64,000 nucleotides of DNA from Nitrospirota bacterium (lineage in GTDB: Bacteria; JACPQY01). The stretch covers positions 1 through 64,000 of the forward strand of contig JACPQY010000040.1 of NCBI GenBank assembly GCA_016190245.1, given 5' to 3'. Both the position numbers and the translations under genes were made by a program. Position 1 is the stretch's first letter. Every line of letters starts with the position of its first letter. Shown piece by piece: positions 1 through 64,000 of this stretch. Under the pieces are notes generated by a model. It did not search any database. It was given only the letters and a program-made list of their open reading frames with translations, and was not told where the DNA came from.

Positions 1-158
1 GTCAATTCCCTGACGAATCTTGGACGGCTCACACGCCTTCGCTCCTTCACCCCCGGTTGTCCCCATCATCCCATTCGTCAGGTCCATCGATTTACTTTAA
101 AAGACTTTGGTAAGAGGGCTTAGAAACTGGCCTTTGGCATGTTTCCGCGGATCGTTCG

Positions 159-229
159 GACGCACCCGTGAAGGGTGCGGCTACCACACCTCTAGGCTTG
201 CGGGAGGTAGTCGCGGGCTTCAGCCCGCG
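159..229. repeat. Palindromic repeat, family A, copy 1
   Basis: Two adjacent hairpins. The first is built on GCACCC..GGGTGC (about 162-178) and is followed by GGCTACC; the second is GCGGGCTTCAGCCCGC (about 212-228). A related copy sits at 6729-6781 on the other strand, and partial relatives occur at 15930-16042 and 54151-54221. The rest of 1-332 shows no convincing gene; it lies downstream of the last gene of the minus-strand respiratory train. Confidence 0.75.
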
Positions 230-332
230 TCTCGAATTTCGCTTCGATCCCTTGGTGGATGAGCTTGGCGGGAAATTCCTAAGATTACGATTGTCCATGG
301 TGTTAGGGTCTGAAAAACCTGCCAAAGACCAG

Positions 333-1115
333 CTAGAAATCGTGGCAGGCGTCGCCGTTGCAGCCTTCGTCTTCGATGACTTCCCCGTGCTCTTCGCGGT
401 TAATGTGGCACTGTTTGCAGAACCGGCCCGCAGGGAGGTGCTGGTCTTCGACGTGAGTTTCCTTGTAGTCCTTGTGGCAGCCGCCGCATTCCGTGCGAAC
501 GAGGTGGACATGCTTGGGCGGCTGCACGGTATCCTCGGGATGGCAGGTGTCGCAGGTCTCCTTGGTGCGGACGTGACAGCCGGACCCCATGCAGGCGTCC
601 ATGTGCGGCCGGTTGGTCGGTTCCGCCGCGCTGTCGTGCTCGATCGTGTAGTGGCAGTCCGGGCACATCATCTCCTCGAACTTCACGTGAAGCTCGTGGT
701 TCATGATGATCTTCTTCTCGTTGTGCTTGTACTCGAGCTCCTTCTTGTCCGGGACGTTCGGGTGACAGCGAACGCAGTTCTCGTGAACGCGCTGCCGGTC
801 GGAGTCCAGGAAGGCGTGCTCGCCGATCTTGGCGGGGATGGGGAGTACCGCGTGGATCTTGCCGTGGCACTCGACACAGGAGACCTCCCCGAAGCTCGGA
901 TGCACCTTGGATTTCTTCGACACGTCCCGTGTCTCTCCCGTGCTGTGGCACGAGAGGCAGTTGTAGTGGCTCTGCTGATACTCGGACAGCCCCAAACCAC
1001 CGAGCACTGTGGCGGCAGCGCCCAGTCCCGCGATACCGGCCAGATTGCGGATGCTCATGGGCGGAATCTTCAGACTCCGCGCGCGATCGATCAGGGCCTT
1101 GAGACGTGGATTCAC
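333..1115 (-). CDS. Membrane-anchored NapC/NirT-like multihaem cytochrome c (up to 9 haems)
   Basis: This 260-residue protein begins at a GTG and has an N-terminal membrane anchor (about residues 20-43), like NapC/NrfH quinol-linked cytochromes. Seven CXXCH haem motifs are visible at Cys 53, 80, 114, 151, 188, 210 and 233. Two CX4CH motifs, at 175 and 252, could add two more haems; CX4CH haem sites are known from tetrahaem cytochrome c3. The gene starts 4 nt after the stop of the molybdoprotein gene, so it is the last member of that operon. I infer that it passes electrons between membrane quinones and periplasmic partners. Exact haem number depends on whether the CX4CH sites are loaded. Alternative in-frame start: Met20. 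Confidence 0.85.
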   Translation of the reverse strand: MNPRLKALIDRARSLKIPPMSIRNLAGIAGLGAAATVLGGLGLSEYQQSHYNCLSCHSTGETRDVSKKSKVHPSFGEVSCVECHGKIHAVLPIPAKIGEHAFLDSDRQRVHENCVRCHPNVPDKKELEYKHNEKKIIMNHELHVKFEEMMCPDCHYTIEHDSAAEPTNRPHMDACMGSGCHVRTKETCDTCHPEDTVQPPKHVHLVRTECGGCHKDYKETHVEDQHLPAGRFCKQCHINREEHGEVIEDEGCNGDACHDF

Positions 1116-1119
1116 GGAC

Positions 1120-3480
1120 CTAGTCCACCAGGAAGAAGAGGTACTTCTCCACGAAGCCGGGCTCTTCCTTCGATCTGATCTTCGAGACCATCACCGCCGT
1201 GTCCTGCCACGCCACGCCCCCGCCCGCGCGGTCCACGCGCGCGGCGATCAAGGGGTTGACGTGGGTCCCGTTGCCCTCTTTCTCCCACCATAGAAGGACG
1301 GTCTCGGGGTTCGTGCTCTTGAACGCCTTGCCCCTGGCCACGTGTCCGTAGCCCCAATGTCCGCAATTGTCGGAGATGGCCACGACCTTCGGATGGATGC
1401 CCTCCAAGAGGAGCACTTCGCCCTGCACGGAGCCTTGGCGGGACAGAACCTCGATCACGTCGCCGGTCTGGAGCCCCATGGCTTGTCCGGTTGAGCGGTT
1501 GATCACGATCGGGTTGCGATGCACCAACTCGGAGAGTTTGAGGGAGTTGGCCGTGTGGTAGTGGGTGTGAACGTTCCACTGGTACGTGATCAGGGCGAGG
1601 TGAGTGGGCTTCATGTCGCGGTAGACGTCAATCGGCTCATACGTCGGCAGCGGATTGAGTCCCATCGCCTCGAGCCGCGAGGAGTAGATCTCGAACTTGC
1701 CGGACGGCGTGTCGAATCCGTCTTTCTTGTACCGGGCGTAGTCGGGCTTGGCCTCGAGGTCCTTCCAGAACCCTTTCTGGACCAGGTAATCGAGCCCGCC
1801 GGCCTTCTGGAGCGCCCCGATTTCGGAGACCTGCTCGAAGAGATAGTCCTCGGGGTCGAAGGTGAAGTACTGGGTCATCGCGCCGCCAAGGTGCTCGGCC
1901 AGTTCGATGAGGAGGTCCATGATGGGTTTCGACTCTCCGCGGGGCTGAACGACGGGCTGTCGGAGGCCGACGAAGGGCACCATCTCCATGGATGGTGGCG
2001 ATTCGAGTTCCCAACGCTCGAGGTAGGTGGAGGCGGGAAGAACGAGATCGGCCAGTTCCGCCGTTTCGGTCATGTGACTGTCGATCGCAGCGTGGAAGGG
2101 GAGCCGCGTCTCATCTTTGAAGAAGGCGAGGACTTCCTCTGTTTGGGGGCACTCGTACGCCGGGTTCCCCATGTAGGTGAACCACACGGCCACGGGCGGA
2201 GTCTTGTCCTTTCTCTTCGCGAACTCGGAGAAGACTCCGTAGGTGGATTCGCGGCCGCTGCGGGAGTCGAAGAACGGGCTCTTCACGGTGGGGCGGGGCG
2301 GGATGGGCTTGGGCTCGCTGAAGGCGTAGGTGCGCGGCAGGCAGAAGCCTCCGAGGGCGTCCACGCGACCGGTCACCGCATTAAGGAGCATCACGCAACG
2401 CTCATTCTGAACGCCGTTCGCGTGCTTGCTCACGCCACCCGTGGAGAGCGTCGTCGCGTAGCGGCTTCGGGCAAACTCCAAGGCGAGGCGAACGACGTCC
2501 CCGGCCGATACACCGCTTTCCTTCTCGGCCCATTCCGGGGTGTAACGGGCGAGATGCTGGCGCAGTTTGTCGATGGGGTAGTTCGTCCACTGCCGGAGAA
2601 ACGCCTCGTCGTGGAGGTTCTCCTTCATGATGACGTTGGCCATGGCGAGCGCGATGAGGCCGTCCGTCCCGGGGAAGGGGGCGAGCCACTCGTCGCTCCG
2701 CCCGGCCGTCTGGCTGCACCGGGGGTCGAAGGTCACGAGCTTGGCGCCGTAGTGCACCTGCCGCTTCACGATCTTCGTGAGGCGGCCTTCCGTGAGGCGC
2801 TGGACGAAACTCGTGCGCAGGTAGTGGGCCTCGTAGGGGTTGGCGCCGAAGTTCAGGATGTACTCCGTGTTCACGACGTCGGCCACCTCGACCGGCACGC
2901 CCCACGTCATCTCCTGGGCGAGACGCTTGTTCTGGTTGGTGAGCCCGGCGTGGACGAGAGCATGGGGGGAGCCGAAGGCGTGGACGAACCGCTCCGTGAA
3001 GCGCTGCGTCGTGATGTCCCGGCTGCTGTAGAAGAAGAACTTCTCAGGCGTCTTGGCGGCCCAGAGCGCATGGAGTTTTTCGACGAGCACCTGGTAGGCT
3101 TCGTCCCACGTGATCGTTCTCCATTTCCCTTCGCCGCGGGCGCCCACGCGCATCTGGGGTTGGAGGATGCGCTCGGGGTCGTAGAGGATGTCCTTGGCTG
3201 CGTGGCCCTTCGCGCACATGCGCCCCAGCGAGTTGGGGTGGTTGGGGTTGCCGCCGACCTTGGCCAGGGAGCCGTCCGCAGAATACCCGATGATGCCGCA
3301 TCGGGCGTAGCAGTTCAGGCACGTGCTGTAGGTGTTGCGGTGGAACCGCTGCGTTGTGCGGCTGACGCTCCGGCCGCCCATCTTGAGCTCCATCGGCTCC
3401 GCCGCGAGCGGGCAGAGCGTGGCCCCGGCGGCGATCGCGCCGGTGGTGCGGATGAAATCGCGTCGGGTGACTTTGCCCAT
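1120..3480 (-). CDS. Tat-exported molybdopterin oxidoreductase, PsrA/PhsA-like catalytic subunit
   Basis: A 786-residue member of the DMSO reductase superfamily. A twin-arginine signal (TRRDFIRTTG, residues 5-14) points to export. Cys54, Cys57, Cys61 and Cys89 form the [4Fe-4S] site typical of the N-terminus. Length and the NrfD plus four-cluster FeS partners resemble polysulfide, thiosulfate, tetrathionate or arsenate reductases. One oddity: the stretch where those enzymes carry the Cys ligand to Mo (after GSP170-172, around HAGLT 177-181) has no cysteine, nor any between residues 125 and 200. The substrate therefore cannot be assigned, and the protein could even be catalytically altered. 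The gene sits 1 nt from the upstream NrfD stop, implying translational coupling. Confidence 0.85.
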   Translation of the reverse strand: MGKVTRRDFIRTTGAIAAGATLCPLAAEPMELKMGGRSVSRTTQRFHRNTYSTCLNCYARCGIIGYSADGSLAKVGGNPNHPNSLGRMCAKGHAAKDILYDPERILQPQMRVGARGEGKWRTITWDEAYQVLVEKLHALWAAKTPEKFFFYSSRDITTQRFTERFVHAFGSPHALVHAGLTNQNKRLAQEMTWGVPVEVADVVNTEYILNFGANPYEAHYLRTSFVQRLTEGRLTKIVKRQVHYGAKLVTFDPRCSQTAGRSDEWLAPFPGTDGLIALAMANVIMKENLHDEAFLRQWTNYPIDKLRQHLARYTPEWAEKESGVSAGDVVRLALEFARSRYATTLSTGGVSKHANGVQNERCVMLLNAVTGRVDALGGFCLPRTYAFSEPKPIPPRPTVKSPFFDSRSGRESTYGVFSEFAKRKDKTPPVAVWFTYMGNPAYECPQTEEVLAFFKDETRLPFHAAIDSHMTETAELADLVLPASTYLERWELESPPSMEMVPFVGLRQPVVQPRGESKPIMDLLIELAEHLGGAMTQYFTFDPEDYLFEQVSEIGALQKAGGLDYLVQKGFWKDLEAKPDYARYKKDGFDTPSGKFEIYSSRLEAMGLNPLPTYEPIDVYRDMKPTHLALITYQWNVHTHYHTANSLKLSELVHRNPIVINRSTGQAMGLQTGDVIEVLSRQGSVQGEVLLLEGIHPKVVAISDNCGHWGYGHVARGKAFKSTNPETVLLWWEKEGNGTHVNPLIAARVDRAGGGVAWQDTAVMVSKIRSKEEPGFVEKYLFFLVD

Positions 3481-3481
3481 C

Positions 3482-4396
3482 TCAGTGCAGCGGAATGCTT
3501 TGGCCCGCGTACACGACCGTCAGACGCATCGCGTAGATCCCGACCAGCACGAAGGCCGAGGCGACGTTGGCCGCCGCAAGCGAGCCCTTGAACGGCCGCA
3601 TGAAAATCAGGAACAAGGGGATCACGCTCCCCAGCACGATCTCGATCCCCACGAAGAGGAGCTTGAACTGGCCCTTGAGGAGCAGATCCACCACGTAGTA
3701 TTCCTCGGCCTTGGAGGTGAGCAGCACGAGGATGTCGTTCGAGATCAGAAAGAGGTCCACCACGATTGTAGCGCCGAGGAACTTCACGAGGTTCAGGATG
3801 AGCCCCTTCTCGATCGCGATTTCCTGGGGGGGGCGCTTCCTTGCCGTGACCTTGTTGTAGATCGACGAGGCGATCACCATCAGCGCGAAACCGGACACCA
3901 TCGCGGACACGAGGAAGAGCGTGGGCATGAGCGCCGTGCTCCACAGGGGCCGTCCCTTCCCGAGGGCGAGGATGAAACCCGTGTACCCGTGGACGCAGAC
4001 GGCCAGGGGGATGCCGATGATGCCGAGGGTCTTGGCCGCCTTCTGGTTCCCCGTGAACAGGGCCCAGGCATAGATGACGGCATTGAGCGGGTAGGAGGTG
4101 AGGAGAAAGGTGCCGTACGTGATCGGTGAGGTCATCTGGAGGTAGATGAACAGGTACCAGAAGCGCGTCGGCTGCTCGAGATCTATGACTAGGAAGATCG
4201 GCGCGATCACGAGCGCAACGGGGGCCATCACGGCACCGATTTTCCCGAGCGGTTTGTACTCGACCTTGCCGCCGACGACGGCGATGACGGAGATCACGAA
4301 GGATCCGGCGGAGATCCCCGTCAGGTAGAAGTAGGTCGCTATCTCCTTCCCCAGCGGGATGACGTTCGGCGTGTCGAAGAGCGTCCGGACTTCCAC
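3482..4396 (-). CDS. NrfD/PsrC-type integral membrane subunit
   Basis: A 304-residue hydrophobic protein with about eight to nine membrane segments and no haem or FeS motifs, matching the NrfD/PsrC family. These proteins bind quinone/quinol and anchor a periplasmic FeS-molybdenum enzyme. It sits between the FeS subunit (stop 2 nt before its start) and the molybdoprotein (1 nt after its stop), the usual order for a Psr-like complex, so the three genes almost certainly encode one complex. Quinol oxidation or reduction at the membrane is inferred from family knowledge. Confidence 0.88.
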   Translation of the reverse strand: MEVRTLFDTPNVIPLGKEIATYFYLTGISAGSFVISVIAVVGGKVEYKPLGKIGAVMAPVALVIAPIFLVIDLEQPTRFWYLFIYLQMTSPITYGTFLLTSYPLNAVIYAWALFTGNQKAAKTLGIIGIPLAVCVHGYTGFILALGKGRPLWSTALMPTLFLVSAMVSGFALMVIASSIYNKVTARKRPPQEIAIEKGLILNLVKFLGATIVVDLFLISNDILVLLTSKAEEYYVVDLLLKGQFKLLFVGIEIVLGSVIPLFLIFMRPFKGSLAAANVASAFVLVGIYAMRLTVVYAGQSIPLH

Positions 4397-4398
4397 GA

Positions 4399-5055
4399 TC
4401 AGGCCTCCTGTGCCCTCTGCCAGGTCTTGAGAGCGTCTGCGGCGTCAAGGTCCAGGCCCACGTAGAACACGCGCGGCTCCGTGCCCATCTCGGGCTTAAG
4501 CACGCTCACGGGCTCGGTGGCGAGTATCTGCGAAACCTCGCTTGACGGGTCGTTCATGTCTCCGAAAATCCTCGCCCGCCCGATGCAGGTCTCCACGCAC
4601 GCGGGCACGAGCCCGTTATCCACCCGATGGTGACAAAACGTGCACTTCTGGACGTACTTCTTGAGTGGGTTCACATAGCGCACGCCGTAGGGGCACGACG
4701 CAATGCAGTACTTGCAGCCGATGCAGCGGTGTTGGTCGATCATGACGATGCCGTCTTCCCGCTGATAGGTGGCCTGCACGGGGCAGTTGAGAAGGCAGAT
4801 CGGCTTTACGCAGTTATTGCAGAGAATAGGGACGAACGACCGCGAGACGTGGGGATACTTCCCTTTCTCGACGACCTTTACCCAGGTGCGGTACACGCCC
4901 GGCGGGACGTTGTTCTCTTCCTTGCAGGCGACCGTGCACGACTGGCAGCCGATGCAGCGGCGCAGGTCGATGACCATGGCATACCGCTTCTTCTGCGGGG
5001 CCTCGTGCCCGGCGCTTCCCCGCTCGGGCACAAAGGTACCTTCCCCGGTTGCCAT
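4399..5055 (-). CDS. Four-cluster ferredoxin-type subunit (PsrB/NrfC-like)
   Basis: A 218-residue protein with four cysteine clusters of the PsrB/NrfC/DmsB kind: CIGCQSCTVAC near the N-terminus, CNNCVKPICLLNCP, CIGCKYCIASCP, and a CTFC...CVETC pair near residue 145. Such subunits wire electrons between the NrfD membrane protein and the molybdenum site. There is no signal peptide of its own; co-export with a Tat partner is usual for the family. A clear ribosome binding site (GAGGAG) lies about 8 nt before the ATG. The gene is in the centre of the respiratory operon, with the monohaem cytochrome gene 35 nt upstream. Confidence 0.9.
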   Translation of the reverse strand: MATGEGTFVPERGSAGHEAPQKKRYAMVIDLRRCIGCQSCTVACKEENNVPPGVYRTWVKVVEKGKYPHVSRSFVPILCNNCVKPICLLNCPVQATYQREDGIVMIDQHRCIGCKYCIASCPYGVRYVNPLKKYVQKCTFCHHRVDNGLVPACVETCIGRARIFGDMNDPSSEVSQILATEPVSVLKPEMGTEPRVFYVGLDLDAADALKTWQRAQEA

Positions 5056-5090
5056 GCCCAGACTCCTCGCCTCTCGGGAAGGGCTCGGCC

Positions 5091-5519
5091 CTACTCCTTT
5101 TCCTCTTCCTCGCCTTCTTCTTCTACGCCTTCTTCCTCGGGTGAGAGCTCGATCTTGGTTTTCTTCAGCGCCAGCCAGTCGGCAAGGCCCTTGAGCTCTT
5201 CCTCAGTACCCTTGAACTTCTTCTTATGTTTGACTTCGGTCCCCTTCTTGTACCGCGAGTCTTTCTTCTGTTCCTTCTTCAGCCACTTCACGATCCACGC
5301 CGCATCGTGATCGAGGCCGACGCCTGATAGGTCGGGGCCCTTTTTCGTCTTGCCGGTCTTCTTGCTGATCTGCTTCTCGATTTTCTCCGCTTTCACGGAG
5401 TGGCAGCCGTCGCACTTACCTTTGAGGAACAGGTCCTTGCCCGCGTCCGCGCGCGCGCTGGCCATCCAGGCGGGGGAAACGAGCGCGAAAGCAATCAGGA
5501 CCGCGATGACTCTGGACAT
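5091..5519 (-). CDS. Lysine-rich monohaem cytochrome c with acidic tail (copy 1)
   Basis: A 142-residue secreted cytochrome: signal peptide ending near ASARA, one haem motif (CDGCH) early in the mature protein, and a lysine-dense middle (KKTGKTKKGPDLSGVG, later KHKKKFKG). The C-terminus is an unusual run of Glu. The ATG at 5519 was chosen because an AGGAGG site precedes it and the signal peptide begins there; the frame stays open upstream without meaning. It is a paralogue of the gene at 9544-9978. I infer a soluble periplasmic electron shuttle for the bc-type or Psr-like complex; the charge pattern suggests docking by electrostatics. Confidence 0.85.
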   Translation of the reverse strand: MSRVIAVLIAFALVSPAWMASARADAGKDLFLKGKCDGCHSVKAEKIEKQISKKTGKTKKGPDLSGVGLDHDAAWIVKWLKKEQKKDSRYKKGTEVKHKKKFKGTEEELKGLADWLALKKTKIELSPEEEGVEEEGEEEEKE

Positions 5520-5673
5520 CCTTGGGCCTCCTTTCTGAGGGCTTGCCGAGGGGCGGCACCGGAACCGGCTGGCTCCGAAGGCGACAAGAGAGGGTCGTGC
5601 GCGTGTCGTCCCTGGCGGTGTAAAACTGACCATCGTCTGGGCGCTATCTTGATCCGGGGAAAGGCAGGGGGAT

Positions 5674-5687
5674 ATGACCGCGATCAC
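5674..5687. promoter_or_regulatory. Possible FNR/HcpR-type site (imperfect)
   Basis: ATGACCGCGATCAC resembles the TGAC-N4-GTCA palindromes at 12.0-12.9 kb with one mismatch. It lies about 155 nt before the monohaem cytochrome gene at 5519. Regulation by a CRP/FNR-family protein is inference only. Confidence 0.3.
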
Positions 5688-5772
5688 CCTTTTCGACTTG
5701 ACGTTACGCAGATTTCGACCGGTTCAGGCCGCGCGGCTCAGGCCCCGAGTGGTCCCGCACATGAGATCGCCG

Positions 5773-5876
5773 CGCCCCTTTCCGCCTGTGGCGGACTCGC
5801 GATCACGAGGGAGGGTGTCACTGCGATCCGCCAGTCCGCCGTGGCGGACCAGCCGGCGGAGAAGCAATCGCGAAGG
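5773..5876. repeat. Palindromic repeat, family B long form, copy 1
   Basis: About 100 bp containing two hairpins, TCCGCCTGTGGCGGA (5781-5795) and TCCGCCGTGGCGGA (5835-5848), joined by a TCGCGATCACG...GTGACTGCGATCC-like middle. Its reverse complement nearly matches 12685-12777, differing mostly in the centre. It fills much of the 370-nt gap between two cytochrome genes; no gene is visible in that gap. Confidence 0.75.
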
Positions 5877-5889
5877 TTAATGCTCCGCC

Positions 5890-6807
5890 CTACTCCCCCA
5901 GCGATTTCCTGGCGAAGTGCATCCCCAGCGCGCCCAGCAGGAGGAAGGCCGTGAGCACCCCCCCCGCTAGCCTGCGGCGCGACAACACGCCCTCCTGCTC
6001 GCCGATCTTGTTCGAAAGGAGCTCGGTGTCCTTGCCCACCGTCTCGGCGATCCGGATCACTTCATCCAGATCCAGGATGTGGCTCAGCCGGTGGAAGAGG
6101 TTGCGCTGGGCAAAGTGGGTCTGATCGAGAGACCGGACGTCCATCCCTTCCGACTTCAGCAGATGGATCCTGTTCTCGAGGGCTAGGAGCTTGTCTTCGG
6201 TGGCGGTCATGGCCACCTTGATCCGTTTCGACCGCTCGTACTTGTGACATTCGCTGCACGTCTTCTCGTTGATGAGGTCGAGCGTGGCCTCCTTGATCAG
6301 ATGCGCACCGTGACAGGTGGTGCAGACCGGCCGTTTTTCTTTTTTCGTGAGCCAGTGCTTGCTCTTCATGTAGTTCTCGTGGACGGCAATGTGACACTCG
6401 CCGCACACGCCGGGGATATCGTCATCCGCCGGGGCGCCGATGAACTCCGCGTCCTCCTCGTCGTGCGCCTCCTCCTCGTCTTTGCCGATGGGACTGCCCC
6501 CATGGCAATCGTTGCACATGATCGAGTTCTCGTGGTGGATGCTCTGTCTCCATTCCTTCGGGGGCTTGGCGAGGTTCTCGTCCTCCTCCTCCTGTTCGAG
6601 GTGGCAGCGCACGCACTCGTTCTCGGGCGCCGTGGCTCCCTCCGCGCGAGCCGATCCCGGCATCCATGCGAGGACCGCCCATGCAGCGACTGCAGCCAAG
6701 GCAACTACCCAGCTATCCCCCCTCTGGTGGGCGCACGCTTCAGGGTGCGTCTGCTTCGCGGCCTGAAGGCCGCGGCTACCACGATTGGAGGTTCGATACG
6801 CGCTCAT
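5890..6807 (-). CDS. Membrane-anchored pentahaem cytochrome c
   Basis: A 305-residue protein with five CXXCH motifs (Cys 65, 98, 135, 162, 184), a hydrophobic export segment at about 33-55, a helical haem-free region, and a C-terminal membrane helix (about 278-296). The ATG overlaps the cytochrome b stop as ATGA, so the two are translationally coupled; this cytochrome probably accepts electrons from the Rieske/cytochrome b pair in place of cytochrome c1. Residues 10-31, before the signal segment, are encoded by a palindromic repeat (family A), so the signal is unusually far from the start. The region between the haem motifs is rich in Glu and Asp. Confidence 0.85.
   Translation of the reverse strand: MSAYRTSNRGSRGLQAAKQTHPEACAHQRGDSWVVALAAVAAWAVLAWMPGSARAEGATAPENECVRCHLEQEEEDENLAKPPKEWRQSIHHENSIMCNDCHGGSPIGKDEEEAHDEEDAEFIGAPADDDIPGVCGECHIAVHENYMKSKHWLTKKEKRPVCTTCHGAHLIKEATLDLINEKTCSECHKYERSKRIKVAMTATEDKLLALENRIHLLKSEGMDVRSLDQTHFAQRNLFHRLSHILDLDEVIRIAETVGKDTELLSNKIGEQEGVLSRRRLAGGVLTAFLLLGALGMHFARKSLGE
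6729..6781. repeat. Palindromic repeat, family A, copy 2, inside a reading frame
   Basis: Hairpins GCGGCCTTCAGGCCGC and GCACCCTGAAGCGTGC (minus strand reading) match the architecture of 159-229. The element lies in frame near the 5' end of the pentahaem cytochrome gene, between the start codon and the signal segment. Confidence 0.7.
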
Positions 6808-7856
6808 GACAGGTGCCCCCAGACGGTCAGTCCGATGAATCCAGCAAGAGAGGCAACCACGACGGCCAGGAAGAGAGGGCGCTTGAGCGGTCGGCGCTCC
6901 TGGCCGCGGTCGAGGAACGGCAAGAGGAGAAGCAGGGCCCCTCCCAGTCCCTGCAGCCCGATCCCGAGGAACTCGTTCGGGACGACCTTGAGGAGCTGGT
7001 AGTTGGCCAGAAAGTACCACTCGGGTTTGATGTGGGGCGGCGTGAAGAGCGGGTCGGCCGGCTCCATCGCGTCGGGCGGGAAGCTGATCTGGGGAACGAA
7101 GAAGACGCCCACGAAGAGGACCGCCAGGAAGAAATAGCTCGCGCGCATGTCCTCAAGGACAAAGTGGGGGAAGAAAGGCACTTTCTTCACCTGCTCTTTC
7201 GGAATTCCGGGAGGCGCGGAGATCCCCACCCGCCTCATGAGGAAGAGGTGGGCGGCCACGATGAACGTGAAGAGCGGCGGCAGAACCGAGACATGGAGGG
7301 CGTAGAAACGGCCGAGGGTCGTCTGATCCACGCGGTCTCCCCCTCGGAGCCAGCGCACCATGTCGTCCCCGATGATGGGGACGGAGCCCGCGGAGTTCGT
7401 GGCCACGGTGGTGGCCCAGTACGAGAGTTGGCTCCAAGGAAGAAGGTAGCCGGACAGGCAGGCAAACAGCCCGAGCCCGAAGAGGACGACCCCGCTGATC
7501 CACTGGAGTTCGCGGGGTTTCTTGTAGGAGCCCATGATGAGGACGCTGAGCATGTGCAGCATAAGGACGAGCACAAAGAGGTTGGCCGCGATCGCGTGGA
7601 TCCGCCGGATGAGCCAGCCGAAGGGGATCTTTTCGGAGAGATCCATCACGCTGTTGAAGGCGTGGGATGTCTGGGGGATGTAGTGCGTGAGGAGGAGGAT
7701 GCCCGTCGCGAACTGGATCCCGATCAGCATCAGCAGGACCGAGCCCATGGAATACCAGACGTTGAGATTGGCCGGGACCATATACCCCGTGAACTGGCTG
7801 TGGACCAGCTCGCGGTAGTGGACCCGCTCTTCGACCCAGTCGGCGATCTTGCCCAT
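6804..7856 (-). CDS. Cytochrome b of a bc-type complex
   Basis: A 350-residue polytopic protein of the cytochrome b/b6 family. The N-terminal four-helix part carries the paired haem-binding histidines (IRRIHAIAANLF and the later YALHVSVLPPLF). The C-terminal part holds the PEWYF motif (about residue 255) of the quinol oxidation site. It therefore fuses the b6 and subunit-IV parts. It follows the Rieske gene by 6 nt and overlaps the pentahaem cytochrome gene by 4 nt; the three should form a quinol:cytochrome c oxidoreductase in which a multihaem protein stands in for cytochrome c1. Confidence 0.92.
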   Translation of the reverse strand: MGKIADWVEERVHYRELVHSQFTGYMVPANLNVWYSMGSVLLMLIGIQFATGILLLTHYIPQTSHAFNSVMDLSEKIPFGWLIRRIHAIAANLFVLVLMLHMLSVLIMGSYKKPRELQWISGVVLFGLGLFACLSGYLLPWSQLSYWATTVATNSAGSVPIIGDDMVRWLRGGDRVDQTTLGRFYALHVSVLPPLFTFIVAAHLFLMRRVGISAPPGIPKEQVKKVPFFPHFVLEDMRASYFFLAVLFVGVFFVPQISFPPDAMEPADPLFTPPHIKPEWYFLANYQLLKVVPNEFLGIGLQGLGGALLLLLPFLDRGQERRPLKRPLFLAVVVASLAGFIGLTVWGHLS

Positions 7857-7862
7857 GTTCGC

Positions 7863-8294
7863 TCAGGCCTCGAAGAGGAGGATGTTGTTCTGCGCGATTT
7901 CCACGCGGTAGCGCTTGAGGGGGCGCGGCGGCGGGCCCGAGACCACGCGACCGTCCGTGCCGAATCTCGCGCCGTGGCAGGGGCAGACGATCTTTTCCTC
8001 CTGCGGCTGCCAGCGGACGATGCAACCCAGGTGCGAGCAGACGGCCTCGAAGGCCTTCCACTCCCCCCGGCTGAAGACGACGAGCGTCGGCTCGCCGAAG
8101 GCGATCCCCACGCGCGCGCCGTGCTTCTCGACGGTCTCCGCGGGGATCGCTTCGCCGTCGAGCGTGGTCAAGGTGTTGTTTCCTCGTTGCGAAGGCTTGG
8201 GAAAGAGGTACGCCACCACGGGGGCGGCGAAGGCGAGGCCCGTGAGGGATCCGATGGCCTGCGTCAACCGCGTGAAGAATCCTCTTCGATTCAT
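7863..8294 (-). CDS. Rieske iron-sulfur protein
   Basis: A 143-residue protein with an N-terminal RR-containing membrane/Tat anchor (MNRRGFFTRL) and both Rieske motifs: CSHLGC (about residue 86) and CPCHGARF (about 104), which hold the [2Fe-2S] cluster through two Cys and two His. It takes electrons from quinol at the cytochrome b site. The start overlaps the preceding pentahaem gene by 4 nt (ATGA) and the stop is 6 nt before cytochrome b. Confidence 0.95.
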   Translation of the reverse strand: MNRRGFFTRLTQAIGSLTGLAFAAPVVAYLFPKPSQRGNNTLTTLDGEAIPAETVEKHGARVGIAFGEPTLVVFSRGEWKAFEAVCSHLGCIVRWQPQEEKIVCPCHGARFGTDGRVVSGPPPRPLKRYRVEIAQNNILLFEA

Positions 8295-9505
8295 GCCGTT
8301 CCTCCTCCCGTTGTCCGCCGGCGCCTAAGGGCCAGCCATGTCAAGAAACCCACCGCGACGAGCAGGGCCGCCACGGCGCCGCCCTGCCGCCACACGGGCG
8401 CGGTGCGCGCCTTGAGCTCGGCCGTGGCCGCGGCCATGAGGAAGCGCATCCCGGCGCCCCCGGGCAGGGGCGGCAGGAAGACATATTGCAGCTTGGCCTC
8501 CACGGTGGCTCCCTCTTCGGGCAGGGGCGGCTCGAAGTGGATAATCTCCCGCCGCGTCTCCTTGGGAGCGATCCGGTTGTCGCTGAGAACGCGGGCGGCA
8601 TTCAGAAACATCTCGTCAATACGATCGTTGGTGATCTCCTTGCCGGTGGTGTCGGCGATAGCGCGCCGGTATTCGAGCTCCTGGCTGCGGACGGGTTTGC
8701 CGTTTGCATCCGACAGGGTGACGGTCAGGAGGAGTTTCCGGGCCGGGATACCCGTGGGGAGGGAGTGGCCGGATTCGCTGTTGGTCACGTACACGACAGC
8801 CTCCGCTCCCGCTGCTGTGCGCTCGGCAAGGACCGATATCGTCGCTGCATTTCCGACGCGGATCTGGGAATGGCCGCCGAGCGAGGCATGCGAAGTGACG
8901 GTCTTGGTGGTGGGGACCACGTGGGCGTCCACGATGGGGAAGCGGATATCCTCCGGCATGTGACAGTTCTGGCAGGCGATCCCACTGCCGGCGTAGGAAC
9001 CCTGTTTCCACTCGGAATAGGTGCTCATCACGTGGAAGCCGTGCCGGTTGACCACCTCGTGGCAGGCGCCGCAAAACTCCGCCTTGAGGTGAAGGGGAGA
9101 GTGGGCGTTCTTGTGCCCCTTCTCGGTCAATTCCTCGGGGGGGAAGGGGCCACGCTTGACGTCGCCGACTTGGAGCCGAATGCGCCCTGCGGACGTGTCG
9201 CCGGGAAGGGCCTGGGTGACCGAGTGACAGTAGTCGCAGGTCACGCCCTCCCGGCTGATGGGTTGCTTCAGATCATAGTCGCGCACTTGGGCGGAGACGG
9301 GTGCATGACACTCCTGACACCACTGGCGGTCCCGCGGCACCTTCACGCTCACGAAGACGGACTGGAAGACCGGATCCGAGTAGGAGAGCGCGTGCATGGA
9401 GTCTTTCCATTCGGAGTAGATCCCCGAATGACACTCTTCGCAGCGCTTGCTGCTCTCGAATCCCTGGGCTGAAACGCTTAGGCCGACCCAGAGGACGGCC
9501 GTCAA
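8291..9505 (-). CDS. Membrane-anchored pentahaem cytochrome c, cytochrome c554-like
   Basis: About 404 residues with CXXCH motifs at Cys 22, 63, 90, 145 and 178, a haem-free C-terminal domain of beta character (about 200-350) and a C-terminal membrane helix (about 375-395) followed by arginines. The haem part resembles cytochrome c554/NrfA-type periplasmic cytochromes. The start is uncertain: the called TTG at 9505 leaves a short signal, while the frame continues upstream with residues that would complete a normal signal peptide but lacks an ATG or GTG there. It lies between the lysine-rich cytochrome and the Rieske gene, and probably relays electrons to or from the bc-type complex. Confidence 0.8.
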   Translation of the reverse strand: MTAVLWVGLSVSAQGFESSKRCEECHSGIYSEWKDSMHALSYSDPVFQSVFVSVKVPRDRQWCQECHAPVSAQVRDYDLKQPISREGVTCDYCHSVTQALPGDTSAGRIRLQVGDVKRGPFPPEELTEKGHKNAHSPLHLKAEFCGACHEVVNRHGFHVMSTYSEWKQGSYAGSGIACQNCHMPEDIRFPIVDAHVVPTTKTVTSHASLGGHSQIRVGNAATISVLAERTAAGAEAVVYVTNSESGHSLPTGIPARKLLLTVTLSDANGKPVRSQELEYRRAIADTTGKEITNDRIDEMFLNAARVLSDNRIAPKETRREIIHFEPPLPEEGATVEAKLQYVFLPPLPGGAGMRFLMAAATAELKARTAPVWRQGGAVAALLVAVGFLTWLALRRRRTTGGGTA

Positions 9506-9543
9506 ACCGGTGGCGCGGTGGATTGCGGTCCTCGCTTTCTCTT

Positions 9544-9978
9544 CTAGTCTTCGTCCTTTTCTTCTTCCTCTTCTTCCTCGGCCGCCGCTTCCTTAACCTC
9601 GACCTTCGTCTTTTGCTGGGCCAGCCAGCCGGCGAGGGCCTTCAGTTCTTCAGGCGTGCCTTTGAATTTCTTCTTGTGCTTGACCTTCTTGTCCTTGTTG
9701 TAGATCGACGGCGACTCGATCTCCTTGTTGGCGAACTTGGCAATGAAGTCCGCATCGCGATCGAGACCGACGCCGGAGAGATCGGGGCCCTTCTTGGGTT
9801 TTCCGGTCTTCTTGCTCACCTGCTTCTCGATCTTGAGGTTCGCGATCGAGTGGCACTGGACGCACTTCTTATCCTTGAAGAGGGCGTCCGGCGCGGCGGC
9901 GCGCGCCTCGGGCGGGGCTGCCGCTGCGACCAGGAAGAAGGTTGCCATCGTGATCGCGCAAACGGGTCGAATCATCAT
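9544..9978 (-). CDS. Lysine-rich monohaem cytochrome c with acidic tail (copy 2)
   Basis: A 144-residue paralogue of the protein at 5091-5519: signal peptide ending near ARAAA, one CVQCH haem motif, the shared KKTGKPKKGPDLSGVGLD stretch, a second Lys patch (VKHKKKFKG), and a tail of almost continuous Glu/Asp. The start at the first of two ATGs was chosen for the GGAGG site before it. Duplication within one operon suggests two shuttles serving different partners, possibly one per complex; that is inference. Confidence 0.85.
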   Translation of the reverse strand: MMIRPVCAITMATFFLVAAAAPPEARAAAPDALFKDKKCVQCHSIANLKIEKQVSKKTGKPKKGPDLSGVGLDRDADFIAKFANKEIESPSIYNKDKKVKHKKKFKGTPEELKALAGWLAQQKTKVEVKEAAAEEEEEEEKDED

Positions 9979-10055
9979 GGTGACACCTCCTTCGATCGGT
10001 TGGGCCATTGGATGAGTCATGGGTCGTCCAACATGATGGTGGAGCCTTTCGACCC

Positions 10056-10140
10056 CACCTAGCCTCCCCTTACGAAGGGGAGGAACCTCCGGACGCACTC
10101 TGCAACTCCCCTCCTTTGTAAGGAGGGGCGAGGGGAGGTA
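10056..10140. repeat. Palindromic repeat, family C, copy 1
   Basis: Two nested GC-rich hairpins, CCTCCCC-N7-GGGGAGG (10063-10083) and CCCCTCCTTTGTAAGGAGGGG (10108-10128), flanked by CCCACCT and AGGGGAGGT arms. Similar CCCTC/GAGGG elements occur at 22428-22501, 40815-40900 and 56207-56309. Nothing else is visible in 9979-10169. Confidence 0.6.
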
Positions 10141-10169
10141 GAAGCCGACGGTCATTTCGCTGGACGCTG

Positions 10170-10585
10170 CTAATTGTTTGCCGCTCCCTGCGTGATCCAG
10201 CCCAGGACGATGGCCGCGTTGGCATCGTTCAGGGCCGCACCGCCGCCATGAGAGGTCTTGCCGGCGCCCTTTTGGTACAGCTTGCTGTCGGCGGGGGCGT
10301 CGGGACTCACGAGGGCCTTGATCTTGTCGTAGTCGGCGGATGCGTTGCCGCTGAGCGCGTAGGCGCCGATGCCGGCTCCCGAATGGCAGGCGCAACCCGA
10401 CTGGAGGACGGGATAGGCATCCTTGGCGAAGCTGTATTCGATGTTTCCACCACCGTCAACGGGGGTTGCGGTGGCTTCGTCGCCGCGGTCGAAGGGGTCG
10501 CCGCAGGCCGTGAGTGTGAACAGTGAACAGTGAACAGCAGGAAGAGGATTCGGAGCGGATGAGAATTCTTGCGTGTATTCTTCAT
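10170..10585 (-). pseudogene. Small lipoprotein cytochrome c, frameshifted at a heptamer repeat
   Basis: Translation starts at ATG 10585 behind a GGGGGAGG site with a lipoprotein signal (MKNTRKNSHPLRILFLLF), then leaves frame at three copies of a 7-nt repeat. The downstream frame, closed by TAG at 10170, reads TLTAC (lipobox), an acidic spacer, then one CACH haem motif and a short cytochrome c-like domain ending QGAANN. The downstream frame has no start codon of its own. Adding one repeat unit would give a continuous lipoprotein of about 140 residues with a normal signal and lipobox. It may be phase-variable, a true pseudogene, or an assembly collapse. Its place between the barrel and the cytochromes fits a role at the outer membrane. 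Confidence 0.75.
10516..10536. repeat. Heptanucleotide tandem repeat (GTGAACA x3)
   Basis: Three perfect copies of GTGAACA (plus strand) lie in the signal-peptide part of the lipoprotein cytochrome gene. Because 7 is not a multiple of 3, each gain or loss of a unit shifts the frame; four copies would restore it. Confidence 0.9.
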
Positions 10586-10597
10586 GACATCCTCCCC

Positions 10598-11647
10598 CTA
10601 GAACTCAAGCACTGCCAAGACGCGGATCAGATCGTTCTTCTGCTCGCCCACCGCCTCGAGATTGGCGAGGTACTCGGCCCCGAGGGTGAGCAGGCGGTAG
10701 TCGTAAAAGAGCGCCACCGTGTGGTTGACGGTGTCGGCAACGTCCTTCTTCTTGTCGTCGAAGTACAGGCTCGTGTGGTTTTCGTTCGTGACAGCGCCGC
10801 CGCGGTAGCGTCCCCGGAAACCGAAGGGCAAGCGGCAATCCACCTGGAGATAGTCGCCGAAGTGATAGTAGTTTCCGAGCGCGTCGCTCTTGACGTCCGC
10901 GCGCAGGGCACCCGCCCTGGCCGACACATTCTTGAGGATGCTCCACGGGAGGAATCCGTAGCCTGCGGTGGCCTCGAGGCTATACAGGAGCACGCTCTTG
11001 CTGCTCACATACTGATCATAGTAAACGGACCCGAAGAGCGAGTACTTGCCTGTGCCCAGGCGCAGGCGCTGACCGACCGCGGGCTTCGAAGGGTCGCCCG
11101 CGCCGTTGAGCGCGAGCACTTTCGTATCGTCCCCCTTGTATCCGGATACGAGGAAGGTGTTCCCGTCCAGCCGGAAATCGGAAGACTGGACGAAGGTACG
11201 ATCATAGACGACCCCGAGCTCGGACCAGATGAAGGGGACGAGCTTCTGGTCGGCCCCCGTGACGCCACCATAGGAATGATGGAAGAGGGGGTCCGCCCCG
11301 AAGGGCACGAGGACCTTCCCGAAGCGGATGCCGCCACCTTCGCCGAGCTTGACGCCCATCTCGTAGAACGTCTGATCCACAATCTCGGCCGTGAAGGAGA
11401 AAGGTTCGTCCTTCTTCCGCCGGGAGAGAAAGATGAAGTGGTGGTAGTTCTTGAGCGTGTCTTCGCCCTCGGAGGGTGACCCGCTGAAGGTGGTCCGTTC
11501 GTAGTTCAGGTCGAATCGTCCGTTGATCTGGAAGCCGGCCAGCGCGAACGGGACGGTCGGCGGAGCCTCGCCGGCCTCCTCCGCGGGCCACGCCGCGATG
11601 GGGAAGGCGAGCACGAAGAGGGTTGCGATCGTCAGCTTATTCCACAT
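10598..11647 (-). CDS. Outer-membrane beta-barrel protein (porin-like)
   Basis: About 349 residues with a signal peptide ending near AAWPA, many alternating amphipathic strands, and a C-terminal Phe (VLAVLEF) typical of barrel assembly. No cysteines in haem motifs. The start ATG at 11647 lies inside the end of the triheme cytochrome gene and has an AGGAG site, implying coupling; six residues upstream is another in-frame ATG (11665). Sitting between a periplasmic c7-type cytochrome and a lipoprotein cytochrome, it could be the sheath of a porin-cytochrome conduit, although its size is modest for that role. A plain substrate porin is the alternative. Confidence 0.75.
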   Translation of the reverse strand: MWNKLTIATLFVLAFPIAAWPAEEAGEAPPTVPFALAGFQINGRFDLNYERTTFSGSPSEGEDTLKNYHHFIFLSRRKKDEPFSFTAEIVDQTFYEMGVKLGEGGGIRFGKVLVPFGADPLFHHSYGGVTGADQKLVPFIWSELGVVYDRTFVQSSDFRLDGNTFLVSGYKGDDTKVLALNGAGDPSKPAVGQRLRLGTGKYSLFGSVYYDQYVSSKSVLLYSLEATAGYGFLPWSILKNVSARAGALRADVKSDALGNYYHFGDYLQVDCRLPFGFRGRYRGGAVTNENHTSLYFDDKKKDVADTVNHTVALFYDYRLLTLGAEYLANLEAVGEQKNDLIRVLAVLEF

Positions 11648-11972
11648 GGCACTCCTCGCATTCATGATCTTCGTCCTGGTCGTGATGGAAGGCCGTCTGG
11701 CCGTCGTGACAAGCCCCGCAGAACCGGCCCTCCCCCATGTCCTCGTGCGTAAAGCCGGTTTTCCGGGTCATCGAGAAGAGGGAGGGATGGCACGCGTAGC
11801 ACTTGAAACCTTCCTGGTGGGTCCAGTGAGGGAACCGGGCCACCGGCTCGTCCGCCTCCTCGAGGCGGGTCATTCGGATGAAGGCGGGATTGGCCACAAG
11901 GAGGCCGCCGGGGAGGAGGAGGAGAACTGCAAGGGCGAGCAGTGCGAGTGGCGGCCTCCTGCGTGGGGCCAT
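11637..11972 (-). CDS. Triheme c7-type periplasmic cytochrome
   Basis: A 111-residue protein: hydrophobic export segment (about 8-28), then three CXXCH motifs at Cys 58, 85 and 105, with extra histidines (FPHWTHQEG, FTHEDMGE, FHHDQDEDH) for bis-His ligation, as in the triheme c7 family. I chose the ATG at 11972, which puts the signal at the N-terminus; in-frame ATG 12008 and TTG 12020 are alternatives. It is the first gene of the respiratory train and directly follows two TGAC-N4-GTCA palindromes, so it should be the most strongly regulated member. Likely role: periplasmic electron carrier. Confidence 0.82.
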   Translation of the reverse strand: MAPRRRPPLALLALAVLLLLPGGLLVANPAFIRMTRLEEADEPVARFPHWTHQEGFKCYACHPSLFSMTRKTGFTHEDMGEGRFCGACHDGQTAFHHDQDEDHECEECHVE

Positions 11973-12047
11973 CGATTCGGAGCCTTGTGCTCGGTCCCGA
12001 TGGTTCATCACAGGGAGCAAGCTACGATGCCGGAATGGACGCCCGTT

Positions 12048-12061
12048 ATGACCGAGGTCAT
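12048..12061. promoter_or_regulatory. FNR/HcpR-like operator 1
   Basis: ATGACCGAGGTCAT is a near-perfect palindrome of the TGACC-N2-GGTCA type used by CRP/FNR-family regulators such as HcpR. If it activated from -41.5, transcription on the minus strand would start near 12013, ahead of the triheme cytochrome ATG at 11972. Confidence 0.55.
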
Positions 12062-12071
12062 TGTTGTGAAA

Positions 12072-12085
12072 ATGACATGGGTCAG
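12072..12085. promoter_or_regulatory. FNR/HcpR-like operator 2
   Basis: ATGACATGGGTCAG shows the same TGAC-N4-GTCA half-sites, centred 24 bp from operator 1. Tandem arrangement upstream of the respiratory operon suggests cooperative control. Confidence 0.45.
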
Positions 12086-12270
12086 AGGCTCCGTCGCGCG
12101 CCAGTATTACCCTCTCTCTCTTCCCGATGGGAAAGATGGAAAGTGCGGAAACACCCCTTCGCTGTCGCTCATGATGGACAAGCTAGGTCCACGTGTCAGC
12201 TTGCCGAATGCCGTGGGGATGGTCAAGCTGATTCGGCGGGGCGAGATTCGAAGGGAGGGGCGCTGGGCGC

Positions 12271-12471
12271 TCAGAACGTCCACGCCCACGCCGCTGCGGC
12301 GGCGAGAGAGAGGACGGTCAGTCCAAATGCGACGATGATGGCGGCCAGGGGCGCCGCGGCGCCGATGCGGCCCGCCAAAGGGCCGGGCGCTGCCCAGGAC
12401 CTGTCCAGAAGCAACCCGGGCAGCGCCGGCCTGCGCCACCGGTTCTCGGGAGGTGTGACCGGTCTCGCCAT
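12271..12471 (-). CDS. Possible small membrane protein
   Basis: A 66-residue frame with an Arg/Pro-rich N-terminus and one strong C-terminal membrane helix (about residues 38-64, Ala/Leu rich, ending AWTF). The frame is also open upstream to an ATG at 12546. No ribosome binding site is evident, and the GC-rich composition could produce such a frame by chance. The TGAC-N4-GTCA palindrome at 12585 lies about 40 nt before the longer start. I do not recognise a family. Apart from this frame, 12086-12584 shows nothing clear. Confidence 0.3.
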   Translation of the reverse strand: MARPVTPPENRWRRPALPGLLLDRSWAAPGPLAGRIGAAAPLAAIIVAFGLTVLSLAAAAAWAWTF

Positions 12472-12584
12472 CTCAGAGCAGCACGGAGTCGGGAGAGGAG
12501 GGGATGGATGGCCCGTTCCCGCGCGCGATGGTGAGTTTTTGAACATCTCGCGATGGATGATGGCAGCAGGGCGAAACGGGAGTT

Positions 12585-12598
12585 ATGACCGCGGTCAG
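12585..12598. promoter_or_regulatory. FNR/HcpR-like operator 3
   Basis: ATGACCGCGGTCAG, preceded by GTT as in operator 1 (both read GTTATGACCG). It lies in the middle of the divergent intergenic region. Confidence 0.45.
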
Positions 12599-12684
12599 CC
12601 TCACGTCGGCTCTGGAAACCGGAGTCAGGGCTCAGGGCCTTTGGAGAGATCACCGAGTTGCCCGGGTCCTTACCCGTCGGGATG

Positions 12685-12777
12685 GCTTCTCCGCCGGCTG
12701 GTCCGCCACGGCGGACTGGCGGATCGCAATGACGGCGTTTTCTTGTCATCGCGAGTCCGCCACAGGCGGAAAGGGGC
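12685..12777. repeat. Palindromic repeat, family B long form, copy 2
   Basis: Inverted copy of 5773-5876. It contains TCCGCCACGGCGGA and TCCGCCACAGGCGGA hairpins and the shared TCTCCGCCGGCTGG edge, followed by a further GGGCAG...CTGCCC hairpin to about 12800. Confidence 0.75.
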
Positions 12778-12841
12778 AGCCTGTCTGCCCACGGGCGGAT
12801 GGCGGTCTCAAGGTTGGGAATCTCCGGCGTTCGGTGCGAAC

Positions 12842-12855
12842 TTGACGACCGTCAT
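12842..12855. promoter_or_regulatory. FNR/HcpR-like operator 4
   Basis: TTGACGACCGTCAT (TGAC-N4-GTCA). Its centre is about 40 nt before the small membrane protein start at 12889, suggesting control of the plus-strand radical SAM unit by the same regulator. A perfect 7-bp-arm hairpin, ACCTTCG-G-CGAAGGT, follows at 12869-12883. Confidence 0.45.
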
Positions 12856-12888
12856 GGTCCAAATCTTGACCTTCGGCGAAGGTTATGG

Positions 12889-13035
12889 ATGATCGAATCA
12901 ATGAGCGAGCAGAGCAGGAGTCGATGGTTGGTCGTTTACCTCGCGTTGGCGATGATGGTCGTCGCCGTGGTGGCGTTCGCACCCCTGGCCATCCGGGCGG
13001 CCTTCGCGGGGCGGAGACGCCGCCAGGATGGATAG
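12889..13035 (+). CDS. Small single-span membrane protein
   Basis: A 48-residue frame: polar N-terminus (MIESMSEQSRSRW), one long hydrophobic helix (about 14-38), then a basic tail (RRRRQDG). This topology is common in small subunits of respiratory complexes or assembly factors, but no family is recognised. GGCGAAGG about 6 nt before the ATG could serve as ribosome binding site; Met5 is a second possible start. It lies 68 nt before the radical SAM gene on the same strand and just after operator 4, opposite the respiratory operon. Confidence 0.5.
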   Translation: MIESMSEQSRSRWLVVYLALAMMVVAVVAFAPLAIRAAFAGRRRRQDG

Positions 13036-13103
13036 GAAAGGCGCACATGCGATTGAGGGGCATCATGGTTGAGCCCATGGGCCGGGAAATAGAGTAGTAT
13101 CCA

Positions 13104-14342
13104 ATGACCATGGGAGTATCCGCCGTGCCCTCCACGGGCCCCGCGCGCCGGGAGCGGGCAATCCGGGAGCCGCAGTACGACCTCGGCGAGCGCCCGTTCA
13201 TGGTTATCTGGGAGGTGACGCGCGCGTGCGATCTGGCCTGCCGGCATTGTCGGGCCAAGGCCCAGCCGGAGCGCGACACGAACGAGCTCACATTCGAGGA
13301 GGGGAAGGCCTTGCTCACGGACGTCGCCCGCTTCGGGAGGCCGGCTCCGCTTCTCATTCTTACCGGCGGCGATCCGTTCAAACGCGCGGATCTTTTCGAC
13401 CTCATCCGCTGGGGCGACGCCGCGGGCCTCCGGATGGCCGCCTCTCCGGCCGGCACGCCCTCGCTCACGGAAAAGAACATCAGCGGTCTAAAAGAGGCGG
13501 GCGCGAAAGTGATCTCGCTGTCGGTGGACGGCGCCACCGAGGCGAGCCACGACCGGTTCAGGGGCGTGAGCGGGGTGTTCTGGTGGACGCTTTTCGGTTG
13601 GGAGGCCGCGCGCAAGTGCAAACTCCCGATCCAGATCAACACCACCGTGTCGAGACACAACCTGGGCGAGCTTGACGAAATCTTCGACTTGGTGGCGCGG
13701 CGCGGGGCGCTCACGTGGAGCGTTTTTTTCCTCGTGCCCACGGGGCGGGCGATCGCCGAGGATCAGATCACGCCGGCCGAGTGCGAGGACGTGATGCACT
13801 TCCTCTACGAGGCGTCGCGATACATCTCCGCCAAGCACACGGAGGGCCATCATTTCAAGAGGGTGGTGACGCAGAGACTCGCCTCGGACAAAAAGGGCGA
13901 GGATCCGGTGAAGCTGTATGGACTGGGGGAGACCTACCGGCGCCTGCATGACGGGCTCAAGCGGGTGGTGGAGCGTCTGAAGCTGAAGCCGAGGCCGGTG
14001 GGGGTCGTGCGTCCGCCGCTCAATGTGAATGCGGGGAAGGGGCTTGTGTTCGTCTCGCACACCGGAGAGGTGTGTCCATCCGGCTTCCTGCCCTTGTGCG
14101 CGGGCAATGTGCGGGAGAGTTCGATCGTCTCTCTCTATCGCGATGCGCCGCTCCTGCGGCAACTGCGCGACCCGGAATTGCTCAAGGGAAGTTGCGCCGC
14201 GTGCGAGTTCAAGAGTCTGTGTGGCGGGTCGCGTTCGAGGGCCTATGCCCTGACCGGCGACCCGCTCGGTCCGGACCCCGAGTGCGCGTACACGGGCGGC
14301 GGGGAGGTCCCGCCAGCCGCCGAAGGGGTCGCTGAGGAGTAG
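13104..14342 (+). CDS. Radical SAM/SPASM-type protein
   Basis: A 412-residue radical SAM enzyme. The [4Fe-4S]/SAM motif is CDLACRHC (Cys42, 46, 49), followed by the glycine-rich LTGGDP stretch. A C-terminal cysteine set (CPSGFLPLC, then CAACEFKSLCGG and a last Cys near DPEC) looks like a SPASM-type auxiliary cluster domain. Overall style matches the TIGR04053-like group related to haem-modifying enzymes (AhbC/AhbD/NirJ) and peptide maturases. Its reaction is not known to me. Placement across the control region from the cytochrome operon, under a similar operator, suggests a role in cofactor or protein maturation for respiration; this is inference. Confidence 0.82.
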   Translation: MTMGVSAVPSTGPARRERAIREPQYDLGERPFMVIWEVTRACDLACRHCRAKAQPERDTNELTFEEGKALLTDVARFGRPAPLLILTGGDPFKRADLFDLIRWGDAAGLRMAASPAGTPSLTEKNISGLKEAGAKVISLSVDGATEASHDRFRGVSGVFWWTLFGWEAARKCKLPIQINTTVSRHNLGELDEIFDLVARRGALTWSVFFLVPTGRAIAEDQITPAECEDVMHFLYEASRYISAKHTEGHHFKRVVTQRLASDKKGEDPVKLYGLGETYRRLHDGLKRVVERLKLKPRPVGVVRPPLNVNAGKGLVFVSHTGEVCPSGFLPLCAGNVRESSIVSLYRDAPLLRQLRDPELLKGSCAACEFKSLCGGSRSRAYALTGDPLGPDPECAYTGGGEVPPAAEGVAEE

Positions 14343-14398
14343 CTCGTTCCGACCTCCGCGAAGTTGCGCGCGGCCCGGACGGCGCATAGGATTGCCTC

Positions 14399-14848
14399 GT
14401 GACTTGGCTTCGGTTCTTCCATGTCGCTTTCGTCATTCTCTGGTTCGGCAGCGCGGCGGCGGACGTAGTCCTCGAGGCTGTGTTGCTGCGGACCCCCGAC
14501 CGGGCCGGACGGCTCACGCTGATGCGATTGCACGCCGTCGTTGACCAGGTTTTGGAGGCGCCGGCCGTTGTCCTCACGCTCATCACCGGCGTTCTCCTTC
14601 TGCTCTACGCGCCCGCGTGGCCGCCGATCCTCACCACCAAGATCCTCGTGGCGGTCGTCCCCGCGGCTGCGAACCTATTTTGTGTGAAAGTGGTGCTCGA
14701 TCGCGACCGCTGGGCGCGGCGGACGGCTCCGGAGGTGGATCTTCTCAAGGATCCGGCGGGCCGCCGCTACGCGTGGAAGATCACCGCCACGGGCGCCGGG
14801 ATCCCGTTCGCGATCGCCGCGCTGGCGATCGGCGTGATCAATTTCTAG
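14399..14848 (+). CDS. Four-helix integral membrane protein (DUF2269-like)
   Basis: A 149-residue protein starting at GTG, with four predicted membrane segments (about 5-22, 50-68, 75-95, 127-147) and a charged loop (DRDRWARRTAPEVD). It resembles small DUF2269/CopD-like membrane proteins whose function is unknown. It lies 56 nt after the radical SAM gene on the same strand and may be co-transcribed. Confidence 0.6.
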   Translation: MTWLRFFHVAFVILWFGSAAADVVLEAVLLRTPDRAGRLTLMRLHAVVDQVLEAPAVVLTLITGVLLLLYAPAWPPILTTKILVAVVPAAANLFCVKVVLDRDRWARRTAPEVDLLKDPAGRRYAWKITATGAGIPFAIAALAIGVINF

Positions 14849-14850
14849 CC

Positions 14851-15000
14851 CGAATAATTCATGCACGAGGAGCGGAGACCTGCAGAGTGTATTTTCAGGG
14901 TCGTACCGTCTCCTTTGATGAAGTGCATGAATTATTCGCCCCAAGGGGCCGCCCCAACGCAGGAAGCGTGGGGCGGGGCTGGCCCCCGCCTCCTTGGCCT
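14851..15000. repeat. Structured intergenic repeat, family D, copy 1
   Basis: Perfect 15-bp inverted arms, CGAATAATTCATGCA (14851-14865) and TGCATGAATTATTCG (14924-14938), around a 58-nt loop, followed by nested GC hairpins (CCCCAAGGGG; GCCCCAACGC...GCGTGGGGC; GGGGCTGGCCCC). The reverse complement aligns along its length with 27283-27428. It fills the gap between convergent genes and could act as a terminator-like structure or be a MITE-like element. No coding function is seen. Confidence 0.75.
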
Positions 15001-15040
15001 CGCAGAGTTCATGAATAAAGGGGGCTAGAGCGCGGCGCGG

Positions 15041-16480
15041 CTACTTCTTGTCGTACGAGTAGAACCCCTGTCCGCTCTTCCGGCCGAGGAGGCCGGCCTT
15101 CACCATGTTCTTGAGGATCGGGGGGGGGGCGAAACGGGGCTCCCGGTGGCCCTCGTAGAGGCCCTGCGCCATGTTGCAGCAGATATCGAGTCCGATCAGG
15201 TCCGCGAGCTTGAGGAGGCCGAGCGGATAGCGGAGGCCCAACTCCACCGCCGTGTCCATCTCCTCCTTGGAGGCCAGGCCGTTGTCGTAGGCCTGCGCGG
15301 CCTGGTTGAGCATGGGGATGAGCAGGCGGTTGACAATGAACGCGGGGCTGTCTTTGCACACCACAGGGTCCTTGCCTATCTTCCGGGTGAAGGAGACGGC
15401 GGCCTCGACCGTCGAGTCCGATGTGCGCAACCCGCGCACAACCTCCACGAGTTTCATCACCGGCGCCGGGTTGAAGAAATGAAGCCCCACGACGCGCCCC
15501 GGATCGCGGACGCTTTTTGCGATCTCGTTTACCGAGAGCGACGAGGTGGTCGTGGAGAGAACGGCTGCCGGGTCGGTCACGTCATCCAGCGCGGCGAAGA
15601 CCTCGCGCTTCAGCCCCATGTCTTCGTAGGTCGCCTCGATGAAGAGTCCGCAGTCGGCCGCTTCCTTCGCCTCGGTGACTCCGCGGACGCGGCCCAGGAT
15701 TTCGGCGGCTTGGGGCTGACTCATCTTGCCTTTCTTCACGAGCGCGGCGAGTGGACCCTCGACGCGCCGGAGTCCCTTTTCCAGCGAGGCTTGACTGCGC
15801 GCCAGGAGTGTGACCTGGAGCCCGCTCTGGGCGCACACCTGCGCGATGCCGGCCCCCATGGTGCCGGTACCGATGACGCACACTCTGGGATTGAAACCTG
15901 CGCCCCGGCGCATTTCGGTTGGACTTTCAGACGCACCCCCAATGGGTGCGGCTGCCGGGCTACTCGGGCTGAGGAGGTAGTCGCGGGCTTCCCGCCTGTC
16001 CGGTCCGCCACGGCGGACGGACTTCGGCGGGCAGGCAGCCAGCGTGTCCGGAGTCAAGCTCTGACCCCGCCCGTTCTCGGAGTACGTGTAGAAGCCTCGT
16101 CCCGTCTTTTTGCCCAGCCAGCCGGCATCCACCATCTTCTTCACCAGGGGGTGGGGGGCATAGCGGGGATCATCGGTCCGATCGCGCAGGACCTGCGCGG
16201 CGGCGAGGCAGGCGTCCAGTCCCGCGAGGTCCATCGTCTCGAACGGCCCCACGGCATGACCGAGGCCGAGGCGGCACGCCTTGTCGATGTCCTCTGCGGT
16301 GCCCATGCCGTCGTCGAGGAGGCGGACGGCATCCATCATGAACGAGGTGAGCAACTGATTCGTGAGGCACTCCATCGGGTTCATTCCCAGGACGCAGGTT
16401 TTCCCCCCCCCGCCGTTCCCGGTCGCGACGCCGTCGCCCGCCGTGCCGCATCCTACCACGCAGATTCGTTCCTGACTCAT
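15041..16480 (-). CDS. 3-hydroxyacyl-CoA dehydrogenase, truncated domain fused to a full copy
   Basis: A 479-residue frame. Residues about 195-479 are a complete short-chain 3-hydroxyacyl-CoA dehydrogenase of the PaaH/Hbd type: [11 protein letters not shown] for [17 protein letters not shown], and the C-terminal domain ending GFYSYDKK. Residues 1-140 are a second, internally deleted copy: a few residues of the Rossmann start (CVVGCGTAG), a glycine run, then directly the C-terminal domain ([15 protein letters not shown]...GFYTYSENG). The linker (about 145-190) is encoded by a palindromic repeat. The enzyme interconverts 3-hydroxyacyl- and 3-oxoacyl-CoA in butyrate/fatty-acid metabolism. The first part cannot bind NAD normally; it may help dimerisation or be a remnant. 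Confidence 0.85.
15976..16042. repeat. Palindromic repeat, family B short form, inside a reading frame
   Basis: Core GTCCGCCACGGCGGAC flanked by CCCGCCTGTCC and GGCGGGCAGG arms, preceded by GGTAGTCGCGGGCTTC. It is nearly identical to 54151-54221. It lies in frame between the truncated and full 3-hydroxyacyl-CoA dehydrogenase domains; a family A-like hairpin (GCACCCCCAATGGGTGC) adjoins at about 15932-15948. Confidence 0.8.
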
Positions 16481-16746
16481 CTCATGTCTCCCGGTGATTT
16501 GTTGCGACCGTCCTTTCGGTCGCCTATTGTGGACCCAAGGATTCTAGAATGGGCCGGACCAAAGGTCAAGCAGGTCAATTTATCTCCTCACATCGAATCG
16601 GGATTGGCGGGCAGCTCTCGGGTTTCCCATCGCTGAGGACGATCGGGTCCTCCGTCTCAGGCCCGTCCCTTCGCCATGAGCGAGACGCGGCGCGAACCTC
16701 GACAGGCCGATTGCGTTTTCCCTCCAAAACGGAAAGACTGAGCGCC

Positions 16747-17406
16747 GTGGGACGCAGGGTCATCGTGGGCGACGTGCACGGCTGCTACCGCGAGTGGAAG
16801 GCGCTGTTGCGCGAACTCCGGATTCGTCCCGATGACGAAGTCATCTCAGTGGGGGATTTGATCTGCAAGGGGCCGGACAGCCGGGGCGTGCTCGAGTCCG
16901 CGATGGAGATGCCGAACTTCCGGGGGGTGGTCGGCAACCACGAGCTGCGCTTCCTGGGCTACCGGAGAAACGGCGCCGAGCGGTTCATCAAACCCTACGA
17001 CGAGGCCGCCATGGAACAGTTGCGGGACGGTTTCGAGGAGTTCATGCTCTTTTTGGAGGGCTGGCCCGGCTACCTCGACTACGGCGCGGAGGTGGTGGTG
17101 CACGCGGGGCTCCGGCCCGGGCGTTCCCTCGAGGAGCAGACCCTGGAAGATCTCACATCGCTCAAAGTGCTCGAAGAGACGGGTCAACCGTGGTACGAGC
17201 AATACCGTGGTGAGGCGACGGTCATCTTTGGGCATTGGCCGCGGCCGGAGCCGATGCTCGAGGAGAAGCTCGTGGCCATCGACACGGGGTGCGTGCTGGG
17301 CGGTCGGTTGACGGCCTTCGTGCTGCCGGATCGGCGACTGGTGAGCGTGCCGGCGGCCAAGGTGTACCACCAGCGCACGCGGCCGTGGGGGAAAGCGCTC
17401 GCGTGA
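16747..17406 (+). CDS. Calcineurin-like metallophosphatase (PP1/ApaH-like)
   Basis: A 219-residue phosphoesterase with the family's metal-binding motifs in order: GDVHGCY, GDLICKGPDS, GNHE, VHAG, and FGHW with a terminal DTGCV. It resembles bacterial Ser/Thr phosphatases, ApaH-like and PrpE-like enzymes; the substrate (phosphoprotein or dinucleoside polyphosphate) cannot be told apart here. The GTG at 16747 places the start just before the first motif; the frame is open upstream but unlike the family. Its TGA overlaps the GTG of the next gene, so they are likely co-translated. The 266 nt upstream, shared with the divergent dehydrogenase gene, holds no other gene. Confidence 0.8.
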   Translation: MGRRVIVGDVHGCYREWKALLRELRIRPDDEVISVGDLICKGPDSRGVLESAMEMPNFRGVVGNHELRFLGYRRNGAERFIKPYDEAAMEQLRDGFEEFMLFLEGWPGYLDYGAEVVVHAGLRPGRSLEEQTLEDLTSLKVLEETGQPWYEQYRGEATVIFGHWPRPEPMLEEKLVAIDTGCVLGGRLTAFVLPDRRLVSVPAAKVYHQRTRPWGKALA

Positions 17407-19391
17407 GAGGTCGGTTGGCGGGCGGACGGCTCGGGTGGGTGGCGATCGCCGTGGCGCTCCTGGCGGGCTGCACGGGCGACCCCCTCATCACTCGCGAGCA
17501 GGAATTGATGGCGAAGGCGCGCACGCACCTGTCCCGCGACGAGTATTCCGATGCCCAGACGGCCCTCCTCGAGGTGACGAAGGATCTGAACCCCTCCAAC
17601 TCCGAGGCCTACTTCCTGCTCTTTGTGGCTGAATTCCAGAAGAGCCTCGGTGATCTGTCTTCCCAGCTCAGCGGCATCCTCGCCCTTTTCGACACCTCCT
17701 CGGACACGTCCAGCCAGGGCGCGTCCGGTGGCACCGGCGGCGGGCTTTCCTCTCTCTTCGGCAGCCCGAGCCGTGGCCAGACCACGCAACTCCAGGGTGT
17801 CAACGCTCTCATCCAGCCGATCCTGCAGGGCCTGCTGGTGGACAAAAACAAGTCCATGGTGGCCTCCCTGCGCAAGGTCGCCGAGGACCGCGATTTCGAG
17901 ATCGTCTACGACCCATTTCCAATCAAGATGAACGGCTCCACCCTTGTGGATCTCGGGGGCCGGTACGATCTGGGGGAGGTCTACCTGTTCATCGGGCTGT
18001 TCGAGCTGATCGAGGCCCTCGGCCACTTCGTTCTCACCATCGATTTCGACCTCGACCTCGCGCCCGTCATTCAGCTCCTGGCCGATCCGAACGCGACCTC
18101 GGACACGCGCGCCCTCCTCGAAGGCATCGTGAAAATCCTCAATCGCAGCCCCGAAATGCTCACGCTCTCCCCCGTGGGACGAGCGGAGATGCGCGCCTTC
18201 GTGGACACCACGTTCGCGAGCCTGGGCGACATCGTCAACGCCGTGTTCGTGACGGCCACGCGCCGCCGGCAGCCGGACGACTTCTTCGCGATCGAGACAC
18301 GCCACGTGCTGCCCACGGAACCGGGTTGCCAGCCCGCGCCGGCCGAGACGCCTCTCCACCAGACCCTGCGCCGGTTGTGCATCCTGCTCCGGATGGAATC
18401 CAGCGAGGGCAAGCTCGTGGAGGTCGGCATTCCCGCCAGCCCGGAGCTCGTCACCGCCGCCGCGGGCATGGCCGACGCCATCTTCCAGACCTGCTCGAAC
18501 CGCGTGAACGGGAAGGCCGTGGACTGTCGGATCTCATGGGCGCGCCACTTCGTGCCCCTCCTCGCCAACTTGATCCCTCCGCTTCTCTCCTCGGGCGCGC
18601 TCTTCACGCTGCTGCAGCCGCTCGTGGCCGGCACCGAGACGGAAACCATCTTCAAACAGGCCGAGGGCGTCTTCGTCGAGTGCGCGCCTTTCATCAACCC
18701 GGAGATGCTCTCCTGCACGATGCTCAAGTTCATTCCCGACGTGCTCGAGCTCGACGCCCAGGTCATCATGCGGGCCGTGGACGATCCCTCCGAGGGCTAC
18801 ATCCGCGACTGGATGCCTTGCTGGACCTCGGGGGACACGGCGGACAACGGCGGCGGGCCTCACGGATGCCACATCACACCGCTGGCGACCGACACGGACT
18901 TTCGCACGAACGGCGCCGTGAGCGAGCGTTTTCTGATGGAGACGGAGTGCGGCTCCGATCCGCTCGTCCTCCCCAAGGACGTGACCTGTGAAACGCCCTC
19001 GGCGGACGGCGTCCATTTCAAACACGCGATCTACGGGCGGCTTGGGATCGGCTCGATCGAGGCGGACGGCGTGCAGAGCGGTTTCCCCTACCTTTCCATG
19101 CGCGATCCTTCTCTGACCGGTCTCCTCTGGCTCAATCCCGCCCCGTTCGGCTCGCTGTATCCGTTGGCGTTCTCGGTGGACAATCGCTTCACGGCGGCCA
19201 ACCTGCGGGACCTCAATCTCCTGGTCCTCCACGTCGGGAAACTTCTCGGACCCATCCTCGCCGGGGACATCGCGAGCGTGGTCACGCCGGTGGTGGATTG
19301 CCTCACGCCCCAGCTCTCGAAGGCCAGCAGCGCGCAGCTCACCAAGTGCATCAACAGTGCGATCGCGCTCATTCCAAGCACGGGAGGCTGA
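17403..19391 (+). CDS. Large lipoprotein of unknown function, TPR-like N-terminus
   Basis: A 662-residue protein beginning at a GTG that overlaps the phosphatase stop. A signal with lipobox (LLAGC, Cys about residue 25) predicts a lipoprotein. Residues about 35-70 (AKARTHLSRDEYSDAQTALLEVTKDLNPSNSEAYFLL) look like a tetratricopeptide-type helical pair. A Gly/Ser-rich stretch follows, then a long region with scattered cysteines, possibly disulfide-bonded (for example CNRVNGKAVDC, CTMLKF). No family recognised. It directly precedes a FadL-type barrel gene, so the pair may act together in lipid or hydrocarbon uptake, or export. Confidence 0.7.
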   Translation: MRGRLAGGRLGWVAIAVALLAGCTGDPLITREQELMAKARTHLSRDEYSDAQTALLEVTKDLNPSNSEAYFLLFVAEFQKSLGDLSSQLSGILALFDTSSDTSSQGASGGTGGGLSSLFGSPSRGQTTQLQGVNALIQPILQGLLVDKNKSMVASLRKVAEDRDFEIVYDPFPIKMNGSTLVDLGGRYDLGEVYLFIGLFELIEALGHFVLTIDFDLDLAPVIQLLADPNATSDTRALLEGIVKILNRSPEMLTLSPVGRAEMRAFVDTTFASLGDIVNAVFVTATRRRQPDDFFAIETRHVLPTEPGCQPAPAETPLHQTLRRLCILLRMESSEGKLVEVGIPASPELVTAAAGMADAIFQTCSNRVNGKAVDCRISWARHFVPLLANLIPPLLSSGALFTLLQPLVAGTETETIFKQAEGVFVECAPFINPEMLSCTMLKFIPDVLELDAQVIMRAVDDPSEGYIRDWMPCWTSGDTADNGGGPHGCHITPLATDTDFRTNGAVSERFLMETECGSDPLVLPKDVTCETPSADGVHFKHAIYGRLGIGSIEADGVQSGFPYLSMRDPSLTGLLWLNPAPFGSLYPLAFSVDNRFTAANLRDLNLLVLHVGKLLGPILAGDIASVVTPVVDCLTPQLSKASSAQLTKCINSAIALIPSTGG

Positions 19392-19446
19392 CGCGGATCC
19401 CGAAGCTCCTCCGGCGGCCCGCTGCCCGTTCCTCGGGCGGTGGGCG

Positions 19447-20892
19447 ATGACACGGGCCGCGGCCGGCACCGTCGCGAGGGCGGGGGGCTGCCTCGCGGGC
19501 GCCACTCTCCTCATCGCGCTCGCGGTCGAGCCCGCCCGTGCCAATCCTGCCGAGCACTTCGGACTGGGCTCGCGCGCATCGGGCCTCGGTCTCGCAGGCG
19601 TGGCGAGCGCGAACGACTTCTCCGCCGTCTTCTACAACCCGGCGGGACTTCTCCTCGCGCCCGGCTCCGGCTACTCGCTGGGCTACACCTACACTCGCCC
19701 GATCGTGAGATTCAACGGCGAACAGCAGGACGTCAACGTCATCCAGGGTTACCACTTCGGGATCAACAACCTCTACCGCGGCTGGTTCCGCCGCCGGTTC
19801 GCCATGGGGTTGGGGGTGTACCTCCCGACCACCACCGTCCTGCGCGCCATCGTCACCGGCCAGAATGAGCCCAATTTCTACGTCTACAACAACACCGAAG
19901 GCATCTTCCTCGCAGCGGCGATCGCGGGCCGCCCGGTGGAATGGCTGATGCTCGGCGTGGGGGTGCAGGTCCTGGTGGATGTCCGGGGGCCGGTCGTGCT
20001 CGATATCCCCCCCATCAAGGTGAACGTCATGTCCCTGGCGGACATCACGCAGTCCCTCGAAATCCACGGCGAGATCAAGGCGGACTTGGACGTGTCGATC
20101 GATCCACTGCTCGCCCCGATCGCGGGTTTCATGATCCAGCCCGTGAGTTGGGCGCGGCTCGGCGGCGTCTACCGCCGAAGGATCTGGGTCCCCATTGAAC
20201 TCGCGCTCAAGCTGCGCCTCAAGACCGAGGTCGGGGGGCTCGACCAGTTCCAGATCTCCGAGCTGGACAAGGCCCTCGCCGATCTGCCCCTCGCCGTCGT
20301 CACCAATGTGCAGTATCACCCCGACCAATTCGCGGGCGGGCTTTCGCTGATGCCGCTGCGGGAGTTGCACCTTACGGGGGACATCACGTACAAGCGCTGG
20401 TCGCAGCTCAGGCCGAACTACGCCGCCCTCGGTTCACCGGGCAGCGCCAGCGAGGTGGGACTGGACGAACTCGTCCAGGGGCTCACGGCGGTCTTTGGAG
20501 ACAACGTCGAGGTCACCATCCCCCAACTCCCCGAGTTGGCTCTCAAGGATCGGATCAACTTCTCGGGCGGGATCGAGTGGCTCGTGATCCCGTGGCTGCG
20601 CCTGCGCGGCGGATACAACTTCCGGCCGAGCCCGGCCCCCCCCCAGAACGGCCGCACCAACTTCATCTGGCCGGATGAGCATCTCCTCACCGGCGGCACG
20701 GGGTTCATGTTCCGCGATCCGTTCCGCGCCTTCCGGAGGATGTTTGTGGAGTTGCACGGCCAGACCATGGTGATGAAGCCCGTGAGCGCCACGAAGACGG
20801 ATGATGTCCCGCAGGACAACCCCGGCTGGCCCTCGTTCAAAGCGGACGGCGGTTTCTTCGGTCTCGGCCTGACGATCACCGCCACGCTGTAG
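19447..20892 (+). CDS. FadL/OmpP1-type outer-membrane transporter
   Basis: A 481-residue protein with a signal peptide (to about ARANP) followed by the FadL-like opening GLGSRASGLGLAGVASANDFSAVFYNPAGL, where the NPA(G) motif near the N-terminus is diagnostic. Many beta strands follow, ending TITATL. FadL-family barrels carry long-chain fatty acids or hydrophobic compounds across the outer membrane. It lies 55 nt after the large lipoprotein gene and converges on three desaturase-like flavoproteins, suggesting a hydrophobic substrate for the whole locus. Confidence 0.85.
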   Translation: MTRAAAGTVARAGGCLAGATLLIALAVEPARANPAEHFGLGSRASGLGLAGVASANDFSAVFYNPAGLLLAPGSGYSLGYTYTRPIVRFNGEQQDVNVIQGYHFGINNLYRGWFRRRFAMGLGVYLPTTTVLRAIVTGQNEPNFYVYNNTEGIFLAAAIAGRPVEWLMLGVGVQVLVDVRGPVVLDIPPIKVNVMSLADITQSLEIHGEIKADLDVSIDPLLAPIAGFMIQPVSWARLGGVYRRRIWVPIELALKLRLKTEVGGLDQFQISELDKALADLPLAVVTNVQYHPDQFAGGLSLMPLRELHLTGDITYKRWSQLRPNYAALGSPGSASEVGLDELVQGLTAVFGDNVEVTIPQLPELALKDRINFSGGIEWLVIPWLRLRGGYNFRPSPAPPQNGRTNFIWPDEHLLTGGTGFMFRDPFRAFRRMFVELHGQTMVMKPVSATKTDDVPQDNPGWPSFKADGGFFGLGLTITATL

Positions 20893-20916
20893 CGGCGGCC
20901 TGTTCCTCGGTGCGCC

Positions 20917-22404
20917 TCACCCCAGCAGGCCGTTGTGCCAGTCCTGCTGGATGGCGCGCGCGCACTCGATCGCGCTTTGCGCCGCGAGTTCGGTGCCGAC
21001 GCCCCGTCCGCCGGCGCCGTCCCCGCAGACGTAGAGGCCCTGCACGGGCGTTCGCACCGGCGGGCGGTGCGCTCCGACTTGGCCGACGACCTGACCGGTA
21101 CTGATCGCCGGTCCGAATTGCTTGCCGATCCACTTCTCGATGAACCGCACGCTGAACGTCTGCACCCACTCGATGTGGGGCACGATCTCGGGAACCATCC
21201 GCTTGAGGGTCTCGATCATGTTGGACGTCCAGGCCTTAGGATCGTCTTTCAGGGCCACATCCGTCGTCGGCGCCACAGCGCAGGCCGTGATGAGCTGCTT
21301 GCCCTTCGGCCCCAACGAGGCGTCGAAATTCGTGGGGATGGGCGCGTAGATCGGCGTAGCCGCCGGGATCCGGCCGGATTGCACCAGGCCGTACATCCGC
21401 TGGACGTCGTCCACCTTGACGCTGTGGATGGTGATCTCCTCGCTCCATCCGCCCACGAGGCAGCCCGCTTTCAGAACCTGCCTGTCGAGGCCGATCTTGG
21501 CCTGTACGGCGATCGAGCTTCCCTTGATGTCCTTCACCCGCCCGACAAAGGCCGTTGGGAAGTGTTTCTCGCCCACGAGGGACAGGACCGTGGACCTGAG
21601 GCTGGACGTACTCACCACCACGGGCGCGCGGTACGAACGGCCGTCGCGCGTGACCACTTCCCGGACGCGGCCGTGCCCGTTCACGACAATCCGTTGCACC
21701 GGGCAGTGTGTCAGAAGTGCCGCACCGCGGGCGCGGGCCGAATCGATGAATGTCTGCGGCACCGTCACCGCTCCGCCGATGGGATAGCTCAGTCGGTTGT
21801 TCTTCACCATGTGCTGGAAGCACCAGATACCCTCTCCGGCGCTGACCTGATCCAACGGGAGCACGAAGTAGAGGCCGAGGAGGAAGCCGAAGGCGACCAC
21901 GAGGCGCGGATCGTCGGTGTAGCGCAGGACGAACTCCATCATCGGGGTATCGTTGAGCGCGTCGATCTCGTGAGGCCGCATCCTCATGACCGCGGAGAAG
22001 AAGCGCAGGATGGGGGGCACGTCCCACGGCCGGATGCGGGCCTGGTAGGCGGCGCGCAAGAGGGCTGCGGGCCAGCGGTGAGGGTCGCGAGGGAAGGTGA
22101 GATCGATGCCGGGCCCGCGTGCCAGCACGAGGTCTCGCGGCTGGACGAAGCGGATCCGCTTCTGAACGCCCGCGAGGCGTTGGACCGTGCCGAGGGGGCC
22201 CCGGTCGCCGCGGGAAAACATGTGGGTGCCCATGTCGATGTGAAAGCCGTGCTTTTCGTAGTAGCTGCAACTGCCGCCGATCCGCGGGTTCTTTTCCAGG
22301 ATGAGCACGCGCAGGCCGCCCGCGGCAAGGAGCGCGGCGGCGGCGCTCCCGCCGATGCCGGTGCCGATCACGATCGCATCGTAACGGGAAGGGCTGGGGC
22401 GCAT
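20917..22404 (-). CDS. Phytoene desaturase-like flavoprotein 1 (CrtI family)
   Basis: A 495-residue FAD-dependent oxidoreductase. The N-terminal dinucleotide motif is GTGIGGSAAAALLAAGG, followed by EKNPRIGGSC, and the C-terminal FAD motif is LYVCGDGAGGRGVGTELAAQSA. This layout matches CrtI-type desaturases, isomerases and the related retinol-saturase/PNDRD2 group. It is the last of three tandem paralogues on the minus strand, 12 nt after the second. The substrate is unknown; carotenoid, other isoprenoid or lipid desaturation are all possible. Confidence 0.82.
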   Translation of the reverse strand: MRPSPSRYDAIVIGTGIGGSAAAALLAAGGLRVLILEKNPRIGGSCSYYEKHGFHIDMGTHMFSRGDRGPLGTVQRLAGVQKRIRFVQPRDLVLARGPGIDLTFPRDPHRWPAALLRAAYQARIRPWDVPPILRFFSAVMRMRPHEIDALNDTPMMEFVLRYTDDPRLVVAFGFLLGLYFVLPLDQVSAGEGIWCFQHMVKNNRLSYPIGGAVTVPQTFIDSARARGAALLTHCPVQRIVVNGHGRVREVVTRDGRSYRAPVVVSTSSLRSTVLSLVGEKHFPTAFVGRVKDIKGSSIAVQAKIGLDRQVLKAGCLVGGWSEEITIHSVKVDDVQRMYGLVQSGRIPAATPIYAPIPTNFDASLGPKGKQLITACAVAPTTDVALKDDPKAWTSNMIETLKRMVPEIVPHIEWVQTFSVRFIEKWIGKQFGPAISTGQVVGQVGAHRPPVRTPVQGLYVCGDGAGGRGVGTELAAQSAIECARAIQQDWHNGLLG

Positions 22405-22416
22405 GGCTGATTGCTC

Positions 22417-24018
22417 TCAGATCTCCTCACCCTGACCCTCCCCGCCTGTCCGCCACGGCGGACGGGCAGGTCCTCTCCGAGGAGAAGGGAGGGGTGAGGG
22501 TTTCTGGTGGTTCCCCCGCACGTCCCCCGCCCGATCTCTCAAGACGAGTTCCGCCACGTTGAACCCCGAATCCACGGCCTGTGTGGTGCCGATGCCGCGC
22601 CCGCCGGAGTCGCAGCCCACGAAGTAAAGCCCTTTCAATGGCGCCCGCGGCTTCGGCTTGCTCCTTCCGCATTGGCCGATGAGCTGCCCCAGTCCGACGC
22701 ATTCTCCGCCTTGGCCGGGAACCACCGCGTCGCGTGTGGTGGCCGAGACCTGTGCAGCGCCGAACCTCTGGCGCCGCGAGATATGGGGGGCGAGCGAAGG
22801 CCACAAACGGGCCACCATTTCTTCCATCTTGTCCATGGCCGCCCCATTCATGGGCGACGAGGGATCCGGTGAGCCCAGCACGCCTGCAAGCGCCACTTGG
22901 GGCCTCCGGCGCGAACCCAAGGCAGGGTCGTAGAGGGAGGGAACCGTGATGAAGAGCAGCGGGTTTGTGGGCCACTCGCCTCGCTCGGCGCGGGCGAACC
23001 GTGCCGTGTCCCAACCGCTCTCGGGAGAGAAGACCACCGTCATCGGCACCTTGAAGAACGGAGCGTCCAGATCGTACCGGACGCCGACAAAGGCCCACGA
23101 GGGTTTGAGGCGGCGGACCCGATCCACGTACTCCGCTGAGATCGCGCCTTCCTCGAGGAGCCTCAGGACGGTTGGCTGAATGCCGGCGTTGGAGATCACG
23201 ACGGGGGCTTCGAATTCCCCTCGCGTGGTGGAAACGCCGGCCGCGCGACCCTCGCGGATGAGGATCCGATGCGCATGGGTATCGGGCAGCCAGCACCCAC
23301 CCTTCGCCTCCACGAAGCGGGCGGCCTCCTCGGCGATCGCGCCGTATCCTCCCCGGTGGTAGCGGCCGGCGCCGCCCTTGGCGACGTCCCTCAGCGTCCG
23401 GATCGCCTCCGAGGCGGGGAGGAGATCCACAGGGACGACAAAGAAGAGGTTCATCAGGCTCATCGTCCAGTCGCGCAGCGGTTGTGGAAGCCGGAAACGG
23501 TCCATCCACGTCAGCATCGAGACGCCGTCGAGCCGATCCAGAAGTGGGGTCGGCAGACCGTTCGAGATCAAGTTCATTGCAATCGCGCCTCCGAGCTGCC
23601 ACGGGCGAATCCCGAAAGCGGAGACGAGCCGGATCATTTCCCGCAGCCCCGCCGTGGGGCGGGAGGGGACGACGAGGCTGCGGCGGCCGCCATCGGGCGC
23701 GAGGTAGATGAACTCGGCGGCGGGATCCGGTTCGATGATCGCGCTTGCGGGGAGGCTGAGGAGGCGGGCGAGGTCCTGGAAGCGGGATCCTTGTGTGGGG
23801 CCGCCGGCGATCGGCCAGAGGTCGTGTCCCACGCCGTCGCGCATTGCGCGCATGGCCTTTCCGCCAGGGCGGGCATTCTTGTCGATCAATAGAACCTTGA
23901 GCCCTCGGTCCGCGAGAACCGCTGCGGCGGTGACGCCCCCGTATCCCGCGCCGACGATGATCGCGTCGTACCGCCGCTCCGGGGAGCGCCGAGCGGTCTG
24001 AGGGCGGGCGCCGCTCAA
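22417..24018 (-). CDS. Phytoene desaturase-like flavoprotein 2
   Basis: A 533-residue paralogue with GAGYGGVTAAAVLADRG and DKNARPGGKA at the N-terminus and LYFVGCDSGGRGIGTTQAVDSG near the C-terminus. Its start overlaps the stop of the third paralogue by 4 nt. The final 30 or so residues (Pro, Arg and Gly rich, ending GEGQGEEI) are encoded by a palindromic repeat and are probably not part of the folded enzyme. Function as for its neighbours: FAD-dependent oxidation or isomerisation of a hydrophobic substrate, unassigned. Confidence 0.8.
   Translation of the reverse strand: MSGARPQTARRSPERRYDAIIVGAGYGGVTAAAVLADRGLKVLLIDKNARPGGKAMRAMRDGVGHDLWPIAGGPTQGSRFQDLARLLSLPASAIIEPDPAAEFIYLAPDGGRRSLVVPSRPTAGLREMIRLVSAFGIRPWQLGGAIAMNLISNGLPTPLLDRLDGVSMLTWMDRFRLPQPLRDWTMSLMNLFFVVPVDLLPASEAIRTLRDVAKGGAGRYHRGGYGAIAEEAARFVEAKGGCWLPDTHAHRILIREGRAAGVSTTRGEFEAPVVISNAGIQPTVLRLLEEGAISAEYVDRVRRLKPSWAFVGVRYDLDAPFFKVPMTVVFSPESGWDTARFARAERGEWPTNPLLFITVPSLYDPALGSRRRPQVALAGVLGSPDPSSPMNGAAMDKMEEMVARLWPSLAPHISRRQRFGAAQVSATTRDAVVPGQGGECVGLGQLIGQCGRSKPKPRAPLKGLYFVGCDSGGRGIGTTQAVDSGFNVAELVLRDRAGDVRGNHQKPSPLPSPRRGPARPPWRTGGEGQGEEI
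22428..22501. repeat. Composite palindromic repeat (families B and C) in a gene 3' end
   Basis: CCTCACCCTGACCCTC and GAGAAGGGAGGGGTGAGG form the outer arms; inside them sits the family B core CCTGTCCGCCACGGCGGACGGGCAGG. It encodes the C-terminal tail of flavoprotein 2. One repeat nested in another suggests repeated insertion. Confidence 0.7.
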
Positions 24019-25532
24019 GCGAGGAATTTCTCTCTCGTGTTCCTGCGCGTGGCGAGGAGCCCGGGTACGGGATCCACGGGCAGGCGCCGGCCGAGACGGT
24101 TCACGAGCCGCGCGAACCCCTCGAGTTCGCGTTCATCCAGGTCCACGGAGAGTTTTTCAGGCTGCCCGATCGCCGCCCGCACGGCCTCGGCCGCAAGCCA
24201 ACCGGCGCGGCAGGCGTTCTCCATGCAGGAGGGAAGGCCGGTCTGGATCCAATCGCCCGCAAGGAACAGGTTGCCGACAGGAGAGACGGTCGGCGGCCGT
24301 CGCTGCTCCATGCCGGGGTAGGGGCAGTGGATCGCCATCGGGATGTGATTCACCACCGAATGCACCACCTTCGCCCGCGCGGCCTCGGGGATGTACTCGG
24401 AAAGCTCGTGCACGGTCTCCTGCACGATCTCCTCGTCCGACATGTGCATCGCGCGATCGCAATAGATGCAGTTCGTCATGATGATCGAGTTGCGGTCTTC
24501 CATGCCGCTGTTGATGTTGGACATGTCGTAAAAGTCGCAGTTGAGATCGTTGGGATTGAACGATCGCGCCCAGAATTTTCGCTTCGTCAGCTTGCGGTCG
24601 AACCAGATGTAGGTGGCGTAGTACGGCGAGGCGTGGAAGTGGACCAGTTCGAAGAACATCTTGTAGGCGCCCGCCCACTCCCGCGGGGCCGCCTGCCGGA
24701 GGGCCATGGGCGTGAGGGCCGAGATCGTATATCGCGCGGAGATCGTGCTCCCGTCCCCCAGCTCGGCGCCGGTGACGCCCTTCACGTTCCCGGTGAATCG
24801 CTTGATCTCGGTGCGCTTGAGGATGCGGATTCCGGCCTTTTTCATTCGTGCCTCGGCCTGGGGAACGTAAAGATCGCTCAGTCCGCCGTCCGGGAAACCG
24901 ATGTCGAGATGCGCCACCCCGATGAGGCCCGTATAGAAGCGCAGGAGGGCGCCCGCGGAGCACAGATCGAGCGGGACATTCATGATGGCCTGGCACGCGA
25001 AGGCCCAGAAACGCTGGATCAGGTATTCGGTGACGCCGAACGCGCGCAGGAAGGCGGAGGCGTTGATGTTGTCGAGCTTGAGGATGTCCTCCGGGCTGAG
25101 TTGGAGGGCGTAGAGCGTGACGGGGACCATCGAGGGGATGTGACTTTTCGGGAGGGTGGGATCGCGCAGGAGGCTCCCTGTGAAGTGAAAGGGGGCGGGG
25201 ATTCGCGTGTCCGCCACCATGTTGATTTCCGTCCGACCATCCACCATCGTGATGAAGTGGCCGGGCTCCTGCCACACCACACGGTCGCGCGTTCCCAGCA
25301 ACTCCATCATCTTGAACATGTTGGGGTACTTGTTCATGAAGATGTGAGGGCCGATGTGGATGGGATCGCCCGTTTTCTTGTCGGTCCAGCTTCGAGCCCG
25401 TCCGCCGAGTGCGGCCTCTTTTTCGACGAGCGTGATCTTGACGCCCGTGTCGGCAAGTCCCAAGGCGGCCGTGATGCCGGCCAGCCCCCCGCCGACGACG
25501 AGGACATCCGTGTCGGTGCGGTTCCCTTTCAT
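24015..25532 (-). CDS. Phytoene desaturase-like flavoprotein 3 (plant-type PDS/HpnE-like)
   Basis: A 505-residue amine-oxidase-fold protein with GGGLAGITAALGLADTG and EKEAALGGRARSW, then a C-terminal LFLAGDWIQTGLPSCMENACRAG motif. The GDW-type ending is that of plant-type phytoene/zeta-carotene desaturases and squalene-linked HpnE rather than CrtI. So the trio mixes two desaturase lineages. It is first in the operon, starting 13 nt after a palindrome that overlaps its predicted promoter. A carotenoid or hopanoid precursor substrate is plausible, but no phytoene or squalene synthase gene lies nearby. Confidence 0.85.
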   Translation of the reverse strand: MKGNRTDTDVLVVGGGLAGITAALGLADTGVKITLVEKEAALGGRARSWTDKKTGDPIHIGPHIFMNKYPNMFKMMELLGTRDRVVWQEPGHFITMVDGRTEINMVADTRIPAPFHFTGSLLRDPTLPKSHIPSMVPVTLYALQLSPEDILKLDNINASAFLRAFGVTEYLIQRFWAFACQAIMNVPLDLCSAGALLRFYTGLIGVAHLDIGFPDGGLSDLYVPQAEARMKKAGIRILKRTEIKRFTGNVKGVTGAELGDGSTISARYTISALTPMALRQAAPREWAGAYKMFFELVHFHASPYYATYIWFDRKLTKRKFWARSFNPNDLNCDFYDMSNINSGMEDRNSIIMTNCIYCDRAMHMSDEEIVQETVHELSEYIPEAARAKVVHSVVNHIPMAIHCPYPGMEQRRPPTVSPVGNLFLAGDWIQTGLPSCMENACRAGWLAAEAVRAAIGQPEKLSVDLDERELEGFARLVNRLGRRLPVDPVPGLLATRRNTREKFLA

Positions 25533-25545
25533 TCTTGCTTGCCGC

Positions 25546-25583
25546 CTAACCGTTTAGTTACCCCAGATGTCTATTATTGTCAA
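25546..25583 (-). promoter_or_regulatory. Predicted promoter with overlapping palindromic operator
   Basis: On the minus strand TTGACA (25583-25578) and TAACTA (25560-25555) are 17 nt apart, a fair sigma70 promoter. The 12-bp near-palindrome CTAA-A-CG-G-TTAG (25557-25546) overlaps the -10 box and start site, as expected for a TetR-type repressor site. No TetR gene is seen in the window. Confidence 0.45.
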
Positions 25584-25704
25584 GCAGATGACGAGTGCCG
25601 TTGATCGAGGCGATTTGGGTCAGAGCCTGACTGTCGATTGACGAGGTGGACGGCCGGATTGGCTGGGATGAACGGAGTGAACAGTCAAGCTCTGCGCCCA
25701 ATCC

Positions 25705-26634
25705 CTATGGAGCGAGCGCAAGAGTGAATCGCGAGACTTGCGCGCCCAGGCTCTCCGAAACGTAGACCGTGCCGCCGGCGCCCAAGGCCAGGTCTTCGGC
25801 GCGTGAGAGGCCCTCGCAGGCGACCTTGACGGTTTCGCCGCCGAGGGGGTCGATCCAGACGACTTCGTTGCCCTGAGCGACAAGGAGACCTCGCGAGACC
25901 GAGTCGTAGATCAGGTCTGTCGGGTCGCTGACAGCCGTGGAGAGCGTGGTAGTGCGGCCGCTTGGGTCCACGCGGAGGATATCCGGCGACTGGCTGACCA
26001 CAACGTAGAGGTTGCCTTCATCATCCAGCGCAACGTCGCCGGCGCCCTTGAGCCCATCGAGGAGCTTGTTCCGCGGCGCGGAAGCTGAAACCGGCGATTC
26101 GATCCGGCTGACGCTCGCGTTTCTGAATGCGAGGACGCTGCCCTCGGACTCGCAGACGTACAACCCGCCGCTGCGATCGAACAAGAGATCCATGGGAAGC
26201 GACAGCCCTTCGATGGCGATCTCGGACGACCGTGTGTCGGGCTCGACGCTCCATACGCGGCCGGCCTGGGATTCCGCCACCCAGAGCGAGGCGGATGGCG
26301 TGGTCCGAAGCGCGAGTGCCCAAGGGAAGGGGATGTTCTCGATCAGCGGCGGCTCGATGGGGCGGCCCGTCTTGGCGTCAAACGCCAGGACCGCCGACCG
26401 GTCCGTGCTCGCGACCCAGAGCTCGATGCCACCGGGGCTGAGTTCGATGTCGTCGGGGATCAGGCCGGGCTGGTCCACCACGGTCTCGACGGGTGAACAG
26501 GGTTGCGGCGGTGTGGCGTGTGTCGAGGTCTCGGTGCCGGACTCCGCGCAGGCCGCCGTGGCCAGGGCGAGGAGGCCGGCGATGAAGAGTCTTCCGCGGA
26601 CGGGCGTCGCGCCTATCCTGCGGGTGGCCGCCAT
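25705..26634 (-). CDS. Beta-propeller lipoprotein (SMP-30/NHL/YncE-like)
   Basis: A 309-residue protein with a lipobox-like signal (LALATAAC, Cys about 29) and repeating beta-blade sequences (IELWVASTDRSAVLAFD, ASLWVAESQAGRVWSVE, GLYVCESEGSVLAF, GNLYVVVSQSPDILRVD, TVYVSESLGAQVSRF). The repeats predict a six- or seven-bladed propeller facing the periplasm. Ligand or enzyme activity is not evident. It starts 22 nt inside the Nudix gene and is likely co-transcribed with it. Confidence 0.7.
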   Translation of the reverse strand: MAATRRIGATPVRGRLFIAGLLALATAACAESGTETSTHATPPQPCSPVETVVDQPGLIPDDIELSPGGIELWVASTDRSAVLAFDAKTGRPIEPPLIENIPFPWALALRTTPSASLWVAESQAGRVWSVEPDTRSSEIAIEGLSLPMDLLFDRSGGLYVCESEGSVLAFRNASVSRIESPVSASAPRNKLLDGLKGAGDVALDDEGNLYVVVSQSPDILRVDPSGRTTTLSTAVSDPTDLIYDSVSRGLLVAQGNEVVWIDPLGGETVKVACEGLSRAEDLALGAGGTVYVSESLGAQVSRFTLALAP

Positions 26635-27209
26635 TCGAAGGCCTCTTCGAAGAACTGGCGCAGGATCCTCCCCGTCGCGCCCCAGATATCATGCGGGCCG
26701 AACTGGAAGTGGGGGATGGTGAAGGTGTAGATGTCGATCGAAACGGGCGGGTCCTCGCGGAAGGCTGCCGGATCCAGGAGCGTCGCGAGGGGCGCCGTGA
26801 AGATCTCGCGTATCTCGACCGCGGACTTGATGGCAGGCGCCGCGTCCGGCGAGAGCCAGCCGACAAAGGAGCTGATACAGAAACCCGATGGAGTGGCCGT
26901 GTCGTCCAAGCGCCCCAGGATCTCCACGTGCTGCGGGTCGACACCGATTTCTTCCGAGGTCTCTCTCAGCGCCGTGGCGAGGAGGGTCTCGCCGTCTCCG
27001 TCTATCCCCCCCCCGGGGAAGGAGATCTGCCCCTTGTGATGCTCGACCGTATCGGTGCGCACGGTGAAGAGGACGTGCGGGCCGTCGTCGCGCTCCACGA
27101 GGGGAAGGAGGACGGCGGCGGAGCGCAGGTGGCGGTGGGCGAGACGGCTCACCGGGCGGTGCGCAAGGGCTTCCTGCACGCGGTGGCGGATGTGGTGTGG
27201 GTCTGGCAT
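26613..27209 (-). CDS. Nudix hydrolase, CoA pyrophosphatase (NudL)-like
   Basis: A 198-residue protein with the Nudix box (GGGIDGDGETLLATALRE followed by TSEEIG) preceded by the UPF0035-type stretch (VLFTVRTDTVEHHKGQISFPGGG) that marks CoA pyrophosphatases of the NudL/YeaB group. It should hydrolyse CoA or related nucleoside diphosphate compounds. The start MPDPHH at 27209 was chosen because the upstream in-frame extension is low-complexity and lies in a repeat. Confidence 0.85.
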   Translation of the reverse strand: MPDPHHIRHRVQEALAHRPVSRLAHRHLRSAAVLLPLVERDDGPHVLFTVRTDTVEHHKGQISFPGGGIDGDGETLLATALRETSEEIGVDPQHVEILGRLDDTATPSGFCISSFVGWLSPDAAPAIKSAVEIREIFTAPLATLLDPAAFREDPPVSIDIYTFTIPHFQFGPHDIWGATGRILRQFFEEAFEWRPPAG

Positions 27210-27282
27210 GGCTCCGGTCGGTCCCGATGATAGGCGATCGCTGCGCCGTCGCCAAGCCCCGGGTCCTGATGGATTCACAGAG

Positions 27283-27428
27283 GCCAAGGTTTCGGGGCCA
27301 GCCCCGCACCGCCGCATCCTGCGGCGGGTGCGGCCCTTCGGGCGGGCTATTCATGCGCTATATCGAGCAATGGAACGGGTTGGCAGGATCAGAGACGCTC
27401 CTAGGATTCAACAGGGCATGAATAGCCC
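27283..27428. repeat. Structured intergenic repeat, family D, copy 2
   Basis: Perfect 13-bp arms GGGCTATTCATGC (27344-27356) and GCATGAATAGCCC (27416-27428) around a 59-nt loop, preceded by GGGGCCAGCCCC and a GC hairpin. In reverse complement, 14851-15000 has the same order and nearly the same loop length, with base changes on both sides of the stems. Confidence 0.75.
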
Positions 27429-27471
27429 GGGCAAGGGGCGCCTCTCCACACGTGAATTGATGTGATAGTGG

Positions 27472-27500
27472 TTGACCCACGTATACCGCCACAGTAGAAT
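27472..27500 (+). promoter_or_regulatory. Sigma70-type promoter of the pil operon
   Basis: TTGACC (27472-27477), 17-nt spacer, TAGAAT (27495-27500). Predicted start near 27507, about 15 nt before the pilB ATG. Confidence 0.65.
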
Positions 27501-27521
27501 GTTTTGTTACCCGATCACCCA

Positions 27522-29213
27522 ATGGAAGAAAAACTCGGCGCGCTTCTCGTCCGTCAAAAGATGATCACGCCGGACCAGCTCCGGAAGGCGCTGGAGGAGC
27601 AGAAATCGTTCGGCGGTCGCTTGGGCTCGAGCCTGACCAAGCTGGGGTACATCCGGGAAGAGGACCTTCTCAAGTTCCTCGCGAAGGAATACGGCGTCCC
27701 CTCCGCGGATCTCAGCTCGGTCAAGATCGATCCCCAGGTGCTGCGCATCATCCCACGGGATTTCGCGAAGAAGAACCGGCTCATCCCGCTCAGGAAAGAG
27801 GGCGCGAATCTCGTCGTCGCGATGAGCGATCCCACCAACATCGCCCTCAAGGACGAGATGCGGTTCCTCACGGGCCTGAACGTGCAGCCGCTCGTCGCGC
27901 CCGATCATCAGATCCAGGAGTCCATCGAACGGCACTACTTCGTTTCGGAAACGATCCGCGACGTGATGAGCGAAGTGGCGGAGGACGAGATGGAGCTCGT
28001 CAAGGACGTGGAGGACGTGGACCTCACGGACCTTCGCGCGGCCACCCAGCAGGCCCCGGTCATCCGCTTCGTCAACCACATCATCACGGACGCCTCCCGG
28101 ATGGGCGCGAGCGACATCCACGTGGAGCCGTACGAGAAACTGTTCCGGGTGCGGTACCGGATCGACGGCGTGCTTCACGAGAAGATCCAGCCCCCCACGC
28201 AGCTCAAGGCGGCGATCGTCTCGCGCATCAAGATCATGTCCGGGATGGATATCGCGGAGCGCCGCCTGCCGCAGGACGGCCGCATGAAGATGCGCATCCA
28301 GGGCAAGGAGATCGATTTCCGTGTTTCGATCATCCCCACCGTTCACGGTGAGAAAGTGGTCCTACGGCTCCTCGACCGGGAGGCGCTCCAGGTGGACATG
28401 ACGAAGCTTGGCTTCACTCCGGCCGAGATCGAGATGTTCCGGAAGTGCGTGATGCAGCCCTGGGGCATGGTGCTCATTACGGGGCCCACCGGCTCCGGAA
28501 AAACCACCACGCTCTACTCCGCCATTCAGGAAATCAACAAGGTCGTGCGAAACATCATCACGGCGGAGGACCCGGTGGAGTACAATTTCTCGGGCATCAA
28601 CCAGGTCCAGATCAATGAAGACATCGGGCTGACGTTCGCGGCGTGTATCCGGTCTTTCCTGCGGCAGGACCCGAACGTGATCCTCGTCGGCGAAATCCGC
28701 GACTATGAGACGGCGGAAACGGCCATTAAGGCCGCGCTCACCGGTCACATGGTCCTCACTACCCTGCACACGAACGACGCGCCCACGGCGGTCACCCGCC
28801 TGCTCAACATGGGCATCGAGCCGTTCCTGGTCGTTTCCACCGTTCACCTCGTGGGGGCCCAGCGGCTGGTGAGAAAAATCTGCGCGGACTGCAAGGAGCC
28901 GGACAAGGTGACGCCGGAATTCCTGGAGCAACTCGGGGTGCCGAAGGAAAAGATTTCGGGCCTGACGGTGTACAAGGGGAAGGGCTGCAGGACTTGCAAC
29001 AACATGGGTTATAAGGGCAGGATTGCGCTCTACGAACTGATGCAGATGACGGACGCGGTCAGGGAACTCGTTCTCCAAGGCGCCCCGGCGACGGAAGTCA
29101 AGCGGCAGGCGGTGAGGGACGGTATGAAGACCCTCCGCCAGACCGCCCTGATGCGGCTTCAGGAGGGCACCACGAGCGTGGAGGAAGTCTTGCGCGTCAC
29201 GCTGGCGGACTGA
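27522..29213 (+). CDS. pilB: Type IV pilus assembly ATPase PilB
   Basis: A 563-residue GspE/PilB ATPase. Residues 1-140 form the MshEN/GspE N-terminal domain; Walker A is GPTGSGKTT at 321-329; Asp box and Walker B (QDPNVILVGEIRD) follow; four zinc cysteines sit at 454, 457, 489 and 492 (CADC, CRTC). It powers pilin polymerisation at the inner membrane. The ATG at 27522 was preferred to an upstream TTG because it gives the canonical MEEKLG start. pilT and pilC follow on the same strand. No pilin, PilMNOPQ or prepilin peptidase genes are in the window. Confidence 0.95.
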   Translation: MEEKLGALLVRQKMITPDQLRKALEEQKSFGGRLGSSLTKLGYIREEDLLKFLAKEYGVPSADLSSVKIDPQVLRIIPRDFAKKNRLIPLRKEGANLVVAMSDPTNIALKDEMRFLTGLNVQPLVAPDHQIQESIERHYFVSETIRDVMSEVAEDEMELVKDVEDVDLTDLRAATQQAPVIRFVNHIITDASRMGASDIHVEPYEKLFRVRYRIDGVLHEKIQPPTQLKAAIVSRIKIMSGMDIAERRLPQDGRMKMRIQGKEIDFRVSIIPTVHGEKVVLRLLDREALQVDMTKLGFTPAEIEMFRKCVMQPWGMVLITGPTGSGKTTTLYSAIQEINKVVRNIITAEDPVEYNFSGINQVQINEDIGLTFAACIRSFLRQDPNVILVGEIRDYETAETAIKAALTGHMVLTTLHTNDAPTAVTRLLNMGIEPFLVVSTVHLVGAQRLVRKICADCKEPDKVTPEFLEQLGVPKEKISGLTVYKGKGCRTCNNMGYKGRIALYELMQMTDAVRELVLQGAPATEVKRQAVRDGMKTLRQTALMRLQEGTTSVEEVLRVTLAD

Positions 29214-29276
29214 TGATCCTGTGGCGAGCGACAGGGGGCGGAGGACGGGTGGGAGCCCACGCGAGGTGACGGGCCG

Positions 29277-30392
29277 ATGGTGACGCTGCACCAGTTGCTC
29301 AAGATCATGATCGAGAAGGGGGCGAGCGACCTTCACGTCACCACGGGGAGCCCGCCTCAGCTCAGGATCGACGGCGATCTCTACCCGCTCAAGATCGAGA
29401 TGCTGTCGCCGACCGACACCAAGCAGCTCGCGTACAGCATCCTCACGGACGCGCAGAAGAAGCGCTTCGAAGAGGAGAACGAGTTGGACCTCTCGTTCGG
29501 AGTGAAGGGGCTGGCCAGGTTCCGCGCCAATCTGTTCGTGCAGCGCGGCGCCGTGGCGGGGGTGTTCCGCGCGATTCCCTACCAGGTGATGAGCTTCGAG
29601 GAGTTGGGACTCCCGCCCATCCTGAAGGAGCTGTGCGACAAGCCCCGTGGCCTGATCCTGGTGACGGGCCCGACCGGGTCGGGAAAATCCACCACGCTGG
29701 CCACGATGCTCGACCGCATCAACACGGAGGAGCACTCCCATATCGTGACGCTCGAGGACCCGATCGAATTCCTCCACCAGCACAAGAACTGCCTGGTGAA
29801 TCAGCGCGAGGTCCACTCGGACACCGAGAGCTTCGGGAAGGCCCTTAAGTACATCCTGCGGCAGGACCCGGACGTCGTGCTCGTGGGTGAGATGCGCGAC
29901 TTGGAGACGATCGAGGCGGCGCTGCGCGTGGCCGAGACGGGCCACCTCGTTCTGGCCACGCTCCACACGAACACGGCCGTTCAGACGATCAACCGGATCA
30001 TCGACGTTTTCTCCCCCTACCAGCAGCCTCAGGTGCGCGCGCAGCTCTCGTTCGTGCTGGAGGCCATCATGTGCCAAACGTTGCTCCCGAAGACGGGCGG
30101 CGTGGGGCGCGTCATGTGCATGGAGCTCCTCATTCCGAACGTGGCGGTGCGCAACCTTATCCGCGAGGCCAAGATCCATCAAATCTATTCGCAAATGCAG
30201 CTCGGACAGGCCAAGATGGGCATGATCACACTCAACCAGTCGCTCATGGGGTTGTGGCAACGCGGGCTCATTGCCATTGAGAGCGCGTACGCCGTGACGC
30301 CGGAGCCGGAGGAGTTCCAACAGATGGTCAATCAAGTGAAAGCTGCGCAGGCCAAGGGCAAGGGCGGCGTGCCGCTTCAGACGGCGGCCTGA
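29277..30392 (+). CDS. pilT: Twitching motility/retraction ATPase PilT
   Basis: A 371-residue PilT: N-terminal PAS-like region opening MVTLHQLLKIMIEKGASDLH, Walker A GPTGSGKST at 131-139, HIVTLEDPIEFLH, and the Walker B/His-box region (RQDPDVVLVGEMRD, TGHLVLATLHTN). It drives pilus retraction. The usual C-terminal AIRNLIRE retraction motif is present as VAVRNLIREAK. It begins 63 nt after pilB. Confidence 0.95.
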   Translation: MVTLHQLLKIMIEKGASDLHVTTGSPPQLRIDGDLYPLKIEMLSPTDTKQLAYSILTDAQKKRFEEENELDLSFGVKGLARFRANLFVQRGAVAGVFRAIPYQVMSFEELGLPPILKELCDKPRGLILVTGPTGSGKSTTLATMLDRINTEEHSHIVTLEDPIEFLHQHKNCLVNQREVHSDTESFGKALKYILRQDPDVVLVGEMRDLETIEAALRVAETGHLVLATLHTNTAVQTINRIIDVFSPYQQPQVRAQLSFVLEAIMCQTLLPKTGGVGRVMCMELLIPNVAVRNLIREAKIHQIYSQMQLGQAKMGMITLNQSLMGLWQRGLIAIESAYAVTPEPEEFQQMVNQVKAAQAKGKGGVPLQTAA

Positions 30393-30402
30393 GGGGCGGG
30401 CC

Positions 30403-31614
30403 ATGCCGAAGTTCTCCTGGGAAGGAAAGACGGTCGGGGGGGAAGCCCGGGCGGGCACCATCGACGCGCCCTCGCTCGATGTGGCCCGGACGCTGCTCGA
30501 GCGGCGCCGGATTGAGATCAGCAAACTCAAGGCCGAAGCCTCGTTCCTGTCCGGTCTGAAGCTTCCCGGATTTTTCAAGGGATCGGTGAGCGAGAAAGAG
30601 CTCGCCGTTTTCACCCGCCAGGTCTCGACCATGATCGACGCGGGTGTGCCGATCCTGCAGACGATGGAGATCATGTCCTCGCAGGCCGCAAACAAGTATT
30701 TCTCCAAGGTGATCCAGGAGATCAGGGGTGACATCTCCGCCGGAGCTTCCCTGGCGCAGGCGCTCAAACGTCACCCGAGGATTTTCCCTGATCTCTACGT
30801 CAACTTGGTGGGTTCCGGCGAGCAGAGCGGCGCGCTGCCCACCATCCTGAACCGGCTTGCCGTGCAGATCGAGAAGACCGTGAAACTCAAGAGCATGATC
30901 AAGAAGGCGATGATGTATCCGTCGGCGGTCGTGGTCGTCGCGGTAGGCGTGATGACGCTCATGCTCACGTGGGTCATGCCGAAGTTCGAGGGAATCTTCG
31001 AAGGGCTCGGCGGCCAGTTGCCCCCACTGACCCAGGTCGTCCTGGGCTTGAGTCATTTCATGGTGGACAACCTGATTCTGTTTTTCGGGGGGATTGCGGG
31101 CGGCGTGATTCTTTTCGGGCTGGCGATGCGCAACGAGACATTCCGTCATGCCTTCCACGCGTTCCGCCTCAAATGGCCGATCCTGGGCATGCTGTTCCGC
31201 AAGGCTGCGCTGGCTCGGTTCGGGCGGACGCTGGGGACGATGGTCAGCGGCGGTATTCCCATCCTGGACGCGCTCCAGGTCGTGGCCCGGGCGACAGGCG
31301 ACCTGGTGGTGCAGACCTCCGTGATGAAGCTGCGCGATGAACTGGCCAAGGGCAAGACCCTCTCGGAGCCCATGTTCAAGGACAAGCTCTTTCCGCCCAT
31401 GGTGTCGCAGATGGTGCAGGTAGGGGAGAACACGGGCCAGCTCGAAGGGATGCTGGGGAAGGTGGCGGACTACTATGAAGAAGAGGTGGACGTGGCGGTT
31501 GCGGGCTTGTCGAGCCTGATCGAGCCCGTTCTCATCGTGGTTCTGGGCGGCGGTGTGGGGATCATCATCTTGGCCATGTACATGCCCATCTTCAAGGTCG
31601 GCCAGCTTATTTGA
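30403..31614 (+). CDS. pilC: Type IV pilus inner-membrane platform protein PilC
   Basis: A 403-residue GspF/PilC protein with two repeated T2SSF domains (about 68-190 and 270-393) and three membrane segments (about 170-190, 218-240, 375-398). The opening MPKFSWEGKTVGGEARAGTIDA is typical of PilC. It is the membrane base on which PilB and PilT act, and starts 10 nt after pilT. Confidence 0.95.
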   Translation: MPKFSWEGKTVGGEARAGTIDAPSLDVARTLLERRRIEISKLKAEASFLSGLKLPGFFKGSVSEKELAVFTRQVSTMIDAGVPILQTMEIMSSQAANKYFSKVIQEIRGDISAGASLAQALKRHPRIFPDLYVNLVGSGEQSGALPTILNRLAVQIEKTVKLKSMIKKAMMYPSAVVVVAVGVMTLMLTWVMPKFEGIFEGLGGQLPPLTQVVLGLSHFMVDNLILFFGGIAGGVILFGLAMRNETFRHAFHAFRLKWPILGMLFRKAALARFGRTLGTMVSGGIPILDALQVVARATGDLVVQTSVMKLRDELAKGKTLSEPMFKDKLFPPMVSQMVQVGENTGQLEGMLGKVADYYEEEVDVAVAGLSSLIEPVLIVVLGGGVGIIILAMYMPIFKVGQLI

Positions 31615-31667
31615 CCGCGTCCGAGGGCCTGTGGCACCATACCCGACCAAACAAGGAGGCAATTTCG

Positions 31668-31838
31668 ATGGCGCTTGACCCGAAACTTCTCGAGATCCTG
31701 GCGTGCCCCAAGTGCAAGGGGGACATTGCTCTCACGAAAGATGGCGATGGCCTCGTGTGTTCTGCATGCAAACTCAAGTACCCCATAAAGGACGACATCC
31801 CGATCATGCTGATCGATGAGGCGCTGCCGCTGAAGTAG
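31668..31838 (+). CDS. Trm112 family zinc-ribbon protein
   Basis: A 56-residue protein, MALDPKLLEILACPKCKGD... with CPKC and a second pair CSAC, ending in DDIPIMLIDEA, the conserved Trm112/YcaR pattern. In bacteria these small proteins often sit beside lipid A or methyltransferase genes. It has a good GGAGG site 9 nt before the ATG and converges with the sugar-kinase gene 9 nt away. Partner unknown. Confidence 0.88.
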   Translation: MALDPKLLEILACPKCKGDIALTKDGDGLVCSACKLKYPIKDDIPIMLIDEALPLK

Positions 31839-31846
31839 GACGGGTG

Positions 31847-32632
31847 CTATCGGCGCCAGCCGCGGAGGCGGATGGCCCGTGCCAGTGCCCTGTGGAGGCT
31901 CCTGATTGTCCGGCGGTCGCCGTTGGCATAGCCGAGGAAGAGGGGGTCGATGAGAGGAGTGGAATCTCGGCCGGTGGAGAGGAGCGTCTTGTGGACGGAG
32001 CGGGCCAATCGAACGGCTTCGGCGCGGCCTCGCGAGCGGGACACGCGGTGGGAGCAGAAGCGCGCCCGATCGAGATCCACGAAGCGATAGCCGGCCTCCA
32101 GGCCGGGCAATAGGATGTTCATGGCGTTGAGGTCGCCATGAAGGAAGCCTGACTCGTGGAGCGCGCGGACCTCGGCCCCAAGTCGGCGAAGGTCCTCGGG
32201 GGGAAGGTCTGGCGACTTCATCCGATCCGCCAACGTGACGGAGGGCTGAAGCTCGGCGGTTGCCACGAGGAGCGAGGCCCATCGGCGGTTTGGTGGCAAT
32301 ACGAAGAGGCCGACAAGGTTTGGGACGGGCAGGGCCCGTCGCATGGCCTCAGCGTGAACCGAGAGCCATCGCGCCGCCGCAGCCTCGACGGAGTAGAGGT
32401 CGGGGAGAAACGGTGCCAGGAGGCCGCCGCGGCACCTGCGCTTGACGCGTGCGGTTCCTGCGTCGATCCGGAAGGCGTGCGAGGTTCCACGGGGCGACTC
32501 GGCAAGGTCGCGGAAGGGAAGGGCTTCAGCGAGCGCCTCCCATGACCGGCGGAGCAGGCAGTCCGCGTCCGGGCGGCGGACGAGCCGGAAGTCCGATGCG
32601 TTCGGGTGCGAGACCAGCCGGGAAAGGCTCAC
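31847..32632 (-). CDS. Lipopolysaccharide core kinase-like protein (KdkA/WaaP family)
   Basis: A 261-residue protein-kinase-fold protein. HGDLNAMNILL (about residues 168-178) is the catalytic loop and DLDRARF (about 190) the metal-binding DXD-like motif, as in 3-deoxy-manno-octulosonic acid kinase KdkA and WaaP. An upstream VKRRCRGG stretch may hold the nucleotide-binding Lys. It would phosphorylate a core sugar of lipopolysaccharide, consistent with a diderm cell. The adjacent convergent Trm112 gene is a familiar neighbour. Confidence 0.75.
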   Translation of the reverse strand: MSLSRLVSHPNASDFRLVRRPDADCLLRRSWEALAEALPFRDLAESPRGTSHAFRIDAGTARVKRRCRGGLLAPFLPDLYSVEAAAARWLSVHAEAMRRALPVPNLVGLFVLPPNRRWASLLVATAELQPSVTLADRMKSPDLPPEDLRRLGAEVRALHESGFLHGDLNAMNILLPGLEAGYRFVDLDRARFCSHRVSRSRGRAEAVRLARSVHKTLLSTGRDSTPLIDPLFLGYANGDRRTIRSLHRALARAIRLRGWRR

Positions 32633-32656
32633 GCCTGTTCTCCCGATCCGGTTCTA

Positions 32657-33379
32657 TCAGTCCAGCGGCGTGCCGTCGAGCAACGAAAGAATCGTGCGGA
32701 TGTCCTCCTTGACGCAGGTGAAAATCGGGGTGTCCTTCAGGGTGTAGCGTCTCACCTCCGTGGAGCGCATCTCCATCACAAGGTCGAGGAAGTCACCGGG
32801 CTGGTCGGTCTCGAAAGCCACCACGAATTCCTGATCGTCAAGCCCGAACGAGTACGTCGTGTTCACTTTCACCGAGGGGTACTTGTGGCCGTACTGGAAA
32901 TGCGCATCCATCATTTTCTGACGCTGCTCGAACGACAGGAGATACCAGTCCGGGGTCTTGGTGAAAGGATAGACGAAAAGGTACTTGGATTGGGCGGGGA
33001 CGATTTCGGTGCGCGACGCGTGTCCGCCCTCGTGGGAGTGTTCCTGGACGTAGATGGAGCGGCTCGTCATCGAGAGGTAGGACTGCGCGGTGTTCAGGTA
33101 GCGGCCGAGTCCCGTGGCGAGGATGTCGGAGGTCACTTGCTGGAAATCCTCGAGTCGGTAGGAGATGCGCCAGAGCATGAAGTCGCAATCGGCGCGGGTG
33201 CCCATCGTGCTGTAGGGGAAGATCATGATCCGCTTGGCGTACTCGCCGTAGGTCTTGAGGAATTCGGTCTTGGCGCTCAGGCGTTCGGCGTCGGGCAGGC
33301 GGCGGAAGGCGGGATCGAGACGATAGAAGACGAAGCTGACGAACTGGCGGCGGTGATTTCGAGTTTCGCTTTGTGGCAT
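32657..33379 (-). CDS. Chlorite-dismutase-family haem protein (HemQ-like)
   Basis: A 240-residue member of the Cld/HemQ/DyP-like dimeric barrel family. The conserved core YPSVKVNTTYSFGLDDQEFV and the preceding GHKY region hold the proximal haem histidine. In true chlorite dismutases a distal Arg follows about 13 residues after that His; I see no Arg there, which favours the HemQ (coproheme decarboxylase) role in haem synthesis over chlorite breakdown. That would suit the heavy cytochrome load. The alignment was done by eye, so the distinction is inference. Confidence 0.8.
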   Translation of the reverse strand: MPQSETRNHRRQFVSFVFYRLDPAFRRLPDAERLSAKTEFLKTYGEYAKRIMIFPYSTMGTRADCDFMLWRISYRLEDFQQVTSDILATGLGRYLNTAQSYLSMTSRSIYVQEHSHEGGHASRTEIVPAQSKYLFVYPFTKTPDWYLLSFEQRQKMMDAHFQYGHKYPSVKVNTTYSFGLDDQEFVVAFETDQPGDFLDLVMEMRSTEVRRYTLKDTPIFTCVKEDIRTILSLLDGTPLD

Positions 33380-33444
33380 CCCGCGAGTCTAGAAAACGCG
33401 GGGCGCGGTGTCAACGCCGTCCCCCAACCTGCAGCTCGGCGTCC

Positions 33445-34212
33445 TCACGTCCCCCGGCGATTGCCAAAGCGCTCGATGTGAAGGCGGGGGCTGAAACCGA
33501 AGCCGGTTCGCCGACACAGTTCCCGGATCGAGGCATAGGCGCGGGGGATCTTTGCCGTCTCCACGACCTGCGGCATGAGGAGGATCTTCTCGCGCGGAAT
33601 GGGGATCTGGGCGGCGAGCGAATCGATCTCTCCCAATTCCCTTTCGCTCTCGACCACGAATTTGACCTGGCAATCGCGGCCGTTACCCCCGTTGTAGCGG
33701 TCGAGGAAGCTGCGGATCACGTCCGGTTGGAGGCGTGTGCGCGCGTGCCAGAAGCTCAACTCGGGGCCGTGCCCATTCTGAGATGTGTCGGGGATCGAGT
33801 GACGCAGTTTGGGACTGAGCGAGGCGAGGTGAACGGCGAGGGGTTCGAAGATGGTCGCGTTCGTTTCGAGGGTCAGATGATAGCCTTCGTGCCACCATCG
33901 CTCGCACAGCGGGCGGAGCGCCTCGGCTTGGAGGAGGGGCTCGCCACCGGTGAGGACGAGATGACGGGTTCCGTGTTCCGCGCTGAGCCGCTCCACTCGT
34001 TCGCCGAGGGACGCCGCATCCATCCATTCGAATTCGGGAGTCCAGCTTGTGTACGGGGTGTCGCACCAGCGGCAGCGCAGGTTGCAGAAGCTCGTGCGCA
34101 CGAAGACGGAGGGCGTGCCGGCAAGGCGGCCTTCACCCTGGATGGAGGCGAAGATTTCGCTGATGCGCAGGGCGGAGAGCAAGCGGGATTCGGGGCCGGG
34201 GCGCACCTCCAT
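33445..34212 (-). CDS. queE: 7-carboxy-7-deazaguanine synthase
   Basis: A 255-residue radical SAM enzyme with the QueE opening (ISEIFASIQGEGRLAGTPSVFVR), the CNLRCRWCDTPY cluster motif, and LTGGEPLLQ. It converts 6-carboxytetrahydropterin to 7-carboxy-7-deazaguanine in queuosine synthesis. The ATG at 34212 follows the queC stop by 22 nt; the upstream frame overlapping queC is not family-like. Pairing with queC supports the call. Confidence 0.92.
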   Translation of the reverse strand: MEVRPGPESRLLSALRISEIFASIQGEGRLAGTPSVFVRTSFCNLRCRWCDTPYTSWTPEFEWMDAASLGERVERLSAEHGTRHLVLTGGEPLLQAEALRPLCERWWHEGYHLTLETNATIFEPLAVHLASLSPKLRHSIPDTSQNGHGPELSFWHARTRLQPDVIRSFLDRYNGGNGRDCQVKFVVESERELGEIDSLAAQIPIPREKILLMPQVVETAKIPRAYASIRELCRRTGFGFSPRLHIERFGNRRGT

Positions 34213-34234
34213 CGGCTGGCGTGCTTCGCGCGGT

Positions 34235-34933
34235 TCAGGCTGGCGTGTCCGGCGGATAGGCAGCCGGGTCCCGCACGCCGGCCTCCACGAAGCCTTTGCG
34301 CCGGAGAATGCAGGAGTCACACGCGCCGCACGGCGAGCCCGACTCGGAAGGGTCGTAGCAACTGTGAGTCAGCGAGAAATCGACGCCGAGCGCAGCGCCC
34401 TTGCGAATGATGTCCGCCTTGGTCAGTCGAACGAGCGGGGCGTGGACGCGGAAGATCGCCCCCTCCGCTCCGGCCTTGGTGGCGAGGGAGGCGAGCCTTT
34501 CGAATTGCTGAAGGTACTCCGGCCGACAGTCGGGGTAGCCGCTGTAGTCGATGGCGTTGACGCCGATGAAGAGGTCGCGCGCGCCGAGCACCTCCGCCCA
34601 ACCCAGGGCGATGGAAAGGAAGACGGTGTTGCGCGCCGGCACGTAGGTCACGGGGATGCCCGCGGCCATGGCCCGGGCGTCGCGGTTCTTGGGGACATCG
34701 ATCCCGGCGGTGAGGGCCGATCCCCCGATCCGTCGCAGATTCAGCTCCAGCACGAGATGCTCGGTGGCGCCCAAGAACCTGGCCACCCTGCGCGCGGCTT
34801 CAAGCTCGATCTTGTGCCGCTGGCCGTAGTCGAAGGTGAGGGCGCAGGTCTCGTGCCCTTTTCCGCGTGCGACGGCGAGCGCGGTCGCGGAATCGACGCC
34901 TCCGCTGAGGAGAACAACGGCCTTGCGTGCCAT
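34235..34933 (-). CDS. queC: 7-cyano-7-deazaguanine synthase
   Basis: A 232-residue ATP-dependent enzyme with the N-terminal PP-loop ([12 protein letters not shown]), the FDYGQRH motif, [18 protein letters not shown], and the C-terminal zinc cysteines (C then CGACDSC). It makes preQ0 from carboxydeazaguanine, the step after QueE. The two genes are adjacent on the minus strand. Confidence 0.95.
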
Positions 34934-34999
34934 GCGCCCATTATAGGCGCCACTCGCCGGGACGCCAGTCTGTCCCGAGGCGAGTGCGGACGTGCGCGA

Positions 35000-35422
35000 T
35001 CACCCCCGCCGGGGCGTCGGTCGCCCATGAGGTTGGGACGCGTCGGGCTCGATGCTGTGGTCCGCCAGGCAGGAACGAATGAGCGCAGCGATGTCCGGCT
35101 CGAGACGGCGTGCCACGGCCTCGAATTTCCTGGCCACATCTGCGCGTGACCACAGGCCGTCGGCGACGATTACCGGCGAGCGCTTGTGGGCTGGGCCGTC
35201 CGGATCGCCGGGGTCCACGAGCGCGTGTCCCACGAGACGGCCCCCTTTCCATTCCACCACCTCCTCCTTCTCGGTCCCTTTTCCGAACGTGAACTGGAAG
35301 CGCGTGACGCGGCCATGGGCGTCGGCCCAGACGTACAGATCGTGGGTGGAGTCCGTGTACCAGCTCAACCCTGCGCGTATCTCTTCCGGTTTGATCAGGC
35401 GATTGGGTACGCGACGCAGCAC
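35000..35422 (-). CDS. Conserved-looking hypothetical protein
   Basis: A 140-residue soluble protein with no signal or membrane segment. It alternates short strands (DLYVWADAHGRVTRFQFTFG) with a helical C-terminal half rich in Arg/Asp. No family recognised. It starts 2 nt after the aroB stop, so it is probably translationally linked to aroB. Its own stop is 66 nt before queC. Confidence 0.6.
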   Translation of the reverse strand: MLRRVPNRLIKPEEIRAGLSWYTDSTHDLYVWADAHGRVTRFQFTFGKGTEKEEVVEWKGGRLVGHALVDPGDPDGPAHKRSPVIVADGLWSRADVARKFEAVARRLEPDIAALIRSCLADHSIEPDASQPHGRPTPRRG

Positions 35423-35424
35423 GG

Positions 35425-36546
35425 CTATCCTCTCGGCGCGCCCCGGTCTGCGAGGACCTCCCGGATCAACTCCGGCCCCACCCGCGCGTCGAGCCGGGCG
35501 CTCCCGATCCGTTCGAGGACGACGAAGCGATGCACCCCGTCTCTGAACTTCTTGTCGAACTTCATGTGATGGATGATGGATTCGATGGAACAGCCCATGG
35601 ACGCATCAATTCGCGTAGGCAGGGAATAGCGATCCAGGGCCGCCTTCACGCGTCCAGTGATGTCGCGAGGTACGATGCCCAGGCGGTGGGAGATCTCCAC
35701 CGCAGCGAGCATGCCGATGGCGATCGCCTCCCCATGGAGGAGGTTCTCATAGCCGCACGCGGCCTCGATGGCGTGTCCGATGGTGTGCCCGAAGTTGAGG
35801 ATCGCCCGCCTGCCGGAGCCCGCCACATCATCGTAGGGGTCTTCGCCGACCACCTCTGCCTTGATCGCAACGCAGCGGCTCACCACCGAGGCGAGTGCAT
35901 CCGCATCCTTGGCCAGGATTCGATCTGCGTCGCGCTCGAGGTCGTCGGCGAGCCCCGCGTCCGCGATGAGGCCGTACTTGATGACTTCGGCCATGCCCGA
36001 TGCGAGCTGCCGGGCCGGGAGGGAGGAGAGAAGCGTGACGTCGCTCAGCACCAGCCTCGGGTGGTAGAACAGTCCCAACAGGTTCTTGCCCTCCGAAAGG
36101 TTCACGGCCACCTTGCCTCCGATGGAAGAATCCACCTGGGCCAGCAGCGTGGTGGGAATGATCGCGTACGGGATGCCCCGCCGGTAGGTGCCCGCCACGA
36201 ATCCCGCGAGGTCGCTCACCGCCCCCCCCCCGAGGGCGAGGATCCCCGTGCCATCGGGGCTGCCGACCTTCGTGAGTCCTCCCAGAGCGGCGAGGTAGGA
36301 CTCCGTGGATTTTGCCGCCTCGCCGTCCGGGATGAGAATCCGCGTGACAGATCGCCCGCTGCGCTGGACCGCTTGCTCGATCGACCCGGCATGGAGCGCC
36401 GCCAGCGGGGCGGACGTGATGAGCGCGACGTGGGGCGGGAATCCCGCCTCGTCGAGCAGTGCTGGGAGCTCCGACGACAACCGCGTGCCGACGACGACAG
36501 GATAAGATAGCGCCGGTGTTCGGATGTAAACGTGCGCGCGCTGCAT
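35425..36546 (-). CDS. aroB: 3-dehydroquinate synthase
   Basis: A 373-residue AroB. The glycine-rich NAD motif (ALGGGAVSDLAGFVAGTYRRGI), the PTTLLAQVDSSIGGK catalytic stretch, LNFGHTIGHAIE metal-binding histidines and HGEAIAIGM are all present. It cyclises DAHP in the shikimate pathway. A run of ten C/G (36222-36231) encodes the Gly motif. Divergent from nuoJ, with an 87-nt shared upstream region. Confidence 0.95.
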   Translation of the reverse strand: MQRAHVYIRTPALSYPVVVGTRLSSELPALLDEAGFPPHVALITSAPLAALHAGSIEQAVQRSGRSVTRILIPDGEAAKSTESYLAALGGLTKVGSPDGTGILALGGGAVSDLAGFVAGTYRRGIPYAIIPTTLLAQVDSSIGGKVAVNLSEGKNLLGLFYHPRLVLSDVTLLSSLPARQLASGMAEVIKYGLIADAGLADDLERDADRILAKDADALASVVSRCVAIKAEVVGEDPYDDVAGSGRRAILNFGHTIGHAIEAACGYENLLHGEAIAIGMLAAVEISHRLGIVPRDITGRVKAALDRYSLPTRIDASMGCSIESIIHHMKFDKKFRDGVHRFVVLERIGSARLDARVGPELIREVLADRGAPRG

Positions 36547-36633
36547 CGCATCATGATAGCACGCGGCGCGGGGCGATTGTCCTTGAATTCCCTCGAAGGG
36601 AAGGCTAGGTTACGCACGCCCAAGCATCGGCGT

Positions 36634-37125
<492 letters not shown>

Positions 37126-37177
37126 GCGGGGCGTGCAGCAGCATAGGACCGGGCCGGCCTGGGGGCAGGAGGAGAAG

Positions 37178-37480
37178 TTGATCCCGCTCAGCCACACCAT
37201 CCTGCTCTCCGCAGTACTATTTGCCGTCGGCACTGTGGGGTTCCTGGTCCGCCGGAGCGCCGTGATGATGCTGGTATGCGTGGAAATCATGCTGAACGCC
37301 GCGAACATCGCCTTCATCGCCTTCGCTCGGCACCACCTGAGTATGGCTGGGCACATCTGGGTATTCGTGGTGATCACCGTGGCCGCCGGCGAGGCGGCCA
37401 TCGGGCTCGCCCTGATCGTGGCCCTCGCCCGGGAACGGGGGACGATTCAGGTGGACGAGCTTCGTTCCCTCAAGGGCTGA
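37178..37480 (+). CDS. nuoK: NADH-quinone oxidoreductase subunit K
   Basis: A 100-residue protein with three helices and the NuoK glutamates (MMLVCVEIMLNAANIAF; TVAAGEAAIGLAL). The TTG at 37178 was chosen because NuoK proteins begin MIPLSH and a GGAGGAG site precedes it. It lies between nuoJ and nuoL. Confidence 0.93.
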   Translation: MIPLSHTILLSAVLFAVGTVGFLVRRSAVMMLVCVEIMLNAANIAFIAFARHHLSMAGHIWVFVVITVAAGEAAIGLALIVALARERGTIQVDELRSLKG

Positions 37481-37486
37481 AATACC

Positions 37487-39328
37487 GTGTTCCGCGTCTG
37501 GGCTATACCGCTGATCCCCCTCCTGGGGTTCGTCTACATCGGGCTGTTGAGCCGTCGCCTGAGCCGCCGGGCGGCGGCCATTGTGGGTTGCTCCACCGTC
37601 GCGCTCTCCTTCCTGGTTTCCCTCGAAGGCGCACTCCAACTCCTGAGGGGCGAGGAGGCTCTGACGGCGACTTTCTACACGTGGGCCTCGCTGGGGGACA
37701 CGCTGGTTCGGCTGGACTACCGGCTGGACGCGCTTTCGGGCTCGATGGCGCTCATCGTGAGCGGTGTAGGGTTCCTCATCCATCTGTACTCCGTCGGCTA
37801 CATGCATGGCGACCGCGGCTTCAACAGGTATTTCGCGTTCCTCAACCTTTTCATCTTCTTCATGCTCACGCTTGTCCTCTCGGACAATCTTCTGTTGACA
37901 TTCGTCGGGTGGGAGGGCGTGGGGCTGTGCTCGTACCTCCTCATCGGCTTCTGGTACGAGAAGTCGGATCCTCCACCGGCAGCGGTCAAGGCGTTCGTGG
38001 TGAACCGCATTGGCGATTTCGGGTTCCTCACGGCGATGGTGCTTCTCTTGGCGCAAGTGGGGACGCTCTCAATCTCGGAACTCCTTCAGTCCGCCCCCGG
38101 CGCTTTCGAAGCCTGGCCGGTGGGTGCCCTTGCCGTGGGTCTCCTTCTTTTCCTGGCGGCCACGGGCAAGTCGGCCCAGGTGCCGCTCTACGTGTGGCTG
38201 CCGGACGCGATGGCCGGCCCGACGCCCGTGAGCGCGCTTATCCATGCGGCCACCATGGTGACGGCCGGGGTGTACCTCATGGCCCGGTTCCGTCCGATCC
38301 TGGAACTTCAGCCGCAGGTGCTCGAAGTGATCTGCGCCGTGGGCGCGGTCACGGCGCTCCTCGCCGCTTTGATCGCGCTCGCTCAGCGCGACATCAAGCG
38401 CGTGCTGGCCTACTCGACGGTGAGCCAGCTCGGCTACATGTTCATGGGCGTCGCCGCCGGGGGGGGGGTGGCCGGGATGTTCCACCTCACCACCCATGCT
38501 TTCTTCAAGGCGTTGCTCTTCCTCGGGGCAGGCTCCGTCATCCACGCGATGGGCGGCGAGCAGGACATCACGAAGATGGGGGGGCTGCGGTCGAAGACGC
38601 CGATCACGTTCTGGACCTGTCTCGTGGGGGCGCTCGCCTTGGCCGGGCTGTTTCCCACCGCCGGTTTCTATAGCAAGGACTTGATCCTGGCCGACGTGCT
38701 GCATTTTGGCGAGTGGGGCCGGATTCTCTTTGCCATGGGCGTCCTCACGGCGGGACTTACGGCGTTCTACACCGCTCGATGGCTCATGCTGATCTTTTTC
38801 GGCGAGTACCGCAGCCCGCACCACCACCCGCACGAGAGCCCGGCGGTGATGACCGTGCCGCTGGTCCTACTGGCCATCTTCAGCTTCGGCGCGGGATGGG
38901 GGGAACACGCGTACGCGCACTTCGTGGGGCGGGTCTTGGAGCCGCCGGAAGGTCACGTGCCCGGTCAGGTGATCGCCTGGGCGTCGGGTGCAGGCATCGT
39001 GGGCTTGTTGGCGGGCTTCCTGCGCTACCGGAGTCTCGTGCCGGGCCCGGGCCCGGCGAAGGGATTGGCGCGCGTGTCCGAGCGGAAATTCTGGGTGGAT
39101 GAGATCTATGACGCTCTCATCGTCCGGCCGTATCAGTTCCTCTCTAAGGTGATAGCCTCCTGGGTGGATGGCGGGCTGATTGACACGGCTCTCGTCAACG
39201 GCTCGGGCGCGTTGGTGCGCGCCGCCGGTCGGATTGTCCGGCCGCTCCAGAACGGCCAGATTCAGGTGTACACCTTGGCCATGATGGTCGGCCTTGTCGC
39301 CGCGCTCGGATGGATGCTGTGGTCCTGA
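37487..39328 (+). CDS. nuoL: NADH-quinone oxidoreductase subunit L
   Basis: A 613-residue antiporter-like subunit starting with GTG, 6 nt after nuoK. Hallmarks: TFVGWEGVGLCSYLLIGFWY, KSAQVPLYVWLPDAMAGPTP, SALIHAATMVTAGVYL and the C-terminal horizontal-helix region (residues about 560-613). A ten-G tract (38459-38468) encodes the AAGGGVAG turn. It conducts protons in the membrane arm. Confidence 0.95.
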   Translation: MFRVWAIPLIPLLGFVYIGLLSRRLSRRAAAIVGCSTVALSFLVSLEGALQLLRGEEALTATFYTWASLGDTLVRLDYRLDALSGSMALIVSGVGFLIHLYSVGYMHGDRGFNRYFAFLNLFIFFMLTLVLSDNLLLTFVGWEGVGLCSYLLIGFWYEKSDPPPAAVKAFVVNRIGDFGFLTAMVLLLAQVGTLSISELLQSAPGAFEAWPVGALAVGLLLFLAATGKSAQVPLYVWLPDAMAGPTPVSALIHAATMVTAGVYLMARFRPILELQPQVLEVICAVGAVTALLAALIALAQRDIKRVLAYSTVSQLGYMFMGVAAGGGVAGMFHLTTHAFFKALLFLGAGSVIHAMGGEQDITKMGGLRSKTPITFWTCLVGALALAGLFPTAGFYSKDLILADVLHFGEWGRILFAMGVLTAGLTAFYTARWLMLIFFGEYRSPHHHPHESPAVMTVPLVLLAIFSFGAGWGEHAYAHFVGRVLEPPEGHVPGQVIAWASGAGIVGLLAGFLRYRSLVPGPGPAKGLARVSERKFWVDEIYDALIVRPYQFLSKVIASWVDGGLIDTALVNGSGALVRAAGRIVRPLQNGQIQVYTLAMMVGLVAALGWMLWS

Positions 39329-40806
39329 CCGGCGGGCGGCTCCTGACGCTGCTCGTGTTCATGCCCAGCGTGGCGGGCGCCTTGTGCGCTCTCTCCCGGT
39401 CCTCGCGCGCGGCTGCGGTGTGGGCGTTGCTGGGGTCGGGCGTTCCCCTCATCCTCGGTGCTGCGGCGGTGTGCGGGTTTGACGCCTCGGCGGCCGGTTT
39501 CCAATGGGTGGAGCGCGTGGATTGGATCCCCTCGCTTGGAATCTCCTACCACATGGGCGTGGACGGCGTGAGCTGGCCGCTCGTGCTCCTCACGCTTCTC
39601 CTTACGTTCCTCTCGCTCGTCTACTCCATCGGTCGGATTCAGAACGCGACGCGGCTCTACTACGCCTCGTTCCTCTGGCTCGAGACCGGGCTGATGGGCG
39701 TCTTCTGCGCGCTCGACATGATTCTCTTCTTCGTCTTCTGGGAGTGGGTCCTGATCCCGATGTATTTCATCATCGGCTACTGGGGCGGCGCGCGGCGGAT
39801 CTACGCGGCGCTCAAGTTCTTCCTCTACACGATGCTCGGGAGCGCGTTCATGTTGGTGGCTCTCCTCGTGACGGCCCACCTTTACCACCAGGCGACGGGC
39901 GCGTGGAGTTTCGACTGGGCGGATTGGGTGGCGATCCGCGACACGATCGATCCGAACCTCCAGCTCTGGCTGTTCTCGGCGTTTGCGTTCTCGTTCGCGA
40001 TCAAGGTGCCGGCTTGGCCCTTCCACACCTGGCTGCCCGACGCGCACACGGAGGCCCCCACGGCGGGGAGCGTGATTCTGGCGGGTGTTCTCCTCAAGAT
40101 GGGTGCGTACGGCTTCCTGCGATTCGGTCTCCCGCTCTTCCCCGAGGGCGCGGTGCAGGCGGCTCCCGTCATGGTGGGCCTTGGCTTGGCAGGCATCCTG
40201 CTGGGAGCGGCCGCCTCGTACGTGCAAACCGATCTCAAGAAGCTTGTGGCGTACTCGAGCGTCAGCCACATGGGGTTCGTCGTCCTCGGGATCTTCTCCT
40301 TCACCCTGGAGGGGGCCGCCGGCGCGACGATCCAGATGGTGAACCACGGGCTCTCGACGGGTGCGCTCTTCCTCATGGTCGGGATCATCTACGAGCGGAC
40401 GCACAAGCGGGGAGTGACCGATTTCGGCGGGCTCGCCAAGACGATGCCTCTCTATGCGACCGTCAGCGTGATCCTTGTGCTCTCGTCCGTCGGTCTTCCC
40501 GGCCTGAACGGATTTGTGGGAGAGTTTCTCGTGATCGCGGGCGCGATGAAGGCGCGGCCCCTGTACGCGTTCGTGAGCGCCCTTGGAGTGATCCTCGCGG
40601 CGGTGTATCTGCTCAGCATGGTTCGCAAGGTCTTCTGGGGCGAGGCGAACGCGAACCTCCACGGGCTGTCCGACCTGACTTGGCGGGAGACCGCGGTGTT
40701 CTTGCCGTTGCTCTTGTTCATTGTGGTGATTGGGGTGTATCCGGCGCCGTTCCTCGAGGTCTCGGAGGGTGCGCTGAAAGCGATTCTAGAAGGAGTGGCC
40801 CCGTGA
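39310..40806 (+). CDS. nuoM: NADH-quinone oxidoreductase subunit M
   Basis: A 498-residue antiporter-like subunit with FVFWEWVLIPMYFIIGYWGG, KVPAWPFHTWLPDAHTEAPT and KKLVAYSSVSHMGFV. It overlaps the nuoL end by 19 nt. A family C repeat separates it from nuoN. Confidence 0.95.
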   Translation: MDAVVLTGGRLLTLLVFMPSVAGALCALSRSSRAAAVWALLGSGVPLILGAAAVCGFDASAAGFQWVERVDWIPSLGISYHMGVDGVSWPLVLLTLLLTFLSLVYSIGRIQNATRLYYASFLWLETGLMGVFCALDMILFFVFWEWVLIPMYFIIGYWGGARRIYAALKFFLYTMLGSAFMLVALLVTAHLYHQATGAWSFDWADWVAIRDTIDPNLQLWLFSAFAFSFAIKVPAWPFHTWLPDAHTEAPTAGSVILAGVLLKMGAYGFLRFGLPLFPEGAVQAAPVMVGLGLAGILLGAAASYVQTDLKKLVAYSSVSHMGFVVLGIFSFTLEGAAGATIQMVNHGLSTGALFLMVGIIYERTHKRGVTDFGGLAKTMPLYATVSVILVLSSVGLPGLNGFVGEFLVIAGAMKARPLYAFVSALGVILAAVYLLSMVRKVFWGEANANLHGLSDLTWRETAVFLPLLLFIVVIGVYPAPFLEVSEGALKAILEGVAP

Positions 40807-40814
40807 AGAGTTCT

Positions 40815-40900
40815 CACCCCCACCTGGGTCCTCCCCCATCCGCGGTGGGGAAAAAAGAAACCCCCTCCCCCCTGGTGGGGGAGGGTGAGGGTGGGGGGGC
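40815..40900. repeat. Palindromic repeat, family C, between nuoM and nuoN
   Basis: Nested GC-rich arms (CCCCCACC...GGTGGGG and CCCCCTCCCCCCTGG...GGGGGAGGG) fill the 136-nt gap between nuoM and nuoN, which otherwise follow each other closely. It might form a strong RNA hairpin and alter relative expression of nuoN. Confidence 0.65.
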
Positions 40901-40942
40901 GGAGCGGCCTCTCGCCCGGGGCATCCTGCGGGAGGACATGGC

Positions 40943-42397
40943 ATGACCGCCTTCTGGGCCTTTGCCCCCGCTTGGATCCTTCTCGCAACGGGATTGGGGG
41001 TCATGCTGCTCGAGTTGTGGGTTCCCCGGCGCGAGGCGGTAGTCGGCGCGACTCTCGCAGGTCTCGCGGGAGCCTTTCTGGCGGGGGTCGAACGTTTCGC
41101 CGATCCGCCGATGGTGTGGCAAGGTTTGCTCGTCTCCGACGCGTGGTCGCGAAGCTGGGCGCTCGTCTTCACGGGCCTCGCGGGCCTGGTGGTCCTCTCG
41201 TCAGATGTCTTCCAGAGGGAGAAGCGCGTGCATCGCGGCGAGGTCACCTATCTGGTGGTCTTTGCGGCTTTTGCCATGAGTCTCGTCGCCGCATCGGCGG
41301 ACCTCATGGTCCTCTTCATCGCTCTCGAAACCGTGAGTCTGGCGAGCTACGCCCTGATCGCCCAGGTTCGGCATGCCGAGGGCAGCATGGAAGCGGGCAT
41401 CAAGTACATCCTCCTCGGCGCCTTCGGAAGCGCCATCCTGGTGATGGGAATCGCGCTGTACTTTGGGGTAACGGGTACGACCCGACTTGACCCGGCCACG
41501 TGGCAGCCCGTGAATGAGTTCCGCCGTGCCGGCTGGATCCTTAGCGCGGTTTTCATCCTAGCCGGATTGGGTTTCAAGGTCGCCTGTGCCCCGTTCCACA
41601 TGTACGCGCCGGACGTCTACCAGGGGGCACCGGGACCGATCTCGGGGTTCCTGGCCGGAGCCTCGAAGGCGGCATCTTTTCTCGCCCTCTGGATGATCTC
41701 CAGTGTCTGGCTCGTTCCACCGCCTGGAGATCTGCCTCTGCCCACGGGATTTTTTGTTGGATTGGAGGGCGACCGTGAGCTCCTCCGCAATCTGGTCCGC
41801 GTCCTCGCGGGAGTGACGATGGTCTGGGGCACGCTGATGGGCGTCATCCAGACCGAGGTAAAGCGGATCCTCGCCTACTCGAGCATTGCCCATTCGGGGT
41901 ATGTGCTGTTGGCACTGCTGGTGGCTCCGGATCGCGCGGGGATGGTGCTGTCGTTCTACCTCATGGTTTATGCGGTCATGAAGATCGGGGCGTTCGTGAG
42001 CGTCTCGGCCGAGGAGGCGCGGCGGGGAGAACATCTTCGGCTGGAGGACCTTTCGAGCCTTCGCCGCGAAGCGCCCCACGTCTGCGCCGCGTTGGCTGTG
42101 TTCCTGTTTGCGTTGGCGGGGATGCCGCCGACGGGAGGTTTCCTGGCGAAGTTTTTCCTGTTCCGTGAGGCCGTATTGGCGGGAGAGGTGCCCCTCGTGA
42201 CGCTTGCGGTTGTGACGAGCGTGGCGGCTGCTGCGTTCTACCTTAAGATCACCGTCGCGATGTTTTTCTCCGAGCCGACGGCTGTAGCCATGCCCCGCCG
42301 AGCGGGGGGAATGCTCTCGATCGTGACCGTTGCCGCAGCGGTCCTCGTCCTCGCCTTCGGCATATTCCCTGGCCTCGCCCGCACGCTCGTTCCGTAG
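40943..42397 (+). CDS. nuoN: NADH-quinone oxidoreductase subunit N
   Basis: A 484-residue antiporter-like subunit: ALETVSLASYALIAQVR, GLGFKVACAPFHMYAPDVYQGAP, and TEVKRILAYSSIAHSGY. It completes the nuoJKLMN membrane-arm set. The start follows a GGAGG site (41 nt after the repeat). Confidence 0.95.
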   Translation: MTAFWAFAPAWILLATGLGVMLLELWVPRREAVVGATLAGLAGAFLAGVERFADPPMVWQGLLVSDAWSRSWALVFTGLAGLVVLSSDVFQREKRVHRGEVTYLVVFAAFAMSLVAASADLMVLFIALETVSLASYALIAQVRHAEGSMEAGIKYILLGAFGSAILVMGIALYFGVTGTTRLDPATWQPVNEFRRAGWILSAVFILAGLGFKVACAPFHMYAPDVYQGAPGPISGFLAGASKAASFLALWMISSVWLVPPPGDLPLPTGFFVGLEGDRELLRNLVRVLAGVTMVWGTLMGVIQTEVKRILAYSSIAHSGYVLLALLVAPDRAGMVLSFYLMVYAVMKIGAFVSVSAEEARRGEHLRLEDLSSLRREAPHVCAALAVFLFALAGMPPTGGFLAKFFLFREAVLAGEVPLVTLAVVTSVAAAAFYLKITVAMFFSEPTAVAMPRRAGGMLSIVTVAAAVLVLAFGIFPGLARTLVP

Positions 42398-42439
42398 GAG
42401 CTCCCGGGCGGTCGCGACCTTTCCGTCCGGCGCTTGGGG

Positions 42440-42823
42440 TTAGTGTCGGCGGTGGGGTCGGCGGCGAGGTCGGCCGTTGCCGGAGGGGATGCCGTTGGAG
42501 ACGAGGCGCCTCAGCAGCAGGTTGTTGACCTGAAGCAGCTTCGTGTTCGTCTCGAGGAGGCGGGTCTGACGCTTCATCCACCTCGTCTGCATTTGCATCC
42601 AGGACCTCATCTCGCTACTGAACTGGGTGAAGTTGGCACTCAGGGCGTCGACGGAATTCGAGAGATGCAGGAGGGCCTGACCGATCATCCGCCGGTCAGC
42701 CGCGGCTTGTTTGCGGTCTTCGGCGGCCTGTTTGCGGTCCTCCCGGCCTTCCTGGACGAACGTGCGGATTTCCAAGACGAGATCCTGTACCCAAGGGGGA
42801 GGAGGTGGCGCCTGTTCGTTCAT
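42440..42823 (-). CDS. Small coiled-coil protein of unknown function
   Basis: A 127-residue protein. After a Pro-rich start (MNEQAPPPPPW) it has a charged heptad-like stretch with a duplicated DRKQAA unit (about residues 28-45), long helices with Gln/Met/Leu periodicity (FSSEMRSWMQMQTRWMKRQTRLLETNTKLLQ) and an Arg-rich tail. No signal peptide. The ATG at 42823 has GGAG 8 nt upstream. Likely oligomeric; function unknown. Confidence 0.55.
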   Translation of the reverse strand: MNEQAPPPPPWVQDLVLEIRTFVQEGREDRKQAAEDRKQAAADRRMIGQALLHLSNSVDALSANFTQFSSEMRSWMQMQTRWMKRQTRLLETNTKLLQVNNLLLRRLVSNGIPSGNGRPRRRPHRRH

Positions 42824-42949
42824 GTCTCCAACGTAGCACCGGTCTGACAAAGGGTCAACGCCTGTTCTGATGCCGGCACGTGGGACACCCAGTTTGCACA
42901 CCAGTCCTGCTTGACGACGAACCCGCAGCCGCCTACTCTAGCGGGCATT

Positions 42950-43021
42950 GCCGGGGTAGCTCAATGGTAGAGCAGTCGATTCGTAATCGACAGGTTGTGG
43001 GTTCAAGCCCCGTCCCCGGCT
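42950..43021 (+). tRNA. tRNA-Thr (anticodon CGT)
   Basis: Cloverleaf visible: acceptor GCCGGGG/CCCCGGC, D-arm GCTC-AATGGTA-GAGC, anticodon arm GTCGA-TTCGTAA-TCGAC with anticodon CGT (reads ACG), T-arm GTGGG-TTCAAGC-CCCGT with two wobble pairs, discriminator T. CCA is not encoded. 72 nt. No integrase or att-like duplication is seen beside it. Confidence 0.95.
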
Positions 43022-43029
43022 GACCGACC

Positions 43030-44802
43030 GTGGTGAAACCCCTTCTCGACACATCGGATGGCGCGGTAGCCCGGGAATCGCCGCTGTGGTTCACCCGTCT
43101 GCGATGGGGCGCGGTCGGGGGCCTTGTACTCATGCTGTCGGTGGGGGGACATGTCTTGGGCATCCTCGATGCCGCAGCGCTTCCATACCTGTGGATGCTC
43201 GTAGCGGGCCTCGCGGCAGGCAATGTCGTCTTCCGCGCCCGAGCCGGCCGCGTGGAACGACCCGGACGCGAGGTGCTGATTCAAGTTCTATTCGACTTGG
43301 TCGTGCTCACAGGCCTTCTGGCACTGTCCGGCGGCTCCCTCAATCCCTTCGCGTTCGTCTACGCGTTCCACGTCGTCATGGCCGGGATCCTGCTCCCGGG
43401 CGGGTGGGCCTACCGCATCGCCGGGCTCTCGTCCGTCCTGTTCGTGGGGCTCGGGGCGGTGGGAGTGGCCGGATGGCTCCCCCAGTTTGCCTTGAGATTC
43501 GGCGGGCCGGACTCGATCCCGCTCGCCGAGGAGATCTCGCGACTTCAGTCGGCCCTCGGCGGCAGTCTCCACTACCAGTTGAGCACCGCTGCGGCGTTCA
43601 TCACCTCGATGTTCGTGCTCGCCTTCTTCACGACCACCCTGGCAGGCCGGCTGAGGGAACACCGGCGGAAGGCCGAGGTGCTGGCCGCCACGCTCAGCAG
43701 CAAAGCCGACGAACTGGGACTCGCAGAGGCACAGGTGCGCGAGGAGAAGGCGAAGCTCCTGGCCACCTACCAGTCCATGAGCGACGGAGTCATCCTGCTC
43801 GATCGCGAGAATCGAATCGTGTTCTCGAATGCGGCGGCAGAGGCCTTTCGGCGGCCGGGACGACACGTGGGCCGACCGGTCCTCGCGTGTCACCCGGAGA
43901 TGGCGCATGGCCGGGTGCAGGCCGAGCTGGAGTCACTGCGGAAGGGGCGCCGGACTTCCTTTCACCGGTTGGTGAGCGCGGGCGACCGTACCTTCGAGGC
44001 CACGTACACATCGGTGCGCGACGCGGCCGACCAGCATCTCGGCATCGTGATCGTTTCGCGCGATATCACGGACCGGCTGGAAATGGAAAAGCGGATGGCC
44101 CATCAGGAGAGACTCTCGTCTCTGGCACGGGTGGCGGCAGGACTGGCGCACGAGGTTGGCAATCCCCTCTCCTCGCTTATGGCGCGCCTTCGCCTGCTGG
44201 AAGAAGAGAAGGACGATCCTGCGACCGTGGAGGAGAGCCTCGTCGTTTTGAAAAGGGAGCTCATGCGAATCTCGCGCATCGTGCGTGACATGTCCGACTT
44301 CTCCCGCCCCGCACAGGGTGAGCCGGGCTCGTGTCTCGTGGGCACTGTCGTTCGCGATGTCCTGCGCCTCGTGGAACCGGATGCCCGCGAACGTGGCGTG
44401 CACTTGGAATGCGATCTCGATGGGGAGCTCCCGGCCGTGCCCGCCCATCCCGATCACCTCCGCCAGATCTTTCTAAATCTCCTCATCAATGCGCTGGACG
44501 CCACGCCGGCCGGCGGACGGATCGATGTGGCGGGAGGGCGGCGAGATTCGAAGGTCTGGGTCGCATTCCGGGACACGGGGCACGGCGTCCCCAGCGAACT
44601 CCTGCCGAGAATCTTCGAGCCGTTCTTCACCACGAAGACGGAGCGGAAGGGGACGGGGCTCGGCCTCTGGGTCAGTTACTCCCTCGCCCGGGCCCAGGGC
44701 GGCACCATCGAGATTTCGAGCGAGCCGGGAGCGGGTTCGACTTTCACGGTCCTCCTCGCGTTGCAGCCCCCTCTGTCTGAACCGGCGCAGGTGGAGCCTT
44801 GA
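43030..44802 (+). CDS. Membrane sensor histidine kinase, RegB-like N-terminus with PAS
   Basis: A 590-residue kinase. N-terminal membrane domain with about six helices contains GGSLNPF at 101-107, the GGXXNPF heptapeptide known from RegB/PrrB quinone-redox sensors. A linker coiled coil (about 205-245), a PAS domain (about 246-350) with an odd CHPE motif, then the catalytic core follow: H-box AHEVGNPL (His374), N-box NLLINALDA (Asn487), DTGHGV, GTGLGL. The RegB redox cysteine near the H-box is absent. Its stop overlaps the response regulator start. I infer sensing of membrane redox state and control of the adjacent sigma54 operon. Confidence 0.88.
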   Translation: MVKPLLDTSDGAVARESPLWFTRLRWGAVGGLVLMLSVGGHVLGILDAAALPYLWMLVAGLAAGNVVFRARAGRVERPGREVLIQVLFDLVVLTGLLALSGGSLNPFAFVYAFHVVMAGILLPGGWAYRIAGLSSVLFVGLGAVGVAGWLPQFALRFGGPDSIPLAEEISRLQSALGGSLHYQLSTAAAFITSMFVLAFFTTTLAGRLREHRRKAEVLAATLSSKADELGLAEAQVREEKAKLLATYQSMSDGVILLDRENRIVFSNAAAEAFRRPGRHVGRPVLACHPEMAHGRVQAELESLRKGRRTSFHRLVSAGDRTFEATYTSVRDAADQHLGIVIVSRDITDRLEMEKRMAHQERLSSLARVAAGLAHEVGNPLSSLMARLRLLEEEKDDPATVEESLVVLKRELMRISRIVRDMSDFSRPAQGEPGSCLVGTVVRDVLRLVEPDARERGVHLECDLDGELPAVPAHPDHLRQIFLNLLINALDATPAGGRIDVAGGRRDSKVWVAFRDTGHGVPSELLPRIFEPFFTTKTERKGTGLGLWVSYSLARAQGGTIEISSEPGAGSTFTVLLALQPPLSEPAQVEP

Positions 44803-46163
44803 ACGGTCACCTCCTCATCATCGACGACGAGGACTCCTACCGCGAGGACACGGCCCGCCTCGTGCGCAAGCGCGGACTCACCTGCACCACGGCGCCGGAC
44901 GGGACAACCGGGCTCAGGCTGGCCGAGGAGCGCCGGCCGGATGTCATCCTGTGCGACCTCATGATGCCCGGGATCAGTGGGATTGAGGTTCTCGATCGAT
45001 TGGGCGGCGTCTGCCCGGAGGCCATCGTGTTCGTCGTAACCGCCCACGCCACGATCGAGACCGCCATCGAGGCCCTGAGGCGCGGCGCCCACGACTACCT
45101 GCTCAAGCCGGTCCTGTTCGAGGATCTTCTCGCGAAAATCTCCCGCGCCTTGGAGGTGCGCGATCTTCGAAGAGAGGTCCGCACTCTCCGCCGGGAGATC
45201 TCTCGTCCGGAGGAAACCTTCGGCATCGTCGGCCAGAACCCGAGAATCCGCGAGATTCTGGATCTCATCACACGCCTGCCGCGGAACCGTCCGGCGGTGA
45301 TCGTCCGGGGCGAGACCGGAACGGGGAAAGAACTGGTGGCGCGCGCGGTCCATCTCGTGGGTGACCCTCCCGGGAAAAGGTTTGTGGCGCTGAACTGCGC
45401 GGCCATTCCCGATCACCTGATCGAGAGCGAGCTGTTCGGCTACAGAAAAGGCGCCTTCACGGGTGCGATCGAGGACCGGGAAGGGCACTTCGAGCGGGCG
45501 CACGGGGGGACCTTGTTTCTCGACGAGGTGGCGGCGATGCCACTCTCCCTTCAGGCCAAGCTCCTGCGGGCCATCGAGCAGAAGGAGATCATGCCGATCG
45601 GCGCGCGCGATCCCGTTCCGGCGGATGCCCGGATCGTGGCTTCAGCCCAGAGGGATTTGAGGGACCTCGTGAAAGAAGGCACGTTCCGCCAGGATCTTTT
45701 CTACCGCCTCCTCGTGGTCGAGATCGTCCTGCCTCCGCTTCGGGAGAGGCGGGACGACATTCCGCTCATCCTGGAGCACTACGTGCGGCGGCTGACCGCG
45801 GAGATGAAGGTGGGCTGCGAGGGCGTGGAGCCCGATGCCCTGAGGGCGCTGATGGCCTACTCCTGGCCGGGAAACATCCGAGAGTTGCGCAACGCCGTCG
45901 AGAGGGCGTTGATCGTGCTCAAGGGCAAGGTTCTCCGCCGAGAGGATTTTCCTCGGGACATCGTCGCCGGTGCCGAAGAGGCCGTGGGGCACGACGAACT
46001 CCGTCTGGCCGTCCGCGCCTACGAGCGCGAGCACATCCGCCAAGTGCTGGCCGAGTGCGGGGGTCACCGCGAGCGCGCGGCGTCCCGTCTGGGCATTGAC
46101 CGCGCCACGCTCTACCGCAAGATCAAGGACCTGGGGGTTCCGGGCCTGGACGCAGCAGAATAG
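44799..46163 (+). CDS. NtrC-type sigma54-dependent response regulator
   Basis: A 454-residue regulator starting with TTG that overlaps the kinase stop by 4 nt. Receiver domain with phosphoacceptor Asp53 and Lys103; AAA+ domain with Walker A GETGTGKE (171-178), GAFTGA loop (218-223) for sigma54 contact and Walker B GGTLFLDEVAAM; C-terminal Fis-type helix-turn-helix (RERAASRLGIDRATLYRKI). It should activate sigma54 promoters after phosphorylation by the adjacent kinase; a near-consensus one lies 138 nt downstream. Confidence 0.93.
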   Translation: MNGHLLIIDDEDSYREDTARLVRKRGLTCTTAPDGTTGLRLAEERRPDVILCDLMMPGISGIEVLDRLGGVCPEAIVFVVTAHATIETAIEALRRGAHDYLLKPVLFEDLLAKISRALEVRDLRREVRTLRREISRPEETFGIVGQNPRIREILDLITRLPRNRPAVIVRGETGTGKELVARAVHLVGDPPGKRFVALNCAAIPDHLIESELFGYRKGAFTGAIEDREGHFERAHGGTLFLDEVAAMPLSLQAKLLRAIEQKEIMPIGARDPVPADARIVASAQRDLRDLVKEGTFRQDLFYRLLVVEIVLPPLRERRDDIPLILEHYVRRLTAEMKVGCEGVEPDALRALMAYSWPGNIRELRNAVERALIVLKGKVLRREDFPRDIVAGAEEAVGHDELRLAVRAYEREHIRQVLAECGGHRERAASRLGIDRATLYRKIKDLGVPGLDAAE

Positions 46164-46300
46164 CACCGTTGCGCTGCCGCGACGCCGTCCGCGCCCGGAT
46201 CGTCGCAATCGCGCGACCCGCAGAGCATGCGGGCGCGGGAAGAATCAAGCGAGAACAATAGGGTGGTCGTCCCCCGCCGGAGAGACCCCGCCCGCGCTCG

Positions 46301-46316
46301 TGGCATGAGCATTGCA
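46301..46316 (+). promoter_or_regulatory. Sigma54 (-24/-12) promoter
   Basis: TGGCATGAGCATTGCA matches the consensus TGGCAC-N5-TTGCA with one change (C to T at position 6); the GG and GC pairs have correct spacing. It lies 24 nt before the GTG of the molybdoenzyme gene and directly after the sigma54 activator gene, so the pairing is strong. Confidence 0.85.
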
Positions 46317-46339
46317 TAGGGACTGCAGACCGAGTCACC

Positions 46340-49300
46340 GTGGACCAAGGAGCGAAGACGAAGATAGACCCCGGGAATGTGGAGGAGCCCTCGGGCTCAA
46401 CACAACAGGACACTAGGAAGTCGATCCTCTCCCGTCGCACCTTCGTCCAGTTGTTCGCCGCGGCCGGCGGCTCGCTCGCGTTCCTCGACAAGGAGGCCTG
46501 GGGAAGCGTGTTCACCTTCTTCGAGCCCTTCGACACGCCCAATCCACTTGCCCACTATCCGAACCGGAACTGGGAATCGGTCTACCGCGACCTCTTCCGC
46601 TACGACAGCGCCTTCACCTTCCTGTGCGCGCCCAACGACACCCACAACTGTCTGCTGCGCGCCTATGTGAAGAACGGCGTCGTCACACGCCTCGGCCCCA
46701 CCTATGGTTTCGGCGATGCCGTGGATCTCTACGGCAACCAGGCCTCGCACCGGTGGGAGCCACGCTGCTGCCAGAAGGGGTTGTCGCTCGTGCGCCGCTT
46801 CTACGGCGACCGGCGGTGCAAGTATCCCGTCGTGCGCGTCGGTTTCAAGAAGTGGATGGAAGCCGGCTTCCCGCGCGATCCGCAGACGGGCCGCGTCCCG
46901 CTCTCCTACATGAACCGTGGGAGGGACGGATGGCTCCGCCTTTCGTGGGAGGAGGCGTTCGACCTTTCCGCCCGCGCGCTCGCCAACATCGCCGAAACCT
47001 ACTCGGGTGACGCCGGGGCGAAGCGGCTGAAGGCGCAGGGATACGACGAGGCGATGGTGGAGGCCGTCGGAGGCGCCGGCGTCCAGACGCTCAAGTTCCG
47101 CGGCGGGATGCCCGCGCTCGGGGCGACGCGTATCTTCGCGCAGTACCGCCTGGCCAACTGCATGGCGCTGCTCGACGCGAAAATCCGCGGCCTCGATGCC
47201 ACGAAGGCCGTTGGCGCCCGCGGGTGGGACAATTACTCGTGGCACACGGACCTCCCTCCCGGTCATCCGATGGTCACCGGACAGCAGACGGTGGATTGGG
47301 ATCTGGTGTGCGTGGAGAACGCAGGCCTCGCCGTTGTCTGGGGAATGAACTGGATTGCCACGAAAATGCCGGACGCCCACTGGCTCACGGAGGCTCGTCT
47401 CAAGGGCACGAAGGTGGTCGTGATCGCCTGCGAATACAGTGCCACGTGCAACAAAGCCGATGCCGCCATTGTCGTCCGCCCCGGCACCACACCCGCCCTC
47501 GCGCTCGGACTCGCCGGCGTCATTCTCCGGGAAAAACTTCTCGACGAGGACTACGTACGGAGCACCACGGATCTGCCTTTTCTTGTGCGGATGGACACCA
47601 TGAAGCTCCTACGCGCGCAGGACGTGTGGCCGGACCGCCCACCCGCCGCCATCCAGAACGCCGTTACCGTGGAGCCTCAGGGCGCGAAGCCCGTGCCGAA
47701 CCATCTCCAGCCGAATGCCGTGGTCCCCGAAACCCTTCGCAAGGAGTGGGGCGACTTCGTCGTGTGGGATCAGACCCAGGGCGGTCCGCGCGTGGTGACG
47801 CGGGACGAATTCGGCGCGAAATCTTTTTCCAAGCCCGCCTTGGAGGGCACGTACACGGTGAAGACCGCCGGCGGAGAAATCTCCGTTCGCACGGTCTTCG
47901 ATCTCTTGAAGGAATACGTCCTCGCCAACTTTACCCTCGAACAGACGTCCGACATCACGTGGGCGCCGAAGGAAGCCATTGAATGGCTCGCTCGGGAGAT
48001 CGCCAGGAACAAGGCTTCCACGCTCTTTGCCGTCGGCATGGGGCCGAACCAGTTCTTCAACAACGACCTCAAGGATCGCGCGATCTTCTTCCTGGCTGCG
48101 CTGACGAAAAACATCGGCCTCATTGGCGCCAACGTAGGGAGCTACGCCGGGAACTACAGAGCGGCCTACCTGAACGGCCTGCCGCAATTCATCGCGGAGA
48201 ATCCCTTCGATCTCGAATTGGACCCCTCCAAACCGGCGCGGCCGAAGATGTACTGGAAGGGCGAGTCGGTCCACTATTTCAACGACAGCGAACACGTGCT
48301 GCGCGCAGGCAAGACGCTCATCACGGGAAAAGGCCACATCCCCACCCCCACGAAGGGCATCCTCGTTTCCAACAGCAACTCGCTCATCGGCAATGCGAAA
48401 GGCCACTACGAAAGCGTCGTCAACGTGTTCCCCCGGGTGGAGTTCATCGGCGTCAACGAGTGGTGGTGGACGGCCTCGTGCGAGTACGCCGACATCGTCT
48501 TCCCCGTCGATTCCTGGGCCGAGTTCCGCTTCCCCGACCTCACGATCTCGGTGACCAACCCCTTCCTCTACACCTACCCCCGCACACCACTACCCCGGAT
48601 CTTCAACACGCGGGCCGATATCGAAGTGGCGGCGGGGATCGCCTCCAAGCTCGCGGACGTCACGGGCGATCAGCGGTTCCGGGAGGCATGGAAGTTCATC
48701 TATGAGGGTACGGCCGGGCCCTACCTCCAGCGGGTCCTCGACTTCAGCAGCATGACGCGAGGCTACAAGATGGCCGACCTCGAGAAGAAGGCACAAGAAG
48801 GCGTCCCGTCCATCCTCCTCAGCCGGACCTACCCGAAGGTCGTCGGTTGGGAACAAGGCAACGAGGATCGCCCTTGGTACACCAAGACGGGTCGGCTCGA
48901 GTTCTATCGGGAGGAGGCGGAATTCGCGGACGCCGGCGAGACGATTCCTGTCCACCGCGAGCCAATCGACTCCACGTTCTACGAACCGAACGTCATCGTG
49001 GCGGAAAAGCACCCCGCCATCAGGCCAAAGACACCTGAGGACTACGGCGTGAAGCGCGAGGATCTCTCGGGAGACAGGCGGCAGGCGCGCAACGTCGTGA
49101 AGACGTGGGCCGACCTCAAGGAGACGCAGCACCCGCTGATGAAGGAGGGCCATCGGTTCATTTACCACACGCCCAAGTATCGCCACGGCGCCCACACGAC
49201 ACCCGTGGACACGGACGTCGTCTGCGTGTGGTTCGGCCCGTTCGGTGATGTGTACCGTCATGACAAGCGCAAGCCGTTCATCTCGGAGGCGTTCGTGGAC

Positions 49301-49873
49301 ATCAACCCGCTGGATGCCAGAGAGCTGGGGATCGAAGACGGCGACTACGTCTGGATCGACGCCGACCCCGCCGACCGCCCGTACCGCGGTTGGAAGAAAG
49401 GCACCGAGGAGTACAAGGTGGCGCGCCTGATGATCCGGGCCCGCTACTATCCCGGCACGCCGCGCGGCGTGGCCCGGACGTGGCACAACATGTTCGGCTC
49501 GACGTTCCAGAGCGTGAAGGGGCACGAAACCAACCCCACCGGCCTCGCGAAGGGTCCGGAGACCGGCTACCAGGCCATCTACCGATACGGCAGCCACCAG
49601 AGCTGCACGCGCGGCTGGCTCAAGCCGACGTGGATGACCGACTCCCTCGTCCGCAAGGATCTGCTGGGGCAGAGGATCGGCAAGGGTTTCATGCCGGACG
49701 TCCACTGTCCCACGGGGGCGCCACGGGAAAGTTTCGTCAAGATTACGAAGGCGGAAGACGGCGGCTACGGCGGCCAGAAGCTGTGGAAACCCGCGCGTGA
49801 CGGTTACCGGCCCACCTATGAAAACGACGCCATGAAGCGGTTCATGCGTGGCGAGTTCGTCAAGGCCAAGTAG
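46340..49873 (+). CDS. Periplasmic NxrA/NarG-type molybdopterin oxidoreductase alpha subunit
   Basis: A 1177-residue catalytic subunit of the type II DMSO reductase (NarG/NxrA/SerA/ClrA/EbdA) group. A twin-arginine signal ([14 protein letters not shown], 31-44) shows export. The FS0 cluster region is CAPNDTHNC (96-104) with CC at 143-144. Asp304, in [11 protein letters not shown], matches the Asp ligand of Mo in NarG. Wording such as [21 protein letters not shown] and [19 protein letters not shown] resembles the periplasmic nitrite oxidoreductase clade of Nitrospira and anammox bacteria. Substrate could be nitrite/nitrate, another oxyanion or a hydrocarbon. GTG start; first gene of a sigma54-controlled operon. 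Confidence 0.88.
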
Positions 49874-49882
49874 GAGCACCCC

Positions 49883-51010
49883 ATGCCCAAGGTCCACAAC
49901 TGGCAGATCAATCGAGAGATGGACTATCCCTACGAGGAATCCCGTCCGAAAAAACAGGTGGCGTACGTCTTCGACACCAACAAGTGTATCGAGTGTCAGA
50001 CCTGCTCGATCGCCTGCAAAACGACGTGGACATCCGGCAAAGGCCAGGAGTACATGTTCTGGAACAACGTGGAGACGAAGCCGTACGGCTTCTATCCGTT
50101 GGGGTGGGATGTGAAGATTCTGGAAAAGCTTGGCGCACAGGAGTGGGCCGGCGGCACCTATGCGGGCAAGACGGTGTTCGAGTCGGCGGCGCCCGGCGAG
50201 CGCGTGCTGGGCTACCAGCCGGGAGAGGAGGACTACGCCTCCCCGAACGTAGGCGAGGACGATGTCTCGGAGGTCGTCCAGAAGGGTGCCTTCTTCCAAG
50301 GGATACACAAGACATGGATGTTTTACCTCGCGCGCATCTGCAACCACTGTACCTACCCTGCATGCCTGGCTTCCTGTCCGCGAAAAGCCATCTATAAGCG
50401 GGAGGAAGACGGCGTGGTGCTCATCGATCAGACCCGCTGCCGCGGCTACCGCGAGTGCGTGAAGGCCTGCCCGTACAAGAAGGTGTTCTTCAACCTGATG
50501 ACGCGCGTCTCGGAGAAGTGCATCGCCTGCTACCCGCTCCTCGAACGGGGCAAGCAGCCGCGTTGCGTCGAGACCTGTATCGGGAGGATTCGACTCCAAG
50601 GTTGGCTCAGCCGGGCGGGTGAGGAGAAGAGGGACAACCCCATCGACTACCTTGTGCGCATCCGCAAAGTGGCCATCCCGCTCTATCCCCAGTACGGCCT
50701 CGAGCCGAATGTGTACTACGTCCCGCCGATCCACGTGCCGCGCGAGTTCCTGCTCCAGATGTTCGGCCCGGCGGTGGACGCGGCGGTGGACACCTATCGA
50801 AAGGCGAAAGACGACAAGGAACTCCTGGCGGCCCTGCTCCTGTTCGGGAGCTCGGATCAAACGATGACCTCCTTCAAGCGGGATGGCGACGCCGTCCTCG
50901 GCTACAACGCGAAGGGCGAACAGGTCGTGCGCGTCCCCTTCAAGGAACCGGTCTACATCCGGCCTTACTTTGATGAGAAGAACAATGTCTACCGACACAA
51001 CATCACGTAG
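49883..51010 (+). CDS. NxrB/NarH-type four-cluster iron-sulfur beta subunit
   Basis: A 375-residue electron-transfer subunit beginning [19 protein letters not shown], close in style to NxrB. Four cysteine clusters: [11 protein letters not shown] (35-45), [26 protein letters not shown], and CIAC...CVETC. The [17 protein letters not shown] stretch is typical of the family. In the first cluster all four Cys are kept, where Nitrospira-type NxrB has an Asp, a difference that may shift cluster potential. It would be co-exported with the alpha subunit and pass electrons to the haem subunit. Confidence 0.9.
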
Positions 51011-51071
51011 AGCACCTAACACGGTGAACTTCTCGACAAAGGGCATCATGTTTGAGGTTCAAAGGCGAGCC

Positions 51072-51974
51072 ATGAGGAACGTCACAGCCGTGGCGCGCGT
51101 GGGTCTCGTGGTCTTGGCTGCTCTCGCGTGGAGTCCGGCCGCACCGGCGTCCGATTTCGAAATCGTCGCCAAGCACATCGGCAGCGGCCCGCTCCCCACG
51201 CTGAATCCGAACGACCCGAAGTGGAAGAGCGCTGCCGAGGCGGAGCTTTGGCTCCTTCCGCAGAACATGATCGCGCCGTCGCTTATCCAGCTCACGATCC
51301 CGTGGCTGAAAGTGCGGGCCCTCTGCAACGATACCGACATCGCGTTCCGTCTGGAGTGGCCGGACCCGACGCAGGACTACGTCCTGGACATCGGTGGTTT
51401 CTCGGACGGCGTCGCGATCGAATTCCCAATAGGACCCGCGGATCCGTCGCCCTTCATGGGTCACCCCTCCCAGGACGGCCAGCCGGCCGGACGTGTGCAC
51501 ATCGTCCACTGGAAAGCGACGTGGCAGGTGGACATGGACAAGGGTTTTCAGGGTGTCGATCAGATCTACCCGAACGCATGGTGGGACATCTACCCGTTCC
51601 TCAACGGAGCCTTCCCCTTCCTTACCGAGCAGAGTCTGACCGCCCGCGAGACGCTGAACTACTCGCCGGGCGCCTATGTCGGCAATCCGGTCTCGCTGAC
51701 GAAGCGGAAAACGCCCGTGGAGGAGTTGATCGCCGAAGGTTTCGGAACTCTCACCACGCAACCCCGTCAGGACGCCTGGGGCGTGGGCCTGTGGCGCGCG
51801 GGCAAGTGGACCGTAATTCTCGCGCGCCCGAAGGTTTCGAAGGACGCCATGGACAGCGTGCTCCCCATGCAAGGCGAATCCAAGAGGGCCTTCGCCGTGT
51901 GGAACGGATCGGACCAGGACCGCGGCGCCCGCAAGCACTACTTCCCATGGACCTCGCTCAAGATCGGGCCCTAA
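51072..51974 (+). CDS. Haem b-binding gamma subunit (EbdC/DdhC/NxrC-like)
   Basis: A 300-residue secreted protein (signal to about PAAPASD) of the ethylbenzene-dehydrogenase-related haem domain family. Features include the beta-sandwich phrases IAFRLEWPDPTQDY and GFSDGVAIEFPIG, and a segment with GHPSQDG...VHIVHWKATW; Met and Lys axial ligands are known for the family. It is the periplasmic exit of electrons from the alpha-beta pair. ATG 51072 gives the signal peptide directly; ATG 51048 is possible. Order A-B-C-D equals that of ebdABCD. Confidence 0.83.
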   Translation: MRNVTAVARVGLVVLAALAWSPAAPASDFEIVAKHIGSGPLPTLNPNDPKWKSAAEAELWLLPQNMIAPSLIQLTIPWLKVRALCNDTDIAFRLEWPDPTQDYVLDIGGFSDGVAIEFPIGPADPSPFMGHPSQDGQPAGRVHIVHWKATWQVDMDKGFQGVDQIYPNAWWDIYPFLNGAFPFLTEQSLTARETLNYSPGAYVGNPVSLTKRKTPVEELIAEGFGTLTTQPRQDAWGVGLWRAGKWTVILARPKVSKDAMDSVLPMQGESKRAFAVWNGSDQDRGARKHYFPWTSLKIGP

Positions 51975-52699
51975 CGCAGGGCATTCCGGCAGGTCGCCGC
52001 AACCGCGATGCGATGCGGTGGCTGGCCCGGGCGGATATGTTCCGCTTCCTCGGCAGGTGTTTCGACTACCCGACCGAAGGAGACCTGGATGACCTGACGC
52101 ACGTCGGTCGGTCCCTCGCTGCAGGCCCGCACCTGCACGAGCGGATTCGATCGCTGGTGGTGAATGTGTGCGAGGAGGCAAGCACCCGCGATCTCCAGAC
52201 GGAGCAATGCGAATACGAACGGATCTTCGACGTCGCGCCTGTCTGTCCCCCCTATGAATCGGCCTTCTGCCCGGCCCTGAAGGAGCGGGTTCTGTGTGAC
52301 ATCGCCGGCTTCTACACGGCGTTCGGACTGACACCGAGCGCCCGGCGCGCCGAGAGGCCGGATCACATCTGCGCCGAACTGGAGTTCCTATCCGTTGTCT
52401 CGGTCAAACTTGCGCTCGCCACGAGCGAAGGCCGCTTGGAGGCGCGCGAAGTGTGCGAACACGCCTATCGATCGTTTCTGGGAGATCACCTCGGACGTTG
52501 GGCCCAGCCGTTTTGCGAAGAGGTTGCCGCCGCCTCGAATTCCCGCCTCGTGGGGTCATCCACCTCCCTGCTCGCCCACTGGACCGCGCACGAGTTGAGA
52601 GTGCATCGGGTCCGGACGGATCCGTACACCGCCCCGGGCGTCTTGCCCCCGGAGGCGGAGATCTCGTGCGGGATGTCAGCCCAACCGCCGCAGGGGTAG
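51947..52699 (+). CDS. NarJ/TorD-type molybdoenzyme chaperone
   Basis: A 250-residue all-helical protein. The CPPYESAF motif (about residue 103) and EYERIFDVA before it are the NarJ/TorD signature. Such chaperones bind the Tat signal of the catalytic subunit and time cofactor loading before export. It overlaps the gamma subunit gene by 28 nt if started at ATG 51947; ATG 52013 is an alternative. No signal peptide, consistent with cytoplasmic action. Confidence 0.85.
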   Translation: MDLAQDRALTQGIPAGRRNRDAMRWLARADMFRFLGRCFDYPTEGDLDDLTHVGRSLAAGPHLHERIRSLVVNVCEEASTRDLQTEQCEYERIFDVAPVCPPYESAFCPALKERVLCDIAGFYTAFGLTPSARRAERPDHICAELEFLSVVSVKLALATSEGRLEAREVCEHAYRSFLGDHLGRWAQPFCEEVAAASNSRLVGSSTSLLAHWTAHELRVHRVRTDPYTAPGVLPPEAEISCGMSAQPPQG

Positions 52700-52747
52700 T
52701 CGCCACACCCACGCGGATGTAGAGTCCATCGTGTGAAAGGGAGAAAC

Positions 52748-54037
52748 ATGGAAATGCCTTTCTCATTCCGGGCTCTTCGAAGAGGGATGCTGGCCGCCGC
52801 GTGTTGCTCGCTGCTTGCCGGTTGGTCCGTGCCGCCGAGCGAGGCCCTCGCGGACGCGCAGGTCAACTTCCAGTACCGCCCGCGAGCCGAGATGAAAGGC
52901 GCCGGCTACAAGAATCCCAACACGGAGGCCACCCACGCCTACTTCGAAGCCTCGCACCGCGCCCGTCTGGGCGCCAAGTTCACGCACGCCTCTGCGCCAG
53001 GCGCCGCCGCCCTTGTCGAGATCCAGGATGTCCGTTTCTTCGGCGAGGAGTTCGATACGCTGAACGATTTCGTGGCCGATGGATTCGACCTACATCAGGG
53101 ACTCGTTGACCTCTACGATGGGGAAAGCAGGTTGGGTGTTCGGGTCGGCCGGCAGGAGCTCACTTATGAGGAGCATCGCCTTTTCGGCAACGTGGACTGG
53201 ACCCAGCAAGGCCGCTCCCACGATGCGGTCGTCTTTCGGTGGGACCCCAAGCCCTACGAGATGCATCTCGGCCTGGCGAAGAACCTTGGGCGGTCACGGC
53301 TCACGGGGACGTACAACAAAGCGTACAAGGACTACAGCACCTATCGCGAACTCTCCTTTCTGTGGGTCAAGAGATCCTTCGATCAGGCCGCCGCGAGCGT
53401 CTACGCGGTGTATGACACTCCGAAGGACGTTTCCACGCGATGGACGGTTGGACCTCGGGTCGAGTCCAAACACTTCGGCCTCCAGAGCCGGGCAGAAGCC
53501 TACTACCAGCAGACCAAGAAGCCCGACAAGGATGCCGTGAAAGGGTACTTTCTGGGCCTCACGACGGGGAAGACGGTTCCCATCGGCGGGCTCAACGCCA
53601 CGGTTGCAGGCTGGTACGATCTCAGTTCGCCTGATTTCTACAGTCTGTACCCGACGGCCCACAAGTTCTTCGGGTACATGGATCTCTTCCTTGCGTTTCC
53701 GGCCGACACGAAGTTCCCGGGCGACAATGGGACCAAAGGCCTGCACGATCCTGCCCTCCGGCTGACGGTGGCCGCCGGAAAGTGGAAAGTTCTACTGGAC
53801 GCTCACTATTTCCTGCTCACCAAGGACGCCGACGGTGAAAAGGCCATCGGGCCGGAGGTGGATCTCACGATTCCCGTCGCGGTCCATGATGCCGTGACGC
53901 TCACGTGCGGCGCCAGCGCGCTCGTCCCTGGGAAGGCGATGGAGAATCTCAAGGGCAAGGGCGAGGGGGCAGCCTTTGCGCCTGCCGATCTTCAGACCGG
54001 CATCTGGTCGTATGTGATGCTGGACGCCAAGTTCTGA
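52748..54037 (+). CDS. Outer-membrane beta-barrel, alginate-export (AlgE) family-like
   Basis: A 429-residue barrel protein: signal peptide to about ALADA, then strands including RVGRQELTYEEHRLFGNVDWTQQGRSHDAVVFRW, the hallmark of the alginate-export family, and a terminal Phe (VMLDAKF). A GGGAG-like site (AAAGGGAG) precedes the ATG. Placed 48 nt after the chaperone gene, it is likely part of the same operon. I infer passage of the enzyme's substrate or product across the outer membrane rather than alginate export. Confidence 0.8.
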   Translation: MEMPFSFRALRRGMLAAACCSLLAGWSVPPSEALADAQVNFQYRPRAEMKGAGYKNPNTEATHAYFEASHRARLGAKFTHASAPGAAALVEIQDVRFFGEEFDTLNDFVADGFDLHQGLVDLYDGESRLGVRVGRQELTYEEHRLFGNVDWTQQGRSHDAVVFRWDPKPYEMHLGLAKNLGRSRLTGTYNKAYKDYSTYRELSFLWVKRSFDQAAASVYAVYDTPKDVSTRWTVGPRVESKHFGLQSRAEAYYQQTKKPDKDAVKGYFLGLTTGKTVPIGGLNATVAGWYDLSSPDFYSLYPTAHKFFGYMDLFLAFPADTKFPGDNGTKGLHDPALRLTVAAGKWKVLLDAHYFLLTKDADGEKAIGPEVDLTIPVAVHDAVTLTCGASALVPGKAMENLKGKGEGAAFAPADLQTGIWSYVMLDAKF

Positions 54038-54150
54038 TTCGGGGCCGGTCGCAGGCCGCTGCTTGCGATTGAGAGCATCTACCCGAACAAACATCTTGAG
54101 AAAGGGGCACGCAGGCTCAAGGCCAGCGCCTACCTCGGATTCTCCTCCCT

Positions 54151-54221
54151 GGTAGCCGCGGGCTTCCCGCCTGTCCAGTCCGCCACGGCGGACGGACTTC
54201 GGCGGGCAGGCAGCCCGCGTA
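54151..54221. repeat. Palindromic repeat, family B short form, intergenic
   Basis: GGTAGCCGCGGGCTTCCCGCCTG, core GTCCGCCACGGCGGAC, then CTTCGGCGGGCAGGCAGCC. It is nearly identical to the in-frame copy at 15976-16042. The rest of 54038-54319 shows no gene. Confidence 0.8.
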
Positions 54222-54319
54222 GTTGCATCAAACGCTGGTGGCTCAGATTCCGGTCCGGCCGCCGGGCGGCGCTCCCGCTGGCTCAGGCGAGATCCCAAGC
54301 GTTCCCGGCAGGGGGCCGC

Positions 54320-54349
54320 TTGTTTCGGAGGGGACGCTGCCAGTATACT
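54320..54349 (+). promoter_or_regulatory. Predicted glmS promoter
   Basis: TTGTTT (54320-54325), 18-nt spacer, TATACT (54344-54349). The start site would be about 5 nt before the glmS ATG, giving an almost leaderless mRNA; no ribosome binding site is visible. Confidence 0.45.
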
Positions 54350-54360
54350 GGTTGACCACC

Positions 54361-56187
54361 ATGTGCGGCATCGTGGGCTACGTCGGCGAGAGGAACAGCC
54401 AGCCGATCCTTCTCGACGGGCTCAAACGGCTTGAATACCGCGGCTATGACTCCGCGGGTCTAGCCGTGGTCGGCCCGGACCGCCGGCTCCGCGTTGAGAA
54501 GTGCCGCGGGAAGATCATCGACCTCGAGCAGCGCCTCCTGTCCCATCCGCTCGTGGGGCACCTGGGCGTCGGGCACACGCGTTGGGCCACGCACGGCGCG
54601 CCGTCGGACGAGAACGCCCACCCGCACACCGCCTGCTGCTCCGAGGGTGCGTCCAAGGTGACGGTCGTTCACAACGGGATCATCGAGAACCACGAGGAAG
54701 TCCGGCGAGGGCTCGCCGGCCACCGTTTCTCGTCCCAAACGGACACGGAGGTGGTGGCGCATCTCGTCGAATCGTCCCTCAACGGGCGCGCCGATCTGCG
54801 CAAGGTGCTTTCGACCGTGGCGGGCCGGATGCGGGGAGCGTACGCGCTGGGGGTCCTTGTGGAGAACGAACCGGACCTCCTCGTCGCCATGCGGCGCGGT
54901 TCGCCGCTGGTCATCGGGTTGGGGGAGAAGGAAAACTTCATTGCCTCAGACATCCCCGCTCTGCTCCCGCACACGAGGCGGCTCCTGATCCTCGAGGATG
55001 GCGACATGGCCTTCCTTCGTTCGAGCGGAGTCGAGGTCTTCGATGTCCGCGGGCGCCGGGTCCGCAGGCGGGAGCGCGAGATCACGTGGACGCAGGCGAT
55101 GGCGGAGAAGGGTGGTTACAAGCACTTCATGCTCAAGGAGATCTTCGAGCAGCCGCACGCGGTGGCAGACACGCTCCGGGGCCGGCTCAACGGGGGCCGA
55201 CTCGCGGAGTTGAACGGCCTGCCGGTCAAACGGATCGAGCGAGTGGTCCTCACGGCCTGCGGCACGTCCTACCACGCCTCGCTTCTCGGCAAAGCCGCGC
55301 TGGAGCAACTGGCGCACTGTCGCGTGGAGTCGGATATCGCGAGCGAGTGTCGCTATCGGCCGAACCTTTTTGATGAACGGACGCTGGTCGTGGCGGTATC
55401 TCAGTCAGGCGAAACGGCCGACACGCTCGCCGCCGTGGAAACGGCCCGAGAGGGGGGTGCGAAGGTCTTGGCCATTTGCAACGTGGTGGATTCGAGCCTG
55501 GCACGTGCGGCGGACGCCGTCCTGTACACGCGCGCGGGACCGGAAATCGGGGTGGCGTCGACCAAGACGTTCACCACGCAAATCGCCGTGCTGCTCGTGC
55601 TTGCGCTTGATCTCGCGGAGCGTCGCGGCGCGGCGCCGGCATCCGTCCGCAAGGCCGTGCGACGCGGCCTGGGGCGCGGCGCGGCCGCCATCGATCGCGT
55701 CCTCGCGATGTCTTCCGAGATCCGCGAGAAGATGGAGCCCTATGCGGCGGCTCGGAACCTCCTCTACATCGGCCGGGGCCGGCTGTTCCCGATCGCGCTC
55801 GAAGGGGCGCTCAAGCTCAAGGAAATCTCCTACATCCATGCGGAAGCCTATGCGGCGGGAGAGCTCAAGCACGGCCCGATCGCCCTCATCGACGAGAACA
55901 TGCCGGTGGTGGTTTTTGTCGCCCAGGATGAGACGCTGCCGAAAATGATGTCCAACGTGGAGGAGGTCCGGAGTCGTGGCGCGAAAGTGATCGCCGTTAC
56001 GGCGGGGCCGGTCGAGTCGCTCAAGTCCAAGGCCGCGGCGGTCTTCAGCCTGCCGCCGACGGAGGGTTGGGTTCAGCCCATTCCCATGGCCGTCGTGACC
56101 CAACTCATGGCCTACCACATCGCCGTCCTCAAGGGCACGGATGTGGATCAGCCTCGGAATCTCGCGAAGAGCGTGACGGTTGAGTAG
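54361..56187 (+). CDS. glmS: Glutamine-fructose-6-phosphate aminotransferase
   Basis: A 608-residue GlmS. Cys2 is the glutaminase nucleophile (MCGIVGYVG), followed by the class II amidotransferase domain (TRWATHGAPSDENAHPH), then two SIS sugar-isomerase domains (ACGTSYHASLLGK; SQSGETADTL; EISYIHAEAYAAGELKHG) and the conserved C-terminal PRNLAKSVTVE. It makes glucosamine-6-phosphate for peptidoglycan and lipid A. No glmS ribozyme-like leader is seen. It overlaps nothing, but its stop abuts the tolB-like start. Confidence 0.96.
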   Translation: MCGIVGYVGERNSQPILLDGLKRLEYRGYDSAGLAVVGPDRRLRVEKCRGKIIDLEQRLLSHPLVGHLGVGHTRWATHGAPSDENAHPHTACCSEGASKVTVVHNGIIENHEEVRRGLAGHRFSSQTDTEVVAHLVESSLNGRADLRKVLSTVAGRMRGAYALGVLVENEPDLLVAMRRGSPLVIGLGEKENFIASDIPALLPHTRRLLILEDGDMAFLRSSGVEVFDVRGRRVRRREREITWTQAMAEKGGYKHFMLKEIFEQPHAVADTLRGRLNGGRLAELNGLPVKRIERVVLTACGTSYHASLLGKAALEQLAHCRVESDIASECRYRPNLFDERTLVVAVSQSGETADTLAAVETAREGGAKVLAICNVVDSSLARAADAVLYTRAGPEIGVASTKTFTTQIAVLLVLALDLAERRGAAPASVRKAVRRGLGRGAAAIDRVLAMSSEIREKMEPYAAARNLLYIGRGRLFPIALEGALKLKEISYIHAEAYAAGELKHGPIALIDENMPVVVFVAQDETLPKMMSNVEEVRSRGAKVIAVTAGPVESLKSKAAAVFSLPPTEGWVQPIPMAVVTQLMAYHIAVLKGTDVDQPRNLAKSVTVE

Positions 56188-56188
56188 G

Positions 56189-57649
56189 ATGCTTCCCCTC
56201 CTTCAACACCCCCCATCCTTGCCTTTCAGCCAACTGGGGGAGAAGGGACCAAATGAACTCCCCTCTCCCTCGACGGGGGAGTCCGCCCGTGGCGGAGAGG
56301 GTGGGGGTGGGCGACGGGAGAAGAGATGGCCCTGTGCCTGGCTGCTGATTGGCGGGCTGGCGCTGGGCGGCTTCGGCGGCCCGCCGACCGTCGCCGGACA
56401 GGGGGCCTCACCCGGGAGCCCGCGCGTGTATCTCGAGGTGAAAGACCCCTCCACGCAGCTCATCAGCTTCGCGATCCCTCCGCTCGCCCAGCACGAGACG
56501 CCGGCGCTCAGGTCTCTTCGGGAGAGGGTGATCTCAGACTTGGAATTCTCGGGGGTTCTGAGCGTGCTCTCGAATGTGCCTTCCGTGCCGCCGTCTCAGC
56601 TCACGGGAAGTTTCCCTTATGCCTGGTGGAAGGATTTCGGGGCGGACCTCGTCATCGCCGTGGATGAGGAAGAATCGCCGTCCGGGGGGCGCCTCCACTT
56701 CTACGTGTTCGATACCGCCTTGGCCTCGCCGATCCTCGAAACGAAGATGTCCAACGACCCCGAAGCCGCGGCACCGGTGTTCATGGATGAGTTGATCAAG
56801 CGCCTCACCGGAAGGGCCGGCCTGTATCAGACACGCATCGCTTTCGTCGGCTATTCGAAGGGCGCCAAGGAGATCTACGTGGCCGATTGGGACGGCCGAC
56901 ACGTTCGGCCGATCACTCGCAACGGTTCGATCAACCTGGCGCCGGCGTGGGATGTCGGGGGGAAGCGGCTCCTCTACACATCGTATGTGCGCCGGAACCC
57001 GGATCTCTACGTCTACGAGATGAACCCAGGCGTCACGGATCTTGTTTCCAACTACCCGGGCCTCAACTATGGCGCTGAAATCTCCCCGGATGGCAAGCAG
57101 ATCGTGGCCACAATCACCAAGGCGAGGAACTCCGACCTGTATGTGATGGACATCGGGAAGGGCGGCGTGACGCGGCTCACGGATCACCCGGCCATCGATT
57201 CCTCGCCCACATGGTCGCCGGACGGCCGGCGAGTGGCTTTTGTCTCCGACCGGAGCGGCACGCCTCAGGTCTACGTGATGGACGCGCAGCCGGGTGCCGA
57301 GGTCCAGCGACTCACATTCGAGACGACGCAGAACGATTCGCCGACCTGGTCGCCGCGCGGCGATTTCATCGCCTACACCGGTCTGTCCCCGGAGGGGAAG
57401 TTCCACATCTATCTCGTGTCCACGCAGGGGTGGGGACACCGAAAGGTCACCTCGGGGATGTTCAACCACGAGTTTCCGACATGGGCTCCGGACGGCCGAC
57501 ACCTCGCCTACACGACGGACCGGCGGGGTCGGGACCAACTCACGGTCGTGGTGGCCGATGTGTTCCTGGGCCGCGAGCGGGAGTTGGACCTTCCCATGAG
57601 GATTGCGGGCTGGCTCGCGTGGTCGCCGCCTCTCGCGGCCGCCCGATGA
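56189..57649 (+). CDS. tolB: TolB-like periplasmic beta-propeller protein
   Basis: About 486 residues. After a hydrophobic export segment (about residues 47-70) come a TolB N-terminal domain (SFAIPPLAQHETPALRSLRERVISDLEFSGVLSVL) and propeller blades with the WD40-like TolB repeats (PDGKQIVATITKARNSDLYVMD; SPTWSPDGRRVAFVSDRSGTPQVYVMD; PRGDFIAYTG). TolB links outer-membrane integrity proteins to Pal. A palindromic repeat encodes residues about 6-42, between start and signal, so the N-terminus is abnormal. No tolA, tolQ, tolR or pal nearby. Confidence 0.88.
   Translation: MLPLLQHPPSLPFSQLGEKGPNELPSPSTGESARGGEGGGGRREKRWPCAWLLIGGLALGGFGGPPTVAGQGASPGSPRVYLEVKDPSTQLISFAIPPLAQHETPALRSLRERVISDLEFSGVLSVLSNVPSVPPSQLTGSFPYAWWKDFGADLVIAVDEEESPSGGRLHFYVFDTALASPILETKMSNDPEAAAPVFMDELIKRLTGRAGLYQTRIAFVGYSKGAKEIYVADWDGRHVRPITRNGSINLAPAWDVGGKRLLYTSYVRRNPDLYVYEMNPGVTDLVSNYPGLNYGAEISPDGKQIVATITKARNSDLYVMDIGKGGVTRLTDHPAIDSSPTWSPDGRRVAFVSDRSGTPQVYVMDAQPGAEVQRLTFETTQNDSPTWSPRGDFIAYTGLSPEGKFHIYLVSTQGWGHRKVTSGMFNHEFPTWAPDGRHLAYTTDRRGRDQLTVVVADVFLGRERELDLPMRIAGWLAWSPPLAAAR
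56207..56309. repeat. Palindromic repeat, family C, at the 5' end of tolB
   Basis: Arms CACCCCC...GGGGGTG enclose CTCCCCTCTCCCTCG...GGCGGAGAGGG, with a TCCGCCCGTGGCGGA hairpin (family B core-like) inside. It lies within the tolB reading frame ahead of the signal segment. Confidence 0.7.
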
Positions 57650-57684
57650 CCGGCCACGCGTGAGGGGAGGCTGGGCAGCGTTCC

Positions 57685-59079
57685 ATGCGTCTCCTGATTG
57701 TGGATGATGAGGACGAGTCACGGCGCCTGATCCGCAGCGCCATCGAGGGCATCCCCGTCGATCCCCGGGAAATCGAGGAAGCCGCCAGCGGCGAGGAAGC
57801 CGCCGCGCGACTCGCCCAAGCGCCGTTCGACATCGTCCTCACGGACATGGTGATGGACCGCATGGATGGTCTCAAGGTGCTCAAGGCCGCCAAGGACGCC
57901 CGGACCGAGACCGAGGTCATTCTGGTGACGGCGTACGCCACGATCGAGTCGGCGGTGAAGGCGATCAAGGCGGGCGCTTTCGACTACATCTCCAAGCCCG
58001 TCCACGCTGAAGAGGTGCAACAGGTGGTGCTGCGAATCCTGGAGCGGCAGAACCTGCTCCGGGAGTTGGAACGGTTCAGGGATGAGGTGGAGAGCCGAAG
58101 CACGATCGATCGCATCATCGGCGATTCCACGCCGATCCGCCAACTGAAGAAAATGATTCAGAGCGTGGCCGAGGCCGACGCGCATATCCTGATCACCGGC
58201 GAGACCGGGACAGGCAAGGAGCTTGTCGCGCGCGCCTTGCATTCGCTCTCCAAGAGGAAGGCGCGCCCGATTGTGGCGGTCAACTGCGCGGCTTTGCCGG
58301 AGAACCTGCTCGAGAGCGAGCTGTTCGGCTACCGCCGCGGCGCGTTCACGGGGGCCGGCGCCGACAAGCGGGGGCTGATCGAGGAGGCCCACGGCTCGAC
58401 ACTTTTCCTTGACGAGATCGGCGAGATGCCGCTGACGCTTCAGGCCAAGTTGCTCAGAGCGTTGGATACGGGCGAGTACCGCCGGCTGGGCGACGTGAAG
58501 GCGCACCACGTGGACGTCCGTGTGGTCGCTGCCACAAATATCCACGTGGAGCGGGCCATCCGGGAAGGGAAGTTCCGGGAGGATCTCTTCTATCGCCTGT
58601 CCGTCTTTCATGTGGTCCTCCCACCGCTAAGGGAGCGGGTGGAGGACATTCCCCTCCTGGTTCAGCACTATGTCCGGGAGTTCGCGGAGAAGTTCGGCAA
58701 GCGCACCGAAGGTGTGAAACCGGACGGCCTGCGGTACCTCTCGCGGCTGAGATGGGACGGCAACGTGCGCGAGCTCTCGCACGTGATCGAGAGGGCGGTG
58801 GTGCTGTCGCAGGGGACGATGATTCCCATCGAAGATCTCTCTCAGATCGTCGGGGATCGGGCCGAGGCGGCGGAGCCGATCCTTCCGCTCCATCAGGTGG
58901 AGAAGAATTGCATCCTCGAGGCGCTCCAGCGTTGCGGGGGGCAGAAGGAGAAGACCGCGCAGGTGCTGGGGATCTCCACTGCCACGTTGTGGCGCAAGCT
59001 CAAGGAGTACGGGATCTCGGCTCAGGCGGCGGGGCGAGCCGCGCGCGCCGCGAATGAACGAGACGGGAGCTCGGAGTAG
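57685..59079 (+). CDS. NtrC-type sigma54-dependent response regulator (orphan)
   Basis: A 464-residue regulator: receiver with Asp54 and Lys104, AAA+ domain with GETGTGKE (172-179), GAFTGA (219-224) and FLDEIGEM, and a C-terminal helix-turn-helix (KEKTAQVLGISTATLWRKL). All parts needed for sigma54 activation are present. No histidine kinase gene is adjacent, so the partner is elsewhere or shared. It starts 35 nt after tolB and may be co-transcribed with it. Confidence 0.93.
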   Translation: MRLLIVDDEDESRRLIRSAIEGIPVDPREIEEAASGEEAAARLAQAPFDIVLTDMVMDRMDGLKVLKAAKDARTETEVILVTAYATIESAVKAIKAGAFDYISKPVHAEEVQQVVLRILERQNLLRELERFRDEVESRSTIDRIIGDSTPIRQLKKMIQSVAEADAHILITGETGTGKELVARALHSLSKRKARPIVAVNCAALPENLLESELFGYRRGAFTGAGADKRGLIEEAHGSTLFLDEIGEMPLTLQAKLLRALDTGEYRRLGDVKAHHVDVRVVAATNIHVERAIREGKFREDLFYRLSVFHVVLPPLRERVEDIPLLVQHYVREFAEKFGKRTEGVKPDGLRYLSRLRWDGNVRELSHVIERAVVLSQGTMIPIEDLSQIVGDRAEAAEPILPLHQVEKNCILEALQRCGGQKEKTAQVLGISTATLWRKLKEYGISAQAAGRAARAANERDGSSE

Positions 59080-59088
59080 GACGCGCGG

Positions 59089-60093
59089 TCAGATCCGAAC
59101 GGCCACGCGCAGGTCTTTCTTCCTCTGCGCGATCTCGAAGGCCGATCCCGCCTTGCAGGTAAGCCGGCCGGCGGGTTTCCAACTGCCGCCGATCCGTTCC
59201 GAGATGTCCACTGTGCAGTCCGCGATCTTGGTGTTGTAGCAGTAGGCCTTCTCCGAATCGGGATCCGTGTATTCGACGCCCACGAAATTGTGAAGGGGCG
59301 CCGCCATGTGGACGTCGAACCGCCGACCCTCGGTCTCCGCGCGGAGGGTCCATGACCCGATGTCCCATTTTGTTTTCACTCGGACGGACTCGGAGAGGCG
59401 GTTGACCGTGAAGCGCCGTCCTTCGTGGACGAGGTGGAAGACGCTCGTCACCGGAGTCCGTAGAGGGCCGATCTTGATTTGCGCGGAAAGGACTTCGAGG
59501 ATGGCCGAGGGATCCTCCTGGAAAAGGTTGCAGTGGCCCCAGACCCAGCGGAAAGCGTGTTTGGAGCCCCAGATGTGGGTCTGCTGTCCCGGCTCGTTCT
59601 TGAGCGTGAACGTCTTGCCGTTCGCGCGGACGGTGCCGCTAAAGAGGCTGTTGATGTGAGGCGAGCAAACCTTCGTCTTGGGAATGCTCGCCTTATACAT
59701 GCCGGCATACGGGAAGTGGAAAAAGGTCTCGTCGCGCGCTTGGAACGTGAGGTCCCATTCGAGGGACTTGCCCGCGCTGTCCAGGCGGCCCCTCGCACTG
59801 GAGTGGCTGAGGACGGCCTCCCCGATCTGAAAACGGAACTTGTCGCGTCCGACCTTCGCCTGGGTGAACGGAAAGGTGTGCTTGAAGGCCGCGTGACCCT
59901 GCGGGTTGCGGCCATCGAAGAAGATGCCCCAAAGCTCGGCGATGGGCTCGCCCTTCCCGGGCAGCGGCGAGCACAGGGTGTAGCGGATCCACCACGCGGC
60001 CTGCGTCGAGGGCTGATTGAACTTGAGGTAGTAGACCTCGTAGTGGCCGCGCTTCTTCTCGTCCCAGATCAGGAGGTTGTCTTTCTCAGCCAT
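59089..60093 (-). CDS. CrtC/AttH/tocopherol-cyclase-like lipocalin-fold protein
   Basis: A 334-residue protein without signal peptide. Paired beta domains and the motif WGSKHAFRWVWGHCNLF (about residues 176-192) resemble the carotenoid 1,2-hydratase (CrtC)/AttH/tocopherol cyclase superfamily, which acts on isoprenoid or lipid substrates. The match is by motif only. With three desaturase-like flavoproteins elsewhere in the window it might belong to isoprenoid metabolism. It converges on the orphan regulator and lies 13 nt after the carboxyltransferase gene. Confidence 0.55.
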   Translation of the reverse strand: MAEKDNLLIWDEKKRGHYEVYYLKFNQPSTQAAWWIRYTLCSPLPGKGEPIAELWGIFFDGRNPQGHAAFKHTFPFTQAKVGRDKFRFQIGEAVLSHSSARGRLDSAGKSLEWDLTFQARDETFFHFPYAGMYKASIPKTKVCSPHINSLFSGTVRANGKTFTLKNEPGQQTHIWGSKHAFRWVWGHCNLFQEDPSAILEVLSAQIKIGPLRTPVTSVFHLVHEGRRFTVNRLSESVRVKTKWDIGSWTLRAETEGRRFDVHMAAPLHNFVGVEYTDPDSEKAYCYNTKIADCTVDISERIGGSWKPAGRLTCKAGSAFEIAQRKKDLRVAVRI

Positions 60094-60106
60094 GGCGCGG
60101 GTGAGG

Positions 60107-61657
60107 CTACAGCGGGATGTTCCCGTGTTTCTTGGCCGGATTCGAGTCCCGCTTGTTTCGCAGCATCTCGAAGGCGGTGATGAGTCGCGGCCGCGTCTCC
60201 TCCGGCCGGATCACCTCGTCCACGTAGCCGAGCTCGGCCGCCTTGTAGGGGCTGGCAAACTTCGAGCGGTAGTCCTGCACGAGTTCGAGGCGCCGTTTCT
60301 CCGCGTCGTTCCCCTCCTCGATCTCTTTCCGGAAGATCACGTTCACCGCGCCGTCGGGCCCCATGACGGCAATCTCGGCGGTGGGGAAGGCGAGATTGAC
60401 GTCGCCGCGGATGTGTTTCGAGCTCATGACGTCGTAGGCGCCCCCGTAGGCCTTGCGCGTGATGACCGTTACCTTGGGCACCGTGGCCTCGCAGAAGGCG
60501 TACAAGAGCTTGGACCCGTGCCGGATGATCCCGCCCCATTCCTGGGCCGTGCCCGGGAGAAAGCCGGGGACATCCACGAACGTGAGGAGGGGGATGTTGA
60601 AGGCATCGCAGAACCGGACAAAGCGCGCGGCCTTGACCGAGGCGTTGATGTCGAGGCACCCGGCCAGTGCCGCGGGTTGATTGGCCACGACACCAATGGA
60701 CCGGCTGCCCAGGTGAAGGAAACCGATGACAATGTTCTGCGCGTAGCCGGGCTGGATCTCGAGGAAGGCGCCGTCATCGGCGACCGAGCGGATGATGTCT
60801 CGGATGTCGTACGGTTTGTTCGGGTCTTCAGGGACCACGCTTCGCAACTTGGGATCCGTCCGGCTGGTGGGATCGCGCGTCGGTCGCACGGGGGGATCCT
60901 CCATGTTGTTCTGGGGGATGAACGTGAGGAGTTCGCGCAGGAGATCGAGACAGGCCTGATCGTCTTCGGCCACCAAGTGGGCCACGCCGCTGAGGTTGGC
61001 GTGTGCTTCCGCGCCGCCCAGTTTCTCCTTCGAGACGTCCTCGCGCGTGACCGTCTTGATCACATCGGGCCCGGTCACGAACATGTAGCTCGTATCACGC
61101 ACCATCACGATGAAGTCCGTCATGGCGGGGGAGTAGACCGCGCCGCCCGCGCAGGGCCCCATGATGGCCGAGACCTGCGGGACGACGCCGGAGAACATCA
61201 CGTTGCGTAGAAAGATGTCCGCGTAGCCCGCGAGACTCACGACGCCTTCCTGAATCCTCGCACCGCCGGAATCGTTGAGTCCGATGACGGGTGCCCCGAC
61301 CTTGCCTGCGAGATCCATGATCTTGCAGATTTTCTTGGCGTAGGCGCCGGAGAGGGAGCCACCAAAGACGGTGAAGTCCTGAGAGAAGACAAAGACGAGG
61401 CGGCCATTGATCCGCCCGTGTCCCACGACTACACCGTCGCCGAGGATCTTCTTGTCCGCGATCCCGAAGTCCGTGCATTGGTGAGTGACGAACATGTCGA
61501 TCTCGACGAAGGATCCCTCGTCCACGAGGCGCAGCGCCCGCTCGCGGGCGGTGAGCTTGCCGGCATCATGCTGCTTCTGGATCCGCTCCGGGCCGCCTAG
61601 GAGTTCGGCTTCCTTTTCCCGCCGTTCGAGATCCGCGATGTGTCGTTCGATCGCCAT
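60107..61657 (-). CDS. Acyl-CoA carboxyltransferase (propionyl-CoA carboxylase beta/methylmalonyl-CoA decarboxylase alpha)
   Basis: A 516-residue carboxyltransferase with two crotonase-fold halves: [20 protein letters not shown] and [23 protein letters not shown] in the N-terminal half, [21 protein letters not shown] and [18 protein letters not shown] in the C-terminal half. It moves carboxylate between carboxybiotin and propionyl- (or another acyl-) CoA. Biotin carrier and carboxylase or membrane decarboxylase partners are not in the window, so direction of reaction is open. ATG 61657 was chosen by family length; an 8-bp hairpin lies just upstream. Confidence 0.92.
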
Positions 61658-61666
61658 GAAGAAACA

Positions 61667-61685
61667 CCCGATTGAGACAATCGGG
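61667..61685 (-). promoter_or_regulatory. Hairpin/palindrome before the carboxyltransferase start
   Basis: CCCGATTG-AGA-CAATCGGG is a perfect 8-bp-arm palindrome located 10 to 28 nt before the ATG, where a ribosome binding site would be expected; none is visible. It could be an operator or an RNA hairpin limiting translation. Confidence 0.5.
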
Positions 61686-61969
61686 TTCAGCCGGATCGTA
61701 ACAAAACTCCCCCCCCTGTCAACATGCGGACGTTTGGATATTCGACGGATATTCGATTGCTGCGGGTGCAAGAACTCCACGACAGGGCCCAAGAGTGTGC
61801 CGATGGTCGGACGGATGCCATCGCCTCGCTGAATAGACGCTTGTGTAAACTTATTTTACTCGAATTTGTAGACTATTGCGCACTTTACGTCTTTATTTCC
61901 AATCACGATGAGGAACAAGATAAATGAATGGATAATATAGTGTATTGCATATGATGTATTTGACTGAAA

Positions 61970-61985
61970 CGTGACGTAAATCACA
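61970..61985. promoter_or_regulatory. CRP-like palindrome in an AT-rich region
   Basis: CGTGACGTAAATCACA fits the CRP pattern GTGA-N6-TCAC. It lies about 50 nt before the large lipoprotein ATG in a conspicuously AT-rich stretch (about 61850-62030) that differs from the rest of the window. The remainder of 61690-62033 shows no gene. Confidence 0.4.
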
Positions 61986-62033
61986 AATCTGGAATGGTTG
62001 TTGCTAGTTGAACCTATAAGGTGGGAATTGTCC

Positions 62034-64000
62034 ATGATGGTGCAAACTGGGTGGAATTTGCGGGCGTGGGTTCTGGTAACGGCCACAGCTCTCGGGTTTG
62101 GTGCATGCCAGGGTGGAACAGGTTCCCCAAAGGAGCCTCCGGTCGGCGGCCAACCGACCGCATTCGCTGATTCTTCGGACTTTCCTGGGAGCGAGGCCGT
62201 TGGCGACGGGGCTGGAGGTCTGCGAGTTCGCAAGGCGCCCCCCGCCGGCGTTCTCACCGCGTGTACGAACGCCACCTATCCGATGCCACACAGTTTCGAG
62301 ACCGGCTGGGACGGCTGGACGGTTGAAACGGGCACTCAGTGGGCCCAGGGGGCCCCCAGTGCGGCAGGTGCCGGCAGCGGCGGCGCCGGCTGCGGGTACA
62401 ACTCGAACGCCGATCCGGCGGCCGGCGACCCCGGCTCCAACGTGTTGGGAACGCGACTGGGAACGACCACCAACGCATCCCGCTACCAAAACAATCAGAC
62501 CGCCAGAGTCGTCTCGCCCGTGGTCGATTGCTCCAAGCTCCAGAACGTGCGCCTTGCCTACAACCGCTGGCTCAACGCCGAATTGGCTCAATTCGACGAC
62601 GCCTCGATCGAGCTCAGCACTGATGGCGGCACGAATTGGACTCTCATTTGGAACAACAATAACTTCACGCCCATCCTCGATTCGGCCTGGACCGCCAAGG
62701 AGATCACGCTCCCCTTCAACCTCGCGGACAAGAAAGCCTCGGTCCGGCTTCGGTATGCCCTGGTGACGGACGCCACCTGCAACGCCACGGGATGGAACAT
62801 GGACCGTGTCCGTCTCGTCGGCAACGATGTCCCGCCGGGCGCGCCCACGAACCTTTGGGCTCAGGACACGGCCGGCGACACCGGTGGGAGCCTCACGGTC
62901 AATTGGACGAAATCCACGGACGACGGCGCCGGCTTCAACGATGTGAACGGGTACGAAGTGTGGCGACGGACCGCAGCCGGAAACTTCGCCTCCTGCACCG
63001 CGCTCGTGACGGACGGGGACAATTGCGGCTGCGTCAAGGGCGCGACGGCGAACTGCCAAGCCGCCGGGCTTCTCGGGGCCGGTACGCAAACCTATGCCGA
63101 TACGTTCTCGATCGCGAACAATACGAACTACTACTACTTGGTGAAGGTGTCGGACGTGGGAGGCAACATCATCGAATCCGCAGAGGCCGGTCCCGTCCAG
63201 GCGCTCGACAACACCGCCGCCCCCTCCGCGCCGACGCTCGTCTCGCCCGCCGACGGCAGCGCCTCCGCCGTGAAGGCCCCCACGCTCACGTGGAACGTCC
63301 CGACGGATCCCAACAACAACCTGCTCCACTTCAAGGTCGAAATCAGCCCCAACCCGGGATTCGGCTCCACCGTGTTCACCGAGGAGTTCGGCACCGCCAC
63401 GTATTACGATTCCGTCGCCTCGTCCAACGTCAGTTGGAGCACAACCGACGGGGTCGCGACCGTCCTGGCGGGCCAGGGCGTGGCGGATCAGGTGTCGAAC
63501 CCCGCCGGCGCGAGCCTCTACCGCCTCGACTTCGACGGGAACAACTCCCAATCGTTCACGCCGTCGGGGGCGATGGACCTGTACAGCATAGACGTCAAGC
63601 TCGGAAACGAGAGCGGCACGATCTACACGTACATCATTGATCTGTTCGGCGATGCCGGCGGCGGCTTGCCGGATACGGCCAACCTGGTCGCGACCGTGAC
63701 GGCCAACCATGACCCCTCGGGCGGCGCCGCGTTCTTCAATTTCCCCTTCGCGAAACCTCTCCCCGCCCTGACCGGTGGGACGTCCTACGTCTTCGTGATC
63801 CGCGCCTTGACCACCCAGGTAACCGGAACGAACGTGAAGTTCGGCGATTCCGGCTACGCCGGTGTCTGCAACCGGACGGACAATGGAGGGGCGAGTTGGG
63901 CGGCCTGCGCGAACGGGTGGGACCTGGCCTTCCGGACCTACCCTTCCTCCTATCCCGCGTCGGGAACGGTGCAGTCGAAGGTGATCGCGTCGTCCGCCGC
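62034..64000 (+). CDS. Large lipoprotein with fibronectin type III domain (partial, cut by window end)
   Basis: An open frame of over 655 codons running off the window. The N-terminus (MMVQTGWNLRAWVLVTATALGF then GACQ) is a lipoprotein signal with Cys about residue 25. Residues about 75-260 look like a jelly-roll domain (SFETGWDGWTVETG, STDGGTNWTLIW, MDRVRLVG), typical of surface-protein beta-sandwiches. About 262-380 is a fibronectin type III-like domain (PGAPTNLWAQD...NGYEVWRR...YYYLVKVSDVGG), and a second such domain begins PSAPTLVSPADG. Further beta-rich sequence follows. A cell-surface or secreted adhesin or enzyme scaffold is likely. AAGGTGGG serves as ribosome binding site. Confidence 0.85.
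   Translation, partial: MMVQTGWNLRAWVLVTATALGFGACQGGTGSPKEPPVGGQPTAFADSSDFPGSEAVGDGAGGLRVRKAPPAGVLTACTNATYPMPHSFETGWDGWTVETGTQWAQGAPSAAGAGSGGAGCGYNSNADPAAGDPGSNVLGTRLGTTTNASRYQNNQTARVVSPVVDCSKLQNVRLAYNRWLNAELAQFDDASIELSTDGGTNWTLIWNNNNFTPILDSAWTAKEITLPFNLADKKASVRLRYALVTDATCNATGWNMDRVRLVGNDVPPGAPTNLWAQDTAGDTGGSLTVNWTKSTDDGAGFNDVNGYEVWRRTAAGNFASCTALVTDGDNCGCVKGATANCQAAGLLGAGTQTYADTFSIANNTNYYYLVKVSDVGGNIIESAEAGPVQALDNTAAPSAPTLVSPADGSASAVKAPTLTWNVPTDPNNNLLHFKVEISPNPGFGSTVFTEEFGTATYYDSVASSNVSWSTTDGVATVLAGQGVADQVSNPAGASLYRLDFDGNNSQSFTPSGAMDLYSIDVKLGNESGTIYTYIIDLFGDAGGGLPDTANLVATVTANHDPSGGAAFFNFPFAKPLPALTGGTSYVFVIRALTTQVTGTNVKFGDSGYAGVCNRTDNGGASWAACANGWDLAFRTYPSSYPASGTVQSKVIASSA

Follow-up and report, generated by a model that had tools for sequence, protein, structure and literature searches.

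Which reaction is carried out by a molybdenum enzyme whose genes lie directly behind a membrane kinase, an NtrC regulator and a sigma54 promoter, and does this control unit belong to the enzyme? The question is raised by positions 43030–54037 of the window, by which we mean the whole 64,000-nucleotide stretch of Nitrospirota DNA analyzed here (contig JACPQY010000040.1). The original prediction saw in this locus a periplasmic oxyanion or hydrocarbon oxidoreductase, switched by the redox state of the quinones through sigma54. The enzyme is a member of a known but poorly characterized clade, its most likely identity is that of a periplasmic nitrate reductase, and its control unit represents a variant of the sigma54 regulation that was suggested earlier for nitrite oxidoreductase (nxr) genes.

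Layout of the locus

From the kinase to the barrel, the features follow one another in unbroken order on the + strand, and domain searches and coordinates bore out the genes, domains and order described in the original prediction:

42950–43021: tRNA-Thr (CGT), ending 8 bp ahead of the annotated start of the kinase
43030–44802, +: membrane histidine kinase with GGSLNPF (101–107), PAS, HisKA (His374) and HATPase
44799–46163, +: NtrC-family response regulator with receiver Asp53, Walker A at 171, GAFTGA at 218 and a Fis-type HTH
46217–46233: weak candidate dyad for activator binding, CCCGCA-N5-TGCGGG, some 68 bp upstream of the -24 element
46301–46316, +: sigma54 (-24/-12) promoter TGGCATGAGCATTGCA, 12/12 match
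46340–49873, +: alpha (catalytic) subunit of the NXR/pNar superclade, with Tat motif, FS0/substrate motif and Mo ligand
49883–51010, +: beta subunit with four Fe-S clusters (15 Cys and Tyr189)
51048–51974, +: gamma subunit, an EbdC/NxrC-like heme b protein (Met137 and Lys296)
52013–52699, +: NarJ/TorD-type maturation chaperone, 52013 being the first ATG of the frame
52733–54037, +: outer-membrane beta-barrel, AlgE-like, 18 predicted strands

The NtrC gene overlaps the kinase stop by 4 bp, and the gap of about 176–178 bp between the NtrC and alpha genes holds the -24/-12 site. Homologues of the kinase align from about residue 17, and translation may really begin some codons past 43030; with the tRNA-Thr gene so close, either the tRNA promoter could drive the kinase gene or the kinase could begin further downstream. 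The operon contains no membrane anchor or cytochrome c gene, and the next gene past the barrel is glmS (named from sequence). Elsewhere in the window, a second NtrC-type regulator (57685–59079, +) lies 3.6 kb past the operon and is distant from the first in the NtrC tree. On the - strand at 1120–5055, a molybdopterin oxidoreductase, an NrfD-type membrane protein and a 4Fe-4S protein make up a polysulfide-reductase-like three-subunit complex.

The catalytic subunit and its clade

The alpha subunit carries a Tat motif SRRTF (31), the FS0/substrate motif CAPNDTHNC (96–104) and Asp304 within WHTDLPPGH. The names given to it by Pfam and NCBIfam stop at the level of the family. Its homology to Kuenenia NXR-A is full-length (932 bits), and the next solved relatives, a set that also includes NarG, reach at most 170 bits (PcrA-type 170, EbdA 141). 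When the Mo, substrate, FS0 and heme ligands of the Kuenenia enzyme (PMC8387239) are mapped onto alpha, Asp304 (Mo), Asn99 (substrate), and Cys96 and Asp100 (FS0) are all kept, as is the 3Cys/1Asp pattern of FS0. The proposal that Asp304 binds the molybdenum agrees with its alignment to Kuenenia Asp275.

The superclade falls into two clades both in a tree of 141 alphas and in one of 81 computed with a mixture model. Clade I (NXR) holds Nitrospirota NxrA, anammox NXR (one member scores 2384 bits against Kuenenia) and a Planctomycetota group. Clade II (periplasmic Nar) holds the window, its closest relative G001, Methanoperedens, Halobiforma nitratireducens (a long row in the tree), Omnitrophota and many MAGs. 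In the mixture-model tree the window sits in the clade II set (59 rows, branch value 100), the NXR clade comprising 20 rows (96), and in both trees it falls outside the Nitrospira/anammox NXR clade. Clade II is a large sister clade of the NXRs, to which the window's alpha belongs. Tree placement, the check put forward with the original prediction, did not assign the protein to a clade that is well studied and shares its regulatory genes, but to one made up mostly of MAGs, together with Methanoperedens and haloarchaeal Nar, most of whose members are without these regulators. Clade I and clade II enzymes also occur in tandem, on one contig each, in the NC10 genome CSP1-5 (L038) and in a Nitrospinae MAG (L106).

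The residue after the Mo aspartate differs among these enzymes. The loop reads D-L-P-P in the window, as it does in E. coli NarG and the 100 sequences of clade II, and D-Q in 31 sequences of Nitrospira, anammox bacteria and an allied group, from which the window differs; the Planctomycetota group has Leu at this place (WHGDL loop). Leu after the Mo aspartate, as in NarG, points to nitrate reduction, but the signature falls on one branch and so represents one event, which makes it a pointer rather than a proof.

Partner subunits

The beta subunit has 15 Cys and Tyr189, a set identical to that of Kuenenia NxrB. Residue 45 is Cys in the window, in clade II and in anammox bacteria, and Asp in both distinct Nitrospirota sequences examined, which confirms the earlier observation that the first beta cluster keeps four cysteines, unlike Nitrospira-type NxrB. 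The gamma heme ligands are conserved (Met137 in 100/101 sequences, Lys296 in 101/101). Together, the Tat signal, four-cluster beta subunit, b-type gamma subunit and NarJ-like chaperone are traits of a periplasmic Nar. The barrel was modeled at low confidence (mean pLDDT 59) with 18 strands, its best match being AlgE, and one may guess at a porin for nitrate and nitrite. Similar barrels stand directly beside the operon in four other loci (L028, L035, L041 and L101), and the barrel-bearing loci are members of the window's own 12-row alpha subclade (branch value 100).

Substrate and direction

The host genome encodes NirK, above the family cut-off, and a cbb3-type oxidase, the sole COX1-family match looking like cbb3. 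In this assembly, which is 85% complete, NrfA was not found and there is no convincing NirS. This combination fits a partial denitrifier, and nitrite oxidation is also compatible with it: with a cbb3 oxidase present, nitrite oxidation with oxygen is conceivable. The reaction of Kuenenia NXR is reversible.

Two other readings of the enzyme have to be weighed against periplasmic nitrate reduction. A different substrate, whether hydrocarbon hydroxylation or selenate, chlorate or perchlorate, would be in keeping with the shared type II DMSO reductase superfamily and with the family-level names given by Pfam and NCBIfam. It is very improbable nonetheless: the PcrA and EbdA bit scores are five- to sixfold below the NXR score, the EbdA equivalog model yields 153 bits against a cut-off of 2000, the NXR/Nar ligands are all conserved, and other type II DMSO reductase alphas are encoded elsewhere in the host, on contig C47. 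A hydrocarbon or a chlorate/selenate enzyme was rejected on these family scores, which are far too low. Of the predicted periplasmic oxyanion or hydrocarbon oxidoreductase, then, the periplasmic molybdenum enzyme of the NXR/Nar kind stands, and hydrocarbon, selenate and chlorate have become unlikely substrates. The closer contender is a nitrite oxidoreductase in vivo, whose electrons would pass via the heme b gamma subunit to a cytochrome c and the cbb3 oxidase. In its favor, an NXR is the one strong match among solved structures and has the same FS0 and substrate ligands; the oxidase is present, NirK is also found in nitrite-oxidizing Nitrospira, and NXR was proposed in PMC10732223 for members of the wider superclade that are poorly annotated. 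Yet alpha lies outside the clade of known periplasmic NXRs, its Mo loop is NarG-like, and cultured nitrate reducers fall in the window's own clade, so that we regard this direction as unlikely, if less so than another substrate. Nitrate and nitrite are favored as the substrate pair, with reduction as the favored direction, and alpha is most likely a periplasmic nitrate reductase.

The C47 region (G000:C47:13663-29346; L113 and L114) holds several of these type II DMSO reductase alphas in close proximity, in frames of about 990–1090 aa, along with beta-like genes, and a similar group of alphas lies on contig C24 of G001 (L110). That G001 contig also bears the relative's clade II operon and, close to a gene for a COX1-family oxidase, another alpha (about 40%) that belongs to the NXR clade (L109, G001:C24:14000-33900). 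G001 is possibly a nitrite oxidizer with both enzymes.

The regulators

The NtrC protein is complete, with receiver Asp53, AAA+ Walker A, a Fis-type HTH and the GAFTGA motif of the original prediction at residue 218, and has the features of a sigma54 activator. Its partner kinase has a multi-helix membrane region (PF25323, 6TM_PilS, 24.9 bits, below the cut-off of 27) and, at residues 101–107, GGSLNPF, which matches the quinone motif GGXXNPF of RegB. In RegB this heptapeptide is the quinone (ubiquinone) site (PMC8191878; PMC10525716). The kinase is not a RegB, however, because the redox cysteine is missing, a PAS domain is present and the partner is an NtrC. At the place of that cysteine, 40 residues after the phospho-accepting His, the window kinase has Ile, its only cysteines being at 287, 435 and 461; the RegB equivalog NF033792 gives 104 bits against a cut-off of 350; and the adjoining regulator is of NtrC type rather than RegA. 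The RegB/RegA system proper was ruled out, as both the redox cysteine and the partner fail. What survives of the supposed RegB-like kinase is the GGXXNPF motif, which suggests quinone as the signal on the basis of one heptapeptide.

Motif-bearing homologues of the kinase usually adjoin an NtrC gene. Among 45 genomes encoding a superclade alpha, the two best kinase matches are the kinases beside nxr in two Planctomycetota loci (L100 and L102). A broad sample of 386 genomes also contained full-length relatives that are not beside nxr, so that kinases of this type are not confined to the enzyme.

The sigma54 promoter

The site at 46301–46316 fits TGGCAYRNNNNTTGCW at 12/12 defined positions, with GG-N10-GC inside TGGCAYR-N4-TTGCW upstream of the alpha gene, so that the promoter first described as near-consensus is in fact a perfect match. 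It is the sole exact match within the 64-kb window, and none of 400 dinucleotide shuffles of the intergenic region reached 11/12. Across the loci compared, the density of sites of at least 11/12 is 0.12/kb over the 500 bp that precede alpha, and no more than 0.004/kb in most of the alpha body and downstream genes. RpoN is encoded in the host genome. From the promoter position the transcript start is expected at about 46327, in agreement with the start of about 46326 proposed earlier.

An activator-binding site in the window was rejected, since its dyads are weak and without statistical support. They are unlike those of the Planctomycetota loci, where clear dyads lie upstream. Two strong ones, GGTACACA-N4-TGTGTACC (L102:3260-3291) and ACTCTAGTACACA-N4-TGTATACTAGAGT (L160:7451-7480), stand about 160–220 bp upstream of their sigma54 sites and are probable NtrC binding sites.

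Recurrence of the module

A GGxxNPF kinase, an NtrC, a -24/-12 site and nxr genes come together in five Planctomycetota genomes (L100, L102, L160, L161 and L162). In each of these loci a GGAENPF or GGVENPF kinase and a GAFTGA NtrC precede an 11/12 site, followed by the C, A, B and chaperone genes. In L162 two ferredoxin genes intervene between NtrC and nxrC; 10/12 sigma54-like sites also stand before these 4Fe-4S ferredoxin genes (L162:9100-11711), hinting at a wider regulon. The search for the arrangement in other genomes, suggested with the original prediction, thus recovered the module, but in loci whose alphas are all on the NXR side. Before a clade II alpha, L166 has a motif-less kinase, an NtrC and an 11/12 site, and a Sandaracinaceae MAG (L050, Myxococcota) has a kinase and an NtrC just upstream of alpha, with no good -24/-12 site. 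Between the NtrC and alpha of L050 (between 9317 and 10001) lies a gene for a small secreted Cys-rich protein; this high-potential iron-sulfur (HiPIP)-like protein is a possible electron partner.

In 5/85 loci, against 0.17 expected, the enzyme genes are directly preceded by an activator gene in the same orientation; this count leaves out the window, L050 and L162, and four of the five loci belong to one clade. The Nitrospirota nxr regions have an activator directly upstream in 5/10, which agrees with PMC6606698, where sigma54-dependent regulators beside Nitrospira nxrAB were published. For Planctomycetota MAGs, a figure legend in PMC10732223 mentions an NtrC-family kinase and s54 regions in the vicinity of gene clusters of this kind. 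In view of the former paper, and of the latter as far as that legend goes, the statement that no described system joins these parts was too strong. The joined kinase-NtrC-sigma54 switch consists of known parts; it is found again in unrelated bacteria, with hardly any published description.

In the NtrC tree the window regulator stands next to L252 (branch values 100/97) and the Planctomycetota regulators group with L094 and L181 (100/100). On this separation, and with no clear branching order in the kinase tree, a single origin of the kinase-NtrC-nxr unit was rejected; the link to nxr probably arose more than once, and the recruitment of the window NtrC looks independent of the Planctomycetota lineage.

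The closest relative, G001, has an alpha that is 82% identical, and in a first sample of 60 relatives it alone was closer than domain level. Its glmS is 67% identical, against at most 53% in all other genomes searched. At its locus no kinase, NtrC, sigma54 site or barrel was found beside alpha, and a sigma54 site conserved in G001 had to be dismissed as absent. That this relative is without the switch despite so similar an alpha implies that the switch was gained or lost recently. A 1,670-aa RCC1-like-repeat protein occupies the regulators' place upstream of the G001 alpha (L108:3548-8557).

Could the kinase and NtrC then be chance neighbors that control other genes, the -24/-12 match being fortuitous or belonging to another regulator? 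The orthologous enzyme of G001 manages without them, most clade II loci are likewise without adjoining regulators, and related kinase-NtrC pairs occur away from nxr. Against this stand the exact site between regulator and alpha, which no shuffle matched even at 11/12, the recurrence of this layout in several lineages far more often than chance would give, and the sigma54 regulators beside Nitrospira nxr, both in the literature and here. As the module is present elsewhere, the arrangement in the window is not a chance neighborhood, and we hold this explanation to be quite improbable. Sigma54 control of the enzyme, as first proposed, is retained, and its switching by quinone redox state rests on one heptapeptide.

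A working model

The locus is probably a respiratory module, in which a periplasmic nitrate reductase would be switched through sigma54 by an NtrC and a membrane kinase, with quinone as the signal. The kinase would read the quinone pool, as GGxxNPF suggests, and phosphorylate the adjoining NtrC, on which transcription from the promoter just downstream would depend. A Tat-exported alpha-beta complex, with Mo-bisMGD and five Fe-S clusters, would be matured by the NarJ/TorD-type chaperone, partnered by the heme b gamma subunit, and would reduce nitrate to nitrite in the periplasm; anions may cross the outer membrane by way of the AlgE-like barrel. Of these steps, the direction of the reaction and the nature of the signal are the least certain; phosphotransfer and the role of the barrel are inferred as well.

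Enzymes of clade II are found in many phyla, for the most part annotated as “molybdopterin oxidoreductase”, and MAG surveys have not settled in which direction they work. A testable handle on direction is offered by the amino acid that follows the Mo aspartate, which is Leu in NarG and clade II and Gln in the Nitrospira/anammox group; the gene-local sigma54 switch offers another on when the enzyme is made. It is also possible, if on balance doubtful, that sigma54 activators, including quinone-reading kinase/NtrC pairs, were recruited independently several times to NXR/pNar enzymes as a common redox-state switch. If so, the redox state of the respiratory chain would decide whether these reversible enzymes get made.

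Comparison with known systems

The kinase shares with RegB/PrrB/ActS a membrane region with GGXXNPF, but it adds a PAS domain, has an NtrC instead of RegA, and has no Cys at the position of RegB Cys265. The Planctomycetota loci have the same kind of switch, but their alphas are 46–48% identical and on the NXR side of the tree, the gamma gene comes first, the NtrC is from another lineage, and no barrel was found. Nitrospira nxrAB resembles the window in its periplasmic alpha-beta enzyme, of the sister clade, and in its upstream sigma54 activators, with 11/12 -24/-12 sites before several nxrA. Those activators align mainly outside the receiver region, however, and no kinase adjoins nxrA; the Mo loop is D-Q, alpha is about 40% identical, and in beta the fourth Cys of the first cluster is replaced by Asp. 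The NXR of Kuenenia stuttgartiensis (7b04; PMC8387239) shares the Mo, substrate, FS0 and heme ligands and the three-subunit ABC make-up. Anammox alphas differ from the window in their identity (about 42%), their place in the NXR clade and their D-Q loop, and no kinase or NtrC was found near anammox nxr. Methanoperedens NarG is a Tat-exported nitrate reductase in a cluster with NarJ and a b-type cytochrome (PMC4683180). The Methanoperedens and haloarchaeal loci are archaeal, with no kinase or NtrC matches in the flanks fetched, and the haloarchaeal clusters, unlike the window, add a Rieske/cytochrome b complex. With Methanoperedens NarGH and haloarchaeal pNar, the window shares the alpha clade (58–59% identity to Methanoperedens), a Tat-exported alpha, the NarJ-type chaperone, a b-type cytochrome and the D-L-P-P loop.
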